Below are positions 1 through 36,380 of a DNA stretch of 36,380 bases, one piece after another; positions within the stretch are counted from its first letter, which is position 1, and each line of letters starts with the position of its first letter. Where the stretch lies: the NCBI GenBank assembly GCA_025449555.1, contig JANWJD010000061.1:1-36380 (forward strand), in the 5' to 3' direction. The notes beneath the pieces are model-generated. The model was not told the origin of the DNA, made no database searches, and saw only the letters and a list, made by a program, of their open reading frames with translations. The DNA comes from Chloroflexota bacterium (lineage in GTDB: Bacteria; Chloroflexota; UBA5177). Made by a program: the position numbers and the translations under genes.

Positions 1-180
1 CCCGACGCGGTCGAAGAGGAAACCTGGGAGCTTCGGGGCAGCCAGTGGCTGGTCTCGTTCTACCGACTTCGCGAACGGGTCGTGTGGGGTATCACCGGGC
101 TCATTCTCAGCGACCTTCACCGCCGTCTTTGTGCCGAAAAGCCGGTTGTGTGGCCCGGAACGGTGCGGCCGGTCACGTAA
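1..180 (+). CDS. Nudix hydrolase, CoA pyrophosphatase-like (3' end only)
   Basis: Reading frame 1 is open from the first base of the window to a TAA at 178-180, giving the last 59 residues of a protein that starts before the window. The segment contains SFYRLRERVVWGITGLILSD followed by a basic helix. This resembles the C-terminal part of Nudix CoA pyrophosphatases (NUDT7/NUDT8/YeaB type), where a short strand leads into a 'WG-T-R-L-L' helix. The Nudix box itself lies outside the window, so the assignment rests on this tail alone. The gene converges on the M55 peptidase gene with a 21-base gap. It could be another Nudix subfamily. Confidence 0.6.
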   Translation, partial: PDAVEEETWELRGSQWLVSFYRLRERVVWGITGLILSDLHRRLCAEKPVVWPGTVRPVT

Positions 181-201
181 GCTCCGAGGAAGCGTACATA
201 T

Positions 202-1014
202 TCAGCGATACCAGAACTGGCTCCAGGCCTCCCAGAACGTGTTGCCCGTTGAGACCACGGTACGTGCGCCCACGATCTGAACGCCGGTCCTACCTGCGAA
301 GGCTGCTGTTTGGTCGATGGAGGCCAGCTCGACTCTGAACGTAACAGGGGATTGGGGTTTGTACGGAGCGGGCCAGTCTCGCGTAGTGAGCGCCTCGCCG
401 GTGCGGTCTTCGATCAGACGCCTGGCGACGGTCGGAGCCAGAGATCGGGCCGAGAATCGCCCGAGGCCAATTTTTACGGGCGCGATGACCACTGAATCGC
501 CGAGCAAGTCGCGCACTTCATCACAGGTGGCCGTGTCGCCCGCGACGAACACTGCCGGCGTATCCCAGACTCCGCAAATTGCTGCGAGGATCCCACTTTC
601 TCCCACCGGCACATCATTGATGTAGGCGTTGTACCACGCTTCACTCGAGACAGTGTGGGAGAGCACGCCGTTGGGCGCACCGGCCCGCGCGTGCGCGCCG
701 ACGAACAAGACAGCGTCCGTCCCCTGTTCCAGGGGGGTAATGTACCTGGCCCACGGATGTCCCAGCACCCATTCGGCACCTGGATCCAGCATCTCCGGAA
801 CCAGGCTCTTGAACGACCAGCCGCCGCCGGCGCCGTGGCAATCGACTGCTATGATCTCATCTGCTCCGGCCGCACGCGCACCGCGAACGGCAGCGTTCAT
901 TTCCTCCGTGAACAACACTCGACCCTCGGGGTACAGCGGGTTGCCGCCGGTGACCTGCTCCCATGACTGAATGCACGCCACACCCTCCATATCACCCCAG
1001 ATCATCACCCTCAT
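202..1014 (-). CDS. M55 family metallopeptidase (D-aminopeptidase, DppA-like)
   Basis: The 270-residue protein matches DppA-type zinc D-aminopeptidases in length (about 274) and in all metal-ligand positions: D8 and E10 in the opening GDMEG, H60 in DCHGAGG, H108 in GAHARAG and E139 in PVGESG. HTVSSE (120-125) follows the usual catalytic-site region. The family releases N-terminal D-amino acids from peptides and is linked to use of cell-wall-derived D-Ala peptides. The frame stays open 77 codons upstream, but family proteins start exactly at M-R-V-M. An AAAGGA ribosome site lies about 8 bases before the ATG at 1014, so the shorter start is chosen. It is divergent from the alpha/beta hydrolase gene across a 218-base region. 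No transporter partner is adjacent. Confidence 0.9.
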   Translation of the reverse strand: MRVMIWGDMEGVACIQSWEQVTGGNPLYPEGRVLFTEEMNAAVRGARAAGADEIIAVDCHGAGGGWSFKSLVPEMLDPGAEWVLGHPWARYITPLEQGTDAVLFVGAHARAGAPNGVLSHTVSSEAWYNAYINDVPVGESGILAAICGVWDTPAVFVAGDTATCDEVRDLLGDSVVIAPVKIGLGRFSARSLAPTVARRLIEDRTGEALTTRDWPAPYKPQSPVTFRVELASIDQTAAFAGRTGVQIVGARTVVSTGNTFWEAWSQFWYR

Positions 1015-1087
1015 CGCGCTTTCGTCCTTTCCGATCCCATGCGCCCAGCCGGAAACACGCCGGCAGGGCCAGCTTTCCCGTACCAAT

Positions 1088-1115
1088 ACCAATGGTCTCT
1101 CACTCGACCCATGGT
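1088..1115. repeat. Two ACCNATGGT repeats in a divergent intergenic region
   Basis: ACCAATGGT (1088-1096) and ACCCATGGT (1107-1115) are near-palindromic copies 19 bases apart, almost two helical turns. They lie between the divergent M55 peptidase and alpha/beta hydrolase genes. They may be operator half-sites; this is an inference from spacing and symmetry only. The rest of 1015-1232 shows a TATTCT hexamer at 1181-1186 but no clear -35. Confidence 0.3.
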
Positions 1116-1232
1116 ACGCGGAGACCCGATCGGATCGGCCGCACGCGGCGAGCAGCGGTCGGGGCGGAGTCGAATCGAGATATTCTGAGTCATGGAGGCG
1201 CATGGATTTTGCAGCGTGGTCACAGCCCCGGA

Positions 1233-2057
1233 ATGACGCAGCCACACCTCGCCACGGGGACGCCCCACTTCCAACACGGCACGTTCGAAGGCGACACGCG
1301 AATTCATTATGTCGACGTCGAATCAGAGGGCCCGCCGTTGGTCCTGATCCACGGCATCGGAATGGATTGGCGAGTGTGGCAGGCAGTTGCCAGGCGATTT
1401 GTTCCGTACTTTCATTTATTTGCAGTCGACCTGCGGGGGCACGGTGACAGCGGTAAACCCGCGCACGGCTATTCGTTGGCTCATTATGCGGCGGACCTGG
1501 AAGACCTGTTTGATGCGCTTGACTTGCAGAACATCACTCTAGTGGGGAGCTCCTTGGGCGGAGCGATCGCCGCCGTGGTAGAGGCACCAATCGAATTGGT
1601 GTCTCACCGTGTCTTCGTGGACCCACCGCTCACGCTCGGTCCAATTCGGGATGAACGCATGTTCCGGGACATTCTGGTCCTCAAGCATGAACCGGTGGAG
1701 GCGCTGGCCCACTATCTGGCGGCTTCGAATCCGGGGGCGGGACAGCACGCGACGCGCATGATGTCGGAAATGTGGCATCGCGCCGCAGACGCGGTGATTC
1801 AGGAACTGCTGGAGAATCCAGATACTTACTACGAAATGGAGCGCGCGCTGAGGAACATCGAGAGCCCGACCCTCTTGATTCAAGCAGATCCGGCCAAGGG
1901 AGCGGTCCTCAGGGAGATCGACATTCAGCGGGCGCTCGAACTGCTGCCGCACGGCGAATCTATCACGATTCCAGGTGCGGGTCACGCCGTCCACGCCTTT
2001 AAACCTGCCGAATTCGTGTCGATCGTGGAACGGTTCTCGCAGCGGGAATCCGTGTAG
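1233..2057 (+). CDS. Alpha/beta hydrolase fold protein
   Basis: This is a 274-residue single-domain alpha/beta hydrolase. Visible features in order are the oxyanion-strand motif LVLIHGIGMDW, an LRGHGDSGKP loop, the nucleophile elbow GSSLGG, an acid candidate in LIQADPAKG and a terminal catalytic His in GAGHAVHAF. The family includes esterases, lactonases and C-C hydrolases; substrate cannot be read from sequence. The frame is open far upstream, but those codons run antisense into the divergent peptidase gene. The ATG at 1233 places the conserved domain at the usual distance. An in-frame TTG at 1209 with GGAGG at 1194-1198 is a serious alternative. The ATG at 1233 also overlaps (ATGA) the stop of a 14-codon open frame starting at 1192. 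Confidence 0.85.
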   Translation: MTQPHLATGTPHFQHGTFEGDTRIHYVDVESEGPPLVLIHGIGMDWRVWQAVARRFVPYFHLFAVDLRGHGDSGKPAHGYSLAHYAADLEDLFDALDLQNITLVGSSLGGAIAAVVEAPIELVSHRVFVDPPLTLGPIRDERMFRDILVLKHEPVEALAHYLAASNPGAGQHATRMMSEMWHRAADAVIQELLENPDTYYEMERALRNIESPTLLIQADPAKGAVLREIDIQRALELLPHGESITIPGAGHAVHAFKPAEFVSIVERFSQRESV

Positions 2058-2173
2058 TCAGGCTCGAAGAGTTGCACAATCGATACAGGGTCACACGGCC
2101 TACAATGGCAGTGCGGCGGGCTGGGCCGCGGGTACATGGCGCACTATCGTGGGCGACAAGGGAGTGTCCGTAG

Positions 2174-3772
2174 GTGAAACAACCGAATTGGGGACGTGCC
2201 ATCCTGATCCTGGGCACGGTTCTCATGTCTCTGGCTCTACTCTACGCGGCGGATCTCATCCTGGCCCGCTTCACGCAGGCGATTCTGCTCTTCATTCTGG
2301 GAGCAATCGTCGCCTATGTGCTGACGCCTGTCGTGAACGGCTTGCAGGGAGTGCTTCGAACCCGGTGGATCGCCATCGTGTTCACCTACTTCGTGTTCGG
2401 CGCCGGGCTGATCTCGATTGGGGTCATGCTGTTTACGCCGTTTATCCAACAGAGCCAATCGCTGGTCGATAACCTGAGGACACCTGCGTCCGGGAGCCTA
2501 CAAACCATCGTGCAAGTCGAGACGCAAGCAAACGCTTTGCATCGAAGCCTTGTGTCGGAACTGAGCACGGTTCAAACGAAAGACGCGCTCTCGACGACAA
2601 CCATTGCCGGCAATCTCCAGGCGATAAGCAACCTGCAGCGCGCGGTGACCGGCCTCAAAAACGGGACGCTGTCCGGTCTCTCGCACCAGAGGTACCTGCA
2701 CGTCAAGTCCGGCAGCAGTCGACTTCCTCCGAATCCTGAACCGCAAACGCAGGTACCCCCGTCCTACGTCTTGCCGATCAGCACTCAGCTCACTCAGTTG
2801 ACCAGTAACTACACCAGCGCCGTCTCAGACCCGGCGTCGATCGACCCTATCCTATTTCAACAAGCCGTCGCCCGGGCCCAGAGAATGAGCTCCGCCGCCA
2901 AGACAAATCTGCACATTATGTCGACTACGCCCATCGCAGTCTTGCGTTCACAGACGTGGTTGGACGCGCACGGAATCGGCACGGACATTCATACGAAATT
3001 CGGCGATGCAGCGAAGCAGTTCAGTTCACGCGGAACCCTGGTACTCGACAACGCGATCACGATACTGTCCGAAACGGCCAACATCCTGCTCGACTTCGCG
3101 CTCACCATGATTATTGCTTTCTACTTTTTGAACGACGGCGGCCGGATCATTCATTCGAGCGTCAACCTTCTCCCTACCCGCTACCGAGAACAGGGTTGGT
3201 ACTTCGTGCTGAGCCTGGACAAGGTAGTCGGCGGCTACATTCGTGGTCAACTCTTTCTGTCGACTCTCGCCGGCCTTTTGGGTGGCGGCGGAGCTGCGGC
3301 GTTGGGAGTTCCATACCCGCTGCTCATCGGAATTATGACTTTCTTGCTGCAGTCGATCCCGGTGATCGGGCCGATGGTCGCCCTCGTCCCGGCGGTCTTG
3401 ATATCGCTGTTTTTCATGCCGATCCTGACGACCGTGCTGCTCGGCGCCTGGTTCCTGATATTTCAACAAATCGTCACCAACGTGCTCGGGCCGCGAATCA
3501 ATAGCATGGCAGTGGGAATCCATCCACTCGAGGCCATCCTGGCAGTCCTCGTCGGTTATCCGTTAGGAGGGTTTTTGGGAGCGTTTCTGGCAGTGCCGGT
3601 GGCCGGTATCATCCACATCGTGGTGCGCGAGCTGTACGCATACTTCGTACTCGGTCGGTCGCTCCCCACGGCAGTTGCGCCAGCTACATCTTCTGAAGAC
3701 CCCGAATTCCCGAAAATGTCCGATGTCAGGGCTCGCCAGGAGTCGTCCGGCAAACGCAGCGCCACCGGCTAG
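2174..3772 (+). CDS. AI-2E family transporter (PerM/YdiK-type permease) with enlarged extracytoplasmic region
   Basis: The 532-residue polytopic membrane protein has two N-terminal helices (about 8-28 and 33-52), a third near 65-88, and the conserved C-terminal block. That block includes the FYFLNDGG motif, the GGYIRGQ motif, the multi-helix GIMTFLLQSIPVIGP region and the VLGPRINSMAVGIHPLEAILAVL region typical of AI-2E/UPF0118 proteins. Family members are usually about 350 residues. The excess lies in a roughly 190-residue hydrophilic region (about 92-285) between helices 3 and 4, rich in Ser, Thr and Gln and partly helical. The start is GTG at 2174 with AAGGGAG at 2158-2164. Proteins of this family are proposed exporters of AI-2, ions or other solutes; the substrate here is unknown. 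Confidence 0.88.
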   Translation: MKQPNWGRAILILGTVLMSLALLYAADLILARFTQAILLFILGAIVAYVLTPVVNGLQGVLRTRWIAIVFTYFVFGAGLISIGVMLFTPFIQQSQSLVDNLRTPASGSLQTIVQVETQANALHRSLVSELSTVQTKDALSTTTIAGNLQAISNLQRAVTGLKNGTLSGLSHQRYLHVKSGSSRLPPNPEPQTQVPPSYVLPISTQLTQLTSNYTSAVSDPASIDPILFQQAVARAQRMSSAAKTNLHIMSTTPIAVLRSQTWLDAHGIGTDIHTKFGDAAKQFSSRGTLVLDNAITILSETANILLDFALTMIIAFYFLNDGGRIIHSSVNLLPTRYREQGWYFVLSLDKVVGGYIRGQLFLSTLAGLLGGGGAAALGVPYPLLIGIMTFLLQSIPVIGPMVALVPAVLISLFFMPILTTVLLGAWFLIFQQIVTNVLGPRINSMAVGIHPLEAILAVLVGYPLGGFLGAFLAVPVAGIIHIVVRELYAYFVLGRSLPTAVAPATSSEDPEFPKMSDVRARQESSGKRSATG

Positions 3773-3784
3773 CTCACCGACGTC

Positions 3785-3812
3785 CTGACACTCGACTCCG
3801 CATTCGTACATC
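3785..3812 (+). promoter_or_regulatory. Possible promoter for the small two-helix protein
   Basis: CTGACA (3785-3790), a 16-base spacer and TACATC (3807-3812) resemble a sigma-70-type promoter just after the permease stop codon and 45 bases before the next ATG. The match is moderate. Confidence 0.3.
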
Positions 3813-3857
3813 GTCGACGAGTCGACCCCTTTAACCGCTTTCAAAACAGGAGAATGA

Positions 3858-4184
3858 ATGCCCGTCCCAAAGGGTAAGCAACGCAGAAAACCGCGTAACA
3901 GAGTGCGGCGTGACCTCACGAGCACAGCGGTCGAGCCCGCCACCGCGCCGGCGGCCAAGACACGAAGCAGCCGATCTGCCGGTCGGAGCAGGCGCCAACC
4001 GCCGCTCTGGCTGAACGTGACCCTGGGCATCATCATGGTCGTGGCAGGCACGTACTTCACGCTCTTCTCGCCGGGGGGCCTGAGCCTCATCGCCAGACTG
4101 ATTCTGCTCTTGGGATATTTCCTGGTTGCCGGATACTATTTTGGCAAGGCGTACCGGCAATACAAGCGCCGCGCCGCGACCTGA
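3858..4184 (+). CDS. Small basic two-helix membrane protein (CrgA-like topology)
   Basis: This 108-residue protein has a strongly basic N-terminal half (MPVPKGKQRRKPRNRVRR), two predicted membrane helices (about 51-70 and 76-96) joined by a short SPGG turn, and a basic tail. The layout resembles the CrgA cell-division proteins of Actinobacteria and relatives, but no signature residue settles this, so it should be treated as hypothetical. The ATG has CAGGAGA about 4-5 bases upstream. The gene sits between the AI-2E permease and htpX, which has its own promoter, so membership of the Psp module is possible but not shown. Confidence 0.75.
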   Translation: MPVPKGKQRRKPRNRVRRDLTSTAVEPATAPAAKTRSSRSAGRSRRQPPLWLNVTLGIIMVVAGTYFTLFSPGGLSLIARLILLLGYFLVAGYYFGKAYRQYKRRAAT

Positions 4185-4201
4185 TCTCGGCGCGCAGGGT
4201 A

Positions 4202-4230
4202 TTGCGGACAGCCTCACAAAGGCTTACAAT
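4202..4230 (+). promoter_or_regulatory. Promoter of htpX-pspAB
   Basis: TTGCGG (4202-4207), a 17-base spacer and TACAAT (4225-4230) form a good vegetative promoter, with transcription expected to start near 4237. This leaves a leader of about 27 bases carrying GGAGGTGG (4252-4259) before the htpX ATG at 4264. Confidence 0.55.
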
Positions 4231-4263
4231 GGAGTTGTCAAGTTTGCCCCCGGAGGTGGGGTT

Positions 4264-5157
4264 ATGAAACGCAAGAATTGGTACGGCCGAGACGTCGGAT
4301 TGCAGGCACGCATGGCGTTTACCATGCTCCTTCTGACTGTCGTCTACATCATTTTCACTTTTGTCCTCTTTCGCTTCACGCATCTTGGATTTATCATCTT
4401 TGCTCTGCCGTTGGTTGGGCTTTTCTTCCAGTACTTCTTTTCAGACAAGATCGTGCTTTCGAGCGTGGGCGCTCGAATTGTGGATGCGCAGCAAGCGCCG
4501 GAACTCTACGGAACCGTGCAGCGTCTCGTCCAGCAGGCCGATCTGCCCATGCCCCGGGTTGCTCTGATCGACTCAGCCATGCCGAACGCGTTTGCCACGG
4601 GGCGAAGTCCGAGTCACGCCGTGGTCGCGGTAACCAGGGGGCTGCTGCAACAACTCTCGCAACCCGAGCTCGAAGCGGTGCTGGCGCACGAACTCACGCA
4701 TATACGCAACCGTGACATGGTCGTGATGACGATGGCCGGGTCGTTCGCCGCGGTGGCGGCCTGGATCGTCCAGATGGGCTTCTGGTTTGGCCTGGGATCC
4801 CGCGACGATCGAGACAACGGGAACTCCTTCGCGGTCGTATTGCTCGTGAGCGTGGTGGTGGCAGCGATCAGCCACATGTTGGTCCTGGCACTGTCCCGCT
4901 ACCGCGAGTACGCCGCGGATCGCGGATCAGCCATCCTGACCGGGTCACCGGAGCAGCTCGCGTCTGCTTTGCTACGAATCACTGGAGCCATGCAGCATAT
5001 TCCGTCGCAGGATCTGCGCGAGGCGCAGCCGCTCAGTGCTCTGTTTATCGCGGCTCCCAGCAAGGCGGGAGTGATGGAGTTGTTTTCCGATCACCCATCG
5101 GTCGAGAAGCGCATAGCTCGCCTGCAGCGGCTGGATCAGAGTATGGCCCGGAGTTGA
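4264..5157 (+). CDS. htpX: Membrane zinc metalloprotease HtpX
   Basis: The 297-residue M48-family protease carries the zinc motif HELTH (H142, E143, H146) and the third ligand E215 in the SRYREYAAD motif. It has two N-terminal membrane helices (about 16-38 and 40-60) and two further hydrophobic stretches (about 152-175 and 188-210). HtpX degrades misfolded membrane proteins with its active site on the cytoplasmic side. The ATG at 4264 is preceded by GGAGGTGG, and the longer open frame lacks a comparable site. The TGA overlaps the TTG start of pspAB, implying translational coupling. In Psp modules of Actinobacteria, Chloroflexota and archaea, HtpX and PspAB are a recurring pair, as here. Confidence 0.93.
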   Translation: MKRKNWYGRDVGLQARMAFTMLLLTVVYIIFTFVLFRFTHLGFIIFALPLVGLFFQYFFSDKIVLSSVGARIVDAQQAPELYGTVQRLVQQADLPMPRVALIDSAMPNAFATGRSPSHAVVAVTRGLLQQLSQPELEAVLAHELTHIRNRDMVVMTMAGSFAAVAAWIVQMGFWFGLGSRDDRDNGNSFAVVLLVSVVVAAISHMLVLALSRYREYAADRGSAILTGSPEQLASALLRITGAMQHIPSQDLREAQPLSALFIAAPSKAGVMELFSDHPSVEKRIARLQRLDQSMARS

Positions 5158-5729
5158 GCTGGCTCGACTCGATCCTCGGTCGGACGAAGCCGCTGAAGTC
5201 GAATCTCGATCATCTTTTCGGGATGTCTACCGCCGAGATCACGTTGGAGACAGAGTTCTCGCTTAAGCCGACCGGCGGCGCGGCCATTTGTTTCAGGCCG
5301 GTTAGCAGTGGTCAATTCGCCGATCTTCAGAGGGAAATCGACGCGCTCTTACAGGCGAGTACGAAAGATTCGCCGCTTACGTGGTCGAGCTCAACGGACA
5401 ACTACGGCTATCAATGGATCACGGTGCACGCGGCAGAGTATGCCAACCTGGTGGCCACGATCCATATGGTCAGTCGCGAGTTGGAAGACTCCGGCTTCGG
5501 GGAGCAGCTTCTGGCGTCCGTCTTCCAGTTTCGAGGCGACGATCGCGCTAACGTGTACTGGCTCTACAACTACAAGCGTGGTACTTTTTACCCGTTCGTC
5601 CCCGATCGGAATCAGACGAGAAACAACGCGCTCGAGCTGAAACTCAGTTCGTTGTTGCGCGGGGAACTGAATATGGAAACGGAATTGCCGAAGTGGTATG
5701 CCCAGTGGGGCATACCACTAGACAGCTAA
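5154..5729 (+). CDS. pspAB: PspA-associated protein PspAB
   Basis: This 191-residue soluble protein starts MSWLDSILGRTKPLKSNLDH, the N-terminus expected for the PspAB family that travels with HtpX and PspA. It ends with LPKWYAQWGIPLDS. No enzyme motif is visible and the biochemical role is unknown; a link to envelope stress is inferred from gene neighbourhood in many genomes. The TTG start at 5154 overlaps the htpX stop as TTGA. It ends 4 bases from the convergent pspAA stop, so both halves of the Psp module lie tail to tail. Confidence 0.85.
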   Translation: MSWLDSILGRTKPLKSNLDHLFGMSTAEITLETEFSLKPTGGAAICFRPVSSGQFADLQREIDALLQASTKDSPLTWSSSTDNYGYQWITVHAAEYANLVATIHMVSRELEDSGFGEQLLASVFQFRGDDRANVYWLYNYKRGTFYPFVPDRNQTRNNALELKLSSLLRGELNMETELPKWYAQWGIPLDS

Positions 5730-5733
5730 CCGC

Positions 5734-6021
5734 TTACGCCGGCAAAGGCGCCATCAGCCCTTCATCTGTGAAGAACTGTTGCGCCTCCTCCATGGTGACG
5801 TCCTCCGGCGGGATGATCACTTCTGAACCCACCACTCGCTCGTCCGCGACCGTCGCGCCGTGATCTCGCACGAACGCGATGGTTTGCGCCAGGACCCGGT
5901 GGAACTGTTCCTCCTGGTTACCATGCAGCGCTGCGGTGAGCTCGGTGTCCAGGCGATCGAGTTCGCGCACGCCGGAATCATCCAGCTCGAACTGCCCGGT
6001 CCCGCTGATTCGAACGATCAC
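5734..6021 (-). CDS. pspAA: PspA-associated protein PspAA
   Basis: This 95-residue acidic protein opens with MIVRISGTGQFELDD and ends with a EDVTMEEAQQFFTDEGL tail, the pattern of the PspAA family encoded directly after PspA in Actinobacteria, Chloroflexota and archaea. It is thought to act with PspA in membrane maintenance; the mechanism is not established. Its ATG overlaps the pspA stop codon (ATGA), so the pair is translationally coupled. Confidence 0.88.
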   Translation of the reverse strand: MIVRISGTGQFELDDSGVRELDRLDTELTAALHGNQEEQFHRVLAQTIAFVRDHGATVADERVVGSEVIIPPEDVTMEEAQQFFTDEGLMAPLPA

Positions 6022-6746
6022 TTTCCAGCCTCCAGTTGCTTCTGATCAGTCTGACCAAGCTGCGCTTTCATCGCCGCAAGCTGTGCATCGACTTCACTGC
6101 CGGAGCCAAGTTGTGCCAGTTGCCGATCGATGTCGTCGCCACCACCGGACATGTCAGATAGGGCACCGGTTTCCACCAGATCGTCAAGTGCGGCGGCACG
6201 CGCCTGCATCTGCTCGGTCTTATCCTGAGCACGCTGGACCGCCAGGCCCACATCCGCCATTTCCTCGGAGATGCCGGTGGCGGCCTCGCTGATTTGTACC
6301 TGCGCCTGTGACGCCGTGTACTGGGCTTTGATCGACTCCTTCGTCGAGCGGAAAGTCTCGATCTTGGTTTGCAAGCGCTGCTCCGCGTCAGTCAGCTTCT
6401 GCTGCTGGGTCTCGAGTTGGGCGACCTGCGTGTCTAGATTGTCCATCTGCTGCTGCATGGCTACCTTGCGCTGCAACGCCAGACGGGCCAGATCCTCTCG
6501 ATTCGCGGCCAGGGCGTCCTTGGCCTGTTGATCGAGGCGAGCCAGGTCGGTCTGGAGCTTGTCGTGCTGCATCTGCAGGCGTCGTTTCGACGTCACCATG
6601 TCCGCCAGGCTGCGGCGGACGTTTTGCAACAACTGAACCTGCTTCTCGTAGGAGTAGTCCAGGGTTTCGTTCGGGTTCTCGGCCTTGTCGAGAACCTTGC
6701 TCATCTTGGACTGAAGAATCGTGTTCATTCGCCCAAACATTGACAT
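6018..6746 (-). CDS. pspA: PspA/IM30 (Vipp1) family protein
   Basis: The 242-residue ESCRT-III-like protein has an amphipathic N-terminus (MSMFGRMNTILQSKM), a long coiled coil rich in Gln, Lys and Glu (about 25-190) and an acidic Gly-rich linker (GGGDDID). It ends in a short C-terminal helix. PspA oligomers bind and stabilise stressed membranes. The ATG at 6746 has AAAGGAG 7 bases upstream and matches the family N-terminus, so the 46-codon upstream extension is rejected. No pspBC or PspF/ClgR regulator is encoded in the window. Confidence 0.93.
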   Translation of the reverse strand: MSMFGRMNTILQSKMSKVLDKAENPNETLDYSYEKQVQLLQNVRRSLADMVTSKRRLQMQHDKLQTDLARLDQQAKDALAANREDLARLALQRKVAMQQQMDNLDTQVAQLETQQQKLTDAEQRLQTKIETFRSTKESIKAQYTASQAQVQISEAATGISEEMADVGLAVQRAQDKTEQMQARAAALDDLVETGALSDMSGGGDDIDRQLAQLGSGSEVDAQLAAMKAQLGQTDQKQLEAGK

Positions 6747-6809
6747 TATGTTGCTCCTTTGTGGGTCACGGACTGTGCGTCCGAAAAAGTTATTCTTACT
6801 GTTGATTGC

Positions 6810-6839
6810 AGTATGTGCGGGCGCCGGATGCACACGCAA
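6810..6839 (-). promoter_or_regulatory. Possible pspA promoter
   Basis: On the minus strand TTGCGT (6839-6834), an 18-base spacer and CATACT (6815-6810) lie 64 bases upstream of the pspA ATG. The match is moderate. The remaining part of the 175-base pspA/permease intergenic region shows no riboswitch or further clear promoter. Confidence 0.33.
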
Positions 6840-6921
6840 CCCTATGGTACTCTGATGCTGCCTCTCTGCCGGTACGGCCGACACACTTCGGCTGCATTCT
6901 CTAGAAAGCCATCGAACTTCC

Positions 6922-7986
6922 TTGGCTCACTCCGCACTTTCGCGTGCCAACCACGGTCGGATCTCCGTTCCCGCGGCCGGGCTATGCGTTCTTCCGCTCA
7001 TCCTGTGCGCCGTCATGGTGCTCGCGACCCTGTACGGCACGGTGTCGGTGGCTCCCGGCGTGGTGCTCCGCATTCTGGCGTACAACCTGGGATTCCACTT
7101 CATCGGCATGCATTTTTCGGCCATCGACGAGTCGCTGGTGTGGTCAATCCGGCTGCCGCGCGTGGTGGCCGCGGCGCTGGTGGGAGCCGCCCTGGGGGTG
7201 GCGGGGACGCTTTTCCAAGGGGTCTTACGCAATCCTCTGGCCGACCCGTACGTCATCGGCACGTCGGCCGGTGCGCAGTTGGGAGTGGCTGTTTCGCTCG
7301 CCGTCCCACTGCAATTCGTGGTGCTCGGCTTCGGTCCGGTGCAGGCGGCAGCATTCATCGGAGCAGTCGTCACCGTTGCGTTCGTGTACTGGCTGGCGAG
7401 AACGGCGGGCCGCACCCCGATCGTCACACTGCTCCTCTCCGGATTCGTCGTGAGCTCGTTTCTGATCTCGATTACGTCGTTTGTCATGATCACTACCAAT
7501 CGAGTCAATCAGGTGACACTGTGGACAATGGGCGGCATCGACATTAGTCGCTACCAGCAGCTTGCGTTCACTGGCCCCTGCGTGTTGGTCGGGGTTGGTA
7601 TAGCCACGATCATGGCCCCTCGCCTGGACGTAATTTTGTTGGGCGAGGAGCAGGCCACCCATCTTGGCGTTCCCGTCGAGCGCGTGAAGGTTGCTGCTCT
7701 GTTGCTCGGATCGCTGCTCACCGGCCTGGCCGTGGCCCTGGCAGGTGTGGTTGCTTTCGTCGGATTGGTGGTGCCTCACGCGGCCCGCCTGGTGTTCGGT
7801 CCGGCGCATCGGACGCTGGTGCCGGCCGCGGCCATCGGAGGCGCGGTCTTCGTGGTGTTGGTCGATCTGATCGCTCGCACGATCGCGGCGCCCACCGAGA
7901 TTCCGCTCGGCATCATGACCGCAGTCGTCGGCGCACCATTCTTTTTGCATCTCTTGCGTCGCACCAGGCGAACCTATGACATCTGA
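6922..7986 (+). CDS. FecCD/BtuC family ABC transporter permease
   Basis: The 354-residue polytopic permease belongs to the iron-siderophore/haem/cobalamin importers. It shows the SIRLPRVVAAALVGAALGVA block, the NPLADPYVIGTSAGA signature, the GVVAFVGLVVPHAAR coupling region facing the ATPase, and the terminal PTEIPLGIMTAVVGAPFF motif. The frame begins after a TGA at 6853 and has no ATG before the first helix, so the TTG at 6922 is the most likely start; no good ribosome site precedes it. The stop overlaps the ATPase gene by 11 bases. The substrate-binding lipoprotein that such systems need is not adjacent. Confidence 0.9.
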   Translation: MAHSALSRANHGRISVPAAGLCVLPLILCAVMVLATLYGTVSVAPGVVLRILAYNLGFHFIGMHFSAIDESLVWSIRLPRVVAAALVGAALGVAGTLFQGVLRNPLADPYVIGTSAGAQLGVAVSLAVPLQFVVLGFGPVQAAAFIGAVVTVAFVYWLARTAGRTPIVTLLLSGFVVSSFLISITSFVMITTNRVNQVTLWTMGGIDISRYQQLAFTGPCVLVGVGIATIMAPRLDVILLGEEQATHLGVPVERVKVAALLLGSLLTGLAVALAGVVAFVGLVVPHAARLVFGPAHRTLVPAAAIGGAVFVVLVDLIARTIAAPTEIPLGIMTAVVGAPFFLHLLRRTRRTYDI

Positions 7987-8776
7987 GCGCGGCCTGCTTG
8001 CCCAGCATGTGTCGTTCTCCTATGGAACGAACCCGGCGGTGCGCGATGTGTCTCTGTCCCTGGCGCCCAATGATACGGTCGCCCTGGTCGGGCCCAACGG
8101 TTCTGGAAAGACGACTCTGCTTCGACTCCTGAGTGGCGCACTGAGATCGGGCACCGGCATGGTGAGGATCGACGGCCGGCCCGTCAGAGATTCATCTCCC
8201 CGAGAACTGGCACGTAGAATCGCGGTGGTGCCCCAGCACGTCGATCCCTCACTTGGTCTGACGGTGGAGGCGATGGTCGCGCTCGGACGCACGCCATATA
8301 CGGGGATGCTCCGACCGTTGTCCCAGGCGGATCGCGCAGCTCTGTCCCAGGCCATGCAAGCCACCGAGACGATGCCGCTCCGCGCAAAGCGATTCAATGA
8401 ACTCAGCGGAGGGGAGCAGCAACGCGTGGCGCTGGCCATGGCGATGGCGCAAGGGACCGAGTATCTCCTTCTGGACGAGCCTACAGTTCATCTCGATCTC
8501 CATCACCAACACGCTTTCTTCGAGCTCCTGCAGGCACTGCGCTCGGTGCGCCCCATGGGAATCCTGGCAGTCATGCACGACTTGAACCTGGCAGCGCTCC
8601 ACTTCAGCACGATTGTGGTGATGGAGGGTGGATCGGTGCGGGCACAGGGCGAGCCGGAGGAAATCCTGCACAGCCCGGACGCCATGGGCGTGTTCCGGGC
8701 GCCGCTGGATGTCGTCTCGCACCCTCAGACCGGGTTACCACAGGTCCTGTTGCAACGCGGTCCGACGGAACGCTAG
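7976..8776 (+). CDS. FepC/BtuD-type ABC transporter ATP-binding protein
   Basis: This 266-residue ATPase has Walker A GPNGSGKTT (39-47), a Q-loop in VVPQHVD, the signature LSGGEQQR (142-149), Walker B LLLDEP (163-168) and the H-loop His in VMHD (H200). Sequence order and length fit the iron-chelate/cobalamin import class. It overlaps the permease gene, so the two form the membrane core of one importer. Substrate cannot be decided: siderophore, haem or cobalamin are all possible. Cobalamin would suit the B12-dependent mutase encoded further on, but no cobalamin riboswitch is seen. Confidence 0.92.
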   Translation: MTSERGLLAQHVSFSYGTNPAVRDVSLSLAPNDTVALVGPNGSGKTTLLRLLSGALRSGTGMVRIDGRPVRDSSPRELARRIAVVPQHVDPSLGLTVEAMVALGRTPYTGMLRPLSQADRAALSQAMQATETMPLRAKRFNELSGGEQQRVALAMAMAQGTEYLLLDEPTVHLDLHHQHAFFELLQALRSVRPMGILAVMHDLNLAALHFSTIVVMEGGSVRAQGEPEEILHSPDAMGVFRAPLDVVSHPQTGLPQVLLQRGPTER

Positions 8777-8791
8777 CCGGAGGGACTCCGG
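8777..8791. terminator. Short hairpin after the ABC ATPase gene
   Basis: CCGGAG-GGA-CTCCGG forms a perfect 6-bp stem immediately after the ATPase stop codon, between two convergent genes. There is no T-run, so it is at most a weak or factor-assisted terminator. Confidence 0.3.
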
Positions 8792-8842
8792 TGAGGATCC
8801 GCGGCCAGTCCGGCGGCGCCAATCAAACTCACCTCGAATTAT

Positions 8843-10687
8843 TCATTCGACCGAATCGGGATCGGTTGGTTCCGCGGGGCGAGATCGCATTCGAACAGCC
8901 GTTGCTCCGACTGCGACGAGGACAAGAATAATGCCCGGCAGGAGCAAACCCGGTGTATGGTTTCCGCTCGGCCCGGCGGCCGGCTTGATCACGCGGGTCG
9001 ACCGTACCCGGTGCTTGCTTACGGTGTGCACCGAGGTAGCACTGGGACCACGCAGGGCAGTTGCTACGGCGTGGTACTGGCTCGTAGTCAGTTTGCCCAG
9101 ATCGACGGCGTACAATCCGTTCCGCGCGTCCGCTCGCAAATGTTCAGTGCCGGTTCTGAGCGATCCCCGAGGCAGCCGCAAGGCGACCTCACGTCCTTTG
9201 GTTCCGGTTCCGACGAGGACAGTGCGTCCCGCGAGTTTCACCAGATAGCCGGTCCAGGACCGCGAGTGCGCCAGGGGCGCACGGTTCTTCGCGGTAGAGA
9301 GTTCGGCCCTGGCGAGGGCAGTCAACACATCGGATTTCGTTCCGTCAACGCTGTCGGGTGATTCGATCGAGATGACGAACGGCAGTCGATAGATGTCGGC
9401 GGGAGAAACCTGCGCAGAGAGATCCACCGTTCCGCGCAACATATCGATGCGGCTGTGAATCCCAAGGCGGCGAAGAGCGGCGCCGGCGCGCTCGGCCCGC
9501 CGGTGGAGACTCGTTTCGAAGACCTGCGTTCCCAGGCGGGTAGAAGGAAGTCGTAGCACCAGGCGACGCGCGCCCGGCACTGCCTTCAGCGACGCAAGCC
9601 CCGGCCAGTTTGGCAGCGGATTCGAGATGGCCGGCGCCCGCAACCACAAGTAGGTCGATTTTTCGCCCTGATATGACACCAGTGGATCTTGCCCCCCACC
9701 CGACCAACCGTATGGGTCGGTCGGCGTGCAGTTGTGAAATACCGTGAAGTGCAAGTGCGGTCCGGTCGAATGTCCGGTATCTCCGCTGATTCCGATCCTC
9801 TGACCGCGTTTGACCTTCTGACCCACTTTTACCAACAGCTTGCTGAAGTGGCCGTACAACGTGACATAGCCGTTACGATGATCGATCATCACCATGTTGC
9901 CGTAGCCGTGGTTGGGTGCGTCTGGGTATTCGAGCCCTGCAAACAGTACTTTGCCCGCCGCGGCCGCATAGACCGATTTGTAGGACAGGTCGTAATCGTA
10001 TCCGTTGTGTCCGTCGTAGTCGAGGTACTGGCGCAATGCGCTGCTCCAGTACGCCGGAAAGTCGGTGCGGTGATGCGCCGAGTCGGGCACCGCCTGAACT
10101 CCGGTGATAGCAACGGTCAATCCATCCTGCAAGAAGTTGGGCGAGTCGTGGTCGAAAATGGAGATGATGGCGGTCGAGCCGTGGTACGGCGAGATAAGAA
10201 ACGGGTGAGTAGTGTCAGCACGTTTCGGCCCGTTGCAGGTGACCGGAGCCACCGAATCTTCCGCGGCGAGATTGTAGGCGGGGGTCGCGGTGGGGGAAGC
10301 CGTGGGGGTCGGGGTCGGTTTCTTGCGGGCACGGTGGTGATGCTTGCCGTGCTTCAGAGACGCTTTCTCGGGCGCTGCAGTCGGAGTCATCGTCGCGGAC
10401 GGCGCTGCCCGCGTTTTGCGTCGGACTCGCTTTTGGTGCGCCGGCTTCTCCGCCCTGGCGGTGATCCGGGGTAGCGGGACCGGCGTGGCGCTCGGGACAG
10501 GTGTCCAGGTTGGGAGGGGGCTGGGCACGATCACAGTCGTACTCTCAGGCGTGGGCCCTTGAGTAGGCACGGGTGTGGGCGTGTCGGCGTTCGCCGGCGT
10601 ACTCCGACCTCCGGTCAAGGCCACGCCCAGCAGGAGGCAAAGCAACGATCCTCGGATGATGCGAGTGTGCCCTGGGCTGGAGATCAC
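8843..10687 (-). CDS. Surface-anchored M23 (LytM-type) peptidoglycan endopeptidase
   Basis: This 614-residue secreted protein has a signal peptide (about 1-34) and a Pro/Thr-rich and then Lys/His/Arg-rich linker with TPTP repeats (35-137). An M23 peptidase domain (about 220-345) follows, then an unrecognised region of about 200 residues, a C-terminal membrane helix (about 575-600) and a short charged tail. Zinc and catalytic residues are visible: HNGYD (H227, D231), LYGH (H280) and GPHLHF (H311, H313). The family cleaves peptide cross-links in the wall. The start is GTG at 10687, 21 bases after the ispH stop, with a weak ribosome site, so the exact start is uncertain. The signal peptide and C-terminal helix together suggest a tethered enzyme. 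Confidence 0.88.
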   Translation of the reverse strand: MISSPGHTRIIRGSLLCLLLGVALTGGRSTPANADTPTPVPTQGPTPESTTVIVPSPLPTWTPVPSATPVPLPRITARAEKPAHQKRVRRKTRAAPSATMTPTAAPEKASLKHGKHHHRARKKPTPTPTASPTATPAYNLAAEDSVAPVTCNGPKRADTTHPFLISPYHGSTAIISIFDHDSPNFLQDGLTVAITGVQAVPDSAHHRTDFPAYWSSALRQYLDYDGHNGYDYDLSYKSVYAAAAGKVLFAGLEYPDAPNHGYGNMVMIDHRNGYVTLYGHFSKLLVKVGQKVKRGQRIGISGDTGHSTGPHLHFTVFHNCTPTDPYGWSGGGQDPLVSYQGEKSTYLWLRAPAISNPLPNWPGLASLKAVPGARRLVLRLPSTRLGTQVFETSLHRRAERAGAALRRLGIHSRIDMLRGTVDLSAQVSPADIYRLPFVISIESPDSVDGTKSDVLTALARAELSTAKNRAPLAHSRSWTGYLVKLAGRTVLVGTGTKGREVALRLPRGSLRTGTEHLRADARNGLYAVDLGKLTTSQYHAVATALRGPSATSVHTVSKHRVRSTRVIKPAAGPSGNHTPGLLLPGIILVLVAVGATAVRMRSRPAEPTDPDSVE

Positions 10688-10708
10688 GCGATCAGCCGCT
10701 GCCGCGGA

Positions 10709-11578
10709 TCAGGCGAGCGCCGGCTGCAGCGCTCCGAAAGAGCGGATCCGCGCTTCCACGTCGTCAATCACGGAGTCGGGAGTCGATGCACCGGCGGTAA
10801 TACCGATCCGGTCCACGTCTTCAAACCAATCGCTGTGCAAATCGGACGGTCGCTCCACCTGATACGCTCTGGTGCCCTCTTCTTTTGCTGCCTGCACGAG
10901 CTTCCGCGTATTGGCGCTGGCTTCACCACCGATGGCGATGACGATATCAACATCCTGCGCCAGTTCGCGAACCGCAAGTTGTCGATCCTTGGTGGGTTTG
11001 CAGATGGTATTGATGATGCGAACTTCCACTCCACGCGCCACCATGTCGCCTACCAGGTCGCGAGAAAGCGCTATGAATTTCTCTACGTTCGAGGTGCTCT
11101 GCGAAATAAGTGCCACTCGCCGGGTCGGCTCCCAGCCCTCGAGATCTTGCATAGAGCGAATGACTCGTGCTTTGCCGCCGCTCCAGCCCACGATGCCCTT
11201 AACCTCTTTATGATTCGCGTCGCCGTATACCAACACGGAGTAGCGCTGCTGCACGAGGTCGTACGCTGACTTCTGGATGCGAGTCACCAGCGGGCAAGTA
11301 GTATCGATGACCTTCAAGCCACGTGCTTCAGCCTTGCTCTGCAAGTCCGGTGGGGACCCGTGGGCCGTAATCGCAATGATGCTTCCCACGGGAACCTCGT
11401 CGATTCCGTCGACCACATGGACGTTGATTTTGTCGAGCTCTTCCGCTATTTGCGGATTGTGCACGATCGCGCCGAGGGTATAGACCGTCGTCCCCGATGC
11501 ACCAAGATCACGCACGATTTCGATCGCGTCTCGAACTCCAAAACAAAAGCCCATCGAGTGGGCTCGAACAATTTCCAT
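10709..11578 (-). CDS. ispH: 4-hydroxy-3-methylbut-2-enyl diphosphate reductase IspH
   Basis: The 289-residue enzyme catalyses the last step of the MEP isoprenoid pathway, making IPP and DMAPP from HMBPP. The three Fe-S cluster cysteines are present: C12 (GFCFGVRDAI), C95 (DTTCPLV) and C193 (TICKPTKDRQ). The AHGSPP and SQSTSN substrate loops are also seen. The ATG at 11578 follows GGGGAG by about 12 bases and a good promoter by about 20 bases. An M23 peptidase gene follows 21 bases after the stop and probably shares the transcript. Confidence 0.96.
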   Translation of the reverse strand: MEIVRAHSMGFCFGVRDAIEIVRDLGASGTTVYTLGAIVHNPQIAEELDKINVHVVDGIDEVPVGSIIAITAHGSPPDLQSKAEARGLKVIDTTCPLVTRIQKSAYDLVQQRYSVLVYGDANHKEVKGIVGWSGGKARVIRSMQDLEGWEPTRRVALISQSTSNVEKFIALSRDLVGDMVARGVEVRIINTICKPTKDRQLAVRELAQDVDIVIAIGGEASANTRKLVQAAKEEGTRAYQVERPSDLHSDWFEDVDRIGITAGASTPDSVIDDVEARIRSFGALQPALA

Positions 11579-11596
11579 GGTCGCTTGGATCTCCCC

Positions 11597-11625
11597 AATA
11601 TGTCGCTACGGCATACAATTGTCCA
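11597..11625 (-). promoter_or_regulatory. ispH promoter
   Basis: On the minus strand TGGACA (11625-11620), a 17-base spacer and CATATT (11602-11597) form a good vegetative promoter. Transcription should start near 11590, leaving a leader of about 12 bases. Confidence 0.5.
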
Positions 11626-11691
11626 CTCCTCTCTAGTGCCAAATGTGGTTGTCGCGTTTTGTTTTTGCGAGAATTGGACGGTATCATCGTG

Positions 11692-11724
11692 TGTGGCTGG
11701 ACGTCAGTTCGGCCACATATTTTT
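11692..11724 (+). terminator. Orphan intrinsic terminator in the ispH/oxidoreductase divergent region
   Basis: The stem runs 11692-11702 against 11707-11717 with loop GTCA: TGTGGC pairs with GCCACA, then a T-G wobble, then GGAC pairs with GTTC (one G-T wobble). That is an 11-bp helix with a tetraloop, followed at once by TATTTTT (11718-11724). It reads as a rho-independent terminator on the plus strand only. No plus-strand gene lies upstream, so it may end a short RNA or attenuate the leader of the oxidoreductase gene at 11840. ATGTGG at 11643-11648 is complementary to CCACAT (11713-11718) in the 3' arm and could form an alternative pairing. TACAAT at 11614-11619 is a possible upstream -10. 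Confidence 0.55.
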
Positions 11725-11791
11725 GTCGAGAAAGGCCGATCTACCGTGCCGGCGCACACTGTACTCAATAAGGTTGCACGATCATCCGCTT

Positions 11792-11807
11792 CTCACCTTT
11801 GGGTGAG
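11792..11807. repeat. Inverted repeat CTCACC-TTTG-GGTGAG
   Basis: A perfect 6-bp inverted repeat with a 4-base centre lies 22 bases before the -10-like hexamer of the oxidoreductase gene, roughly at -49 to -33 of that start. Its place suits a regulator site; an RNA hairpin in a longer leader is the alternative. Confidence 0.35.
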
Positions 11808-11828
11808 CGCAACACTCGTGCGCCACTG

Positions 11829-11842
11829 GATAATCCTGCGTG
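11829..11842 (+). promoter_or_regulatory. Possible leaderless start of the oxidoreductase gene
   Basis: GATAAT (11829-11834) ends 5 bases before the GTG at 11840 and no ribosome site precedes that GTG. This spacing is typical of leaderless transcripts in Actinobacteria, Deinococcus and relatives. No convincing -35 is seen. Confidence 0.35.
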
Positions 11843-13090
11843 ACCGTGGACTCTGATCGCTTCGTCGTCATCGGCAATGGCGTGGCGGGCACGACTGCGG
11901 CCGAACACCTCCGGAAAAACAGCCCCAGCGCGGATGTAACGTTGCTCGCCGGCGAGCCGTATCCGCTCTATAACCGCGTGGCGCTGCCGATCTTCCTCAA
12001 AGGGCGCGTGCAGGAGAGAAACGTGATGATGAGGACGCGCGAGGTACAGGAGGCGCGTGGCGTCAAACTGGAGCTTGATACCTGGGTATCCGGCATCTGC
12101 CACGAGGAGCAGACCGTGATGACGGCGGACGGTAGAGCGTTTCCGTACGATCGACTGCTGCTCGCCACAGGCGGCGTCCCGCATCCGCTTCGACTTCCTG
12201 GAGCCAACCTCCACGGGGTATACCAGTTCCAGACGCTCGACGATACCAAGGATCTGATCACTCGCTGTGAGGAGTCGGAATCGGCCGTGGCGCTGGGTGG
12301 GAGCTACATCGGCTATGAACTGGCCGAGGCTTTTTCGCACCGCGGCTTGCAAACCACCTGGATCATGCGGGGAGACCGCTTCCTGCGCCGCCTCCTGGAT
12401 GAGGATGGTGGGCGGGTGGTGGATTTATTGGCCAGAGATCGTGGCGTGGACGTGATCTACAACGACTGGGCCGACGACATCCATGGTGAGAACGGCGTGC
12501 CTACCTCGGTGTCGACTATGGGTGGTCGCAGTGCTCCGGCCGACATGGTGGGATACGGTATCGGGCTGCGATATTACACCGAACTGGCCGAGAGCATCGG
12601 CCTCGAGGTGGGCAAGGCCATCATCACCGATGAATATCTGCGTACCACGCGTCCAAATGTCTTCGCGGCGGGGGACGTTGCCGAGTTCTATGACGTCATC
12701 ATCAATCGTCACAATCAGATGGGGACCTGGGACAATGCGGCCTCGCACGGTCGCCTCGTCGCGCAGAACATGCTGGGCAAGGAACTGGTCTATATCGAAG
12801 TGCCAACATATGTGACGACCATGTTCGGATCGCGATTGAGCGTGCTGGGTCTCACACCAGAGAGTCATCCCGATCTGGAGCGCGAGGTGCAATTCAACAC
12901 GGTAACCCGGAAGTACCGCGCGCTCTTTTTCCATGAAGGCAAGTTAGTTGGAGCGGTCATCATCGGCGTGCTCAAGGGGCGCCGAAAGCTCGAAGAGCTG
13001 ATCAAAGGGCGCCATCCGATCGAAGGCGACCGACGTGCGCTGTTCGATCTGCTCGGTCCTATTGACGTCGCGGAGCCGCATGAGGAGTAA
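11840..13090 (+). CDS. NAD(P)/FAD-dependent oxidoreductase (rubredoxin reductase/NirB-like fold)
   Basis: This 416-residue two-dinucleotide-fold flavoprotein has an N-terminal FAD motif (VVIGNGVAGTTAAEHL), a central NAD(P) motif (ALGGSYIGYELAEAF) and the second FAD motif FAAGDVAEF. An LYNRVALP substrate-side segment follows the first strand pair, as in nitrite, rubredoxin and ferredoxin reductases. No redox-active Cys pair or extra Fe-S domain is visible. The electron acceptor is unknown and no ferredoxin or rubredoxin gene is adjacent. The GTG at 11840 gives an N-terminus of the expected length; a second GTG lies two codons later. A 37-residue membrane protein gene follows on the same strand. 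Confidence 0.88.
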   Translation: MTVDSDRFVVIGNGVAGTTAAEHLRKNSPSADVTLLAGEPYPLYNRVALPIFLKGRVQERNVMMRTREVQEARGVKLELDTWVSGICHEEQTVMTADGRAFPYDRLLLATGGVPHPLRLPGANLHGVYQFQTLDDTKDLITRCEESESAVALGGSYIGYELAEAFSHRGLQTTWIMRGDRFLRRLLDEDGGRVVDLLARDRGVDVIYNDWADDIHGENGVPTSVSTMGGRSAPADMVGYGIGLRYYTELAESIGLEVGKAIITDEYLRTTRPNVFAAGDVAEFYDVIINRHNQMGTWDNAASHGRLVAQNMLGKELVYIEVPTYVTTMFGSRLSVLGLTPESHPDLEREVQFNTVTRKYRALFFHEGKLVGAVIIGVLKGRRKLEELIKGRHPIEGDRRALFDLLGPIDVAEPHEE

Positions 13091-13231
13091 GGCTTTCTCC
13101 TTCCGCGGCACGGACCTTAAAGGACCGGCAGGTAGATCTCGCATCCACCGCGCCGGGTGTGGAGTCCGCATGGTAGATGCCGGTGCGTGTCCGCCACGCA
13201 GTAAGATGAGGCAAGATCGCGAGGTGATGAC

Positions 13232-13345
13232 ATGCTGACGTCCGGGATCGAATTGCTGCTCGCGCTGTGCAGCATCGCGGCCGCGGGAGTCATCGTCATC
13301 CGCTTGATCGATAACCAACGTGAGGCCGGACGCAAGGACAAATGA
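13232..13345 (+). CDS. 37-residue single-helix membrane microprotein
   Basis: ATG at 13232 with GAGGTG 5 bases upstream opens a 37-codon frame ending TGA at 13343-13345. The protein is one hydrophobic helix (about 5-24) followed by a charged tail (RLIDNQREAGRKDK). The strong ribosome site, helix-then-charged-tail design and isolation between two opposed genes support a real gene. Function is unknown. A TAAGAT hexamer at 13202-13207 could serve as its -10. Confidence 0.55.
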   Translation: MLTSGIELLLALCSIAAAGVIVIRLIDNQREAGRKDK

Positions 13346-13404
13346 CCGAACTTCCCCGACCGGCAGCGGGCAGCTGTGCTGGCCGACGCGCCGGCGCTCG
13401 ACCG

Positions 13405-14619
13405 CTAGACGGGCTGGGGAAGCACTGTCGTCGTGGGGACAGGCGCGTCAAAGAAGCGATCCGGCGAGAGACTCCGCGGCAGATTTGGGCGCTGTCCGAT
13501 GGCCTGGAGCGCCACCCGCGCTCCACACATGAACGCCATCGAGACTCCGTGGCCGGAATATCCGGTCGCCAGATATATGCCCGGATGGCCCGGCAGGCCT
13601 CCGACCATGGGCAAAGCGTCAGGCGTGAAACCCATAATTCCCGCCCAGCGATATTCGATGACCGCGTCTGCGCCCGCAATCGACGCGGCGAATGCATCGA
13701 GGGTCGCTTGGATGTCGTCGTGCAGACGCTCGTCGGTTCCGACCTCGGTAGGTATATCGAGGTCGCGCCAACCGCCTACCACGATCCGGCCATCCGGAGT
13801 CTGCCGCCAGTACTGATATCCGAAGTTCGCGTACATCGGGAAGGGCACGACCACACGCCCGAGCCGCCGGGTTGCCACGACCTGACCTCGCACGGGTGCA
13901 ATGGGCACCGCCGGCAGCAGAGCGGAGGTATATGCATTCGTTGTCAGAATGACGGTGTGTGCTCGGATCTCACCGGTCGACGTGACGAGCACGTGAGGCG
14001 TACCGGTCCGCAATTCGAGTACCGGCGACCGCTCATAGATGTGAAGACCGCCGCCGATCGCGCGCGCTACCCCGCGCACAAATGCGCCAGGGTTGATCTC
14101 GGCATTTCCCGGGTAATATATGCCACCGATGTACAGCCGATCGAACGGTCGCGGCAGATCGTCCGCCGGGACGACGGAAGCGCTATATCCGGCTTCTACC
14201 AACCGTTCCGAGGTAGCTGCCAACTGACGCATCTCCTCGTCGGAGACGGCCAGGGACATGCTGCCGCGTCGGAGGTAGTCGCAGTCGATCTGGTGCTCGT
14301 CCACCAGACTGGCCATGAGACGATTGTTGTCGACCGTCAGGCGCCACAGGCTGCACGCCCCATCGAAGCCGACCAGGGCACAGGCCCGACCGAACGGCAT
14401 CGCCGGGCCGGCCAACACAAAGCCGGCGTTGCGACCGCTGGCGCCACTGGCGAGCGTCCGACCTTCGACCAACGCCACGGTCGCTCCCGAATCGCGCAAG
14501 CCGTACGCCGCTCCCACGCCGGATAACCCGCCGCCCACGATGGCAACGTCAACCTCGACGGTTCCGAGCAGCGTCGGGTGGTGAGCGTCGGCCGGGTCAA
14601 CCCACAAGGGATCGGTCAA
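13405..14619 (-). CDS. DAO-family FAD-dependent oxidoreductase (DadA/glycine oxidase-like)
   Basis: This protein of about 404 residues has the N-terminal FAD motif VAIVGGGLSGVGAAYGL, an ASGASGRNAGF loop that contacts flavin in DAO-family enzymes, the PVRGQVV segment, and the C-terminal IYLATGYSGHG motif closing the FAD site. The family oxidises amines of amino acids or N-methylated compounds to imines, usually reducing oxygen or the quinone pool. The longer open frame reaches 14694 but overlaps npdG deeply. The TTG at 14619 overlaps the npdG stop as TTGA, the same junction type as htpX-pspAB, and is preferred. It is the last gene of the LLM-npdG-DAO set. The substrate is unknown. Confidence 0.87.
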   Translation of the reverse strand: MTDPLWVDPADAHHPTLLGTVEVDVAIVGGGLSGVGAAYGLRDSGATVALVEGRTLASGASGRNAGFVLAGPAMPFGRACALVGFDGACSLWRLTVDNNRLMASLVDEHQIDCDYLRRGSMSLAVSDEEMRQLAATSERLVEAGYSASVVPADDLPRPFDRLYIGGIYYPGNAEINPGAFVRGVARAIGGGLHIYERSPVLELRTGTPHVLVTSTGEIRAHTVILTTNAYTSALLPAVPIAPVRGQVVATRRLGRVVVPFPMYANFGYQYWRQTPDGRIVVGGWRDLDIPTEVGTDERLHDDIQATLDAFAASIAGADAVIEYRWAGIMGFTPDALPMVGGLPGHPGIYLATGYSGHGVSMAFMCGARVALQAIGQRPNLPRSLSPDRFFDAPVPTTTVLPQPV

Positions 14620-15296
14620 CGATCCACACCGGTGATGCGAATACCGGAATGTGCCTTGTAAATGCGGTTGAGCGTAATCAAGAGGGCAGTGCACTCTTCC
14701 ACGTAGCGCGAACTTGCCAACCGCCCGGCGCTGAGGGCGCGCACTCCGGCGATGCCGTTGGCGAGTCGGACCACCAGCCTCCGCGCCTCGGTGTCGTCCG
14801 AGGACACCAGAACATCGGTGTCGAGTTCGTGGTCGAGGTCGGCCAGCGCGTGCGCGTCGACCGTTTGAAAGGCGCTGACCACGCGCGATTCCGGGAGCAG
14901 GCGAGCGACCTCCTGCGCCGCTGAGCCGGTCTCGACGGGCAGGACTACGGGCCGGCCCTCGCGAAATTCGATCGGCGCGATCGTGCTGATCACGATGTGT
15001 GATCGCAGGCTGTCCGCGAGCGGCGGAAGAGTGTCCGGCAAACCGGAATAGGGAATAGTGACGATTGTCAGATCGGCGTCCGACACGGCGGTGGCATTGT
15101 CGGCGCCGGTAATACTCACCTGGTCGCCACAGGCAGCTGCCAATTCGGCCGCAATTTCCTTCGCTCGGTTGGCGGAGCGCGAGCCAACGACTACCGCGTG
15201 ACCTGCGATGGCCAGGCGCTGGGCCAGGCCGCGACCCTCCGGACCGGTCCCACCGACGAGCCCGATGCGCCAGATTTCAGGCTCGGGCAAAGACAT
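14616..15296 (-). CDS. npdG: NADPH-dependent F420 reductase (F420H2:NADP oxidoreductase)
   Basis: The 226-residue protein has a Rossmann fold with [17 protein letters not shown] near the N-terminus, [13 protein letters not shown] for the NADP phosphate, and the [19 protein letters not shown] and DVLVSSDD segments seen in NpdG/Fno enzymes. It moves hydride between NADPH and the deazaflavin F420. Its presence implies that the cell makes F420. Its gene overlaps the upstream LLM gene by 20 bases and the downstream DAO gene by 4 bases, so the three are very likely co-translated. A direct supply of F420H2 to the LLM enzyme is inferred. Confidence 0.9.
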
Positions 15297-16284
15297 CGAT
15301 CATTGCTTTTACATCGTCGCCCAGCGGATAGAGCACGGGGCACGTTGCCCCGGTATCGACGTATTCCTGCACCTTGGCACGCACTTCGTCCGGCGTACCG
15401 GCCGCCGTGATCATCTGCACCACATCGTCGGGGACCAGTTTCATGGCGGCCCGAATCTGCTCTTCCGTCGCCGGCCAGGTCAGGACCTGGTTGATCTCGT
15501 TCAATAGATCCTCGCTGACGCCACTCGCTTTCATGATGTGTGGCTGCTGGCCGAGGTACTGCGTTACCAGCTCGCGGGCGTTATCCAGCGCCCGTGCCCG
15601 GTCATGATCCATCGACACGACCACCAGCTGGGGCCGGTCCACCTCGTCCAGCGAACGTCCTGCTTTGCGCGCACCCGCCTCGATGTGGGCGACCGCCCGC
15701 TCGTTGTACTGAGCCGAGACTAAATAGTTCATCAGCACGCCGTCGGCGATCTCTCCGCCCAGTTCGAGCATCTGATCGCCAGTGGCCCCAATGTAGATTG
15801 GTACATCCTTTGGACCGCGATGTCCGTGCACGATATCGATCTCCACATCATGCAGATGGACGAACTCTCCCTCGAAGGTGACAGTCTCCATCGCGAGGAG
15901 ACGACGGACGACCTCGACCACCTCGCGCATGGCTTTGAGCGGCTTGCGTCGGTCCACGCCGACTTTGGATGCGAGCGGTTCCCACCAGGCGCCAAAGCCG
16001 CAAATAATGCGCCCAGGTGCCAGATCGTCCAGGGTCGAAAACGTGGCTGCGGTTACGGCGGCATTTCGGGTCCAGGTGTTGATAACGCCGCTCCCCACCC
16101 GGATGCGATCTGTTACGGCGGCAAAGGCCGCCATCGGAACAATTGCATCGCGCACCAGGCGTGATTCCGCCTGCCAGACCGATTCAAAGCCCCGTTGTTC
16201 CGCGTAACGTACATACTCCATGCCCTCGCGGATCGGATGTTTGTCCTGGAGATACAAACCGACGCGCTCAATGCCTGCCGCCAT
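15277..16284 (-). CDS. LLM class (luciferase-like) F420-dependent oxidoreductase
   Basis: This is a 335-residue TIM-barrel enzyme of the luciferase-like superfamily. The [41 protein letters not shown] and [22 protein letters not shown] segments match F420-dependent members such as methylene-H4MPT reductase and glucose-6-phosphate dehydrogenase relatives. The overlap with npdG supports F420 rather than FMN. The substrate is unknown. The ATG at 16284 has GGGAGGG just upstream; an in-frame GTG lies one codon earlier. Confidence 0.88.
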
Positions 16285-16326
16285 CACCACCCTCCCAGCT
16301 ATCAAGGTTCCTGTACGGTCCCCCGC

Positions 16327-16332
16327 AGTATA
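16327..16332 (-). promoter_or_regulatory. Possible -10 for the LLM-npdG-DAO set
   Basis: TATACT on the minus strand (16332-16327) lies 42 bases before the LLM start codon. No good -35 is found at 16-18 bases, so this is tentative. The set may instead be read through from the GNAT gene. Confidence 0.3.
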
Positions 16333-16347
16333 ACGAGGAGAAAACGA

Positions 16348-16929
16348 CTACGAAGTGACGGCGTGCTGTTGCAGTCCGTGCAGACGCGCGAAGGCATCCC
16401 GAGTGATGACCATTTTTACTTCCTCGTGGTATCCAATGCGGGGGGAAAAGCGGCGTCGCTTCTCTAACACGCTGAATCCCACGCGGAGGTAGCTCCGTTG
16501 CGCCCGCGTGTTCGACTCGTACGTATGCAGGTAGATTGAGTCGAAATCGAGGTCCGCGAATAGATGGCGAACGAATGTGACAATGGCATCGGTGCCATAC
16601 CCGTGACCCCAGTACTCCTGTTCGCCCAGATAGACGCCGAGTTCGCCCGTCTGCCGGCGCCGGTCGATGTTGTAGCAGCTCACCATCCCGATGAGAGATC
16701 CGTCTTTCGTTAAGATGGCGTAGCTGATGCGTTTTCCATCAGACGGCCAGTCCCGCTGGCCAACCGTCTCTTTGAAGTGCGAGTACGACCGCCCCCCGGG
16801 AATCGTCCCGCTCCAGTACTGGAGCGTATCGTCCGAGCTCCAACGAAAGCGCCGCTGCATTTCAGCTTCGGAAAAGCCCCATGAGGCGGGACGTAACCGA
16901 GTCTTCTCGCCGTCTACAATCCTATGCAT
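16348..16929 (-). CDS. GNAT family N-acetyltransferase (RimJ/RimL-like)
   Basis: The 193-residue protein has the GNAT core: a TRLRPAS N-terminus, ISYAILTKDGSLIGMVSCYNI, the ELGVYLGEQEYWGHGYGTDA strand and acetyl-CoA pyrophosphate loop, and YESNTRAQRSYLRVGF in the C-terminal half. The order fits the RimJ/RimL subgroup, which acetylates protein N-termini, polyamines or small amines. The substrate is not evident. It lies 63 bases upstream of the LLM gene on the same strand. Confidence 0.87.
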   Translation of the reverse strand: MHRIVDGEKTRLRPASWGFSEAEMQRRFRWSSDDTLQYWSGTIPGGRSYSHFKETVGQRDWPSDGKRISYAILTKDGSLIGMVSCYNIDRRRQTGELGVYLGEQEYWGHGYGTDAIVTFVRHLFADLDFDSIYLHTYESNTRAQRSYLRVGFSVLEKRRRFSPRIGYHEEVKMVITRDAFARLHGLQQHAVTS

Positions 16930-17021
16930 CCGCGGCCCTGTTGTCGCTCATTTCAGTATTCTAGCGAAGCCGTCGGCACGATTTGTTCCGGACCTGCTTC
17001 CGAACGTCCCGGAGGAATTTG

Positions 17022-17240
17022 ATGATCATTTGTCAGGCGTGTGGCACGTCCAACCCGGACGACGCCGCCTTCTGCTCAAAGTGCGCCCGAAAACTCGATA
17101 CAGCCACACAGAACGCGGTGGCGCAACAGCGGGCTCAACATACGGCCACCGGCATCAACTGGTCAAGCGTCGTCATCGCACTCGTCGTCATCGTGATCGT
17201 GGCCGCCGCGCTGGTGCTGGTTGTCACGCATGTCCTCTAA
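17022..17240 (+). CDS. Tail-anchored zinc-ribbon protein
   Basis: This 72-residue protein has an N-terminal zinc ribbon (C4-x2-C7 and C18-x2-C21) followed by a short polar linker. A single C-terminal membrane helix (about 49-70) ends two residues before the stop. The ATG at 17022 has GGAGG 6 bases upstream; the 13 upstream in-frame codons are discarded. Zinc-ribbon plus anchor proteins are common and mostly uncharacterised. It is divergent from the GNAT gene; TATTCT at 16957-16962 is a possible -10. Confidence 0.8.
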   Translation: MIICQACGTSNPDDAAFCSKCARKLDTATQNAVAQQRAQHTATGINWSSVVIALVVIVIVAAALVLVVTHVL

Positions 17241-17282
17241 CGTCGAGCCGCCGGAAACGCAAGCCGAGGGCCGCTGCCACAA

Positions 17283-17798
17283 CTATCGGAGACGCACCAC
17301 GGCGATGAATGAGGCAAGGGCCAGAGGAAGGATGACGCCGACCGTATCAAGGCGCTCGAATGGAACCCCTCCCAGAAGCGCAAAACGGGCGTACCGAGCG
17401 ATGATGTAGCCGCAGATGACTACAGAGACGGCGGCGACTTCCAGAGGCCGGCTGGTGCGCCGTTTTGCCAGTGGGGACATCGCGGCCGCCGCGGCGAACC
17501 CGACCACGATCGCCGCAAAGAAGCTCAGATACGATACGTACGTGATCAGGAGCCAGGAAACGGTAGCTGCCGCCAACCCGCCGGCGGAAGCTCGCGCCAG
17601 AAGCGGGAGGCCGACGTCGAACTGCGGTAGACGCTTGAGCTGAGCACAGTCGCGGCATCGCATGCCCACGGGGGTCTGCACCATGCACTTTACGCAGATG
17701 GGACGGTCGCACTTGCCGCAGTGAACCATGGTCTCCCGCCGCGGATGGTTGAAACACGCTTCCGCACTCGGTGCGCCGGGCTCGCTATGGGTGATCAC
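17283..17798 (-). CDS. B-box-type zinc-finger membrane protein
   Basis: The 171-residue protein has an N-terminal Cys/His cluster: ACFNHPR, HCGKCDRPICVKC and GMRCRDCA. This is arranged like the B-box-like finger found ahead of rhomboid or other membrane domains in many bacteria. Four predicted membrane helices fill about residues 68-168. The membrane part is not a rhomboid: no GxSG Ser/His dyad is visible. The GTG start at 17798 overlaps the dcd stop codon (GTGA), so expression is coupled to dCTP deaminase. Function is unknown. Confidence 0.75.
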   Translation of the reverse strand: MITHSEPGAPSAEACFNHPRRETMVHCGKCDRPICVKCMVQTPVGMRCRDCAQLKRLPQFDVGLPLLARASAGGLAAATVSWLLITYVSYLSFFAAIVVGFAAAAAMSPLAKRRTSRPLEVAAVSVVICGYIIARYARFALLGGVPFERLDTVGVILPLALASFIAVVRLR

Positions 17799-18394
17799 GG
17801 AAGCGACGCGGGATGGACCCCGGCTTCAATGCGATCGAGGTCCCAGTCTCGATACAGACGCGGCAGCATGTCGTACGGAGTCCAGTCCTCTTGCTGGCCG
17901 TACTTCCCGGCGTACTCTTTCAACGTCTCACCCACGTAGTCGAATTTGATCTGGCAGATGCGAAGGCCCACCGGGAGCACGATCGCGCAGGTAGTGTGAT
18001 TGCTGATTTCCATGGTCCAGCGCGAGATATATCCTACGTCCCCCACGCCGGCGCACTTGCAGACGGAGAGACCGGAGCGCCCGATGCTGCTGCGAGCGTG
18101 CATGGTGGTCGTGTAGCCGTTTCTGGCGCCGATTATCTCCTGAGTGTGTGCCAGGATCGTGGTGCCGGGCTTGATGGTGATGGTGCTGGACGCTGCGATG
18201 GGCTCACCCCAGAAGGCGAGTGCCTGTTCCTCGTGCGTGAAGTCGATAGTCTCCAGATATTTCGTGGGCTGAAAGTACCATTCACCCAGCCGACAGTCGT
18301 AGGAATTAGTGCCGAGTTGACGCAGGTCAAACGGCTCAATGACGATGTTGCCCCGCTCTCGCTCTTCCACAATGCGCTTGTCTGACAGAAGCAC
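17795..18394 (-). CDS. dcd: dCTP deaminase
   Basis: The 199-residue trimeric dUTPase-fold enzyme makes dUTP from dCTP; some members are bifunctional and yield dUMP. Signatures are PFDLRQLGTNSYDCRLG, HARSSIGRSGL (about 99-108) and the RWTMEISN strand carrying the catalytic Glu (about E129). The GTG at 18394 sits 5 bases after AGGGGG and gives the family N-terminus (LLSDKRIVEE). Monofunctional and bifunctional forms cannot be separated here by eye. It overlaps the B-box gene downstream and is divergent from argS. Confidence 0.9.
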   Translation of the reverse strand: MLLSDKRIVEERERGNIVIEPFDLRQLGTNSYDCRLGEWYFQPTKYLETIDFTHEEQALAFWGEPIAASSTITIKPGTTILAHTQEIIGARNGYTTTMHARSSIGRSGLSVCKCAGVGDVGYISRWTMEISNHTTCAIVLPVGLRICQIKFDYVGETLKEYAGKYGQQEDWTPYDMLPRLYRDWDLDRIEAGVHPASLP

Positions 18395-18422
18395 CGAATC
18401 CCCCTGGAACCTTTCGTGCGCG

Positions 18423-18450
18423 ATTCTATCAGCATTTGGAGGCGTCAGAA
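18423..18450 (-). promoter_or_regulatory. dcd promoter (extended -10)
   Basis: On the minus strand TTCTGA (18450-18445), a 16-base spacer and TAGAAT (18428-18423) preceded by TG-A form an extended -10 promoter. It places the start of transcription about 20 bases upstream of the GTG. Confidence 0.45.
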
Positions 18451-18478
18451 CACAGTCTGAGCGCGCCGAAAGCCGAAG

Positions 18479-18484
18479 TATACT
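18479..18484 (+). promoter_or_regulatory. Probable -10 of argS
   Basis: TATACT (18479-18484) lies 29 bases before the argS ATG at 18514. The -35 region is poor. Confidence 0.35.
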
Positions 18485-18513
18485 GTGCCATCTCTCATCA
18501 GGAACAGAACGGC

Positions 18514-20484
18514 ATGCCACAGGACTGTATGCGGGCATTTGACCGCGAAATTCATTCATTTCTTTCCGCCCAGGGCATCGATCCGTCCATCGTGCGGCTC
18601 GATACGCCGGCAGATAGACAGTTCGGCGAACGCGCCACCAACGTGGCTTTTTTGCTCAAGAAGGAGCGGGATCAGCCGCCGCGCCAGATCGCTCAGGACA
18701 TCGCGCAAGGGTTTGATCCGCAAGCGTATCGCCTCATTCAGGCAGTCGAGCCGGCCGGGGCCGGGTTCATCAATTTTCGCCTGAATTACGACACTTTCAC
18801 TCCTTTCGTGATCGAAGAAGTGCGCGCCTCCGGATCGACGTATGGCGGTGGAGTCATTTCGGAGGTGGAACGAGTCGTGGTCGAACACACGTCCGTCAAT
18901 CCGAACAAGGAATGGCACATTGGACACGTGCGGAATGCGGTGCTGGGCGACGTGGTCGGTCGGGCGCTCCGACGTGCCGGCCACACTGTCGCCGTGCAGA
19001 ACTACATCGACGACACCGGTTTGCAGGCGGCGGAGGCGGTCCTTGGTCTACGCGATTTTCCGGAACCGCGCCGAGAGGGCGAAAAGTACGACCACTGGCT
19101 TGGTCGGATGTATGTCAAGATCGCCGGCGAAATTGCGTCGGAACCGGAGCTGCGACAGCGCCTGGAAGAACTGGGCGAGCCGGTGCAAGCCGGTTCGACC
19201 GAGCCGCCGGATAGCGCCCGCGAAAGGGTGAGCATCACGGCGCGGCTCGACAATCTCACTCGCCTCAAGCAGCGGATTCTCGTGGTCATGCACGAACTGG
19301 AAACCGGCCAGTATCACGATGTGATCGTCAGTCTGCTCGATGCTCAATTGCAAACCGCTTATCGGCTCGGCATCTACTACGACCTGGTCAACTGGGAGAG
19401 CCACCTCGTTCAATCGCACGTGTTCGACGAGGCAATCGAAGGAATCAAGCAGTCACCAAAGGTCTTTCAAGCGACGGAGGGTCGATACGCAGGTGCTCTG
19501 ATTATCGTCACGGATGAATCGGCGTCCAGCGAGGACGAGCCGAAGGCCGAAGTGTTGATCCGCTCCAATGGCATCCCGACGTACGTGGGCAAAGACATCG
19601 CGTACCACATGTGGAAGTTCGGGCTTCTGCCGGAGCGCCTCAAGTACGTCGAGTTTCACGACCAGCCAGACGGCACGTTGTTATGGTCGACGTCGCTGGA
19701 AGGAGAGAACCGCTCCAGTAGGGATCCCGATCGGGTCATCAACGTGATCGCCGTCAATCAGACCCTGCCGCAACAGGCGGTGAATCAGGCGCTGCGAGTG
19801 GCAGGATTCGACGAGGCGGCGAGCCACCTGCTCCACCTGGCTTACGGCCTCGTGAGCACCAGAGAGGGCAAAATTAGCGGTCGCAAGGGTACGTCCGTAT
19901 CGGCCGATGCCGTGATCGACGAGGCCGTGCGCGTGGCCCATGAACGGGTCAGAGAAAAGCGCAGCGCCGACCTCACGGACGAGGGGATGCGCCAGATTTC
20001 CGAGGCGGTCGGGGTGGGTGCCGTCCGGTACTTCATGGTGCAGTACAACCCACTGCGAGATATCGTGTTCGACGTGTCTGATGTCGTCAGTTACGACGGG
20101 AACACCGGACTGTATGTGCAGTACGCGCTGGTTCGCATGGCCGCCATACTCAGACGCGCCGGCACCGACCACGGTGTCGACGGCGGCGAGATCGAGGCGG
20201 CGAACACCGCGTTGTTGCAGCACGAGCAGGAAAAGCGACTCATTTTTCAGATCGCCCAGTATCCCGATACCGTGGCGACGGCCGCTCGCACGCTGGCCGT
20301 GAATTTGATCGCCGAATTCGCGTACGACCTGGCCACCACGTTCAGCCAGTTTTACCGGGATTGCGGCGTGTTGAATGCCGAACCGGATTTGCGCGCGGCA
20401 CGTCTGCTGCTGGTTCGGACGGTGCAATCGGTGCTGGCGAATGTGTGTGAACTGCTCGGCGTACCGGTCATCGAACGTTTGTAG
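18514..20484 (+). CDS. argS: Arginine--tRNA ligase
   Basis: The 656-residue class I synthetase shows an N-terminal Add-1 tRNA-contact domain (about 1-115), VEHTSVNPNKEWHIGH with HIGH at H135-H138, and the ArgRS form of the second motif, GKISGRKG (from G452). A C-terminal anticodon-binding domain ends in VPVIERL. It is about 70-100 residues longer than typical bacterial ArgRS, with extra sequence after the HIGH region (about 185-260). The first ATG (18436) lies upstream of the likely promoter. The ATG at 18514 with AGGAAC 12 bases upstream is chosen, and an ATG five codons on is possible. Confidence 0.95.
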   Translation: MPQDCMRAFDREIHSFLSAQGIDPSIVRLDTPADRQFGERATNVAFLLKKERDQPPRQIAQDIAQGFDPQAYRLIQAVEPAGAGFINFRLNYDTFTPFVIEEVRASGSTYGGGVISEVERVVVEHTSVNPNKEWHIGHVRNAVLGDVVGRALRRAGHTVAVQNYIDDTGLQAAEAVLGLRDFPEPRREGEKYDHWLGRMYVKIAGEIASEPELRQRLEELGEPVQAGSTEPPDSARERVSITARLDNLTRLKQRILVVMHELETGQYHDVIVSLLDAQLQTAYRLGIYYDLVNWESHLVQSHVFDEAIEGIKQSPKVFQATEGRYAGALIIVTDESASSEDEPKAEVLIRSNGIPTYVGKDIAYHMWKFGLLPERLKYVEFHDQPDGTLLWSTSLEGENRSSRDPDRVINVIAVNQTLPQQAVNQALRVAGFDEAASHLLHLAYGLVSTREGKISGRKGTSVSADAVIDEAVRVAHERVREKRSADLTDEGMRQISEAVGVGAVRYFMVQYNPLRDIVFDVSDVVSYDGNTGLYVQYALVRMAAILRRAGTDHGVDGGEIEAANTALLQHEQEKRLIFQIAQYPDTVATAARTLAVNLIAEFAYDLATTFSQFYRDCGVLNAEPDLRAARLLLVRTVQSVLANVCELLGVPVIERL

Positions 20485-20497
20485 CGGGCCACGCACG

Positions 20498-20746
20498 TCA
20501 CAGGTGCCCGACTGCCCCCGCGATTCCCGCAACCAGGCCGATCACGATCAGAACGCCGGCGACACGTCCCAGTCGAGCCGCCGTCCCCGGGCCGCCCGCC
20601 ACGAGTAATGCCGCTCCGCCCAGAATGCAGGCGGCTCCGCCGGCGATCAATCCCAGGCGAGCCAACGGTGAGATGACCCGAGTAGCGGAACTGTGCCTCG
20701 CTCGGGCACGTTCAGCCCGACGCCTACCCTTGCGCGACCGTCCCAT
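20498..20746 (-). CDS. Small two-helix membrane protein
   Basis: The 82-residue protein has a very basic N-terminus (MGRSRKGRRRAERARAR) and two Gly/Ala-rich membrane helices (about 30-50 and 60-80). It starts 2 bases after the polysaccharide deacetylase stop and ends 13 bases from the convergent argS stop. Tight coupling to the deacetylase supports expression, but the family is not recognised. Confidence 0.55.
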   Translation of the reverse strand: MGRSRKGRRRAERARARHSSATRVISPLARLGLIAGGAACILGGAALLVAGGPGTAARLGRVAGVLIVIGLVAGIAGAVGHL

Positions 20747-20748
20747 CT

Positions 20749-21555
20749 CTAGGTGGGGTCTTGAGCCAGGACCTGGGGATCACCGCGCACCCGTCCGGCG
20801 AAGATGGGCAGTGAGTCGTCGAGATCCACGTACACCCGTGGCTCCCTCAACGGATGGGCACTGGACTCGATCCAGCCTTCCTGCGTCGTGAAGGCAGCAA
20901 GATATCCGGCTCGTGATGCGGCCGCCACGACTGCCGGATCATACGCGCCATACGGATAGGCTAAGAGCCGCACGCTGCGGTGCAAATTGGTCTGCAACTC
21001 CCGACGGGACTCGGCGAGTTGCCATTGCACGCTCCGGGGTCCGATACGAGTCAAATCGGGATGTGTCATGGTGTGGGCTTCGATGTCCATGCCATGATCC
21101 GACATTGTCTTTACCTGTCGCCAGGTCAGATAGCGCGGTGTGCCAAGGAAGCTCGGGACGATGAAGAAGGTGGCGCTGAGGTGGGCTCGCCGGAGTGGCT
21201 CATACGCTCCCTGGAACACGTCAGCGTAGCCGTCGTCGAAGGTCAGGGCCACCGGCCTGGGTGGTAGCACAGCACCCGAGTGGAGATACTGCACGAGCTG
21301 TCGAACCGTGACCACATGATAGCCCCCAGTTCGCAGGTATCGAAGCTGGGCCGCGAATTGGCCCGGCAACACGGTCAATCCCCGTTCGAATGCGTCGTCC
21401 GACGGTTTCAGTGGTTTCACATGGTGATAGATCAGCACCGGCGCAAAGACTTGACGCGTCGTGGGCGCTGACGCTGCATGCGAGTGAAGCGAGGTACAGA
21501 GTACAGCGACGGCCGCGAGCAAGAGGCTGCGTGAGAGGTTTATCGTACGGTCCAC
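20749..21555 (-). CDS. Secreted polysaccharide deacetylase (NodB domain)
   Basis: The 268-residue protein begins with a signal peptide (about 1-28), followed by a NodB homology domain. Motif 1 is TFDDGY (105-110; D107 base, D108 metal) and motif 2 is HTMTH (H161 and H165 metal ligands). Motif 3 is AYPYGAYD. Such enzymes remove N- or O-acetyl groups from peptidoglycan or other polysaccharides outside the membrane. The GTG start at 21555 overlaps the end of the DUF3048 gene by 16 bases, so the two are co-expressed. Confidence 0.9.
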   Translation of the reverse strand: MDRTINLSRSLLLAAVAVLCTSLHSHAASAPTTRQVFAPVLIYHHVKPLKPSDDAFERGLTVLPGQFAAQLRYLRTGGYHVVTVRQLVQYLHSGAVLPPRPVALTFDDGYADVFQGAYEPLRRAHLSATFFIVPSFLGTPRYLTWRQVKTMSDHGMDIEAHTMTHPDLTRIGPRSVQWQLAESRRELQTNLHRSVRLLAYPYGAYDPAVVAAASRAGYLAAFTTQEGWIESSAHPLREPRVYVDLDDSLPIFAGRVRGDPQVLAQDPT

Positions 21556-22637
21556 GTAATCCGCGAACTCGGTGGGACTACCTCAATCCACGTCTGGCCA
21601 GGATTGAATGTAACCACTTTTCCCCGCAGATCAAGAAATGTTAAGGGTGCGTTGGGATTCGGCTGGTGCCAGGTACCTCGCTTGAGGGTTCCGTCCCGGA
21701 AGCACCACGCGGTTCCACGGCCGATGGTGGGAATCTGAATGCTTTCCGGCGTGATTCCAGCGTGCGGGTCGGCGGTGGCGGCGCCGGTTTGCATCACGAC
21801 GATATTCGAGGGACGCAGTGGCTGATGCGTATTGGCATCAATGTGGGGTGTACCGCCCATATAACGGAGATAGTTATTCGCGGCGCGATTGTAGACGTAC
21901 TTCACAGCGTAATCGCTCACCGGCGTCGGGGCGAGCGGATTGGCAAAAGCAATCGAAATCACGGTCGCATGCCCGCGAGCCTTCAGCGGTGCCGGCTGTT
22001 TGTGAAGAAGATACGCGTTGCTGTACGGCCAATTTTGCTGCTTTCCGTCCGCATACTGACGCAACTTGTAGGTGCTGGTGTACATGTTATGAGGCGCGAC
22101 CCGATCCTGACTGCGCCAGAACAGTGGTGTACCCGTGTTGAACAGGCTGATCTCCCAGCGATTCTCGTCGATGTTGAAGACTTTTGGGAGGAGCCAAAGT
22201 TGCCGCTGCGCGTCGTCATTGCCCCCGACATGGGCCAGAATGGCATGCAGAGCGGATGCCCAGTGATCGAAGTAGATCCGAGTACTACGGACCGGACCCA
22301 CTTTCGTGGCATCGTGCTCGAGGTAGATCGCCATGAACCGGGTCACGCCGCCTTCGGCCAGCGTCTCGATCACGGTGCTCGCCGCCGCCAGCCCGGCCTG
22401 CGGGCGTGAATCGGGCGAGTAGTTCTCCAGGATCACAGCCAGAGGCCGGCGCAGCGCTAGGTTTCGCGGTGTTGATTGACCGTCGAACGGTCCGGGTATG
22501 AATGCAGGTGGCTTGATGATAGGGAGCGATTTCGCGCCGATGGACGCGGAAACCTGTGTGCCGGCAGCGGTGCTTCCACAGGCTGAAAGGAGCACACCGC
22601 ACAGGCCGACGAGCGCGATCGAAAGGGGACGGATCAC
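21540..22637 (-). CDS. DUF3048 domain lipoprotein (YerB-like)
   Basis: The 365-residue protein has a lipoprotein signal (MIRPLSIALVGLCGVLLSAC, lipobox L-S-A-C, Cys 20), then the two-part DUF3048 fold. Recognisable segments are RPLAVILENYSPDSRPQAGL, GGVTRFMAIYL, GPVRSTRIYF, and the C-terminal GTAWCFRDGTLKRGTWH and GQTWIEVVP. The function of the family is unknown; it is extracytoplasmic. The GTG at 22637 lies 8 bases after GGAGG and starts directly at the signal peptide, so the 80-codon extension is discarded. It heads a three-gene cell-surface operon with the deacetylase and the two-helix protein. Confidence 0.88.
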   Translation of the reverse strand: MIRPLSIALVGLCGVLLSACGSTAAGTQVSASIGAKSLPIIKPPAFIPGPFDGQSTPRNLALRRPLAVILENYSPDSRPQAGLAAASTVIETLAEGGVTRFMAIYLEHDATKVGPVRSTRIYFDHWASALHAILAHVGGNDDAQRQLWLLPKVFNIDENRWEISLFNTGTPLFWRSQDRVAPHNMYTSTYKLRQYADGKQQNWPYSNAYLLHKQPAPLKARGHATVISIAFANPLAPTPVSDYAVKYVYNRAANNYLRYMGGTPHIDANTHQPLRPSNIVVMQTGAATADPHAGITPESIQIPTIGRGTAWCFRDGTLKRGTWHQPNPNAPLTFLDLRGKVVTFNPGQTWIEVVPPSSRITWTVR

Positions 22638-22668
22638 GAGCACTTCCTCCAGGAGACAAAGACGTGCG

Positions 22669-22697
22669 AATGTACCATACGCTTGACTGGAAGGCAA
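22669..22697 (-). promoter_or_regulatory. Promoter of the DUF3048-deacetylase operon
   Basis: On the minus strand TTGCCT (22697-22692), a 17-base spacer and TACATT (22674-22669) form a good promoter about 32 bases upstream of the GTG start. Confidence 0.5.
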
Positions 22698-22728
22698 GAG
22701 ATGGAATGCCATCGCAAGTGGAATGTAC

Positions 22729-22740
22729 ACTGACGTCAGT
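22729..22740. promoter_or_regulatory. Perfect 12-bp palindrome ACTGACGTCAGT
   Basis: This palindrome overlaps the end of a -10-like TACACT (22726-22731) and the expected start of transcription of the zinc-ribbon gene at 22768. A direct repeat of TGGAATG (22702-22708 and 22719-22725) lies just upstream. An operator is inferred. Confidence 0.35.
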
Positions 22741-22767
22741 CGCGCGCAGATGAGAAAGGGGACGGTG

Positions 22768-23097
22768 ATGGCGACCGAAACGAAGGACTTCACGTGCGAC
22801 ATTTGCGGTGGCCCGCTGGGCCAACAGCGGTGGCGTGGTTTTCCTCCCATTTGCAGCAAGTGCGAGATGGACAGCATTCACGATACGCCCGATTTGAGCG
22901 GGCCATATCTCGACTCGTATAACCGTTTGCGTGATTTACGGAATCAGCTTGCCGACACGTTTCGGCACCTGGAGAACGAAGACGACGCTATGTTCGAGGG
23001 CGAGCCGATCGTGGAAGTCATAGACCAGATCGAAGATCTGGCCCAAACATTCCTGGAGACCGTCGTCAAACCAGTGGATGAGTGGGAAGAGGGGTAA
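22768..23097 (+). CDS. Zinc-ribbon protein of unknown function
   Basis: This 109-residue acidic cytoplasmic protein has an N-terminal zinc ribbon (CDICGG and CSKC), then a helical region (SYNRLRDLRNQLADTFRHLE) and a second acidic helix ending DEWEEG. The ATG at 22768 follows AAAGGGG by 6 bases; the upstream ATG at 22723 overlaps the promoter and is discarded. I do not recognise the family beyond the ribbon. It is divergent from the DUF3048 gene and convergent with yjbQ. Confidence 0.75.
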   Translation: MATETKDFTCDICGGPLGQQRWRGFPPICSKCEMDSIHDTPDLSGPYLDSYNRLRDLRNQLADTFRHLENEDDAMFEGEPIVEVIDQIEDLAQTFLETVVKPVDEWEEG

Positions 23098-23115
23098 CGC
23101 CCGCGTGGAGGGCGT
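23097..23115. terminator. Hairpin between convergent genes
   Basis: ACGCCC (23097-23102) pairs with GGGCGT (23110-23115) across a 7-base loop between the zinc-ribbon and yjbQ stop codons. There is no T-run, so terminator activity is uncertain. Confidence 0.3.
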
Positions 23116-23124
23116 AGCGCCGTC

Positions 23125-23604
23125 CTAGATCCCTATCACCTGAATCGTAACCTGTCTGGACTTGGGCCGGTCCAACTCGATCAAGAACACGCGCTGCCAC
23201 CGGCCAAGGACCATTCTTCCCGCCACCACGGGTACGTTCTCACTGGCACTCAACAGGAGATGCTGGCAGTGAGCATGCGCGTTTGGACACTCGTCCGGTT
23301 CCATGTTGACAGTACGTATGTTGAAATTGTTGTGGTGGTACTCGCGCTCGATGGGCGCAATCTCCGAGAGGAAGAGCGCCATGTCTTTCAGGAGTTCGGG
23401 TTCGCTTTCGTTGATCTTGATGGCCGCCGTGGTGTGCTGCGAGAAGATTACGACGATTCCGTTCGTGATGCCTGAACGATCCAGAATGTCGCTGACTTCG
23501 TCCGTTAGGTCGATGAATTGGGGAGCATTCGAGGTGGAACGGTGGAGCGTTTCGCTATAGGTGCGAAACGCTGGAACAGACTGAAACAGTTGGTGTTCGA
23601 TCAT
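23125..23604 (-). CDS. yjbQ: YjbQ/UPF0047 family protein (secondary thiamine-phosphate synthase)
   Basis: The 159-residue protein carries the family hallmarks SQHTTAAIKINE, ECPNAHAHCQHLL and MVLGRWQRVFLIELDRP. UPF0047 proteins form metal-containing trimers, and the E. coli member has weak thiamine-phosphate synthase activity; the physiological role is unsettled. The ATG at 23604 is preceded by AAGGAGG, but 16 bases away. The intervening GGTGGG-CGCAA-CCCATC can fold, which would shorten the effective spacing. The 189-base region up to the biotin carboxylase stop holds no other gene I can support. Confidence 0.9.
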   Translation of the reverse strand: MIEHQLFQSVPAFRTYSETLHRSTSNAPQFIDLTDEVSDILDRSGITNGIVVIFSQHTTAAIKINESEPELLKDMALFLSEIAPIEREYHHNNFNIRTVNMEPDECPNAHAHCQHLLLSASENVPVVAGRMVLGRWQRVFLIELDRPKSRQVTIQVIGI

Positions 23605-23793
23605 GGATGGGTTGCGCCCACCTCCTTACTGGACCGCAGGCTTTGCACCGATCGTTCGGACCGGTACTTCCGCGGATCGGATGTGTCATTACCACGTCCA
23701 CCCATGGTATGACGATGCTCTCGGCTCTCTCTCCATAGTACACCGACCCAAATGGCCGGAACGGGACTCCAGCGCGTCGAGATCGACGCACGA

Positions 23794-25542
23794 TTACTCA
23801 ATTCTGGCCAGCGGTTGATCGGTCTCAACCGTCTCTCCAACTTTCGTCAGAATTGCCGTCACGGTCCCCGCGCGATGTGCAATCACTTCGTTTTCCATTT
23901 TCATGGCTTCGATCAGCATGACTATATCGCCGGGTTGCACGGTATCGCCTGCCTGCCTCTTCAGCCCGATGACTGTGCCGTGCATCGGACTCACGAGCTC
24001 ATACTCGCGCGCGGCCGTTCGGGCCGAAGTTCGCTTTGCCGAAGGTTGCTTCCTCGGTGTGGATCGGGAACGAATTTCCGCCACTCGCACTCGAAAGACG
24101 CGCCGGTCGACCTCGATCTCGAAAAGCCGTGGGTCATCTCGCCATGTGTCGGCTTCCGCGACCATGGAGCCACCGCTCGCACCGCTGCCATCAGGCATGA
24201 GGTCGAGCGCGTGCTCATCCAGAAATGAGGTCGTAACCTCACCTGCGGTGAATTTTGGATGCCGCAGCGTGGAGATGTGAAACGGAATCGTGGTGCAGGG
24301 GCCGTCGATCGAATACTCATGCAAGGCACGAAGCGTACGGCGTCGCGCTGTCTCGCGGTCGGGTGCCCAGCAGATCAGCTTGGACATGAGGGAGTCATAG
24401 TCACCAGGGATGGTGAAGCCGGCATAGACACCCGAGTCCACGCGCGTTCCCGGGCCACCTGGCTCCCGATAGCGTGAGATCGTGGCAGGCGTGGGTCGAA
24501 ATCCGTTGGACGGATCCTCCGCATTGATGCGCACCTCGATGGCATGACCGCGTAACTGCTGGACGCTGTCGGGCAGAGTGATGTGCTCTCCCGCGGCTGC
24601 CAGGATCATCTCCTGAATGAGATCGACCCCTGTCACCCACTCGGTTACAGGATGTTCAACCTGTATCCGTGTGTTCATTTCGAGAAAGTAGAACTCCTCG
24701 TCCGGCGCGAGCAAAAACTCGACAGTTCCCGCACTCGCGTAGTCGACACTGCCGGCCACCCGAAGCGCCATATCGCCCATGCGCGCTCGCAATTCTGGGT
24801 TCACCGCCGGACTGGGACTCTCCTCGATCAATTTCTGATGCCGTCGTTGCACGGAGCAATCGCGTTCACCGAGATGCACCAGGCAGCCGTGGTGATCTCC
24901 CATGACCTGCATTTCCACGTGCCGTGGCTCGGTTATGTACCGTTCAACGTACACATCCGGCTGTCCAAAATACGCCAGCGCTTCGCGCCGTGCGCCCTCC
25001 AGCGCATCCGCCATTTCGACGGCGTCCCGGACGACTCGAATGCCGCGTCCTCCTCCTCCTCCGGCAGCTTTGATCATCAGGGGGAAACCACGTTCGTCGG
25101 CGAAGCGGCGCACCTCATCGAGCGATCGCACCGGTCCAGGTGAACCAGGAACCAGCGGTACGCCCAGGCCGGCGGCCGATCGGCGTGCGGCTACTTTATC
25201 GCCCATGGTTCGCATGGCATGCGAGCTCGGACCTATGAAGCACAGGCCCACGGCTCGTACTGCGTCGGCAAAGTCCGCGTTTTCTGCCAGGAAACCGTAT
25301 CCGGGATGCACGGCTTCGGCGCCGGATGTGTTTGCCACTTCGAGCAGCGCCTGGATATTGAGATAACTGGCGGATGCGGGCGGCGGTCCGAGGTAATAGG
25401 CTTCATCCGCCTCCAGCACAAAGAGGGAATCGCGATCCGCGTCGGAGAAGGCCACGGCGGACGTTATGCCCATCTCCCGCAAGGTGCGCACGATCCGGAC
25501 GGCGATCTCGCCTCGATTCGCGATCAACACCTTACGAAACAT
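23794..25542 (-). CDS. Acyl-CoA carboxylase alpha subunit: biotin carboxylase fused to BCCP
   Basis: The 582-residue protein has biotin carboxylase domains (about 1-445) opening MFRKVLIANRGEIAVRI, with the ATP-grasp Gly-rich loop KAAGGGGGRGIR and EMNTRIQVEHPVTE. A linker follows, then a C-terminal biotinyl domain with EAMKMEN, where the biotinylated lysine is about K548. It carboxylates its own biotin with ATP and bicarbonate. The ATG at 25542 matches the family N-terminus, and the upstream 48 codons are discarded. The gene overlaps the small-subunit gene by 11 bases and is the last of the operon. The BC-BCCP fusion is the actinobacterial/propionyl-CoA carboxylase type. Confidence 0.94.
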   Translation of the reverse strand: MFRKVLIANRGEIAVRIVRTLREMGITSAVAFSDADRDSLFVLEADEAYYLGPPPASASYLNIQALLEVANTSGAEAVHPGYGFLAENADFADAVRAVGLCFIGPSSHAMRTMGDKVAARRSAAGLGVPLVPGSPGPVRSLDEVRRFADERGFPLMIKAAGGGGGRGIRVVRDAVEMADALEGARREALAYFGQPDVYVERYITEPRHVEMQVMGDHHGCLVHLGERDCSVQRRHQKLIEESPSPAVNPELRARMGDMALRVAGSVDYASAGTVEFLLAPDEEFYFLEMNTRIQVEHPVTEWVTGVDLIQEMILAAAGEHITLPDSVQQLRGHAIEVRINAEDPSNGFRPTPATISRYREPGGPGTRVDSGVYAGFTIPGDYDSLMSKLICWAPDRETARRRTLRALHEYSIDGPCTTIPFHISTLRHPKFTAGEVTTSFLDEHALDLMPDGSGASGGSMVAEADTWRDDPRLFEIEVDRRVFRVRVAEIRSRSTPRKQPSAKRTSARTAAREYELVSPMHGTVIGLKRQAGDTVQPGDIVMLIEAMKMENEVIAHRAGTVTAILTKVGETVETDQPLARIE

Positions 25543-25747
25543 CTCGCCCCCAGCGCCGCTTCGAGCGACGAAGGTCGGATGTGGTCCCAAGGGCTTCCAG
25601 CCGACCCGTGAGCAACCATCGGCCGGCGGGTTCAATCGGATCTCTCGCGCGCTCGATTGAAGTGGAGAGATATGACTGAATCGCAATCGCTATGACTGCA
25701 CCGACCCGCTCGTCCTCAGGCGCTCCATCTATGAAATGCAGGTTCAT
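25532..25747 (-). CDS. Small acyl-CoA carboxylase-associated protein (epsilon-like subunit candidate)
   Basis: A 71-residue frame starts 2 bases after the carboxyltransferase stop and overlaps the biotin carboxylase start by 11 bases, so it fills the only gap in the operon. It has an N-terminal hydrophobic helix (RVGAVIAIAIQSYLSTSIE) and a C-terminal GRWLLTGRLEALG segment with a basic tail. Actinobacterial epsilon subunits (AccE/PccE) share this size, place and plan: an Ala/Val-rich helix, then a Trp/Arg-containing C-terminal motif. They stimulate and stabilise the carboxylase complex. Assignment as an epsilon-like subunit is an inference from position and pattern, not a clear sequence match. 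Confidence 0.65.
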   Translation of the reverse strand: MNLHFIDGAPEDERVGAVIAIAIQSYLSTSIERARDPIEPAGRWLLTGRLEALGTTSDLRRSKRRWGRDVS

Positions 25748-25749
25748 GG

Positions 25750-27345
25750 TTAGAGCGGAATATTGCCGTGTTTTTTCGGCGGGAGAGACGAGCGCTTCGT
25801 ACGCGACATGCTCAAAGCGCGGGTCAAGGCGAAACGGGTCCGCTGTGGTTCGATGACATCATCGACGTATCCCCGCGAGGCGGCGATGAACGGGTTGGCA
25901 AACCGCGTTTTGTAGTCCTCTATCAGCTCCGCCGCGCGCCCATCCGGATCCTCAGCTTCAGCCAGTTCGCGTCGGTAGATGATCTTTGCCGCCGCGTCCG
26001 GCCCCATCACGGCGATCTCGGCGCCGGGCCACGCCAGGTTCACGTCGGCTCTGATGTGCTTCGACGCCATGACGTCATATGCGCCACCGTAGGCCTTGCG
26101 GGTGATCACCGTGAGCTTGGGTACCGTGGCCTCCGCGAAGGCGTACAGGAGCTTGGCGCCGTGCCGGATGATGCCACCATATTCCTGGCCCGTGCCTGGC
26201 AGGAAGCCCGGCACATCGACGAAGGTGATGAGCGGAAGGTTGAAGGCATCACAAAATCGCACGAAGCGCGCTGCCTTTTCCGACGAATCGATATCGAGCA
26301 CACCGGCGAGATGCTGCGGCTGGTTCGCCACGATGCCCACCGGATAACCATCCATGCGCGCAAGCCCAACGATGATGTTCCGGGCGTACGAGGCCTGTAC
26401 TTCGAAGAAGTCAGCGTCGTCGACCACTTCCGAGATGACGATTTTCATATCGTACGGCTTGTTCGGCGCATCCGGCACGAGATCCAGCAGGATCTCGCTC
26501 TCCCGTTCAGGGTCGTCATCCGATTTCAGACGTGGCGGATCATCGAGGTTGTTGGACGGGAGGTAGCCGAGTAGAGTCCGAACGTCGGCATAGACCTCTT
26601 CCTCCGTGTCGGCCGCGAAATGCGCGACCCCGCTTTTGGTGGAATGAGTATCGGCGCCGCCCAGCGCCTCGAACGTCACCTCTTCCCCGGTGATCGTTTT
26701 CACCACGTCCGGCCCGGTGATGAACATGTACGAGATGTCGCGCACCATAAAGATGAAATCGGTGATGGCAGGAGAATAGACAGCACCGCCCGCGCACGGT
26801 CCGGCCACCACGGAAATCTGAGGTATCACGCCCGATGCCATCACGTTGCGCCAGAATATCTCCGCGTAGCCGCCAAGGCTCACCACGCCTTCCTGAATCC
26901 GGGCCCCGCCAGAATCATTGATCCCAACGATGGGGGCTCCCATCTTCATCGCCAGATCCATCACTTTCATGATCTTTTCGGCGTATGCTTCTCCCAGTGA
27001 GCCGCCGAAGACGGTGAAGTCCTGCGAGAACACGAATACCTGACGCCCGTCCACCGTCCCATAACCGGTGATCACACCGTCGCCCTGGTAGACGCGATCT
27101 TCTAGACCGAACCCTTGAACCCGATGGGTGACAAAGCGATCGAGTTCGACAAAGGAGCCCGGATCCAGCAGAAGGTCGATCCGCTCGCGCGCCGTTCGTT
27201 TGCCCCGCTCGTGCTGTTTCGCTTCCGCGACTTCGCCTGCCGGATGGAGCGCTTCCTGTTCTGCCCGGCGCAATCGCTCGAGTGGGGTTTCAGCTCGTTC
27301 GACTGAAGGGTCGCCGGTCGATTCATCAAGTGGCGTCGAAGTCAT
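25750..27345 (-). CDS. Acyl-CoA carboxylase beta subunit (carboxyltransferase, propionyl-CoA carboxylase-like)
   Basis: The 531-residue crotonase-fold carboxyltransferase moves the carboxyl group from biotin to acyl-CoA. Visible signatures are [28 protein letters not shown] (first oxyanion/acyl-CoA region), [25 protein letters not shown] and [14 protein letters not shown]. The Asp in AYGGAYD is at the position reported to set substrate preference in Streptomyces enzymes and fits propionyl-CoA; this is family knowledge applied by eye. The ATG overlaps the mutase stop codon (ATGA). The neighbouring mutase and SucCD genes support propionyl-CoA as the substrate. Confidence 0.94.
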
Positions 27346-28988
27346 GCCGGTTCCCGCGAGTCAAACGTACCGAACACACGTCGCATCGTATCCGACACCT
27401 CCCCGATGGTCGCGTAGCATCCCAGCGCAGCTTTGAGCGGATACATCACATTGTCGCCGGACCGACAGGATTCCTCCAGGCGCCATAGCGCCCGGGACAC
27501 GGCGTCAGAATCTCTCGTACGTCTCAGTTCCTGCAAGCGATCGCACTGAGCTTGCTCGAGTTCCGGATTCGATCGTATGAATTCGACCGGACCCGATTCT
27601 CCTTGGTGAAAAACGTTGACTCCCACTACCTGGCGCTCGCCGCGGTCCACCGCCCGCTGGTACTGGTATGCGGTCTCCTCGATCTGTGCCTGCATGAATC
27701 CGCTCTCGATGGCCATCACGGCCCCTCCCATTTCATCGATCCGCTCGATCAACTGCGATGCCTGGTCGGCGATTTGATCGGTCAGGTGCTCAATCAGGTA
27801 CGAGCCCCCAAGCGGATCCGCCACCTCGGGCACGCCGGTCTCACCGGCAATGATCTGCTGCGTACGCAGAGCAAGCGTCGCGGCCTCTTGACTCGGAAGT
27901 GAGAGCGCCTCGTCAAAGCCGTTGGTATGCAGGCTCTGCGTCCCTCCGAGTACGGCGCTCAAAGCCTGAATCGCCACTCGAACCACGTTATTCAGCGGTT
28001 GTTGGGCGGTCAAGGTCGATCCCGCGGTCTGCGTATGGAAGCGCATCAGCCACGATTTCGAATTGCGCGCCTGAAACCGTTCGCGCATGATGGTTGCCCA
28101 GAGCTGTCGAGCGGCACGAAACTTTGCTACCTCTTCCAGAAAGTTGCTGTGGGCGTTGAAAAAGAAACTCAGTCTGGGCGCAAAATGATCGACTTCCAGG
28201 CCCGCTTCGACGGCCGCCGAAACGTAGGCAATGGCATCGGCCAGAGTAAATGCCACTTCCTGTACCGCAGTCGAGCCGGCCTCGCGCATGTGGTACCCGC
28301 TGATGCTGATGGTATTCCAATTCGGAATTTCCATGGTGGCGTACGACATCAGATCGGTTACCAGCCGCATGGAGGGTCGGGGTGGGTAGATGTACGTTCC
28401 TCGCGCCGCGTACTCCTTGAGAATGTCATTTTGCACGGTGCCATTCAACGATGCCGGCGCGATCTCGCGCTTCTCACCCACCAATTGGTAGAGCAGGAGG
28501 AGCGAAGATGCGGTGGCATTGATGGTCATCGACGTGCTGACGCGATCGAGCGGGATGCCCTCGAGCAGCGTTTCCATATCGGCCAGACTGTCGATCGCCA
28601 CACCGACTCGACCGACTTCGCCACGTGCACGGGGATTATCCGAGTCGTACCCCATCTGGGTGGGAAGATCGAACGCGGTGCTCAGACCGGTCTGGCCCTG
28701 CGCAAGCAGGAAGTGGAAACGTTGGTTTGTCTCGTGTGCAGTTCCAAAACCTGAGTACTGACGCATAGTCCAACGGCGGCGCCGATACATGTCCGGGTAG
28801 ATGCCACGCGTAAACGGGAACGCACCGGGCGGCTCCTTATGCGAGCCGGCGTCCACGTCGTAGAACGGCAGAAGTGCGGGTACGTCGGTTTGTACCTCCG
28901 ACCCGTCCGCAGCCGCCCCACGAGTCACTGCTCGAACCGGTCCTCCATTCAGTCCATCGGTCGATGACTCGACGTCCTTTTCGTCCAA
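27342..28988 (-). CDS. Methylmalonyl-CoA mutase large subunit (no B12-binding domain)
   Basis: The 548-residue protein is the substrate-binding TIM-barrel of acyl-CoA mutases: [66 protein letters not shown] and the C-terminal VFGTFDS. Y68 and R196 correspond to residues that favour methylmalonyl-CoA over the isobutyryl- and hydroxyisobutyryl-CoA variants, judged from remembered alignments. It ends before a cobalamin domain, so a separate B12-binding subunit must exist elsewhere. The start is TTG at 28988 with CGGAG 5 bases upstream, 10 bases after the sucD stop. It interconverts (R)-methylmalonyl-CoA and succinyl-CoA with adenosylcobalamin. Confidence 0.92.
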
Positions 28989-28998
28989 AGAAGCTCCG

Positions 28999-29883
28999 TC
29001 AGCGCGTTGGCACAGCGCCCAGCAGTACTTCTATCCGTTCAGCGATGTCCGCGATGGAGTCTGCCACCGGCACTCCGACTGCTGTAAATGCGTCGACTTT
29101 ATGTTGCGGTCCACCGACTCCGCCGGTAATGATCGCGCCGGCGTGGCCCATGCGTTTGCCGGGTGGCGCGGTGCGCCCAGAAATAAAGGCAACCACCGGT
29201 TTCCCGATTCGGCTACCGATGTATTCGGCAGCCTCTTCCTCATCCGTGCCACCAATCTCGCCAATCAAAACAACAGCCTGAGTGTCGTCGTCGTCGTCGA
29301 AGAGGCGGAGAATGTCTGTGAAGGAGGTGCCGATGACCGGATCGCCCCCGATGCCGACTGTAGTTGACTGGCCGATGCCCCGCCGCGTCAGCTCGTTCAC
29401 CATTTCATACGTCAACGTACCGCTGCGGGAGACCACGCCGACATGCCCCTCCAAGAACAACTGATTCGGCATAATGCCGACTTTGCATCGTCCGGAACTG
29501 ACCAACCCGGGACAATTTGGGCCAATGAGTCGAGATCCACGATCCTCGACAAATCGATAGACTTTCACCTCGTCCTGCACCGGGATATGTTCGGTGATCG
29601 ACACGATGAGAGGTAATCCGGCGTCGGCTGCATTCATGATGGGATCGGCTCCAAAAGAGCCGGGGACAAAGATGACGGTCGCATTCGCGTTGGTTTGCGC
29701 TACCGCCTCGGCTACCGTATCGAAAACCGGCACTCCGTCGACGTCGGTCCCACCCTTGCACGGGGTAACGCCTGCCACCACATTGGTTCCGTAGGCTCGC
29801 ATCTGGGCTGTATGAAAGCTGCCCTCGCGTCCCGTTATGCCCTGCACCAACAGCCGAGTATCTTCATCGACCAGAATTGCCAT
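28999..29883 (-). CDS. sucD: Succinyl-CoA synthetase alpha subunit
   Basis: The 294-residue CoA-binding subunit carries the [14 protein letters not shown]-terminal motif, [24 protein letters not shown] and the phosphorylated histidine H247 in [10 protein letters not shown]. With SucC it makes succinate plus ATP or GTP from succinyl-CoA, or the reverse. Its ATG overlaps the sucC stop codon (TAATG). The mutase gene follows after 10 bases. Confidence 0.95.
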
Positions 29884-31043
29884 TAACGCTGTCCTCCAAC
29901 TCCGGCCGTCGACCGCTCTTGCATCTGTTCGAGCACCGATCGAGTTGCCGTCACAAGATCCGCCGCCGGAATGAAGGAAGAACCTTCCAGGAGTTCAAGG
30001 GCCTCCGCCTCGCGAGTGCCGGCCAGACGGATCGCGATGGGTACCGGGATGTCTCGCTCGCTCGCGACCTGCAGCAGACCCTTGGCGACTTCGTCGCCTC
30101 GAGTGATTCCGCCGAAAATGTTGATGACTATGCCCTTGACGTTCTCGTCCTGCAGCAGCACGTCGATCGCGTTTCGCACCACTTCAGCCCGTGCGCCGCC
30201 GCCGATGTCCAGAAAGTTCGCCGGGTTCCCGCCCACCTGTTTCACCACGTCGAGCGTCATCATGACGAGACCCGCGCCGTTTCCAATGATCCCGACATCG
30301 CCGCCGAGCCGGACGTACGCAAATCCCTTTTCGCTTGCTATCTGTTCCAGCGGATCGCCGATGGTTTCGCTTTGCAGCGCAGCCAGCTCCGGGTGACGGA
30401 AGAGAGCGCTGTCGTCCAGGTCCACCTTTGCATCGGCTGCGATGGCCCGACCATCGGTCGTGACCGCCAGCGGATTGACCTCCACCAGGAATCCATCTTC
30501 CTCTACCAGGACTTGATAGAGACCGGCGATGATGTTTTGAAGGTCCTTGAAAGCGGATCGCTCGAACCCGGCAGCGAACATTGCATCGCGAATCTGAAAC
30601 GGGAGCAATCCGTAGGCAGGATCGATCCACGTTCGGATGATGGCGTCGGGATTCGAGGCAGCGACGTCTTCGATATCGATGCCGCCCATGGAACTGAGCA
30701 TCAAGATGTAGCTGTGGTTGGCGCGGTCGAGCGTGATTCCGGCGTAGTACTCCTGGGCGATGGAGACCTGTTGTTCCACCAGGACTTTCTCGACCGTCAA
30801 GCCCTTCAGATCCATCCCGAGAATCTGACGTGCCGCTACTTCCGCCTCTTCCGGTGAGTTGGCCAGCTTGATGCCACCGGCCTTGCCGCGGCCCCCTACC
30901 AGTACCTGAGCCTTGACAGCGACCGATCCGAGGGTTCTTGCAATTTCAGCTGCTTCCTCCGGCGTGGTCGCGACCCCACCCGGTGGCACTGGAACTCCCA
31001 CGGCCCGCAGCAGTTCCTTGCCCATGTACTCCTGAAGTTTCAA
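29883..31043 (-). CDS. sucC: Succinyl-CoA synthetase beta subunit
   Basis: The 386-residue ATP-grasp subunit begins [14 protein letters not shown] and shows [26 protein letters not shown] and [15 protein letters not shown]. The TTG at 31043, 8 bases after GAGGAGG, matches the family N-terminus (usually M-x-L-x-E-Y-x-x-K), so the 12 upstream codons are discarded. It is the first gene of the six-gene operon, which suggests that succinyl-CoA synthetase and the propionyl-CoA route are expressed together. Confidence 0.95.
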
Positions 31044-31081
31044 GGGCGCAACCTCCTCTTTCGCTGGTCCGGAGCACAATC

Positions 31082-31087
31082 ATTATG
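31082..31087 (-). promoter_or_regulatory. Possible -10 of the sucC operon
   Basis: CATAAT on the minus strand lies 39 bases before the sucC TTG. No strong -35 is seen at standard spacing. Confidence 0.33.
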
Positions 31088-31096
31088 CACGAGGGT

Positions 31097-31105
31097 TGAT
31101 ATAAT
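31097..31105 (+). promoter_or_regulatory. Extended -10 promoter of the radical SAM gene
   Basis: TG-A-TATAAT (31097-31105) is a perfect extended -10 element; the -35 region is poor, as allowed for this class. Transcription should begin near 31112, at the foot of the hairpin at 31116-31137. Confidence 0.6.
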
Positions 31106-31115
31106 CCGGCATCTG

Positions 31116-31137
31116 ACAGCCGGGACCACCCGGCTGT
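31116..31137 (+). promoter_or_regulatory. Leader hairpin of the radical SAM gene
   Basis: ACAGCCGGG pairs perfectly with CCCGGCTGT across an ACCA loop, a 9-bp GC-rich stem placed about 4 bases after the predicted transcript start. It is followed by ATTCTTTCC and then the ribosome site GAGGG (31150-31154). It may protect the 5' end of the mRNA or act in attenuation; the tail is too poor in T for a strong terminator. Confidence 0.5.
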
Positions 31138-31161
31138 ATTCTTTCCTGCGAGGGTAGTCAC

Positions 31162-33048
31162 ATGATCGATACCGCGGCCCTGGGCTCGATCCTGGAACGG
31201 GTCAAGAAACCGGCCCGGTACCTCGGGGGAGAGTGGAACTCGATCATCAAAGACGAAGCCCAGGTCGAGCTGAAAGTGCTCCTCAGCTACCCGGATGCGT
31301 ACGAGCTTGGGGTATCGAATCAGGGCGTGCAGATCCTGTACACGGTCTTGAATGGACGCCCTGAGTTCCTGTGCGAACGGGTATATGCGCCCTGGCCCGA
31401 CATGGAAGCGGAATTGCGAGCCGCCGGGATGCCACTTTTTAGCCTGGAGACCAAGCGTCCGTGCGGCGACTTCGATGTCATTGGCTTTTCGCTGGGCTAC
31501 GAGACGGTGTACACCAACGTCCTGACCATGCTGGACCTGTCCCACATCCCGCTCCGCACGATCCATCGGGGAGACGGCGACCCGCTCATCGTGGCCGGTG
31601 GACACGCCGCCTTTAATCCTGAACCAATGTCACCCTTCATCGATGCCTTTTGTATCGGCGAGGGAGAGGAGGCGATGACCGATCTGCTCGACCTGGTCCG
31701 AGTCGATCGTGTTGAGCGCATGGGAACCGCTGACCGCCTCGCGCTCCTCCATCGGATCGCCGAGATCCCCGGCTGGTATGTACCCTCGCTGTACCAGGTG
31801 GACTATGAGGGCGATGAGAGCATCGCGCGAGTCGTCGGTCCGCAGCTACCGGTCCGGAAACGCTTCGTCAAGGAGCTTCGCTCCGACTGGTATCCTGAGC
31901 GACCGATCGTGCCTTCAATGCGACCGATCCACGCTCGCGCTCAAATCGAGATCGTGCGAGGCTGCACTCGAGGCTGTCGCTTTTGCCAGGCGGGAATGGT
32001 CACCAGGCCCGTGCGGGAACGCTCGGCGGAAGACATCAAGAAATTGAGCGCAGCGGCGCTCGGTAATACGGGGTACAGCGAAATCTCGCTGCTTTCGTTG
32101 AGCAGTAGCGATCACAGCCAGATCGAAGAAATCGTGAGCAACGCCGCCCAGGAGTTCTGTGCCGAGGGAGTCTCAGTCGCCCTTCCTTCGCTTCGGATTG
32201 AGTCGTTCTCAGTTGGCCTGGCAGATGCGATCAAAGAGGGCAAGAAATCGGGCTTCACCTTTGCGCCGGAGGCAGCGACCGAACGGCTCAGAAATGTGAT
32301 CAACAAGGTCATTCCGGATGAGCGATTGCTGGCCACCGCCGAGGCGGTTTACAGCCGAGGATGGCGCACGATCAAGCTGTATTTCATGATTGGACTACCC
32401 ACGGAGACCGACGCAGATGTAGTCGCCATCTGCAATCTCGCGAAGCGCGTGCTCCACGTTGGACGAAAGCACCATGGAAAGGCAGCATCGGTACACGTGG
32501 GGGTATCGACGTTCGTGCCCAAACCGCATACGCCGTTCCAATGGGTCGGACAGGAGTCACGTGAGGTGATCGCGCGCCACCAGGACATCCTCCGGCGCGA
32601 GTCACGCATGCACGGCCTGAAGATAAGTTGGAACGATTACGACTCGAGCGAGGTGGAAGCAGTCCTCTCCCGAGGCGACCGGCGCATTGGGAACGTGATC
32701 CAGCGCGCTTGGGAGCAAGGCGCGCGGTTCGACGGGTGGAGAGAGTGTTTCCGGCATGATCTCTGGATGGCCGCCCTGGCCGAGGAGAAACTGGACCTCC
32801 GGTGGTACACATCGCGCGCGCGCTCGTACGAAGAAACGCTCCCTTGGGGACACATCGACGCGGGAGTCAGCTCGCAATTCCTCTGGGCCGAATGGGAGAG
32901 GTCTCTGGCCGCGGGCACGACCGATGATTGCCGGTACGGTCAATGTGGACGGTGTGGAACGGATCCTCGAGCCTGTGGGGACGCTCATCGAATCCGCAAG
33001 AGCATTCGGCTGGAGCTGAAGCGCGAACGCACGGTCGCAGCGAACTGA
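31162..33048 (+). CDS. B12-binding-domain radical SAM protein (TIGR03960-like)
   Basis: The 628-residue protein has an N-terminal cobalamin-binding-like region (about 35-180; LLSYPDAYELGVSNQGVQIL, VIGFSLGYETVYTN, IVAGGHAAFNPEP) and a radical SAM core with the cluster motif C268-x3-C272-x2-C275 in RGCTRGCRFC. A C-terminal cysteine cluster (CRYGQCGRCG) lies near residue 600. This order and length fit the uncharacterised TIGR03960 family, which in many Firmicutes sits upstream of a DUF2344 protein and ribosomal genes; those partners are absent here. The N-terminal region lacks an obvious DxHxxG motif, so true B12 binding is doubtful. The substrate is unknown. The ATG has GAGGG 7 bases upstream. 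Confidence 0.88.
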   Translation: MIDTAALGSILERVKKPARYLGGEWNSIIKDEAQVELKVLLSYPDAYELGVSNQGVQILYTVLNGRPEFLCERVYAPWPDMEAELRAAGMPLFSLETKRPCGDFDVIGFSLGYETVYTNVLTMLDLSHIPLRTIHRGDGDPLIVAGGHAAFNPEPMSPFIDAFCIGEGEEAMTDLLDLVRVDRVERMGTADRLALLHRIAEIPGWYVPSLYQVDYEGDESIARVVGPQLPVRKRFVKELRSDWYPERPIVPSMRPIHARAQIEIVRGCTRGCRFCQAGMVTRPVRERSAEDIKKLSAAALGNTGYSEISLLSLSSSDHSQIEEIVSNAAQEFCAEGVSVALPSLRIESFSVGLADAIKEGKKSGFTFAPEAATERLRNVINKVIPDERLLATAEAVYSRGWRTIKLYFMIGLPTETDADVVAICNLAKRVLHVGRKHHGKAASVHVGVSTFVPKPHTPFQWVGQESREVIARHQDILRRESRMHGLKISWNDYDSSEVEAVLSRGDRRIGNVIQRAWEQGARFDGWRECFRHDLWMAALAEEKLDLRWYTSRARSYEETLPWGHIDAGVSSQFLWAEWERSLAAGTTDDCRYGQCGRCGTDPRACGDAHRIRKSIRLELKRERTVAAN

Positions 33049-33069
33049 AATCGACCGGACGGTGGCCGT

Positions 33070-33519
33070 CTAGTCACGACGCGCGGCGACGACGTCGATC
33101 GCTATAGCGGCCACAACCGTAACAGCGGCGAGGAATACGGTCCATCGATGAGCCGCAAGAAACGCCAGGTTGACGATCGCGACGGCCCCGAACGAGACTC
33201 CGCGTCGTCCGGCGCCGGTCAAGCTGGCATAGTGCGTGCGCCGGTGTTCCAGCCCGTAAGCGACCAGGGTAGCGGTTGACGTCAGCGCAACGGCGAGCGG
33301 AAGAAAGAAGGCAAGGTACGTGAGTAATTTGCTGGGCGCCAGAGTGAACACCACAACGCCCCACACAGCCCAGCCTGCCAGCGCCGCCAGCGCCACCGTC
33401 GCCAGGTAGTGGTGGTCCGGAGATTGCCGCTTTGTTCCCCGTCGGCGGCGAACATCACCGAGATAGATGATCCGGCCTGATGGATCGTGTTCGTGTCGCT
33501 CTGTAGGATCAGGTCGCAT
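33070..33519 (-). CDS. Four-helix membrane protein of unknown function
   Basis: The 149-residue protein has a polar N-terminus (about 1-36) and four predicted membrane helices (about 38-58, 65-87, 103-120 and 122-143). The start at 33519 is chosen because GAGGA lies 5 bases upstream and the best promoter (33556-33584) would start transcription near 33549, downstream of the longer ATG at 33606. No family is recognised. It converges on the radical SAM gene and is divergent from cysS. Confidence 0.65.
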   Translation of the reverse strand: MRPDPTERHEHDPSGRIIYLGDVRRRRGTKRQSPDHHYLATVALAALAGWAVWGVVVFTLAPSKLLTYLAFFLPLAVALTSTATLVAYGLEHRRTHYASLTGAGRRGVSFGAVAIVNLAFLAAHRWTVFLAAVTVVAAIAIDVVAARRD

Positions 33520-33555
33520 CGCCGTCCTCGGTTGTGAATACCTCGCGTCGTCATA

Positions 33556-33584
33556 ACTATACCCCTGCAGCCGTTCACACTCAA
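33556..33584 (-). promoter_or_regulatory. Promoter of the four-helix membrane protein
   Basis: On the minus strand TTGAGT (33584-33579), a 17-base spacer and TATAGT (33561-33556) form a strong promoter. It decides the start codon of the downstream gene. Confidence 0.55.
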
Positions 33585-33588
33585 GCTC

Positions 33589-33603
33589 AAACCTGGAAGG
33601 TTT
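33589..33603. promoter_or_regulatory. Inverted repeat AAACCT-GGA-AGGTTT (operator candidate)
   Basis: A perfect 6-bp inverted repeat with a 3-base centre covers about -33 to -19 of the predicted cysS transcript and lies 5 bases beyond the -35 of the divergent gene. It is well placed to control both promoters. Confidence 0.45.
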
Positions 33604-33606
33604 CAC

Positions 33607-33615
33607 TGCTAAAAT
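33607..33615 (+). promoter_or_regulatory. Extended -10 promoter of cysS
   Basis: TG-C-TAAAAT (33607-33615) is an extended -10 element with no clear -35. Transcription should begin near 33622, within the following inverted repeat. Confidence 0.5.
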
Positions 33616-33617
33616 GA

Positions 33618-33631
33618 CGCGACTTGTCGCG
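33618..33631 (+). promoter_or_regulatory. Inverted repeat CGCGAC-GTCGCG before the cysS ribosome site
   Basis: CGCGAC and GTCGCG are separated by TT. As RNA the segment would form CGCGA-[CUUG]-UCGCG, a 5-bp stem with a stable-type CUUG loop. It ends on the first base of the GAGGAG ribosome site. As DNA it is a 14-bp operator-like palindrome at the transcript start. Confidence 0.45.
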
Positions 33632-33642
33632 AGGAGCAGGCG

Positions 33643-35097
33643 TTGTACGCATCACGACCTCTCACTCTGATGAACACCTACGGTCGTCAGATGGAGGAGT
33701 TTCAACCGCTGGAACCGGGCCGCGTCACCATGTACACCTGCGGTCCCACGGTGTACAGCTACGCTCACATCGGTAACTTTCGAGCGTATATATTCGCCGA
33801 CATCCTGCGGCGGACACTCGAGTACAACGGCTTCGAGATTACTCAGGTTCGGAACATTACGGACGTCGGTCATCTCACGAACGACACCCTCAGTACCGGC
33901 GTTGACAAGATGGAAGCCGCGGCTCGCTCTCAAAACGCAAGTCCGTGGGACATCGCGCGACACATCACGGAGGTATTTCTGGACGACGCGGCCAAACTCA
34001 ACATCGAAGCGCCGGAGCATATGCCGCGTGCCACCGAATACATCGGCCCGATGATCGATCTGATCGAAGTGCTGGTGAGCAGAGGTTATGCGTACGCGGC
34101 CGGCGGGGATGTGTACTTCGACGTGTCAAAGTTTCCAAAGTACGGCGCACTATCAGGAAATACGATCGAAGATCTGATTGGCGGCCACCGAGTGGAGGTC
34201 GGGGAAGGAAAGAAGTCACCCGCCGATTTCTCCGTGTGGCGGAGCGCAGGCCCTGACAAAATCATGCGGTGGGACAGCCCATGGGGGATGGGAGTACCGG
34301 GCTGGCACCTGGAGTGCTCGGCCATGGCGATCGATCTCCTCGGGCCGGAAATCGATATTCACACCGGCGGCGAGGATCACATTTTTCCACATCACGAAGA
34401 TGAAATAGCGCAGAGCGAGGCGGCGACGGGACGGCGTTTCTCACGTTTCTGGCTGCACAACGGCTGGTTACAGATCGGCGATTCCGAAAAGATGAGCAAG
34501 TCGCTGGGCAACATATTCACGCTGAGCGACCTGGCCGATCGAGGGATTCATCCGCTATCTTTTCGCTACTTTACGTTGCAGGCCCACTACAGAACTCCCT
34601 TGAACTTTAGTTGGGATGCCCTGGCGGCAGCGCAGACCGGTCTCTATCGTCTGTGGGAAGGAGCGGCCGAACTGTGCCAGATGGCCACGTCGGAGCAGCC
34701 GACCGACGACGCCACAAAATTCCAGGCCGGCTTCCACGAGGCGATCAATCGTGATCTGGACACCTCGGTTGCGCTGTCGGTATTGCACTCGGTGGTCGGT
34801 TCGAAGCTTTCGGCCGGCGAAAAGCTGACGCTCATCGGCGACTTCGAACGGGTGCTCGCACTCGATCTCATTCCAATGGCAAAGACACTCTCTCAAACTT
34901 CAGGGGCCGAAAGGACACTGCTCCGAGAGAGAGAGACAGCCCGAGCCATTCGAGATTTTGCACGATCAGATGTCCTCCGAGATCAACTCCGCGCGAGTGG
35001 CGTCGAGGTCAAAGACACGCCTGGTGGGCAACGCACGATCCGGAAAGACGTATTACCCTCGTTTCGGAACGACGACGGCGAGGACGAGCCCGGATAA
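33643..35097 (+). CDS. cysS: Cysteine--tRNA ligase
   Basis: The 484-residue class I synthetase has the zinc Cys C33 in MYTCGPTVYSYAHIGN (HIGH-type motif 42-45), HLECSAMA and GGEDHIFPHHEDEIAQSEA for further zinc and Cys recognition, and KMSKS (283-287). A C-terminal tRNA-binding domain ends with the VKDTPGGQRT segment. The only suitable start is TTG at 33643, 6 bases after GAGGAG. No T-box leader is present; control instead may use the inverted repeats just upstream. Its last 45 bases overlap the convergent membrane-protein gene. Confidence 0.96.
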   Translation: MYASRPLTLMNTYGRQMEEFQPLEPGRVTMYTCGPTVYSYAHIGNFRAYIFADILRRTLEYNGFEITQVRNITDVGHLTNDTLSTGVDKMEAAARSQNASPWDIARHITEVFLDDAAKLNIEAPEHMPRATEYIGPMIDLIEVLVSRGYAYAAGGDVYFDVSKFPKYGALSGNTIEDLIGGHRVEVGEGKKSPADFSVWRSAGPDKIMRWDSPWGMGVPGWHLECSAMAIDLLGPEIDIHTGGEDHIFPHHEDEIAQSEAATGRRFSRFWLHNGWLQIGDSEKMSKSLGNIFTLSDLADRGIHPLSFRYFTLQAHYRTPLNFSWDALAAAQTGLYRLWEGAAELCQMATSEQPTDDATKFQAGFHEAINRDLDTSVALSVLHSVVGSKLSAGEKLTLIGDFERVLALDLIPMAKTLSQTSGAERTLLRERETARAIRDFARSDVLRDQLRASGVEVKDTPGGQRTIRKDVLPSFRNDDGEDEPG

Positions 35098-35499
35098 ACC
35101 CCCCACCCCGAAACCGGCGATTGCGCCCAGACAGAGCCCGAGCGCACCCAAAGTCGGGAGGGCCAGAATGGCCAGAATCAGGTCGAAGGTGCCGGTGGGC
35201 CAGGCCGCATAGTCCTTCACGTATGACGCCGAGAGCCCCACAAACAACGCACCACCCAGGACGCCACCGCAGACGGCGGAGGCCAGGGCGGAAAACATCC
35301 GAATGCGACTGTCGGGAACGCGAGATCGTCGACCGACGGCAGAGCCAGTCATCAGTCCGAGGACAAGCGACAAGCCGAGCAACAGACACAGGACGAGCGC
35401 ACGCGTGAAGGGAGATAGATTGGACGTGGCCGGTTGCAATATCGCAGCAGTGCAGGCGAGGGCAACAAGCGCGCCAATCAGTCCGCCGAAAACAGACAC
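35053..35499 (-). CDS. Four-helix Gly/Ala/Leu-rich membrane protein
   Basis: The 148-residue protein is almost wholly hydrophobic, with helices at about 4-24, 30-52, 68-90 and 103-143 (the last may be two). GTG at 35499 is preceded by GAGG with an 8-base spacer. Its 3' end overlaps the cysS 3' end by 45 bases in antisense. No family is recognised. Confidence 0.65.
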   Translation of the reverse strand: MSVFGGLIGALVALACTAAILQPATSNLSPFTRALVLCLLLGLSLVLGLMTGSAVGRRSRVPDSRIRMFSALASAVCGGVLGGALFVGLSASYVKDYAAWPTGTFDLILAILALPTLGALGLCLGAIAGFGVGGLSGLVLAVVVPKRG

Positions 35500-35538
35500 C
35501 GTTTGTACCTCGATCTTCAGGATGTTTTGAGACCTACC

Positions 35539-35544
35539 AGTATA
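35539..35544 (-). promoter_or_regulatory. Probable -10 of the membrane protein at 35053-35499
   Basis: TATACT on the minus strand lies 39 bases before the GTG. No good -35 is seen. Confidence 0.35.
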
Positions 35545-35692
35545 TCGAGTCGAACTTTGCCCTGCACCTTGATGGGCGGACCTTCAGCCTCAGGCTCTCA
35601 ACGGATCGACTTCCATGCCACAATAGACGCGTGGCGCCCTGCGACTTCTCGCTTGAACGCCACGTTTACACTCGTTTCACAAAGGAGCACGC

Positions 35693-35773
35693 ATGAACAA
35701 GCGCAAGAAGGTAGCCTGGCACAAACACCTGAAAGCAGCCCGCAAGGCTGAGGTCAAGCGGCGCGCTAAGTAG
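35693..35773 (+). CDS. 26-residue very basic protein (AURKAIP1/COX24- or bL37-like)
   Basis: ATG at 35693, 5 bases after a strong AAAGGAG (35681-35687), encodes 26 residues of which 12 are Lys or Arg and 2 are His, starting MNKRKKVAWHKH. Tiny Lys/Arg proteins of this kind are widespread in Chloroflexota and Actinobacteria, and related ones are ribosome-bound (mycobacterial bL37) or carry the AURKAIP1/COX24 motif. Ribosome binding here is inferred from composition and length. A TGC-CACAAT element at 35616-35624 is a possible extended -10. The rest of 35500-35692 holds nothing else I can support. Confidence 0.7.
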   Translation: MNKRKKVAWHKHLKAARKAEVKRRAK

Positions 35774-35816
35774 CGCAGCGGGGAATTCAGTCACGGGACT
35801 GGTCTCCCATCACCAT

Positions 35817-36380
35817 TCAGTGACACGGCGGCAAGTGAAGCAGAAAATTGAGAGCCTGACGTAGCGTCTTGACGGGCACGACGTTCACGCTGCCGCGGTG
35901 AGCCAGTGCCGGAACCCGGTTGTCTTTCACGTCCGGAACAAAGAAGTATTTGGCGCCCGCGTTATTGGCAGCAATGACCTTTTGCTTTGCTCCGCCGATG
36001 GCGCCCACGTTTCCGCTGAAGTCAATCGTGCCTGTCCCTGCGACCTTGCAGCCATGCGTGATGTCGGTGGAGCTCAGTCGCTGAATGATGCCGAGGGCAA
36101 ACATCAATCCGGCCGACGGCCCGACGATATTCCCTGCATTGATGCGGATCTTGACAGGGAACTTTAGCTGGTCCTGCACCTCAATGCCGATGAGCGCGGT
36201 CTTGCCCTTCACATCCGGCACACCGTTGGTCGATCGCACCGTCGAGACCGCAAGATGGATCAATCGGCCCTTGCGCAGAATGCCGAGCTGGACGATCTGT
36301 CCCGGCTTGACCTTTCGAACCAGAGGAGCGACCTGAGTAGCTCGCTTGACCCGTTTCCCGTTGACGTACTCGACCACGTC
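35817..36380 (-). CDS. PDZ and Lon-type (S16) serine protease, YlbL-like (5' end outside window)
   Basis: The 187 visible C-terminal residues begin in a PDZ-like segment (EYVNGKRVKRATQVAPLVRK, about 1-60) and continue into a Lon proteolytic domain. The nucleophile Ser lies in NIVGPSAGLMFALGI and the general-base Lys in GNVGAIGGAKQKVIAA. The PDZ-S16 order is that of Bacillus YlbL-type proteases, which usually also have an N-terminal membrane anchor, here beyond the window. The frame is open to base 36380. YlbL-type enzymes degrade regulatory proteins at the membrane; the substrate here is unknown. Confidence 0.88.
   Translation of the reverse strand, partial: DVVEYVNGKRVKRATQVAPLVRKVKPGQIVQLGILRKGRLIHLAVSTVRSTNGVPDVKGKTALIGIEVQDQLKFPVKIRINAGNIVGPSAGLMFALGIIQRLSSTDITHGCKVAGTGTIDFSGNVGAIGGAKQKVIAANNAGAKYFFVPDVKDNRVPALAHRGSVNVVPVKTLRQALNFLLHLPPCH

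Follow-up and report, generated by a model that had tools for sequence, protein, structure and literature searches.

Carboxylases with a small third, epsilon-type subunit have so far been described in actinobacteria, where the subunit is known as AccE, PccE or AccE5 (Pfam family ACC_epsilon, PF13822), and, named differently, in halophilic archaea. In the latter, Hou et al. (2015) reportedly described PccX as the small subunit of the Haloferax mediterranei propionyl-CoA carboxylase, and PccX is essential in the haloarchaeal enzyme. Streptomyces complexes gain strongly in activity from the epsilon subunit, which is genetically linked to the beta subunit (PMC13118682), and accE5 of M. smegmatis is an essential gene (PMC4064979). 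Here we describe a short open reading frame (ORF) of a Chloroflexota bacterium which, judging from sequence comparisons, very probably encodes an epsilon-type third subunit of propionyl-CoA carboxylase, homologous to AccE/PccE and to a haloarchaeal ORF, and diverged past the PF13822 cut-off.

The window, i.e. the whole stretch of 36,380 nt that was analysed (contig JANWJD010000061.1), carries on its minus strand an operon of order sucC-sucD-mcm-pccB-ORF-pccA, in which adjacent genes overlap or lie a few bases apart. The first two genes encode a sucC-type succinyl-CoA ligase beta subunit (29883..31079; PF08442, E 3.2e-66) and a sucD-type succinyl-CoA ligase alpha subunit (28999..29883; TIGR01019, above cut-off). 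They are followed by the gene for the large, catalytic subunit of methylmalonyl-CoA mutase (27342..28988; PF01642, E 9.5e-216, and TIGR00641), the stop of which overlaps the start of pccB by 4 nt. The product of pccB (25750..27345) is a 531-aa carboxyltransferase (CT) beta subunit (Carboxyl_trans PF01039, E 6.7e-202), and that of pccA (23794..25542) is a 582-aa alpha subunit in which biotin carboxylase (BC) and BCCP are separated by a 72-residue linker (PF00289, PF02786, PF02785 and PF00364). No BT domain was detected in pccA, and the PCC_BT model (PF18140) has no match in the ORF or anywhere in this genome (G000). Together, these genes correspond to the pathway that turns propionyl-CoA into succinyl-CoA. 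Moreover, the nearest solved structure for the beta subunit is S. coelicolor PccB (1xny group; phmmer E 6.7e-212 to 1xnv/1xny). Asp422 of the S. coelicolor enzyme is the residue that tells PccB from AccB, and its Ala-Tyr-Asp context is retained in the window protein. Because of the gene set, the closest structure and this Asp context, the carboxylase of the operon is likely to be a propionyl-CoA carboxylase. On the 3' side of the operon, two ordinary genes lie on the same strand, encoding a DUF3048 protein (21540-22877) and a UPF0047 protein (23125-23604); a scan of the window for Rfam families and tRNA found none.

The small ORF occupies positions 25532..25747 of the minus strand, with a coding part at 25535-25747 and a stop codon at 25532-25534, and encodes a 71-aa protein (MNLHFIDGAPEDERVGAVIAIAIQSYLSTSIERARDPIEPAGRWLLTGRLEALGTTSDLRRSKRRWGRDVS). 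The pccB stop ends at 25750, which leaves a 2-nt gap to the ORF start, and pccA starts at the ATG at 25542 (MFRKVLIANRGEIA), preceded by a GGGGGCGAG stretch and overlapping the ORF by 11 nt. The coordinates, the gap and the overlap are exactly those given in the original prediction, to which the strand can now be added. That prediction also held the frame to be almost surely translated, which is overstated from position alone: in first-order Markov sequences of local composition, an ORF of equal length starts at most 10 nt after a stop in 7% of cases, and one genome alone is thus weak evidence. By comparison across genomes, on the other hand, its status as a real, conserved coding gene is secure. 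When 40 related genomes were searched blind at the protein level, the matches were weak, and several of the best ones adjoin pccB directly downstream. A homologous short ORF is present at the same place in five out of five other members of the family or order, with 31-41% identity. The beta-epsilon-alpha order recurs in the four remaining genomes of this family (G001-G004), and an order-level relative (G005) carries the epsilon-like gene after pccB and the alpha gene elsewhere. Residues M1, E13, A17, A22, E32, R49, E51 and W66 are invariant in all six aligned proteins (window and G001-G005). In a class-level relative (G006), no such ORF was found beside pccB. In G005, cold-shock and phosphatidyltransferase-like genes come next after the epsilon-like gene (L040, contig C30).

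An AccE/PccE-like subunit outside Actinobacteria had been suspected, and a PF13822 search suggested as a check. For the ORF itself, this search was negative: the 71-aa protein (P0001) matches neither PF13822 nor any other Pfam family or NCBIfam model, and a PF13822 search of its entire genome gave chance matches only, the ORF not being among them. Syntenic relatives do match, all of them below the gathering cut-off of 25 bits (range 13.5-23.7 bits). The best score is that of the G005 protein (23.7 bits, E 7.9e-5), followed by a Chloroflexus-type protein (18.1 bits, E 0.0042), a Herpetosiphon-type protein (18.1 bits, E 0.0043) and the same-family proteins of G002 (16.1 bits), G001 (14.6 bits) and G003 (13.5 bits); the G004, Roseiflexus-type and G157 proteins gave no match to this model. 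Several relatives have PF13822 as their top or sole Pfam match, and its cut-off is not attained by any Chloroflexota member. We therefore speak of an epsilon-type subunit homologous to PF13822, and do not file the protein as a member of that family. Even in Actinobacteriota, PF13822 misses many epsilon genes: it scores above cut-off in 7 of 81 sampled genomes, and short ORFs can be seen behind CT genes in additional genomes (loci L188, L189, L193 and L257-L275).

The window family resembles AccE/PccE/AccE5 in length, in the position of the gene beside, and directly after, that of the CT beta subunit, in having a BC-BCCP alpha partner, in its homology by profile, and in an acidic/Ala N-terminal motif of the G-x-P-x-x-E-E-x-A-A-x-V type, which leads into an Ala-rich helix and is followed by a conserved central Trp. 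E13, A17 and A22 are conserved in one alignment (A1), and in another (A4) A17 is invariant and W44 occurs in at least 90% of the rows. The second half of the protein differs, as the window family has a W-x-x-x-(G/A)-R-(L/R)-E-A segment there. For profile-profile comparisons, we used three sets: canonical AccE (Actinobacteriota, collected via PF13822), sub-threshold proteins encoded after CT genes (partly picked by position and by eye, and containing one Chloroflexota protein, L153), and haloarchaeal ORFs located after pccB. With hhalign, the window family matches the sub-threshold set of syntenic actinobacterial epsilon proteins with a probability of 97%, the haloarchaeal set with 93% and canonical AccE with 57%; between canonical AccE and the sub-threshold set the probability is 92%. 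In all three comparisons, the observed score was reached by none of 200 column shuffles (best shuffle 17.8 against an observed 26.7 for canonical AccE, and 22.3 against 39.5 for haloarchaea), and reversed profiles scored 11-15.

In the reciprocal direction, we searched 120 Actinobacteriota genomes with a Chloroflexota-only profile (A5). Among the best 25 matches, 20 adjoin a CT and/or BC gene, lying just 3' of the carboxyltransferase and/or just 5' of the biotin carboxylase gene. Proteins of the PccE type are among them. In addition, some actinobacterial proteins carry intermediate segments, namely VWAHAGRLEA (L189), RWIQAARLEG (L266) and RWLRAARLEG (L273), which resemble the RWLLTGRLEA of the window protein. 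These reciprocal matches and intermediates are the strongest evidence for what appears to be one family common to both phyla. They also bear on the possibility that a small carboxylase protein of independent origin has converged on AccE/PccE, both having a short Ala-rich helix and a Trp segment. Such a convergence would fit with the low similarity, the 57% obtained with canonical AccE and the failure to reach the Pfam cut-off, but the intermediates bridge both groups, reciprocal searches in the two phyla arrive at genes in the same position, and neither column shuffles nor reversal reproduce the signal. We consider it unlikely.

The predicted fold has three helices (residues 11-34, 43-52 and 59-67), with modest confidence (pLDDT 74, pTM 0.37). 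Foldseek returned no match for this model, a result which is uninformative given the small size and modest confidence of the model. The PDB contains AccE5 chains (9t97 among other entries). Profiles of the window family and of Chloroflexota only found nothing relevant there, and the Chloroflexota-only profile missed the AccE5 chains; a mixed profile finds them (E 0.0015), two canonical AccE sequences being part of that profile.

The haloarchaeal set consists of short ORFs located directly after pccB (L068, L078, L085 and L089). They share this position with the window gene, and their RW-x-x-(A/S)-GR-(L/V)-D-(A/S) segment is nearly the same as that of the window protein; they differ from it in being archaeal and acidic and in having longer linkers. 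These ORFs are probably PccX, and their matches suggest that PccX and AccE/PccE belong to one family. The product of the window ORF would thus belong to the AccE/PccE/PccX group as a divergent branch, a placement supported by the profile comparisons.

To follow the gene across the phylum, 301 Chloroflexota genomes were searched for PccB and with an epsilon profile (A3). All 31 genomes in which PccB matched best carry an epsilon-like gene: 29 were detected by A3 and two on closer inspection, one between pccB and pccA, found via its position (G157), and one just 5' of an alpha gene (G149). Among the remaining 270 genomes, only 12 gave an A3 match; three of these belong to the window family and have a pccB that is broken or divided between contigs, and six are weak matches which were not counted as confident (G011, G023, G060, G087, G169 and G215, those of G023 and G087 lying inside long frames). 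For this co-occurrence, Fisher p is 1.6e-28, a value inflated by shared ancestry and by the fact that seven of the matches are profile sequences or the assembly twin of one. The small protein of Chloroflexota thus tracks one PccB type, being linked to it and to the BT-less alpha subunit that goes with it through either gene position or co-occurrence.

In the survey of gene neighbourhoods that had been proposed for this phylum, short epsilon-like ORFs lie beside pccB and/or pccA in several lineages, and the Chloroflexus-type gene is unlinked. The order beta-epsilon-alpha is found in the window family and in G157, and the gene follows that of beta in G005, G252 and G193. An epsilon-alpha order occurs in a Roseiflexus-like genome (G165), in two Herpetosiphon-like genomes (G109 and G280), and in G069 and G149. 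Finally, in the large Chloroflexus-type family (f14) the gene is unlinked, lying at a distance from pccB and, in many genomes, following one for a glutamine amidotransferase (GatD/CobQ-like). The proteins of this family are 77-94 aa long (for example that of 84-86 aa encoded at L241:3692-3952 in G117; also L209-L211, L215 and L217-L230) and share a strongly conserved C-terminal tail, RW-x-TIERLRRAG-x-GG-x-GI-x-G, which is absent from the window protein. Compared with actinobacterial AccE/PccE genes, those of Chloroflexota thus commonly show a beta-epsilon-alpha or epsilon-alpha order, and differ further by this unlinked type with its own tail. As the Chloroflexus-type gene is far from pccB, its link to the carboxylase rests on the co-occurrence, inflated as it is by ancestry.

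Such a location raises the question of whether the protein, while homologous to epsilon, is mainly regulatory rather than structural, for example by tying the carboxylase to some other pathway. The Chloroflexus-type gene belongs to a separate cluster, in which it comes after proA- and gatD-like genes, and its expression can therefore be uncoupled from that of the carboxylase. By contrast, the small gene of the window and those of most other lineages are embedded with the beta and/or alpha gene, as fits a stoichiometric subunit, and we regard a mainly regulatory role as very unlikely, marginally more so than convergence.

The unlinked genes are also informative with respect to a much less probable explanation, according to which the window ORF is spurious, or else a non-functional spacer that couples pccB to pccA. 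One argument in its favour is that about 7% of random sequences of local composition yield such an ORF. It is already refuted by the homologous frames with invariant residues at the same place in five relatives, and a spacer role is impossible for stand-alone homologues, as these are unlinked from pccB and pccA. Furthermore, the latter are under constraint. For the window gene itself dN/dS is saturated (pS about 0.7, pN about 0.43-0.53), and selection was therefore measured on closer orthologues of the Chloroflexus type: close pairs give a dN/dS of 0.12-0.27, about 0.14, and the +1 frame gives a pN/pS above 1. A frame lost from related genomes and a lack of coding constraint were the two outcomes named beforehand as speaking against the gene, and neither was observed. 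Least probable of all, to the point of being negligible, is a delta/gamma-type accessory subunit of a sodium-pumping decarboxylase (OadG/MmdD-like): the best NCBIfam match of the beta subunit is mmdA (methylmalonyl-CoA decarboxylase alpha), but its score is under the cut-off (809 against 999 bits), the operon has a BC-BCCP fusion, which such decarboxylases do not have, the ORF product shows no OadG-type Pfam match and no evident membrane helix, and no OadB/MmdB-type membrane beta subunit gene was seen among the genes scanned.

The evidence thus favours an epsilon-type subunit, as suspected, with synteny, sub-threshold PF13822 matches, profile-profile comparisons, the reciprocal search, linkage to the beta and alpha genes and co-occurrence with PccB all pointing the same way. 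The further proposal of a divergent family holds insofar as the proteins are divergent and extend beyond Actinobacteria; rather than forming a free-standing family, they would be a branch of the AccE/PccE/PccX group. By analogy with actinobacterial work, the epsilon subunit would bind the carboxyltransferase (beta) core and help to dock or hold the biotinylated alpha subunit, thereby promoting holoenzyme assembly and activity at full rate. The contacts may be made by the invariant E-x-x-A-A helix and the W-x-x-x-(G/A)-R-(L/R)-E-A segment, and the carboxylase of this operon would act on propionyl-CoA en route to succinyl-CoA.

In other propionyl-CoA carboxylases, alpha and beta are joined by the BT domain, and one may guess that epsilon stands in for it. 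The BT domain would be a functional counterpart as a non-catalytic element joining alpha and beta; it differs in being a domain within alpha instead of a separate protein, and has no sequence relation to the window protein. A PCC_BT match occurs in none of the 35 confident epsilon genomes and in 27 of the 266 others, and since this test of exclusivity is weak (Fisher p 0.055), the replacement is offered purely as a hypothesis. A broader scenario, to which we give slightly less than an even chance, is that epsilon is old and widespread among Actinobacteriota, Chloroflexota and haloarchaea, where it forms part of propionyl-CoA carboxylases that lack BT and replaces BT docking, and that it is an overlooked, unlinked and required part of the propionyl-CoA carboxylase of the Chloroflexus 3-hydroxypropionate bicycle.

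Propionyl-CoA carboxylase catalyses a step of the 3-hydroxypropionate CO2-fixation cycle in Chloroflexus. An epsilon-type subunit has apparently been overlooked in photosynthetic Chloroflexus relatives. For this enzyme, the Chloroflexus genome paper gives only pccB and biotin-carboxylase genes (PMC3150298). When a two-gene C. aurantiacus propionyl-CoA carboxylase was introduced into E. coli, 0.2 mg of product per litre was obtained, against 0.5 mg per litre in the control without the enzyme (PMC5509990, Table 1). An absent third subunit would be one possible reason for this outcome, others being the thermophilic nature of the enzyme, wrong partner genes or poor expression. What is new here is a divergent, partly unlinked Chloroflexota branch of epsilon proteins which, on sequence grounds, appears to unite the small subunits of actinobacteria and haloarchaea. 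Should the Chloroflexota proteins be true epsilon subunits, such a subunit would not be special to actinomycetes, and the group would join with the small subunit of haloarchaea.
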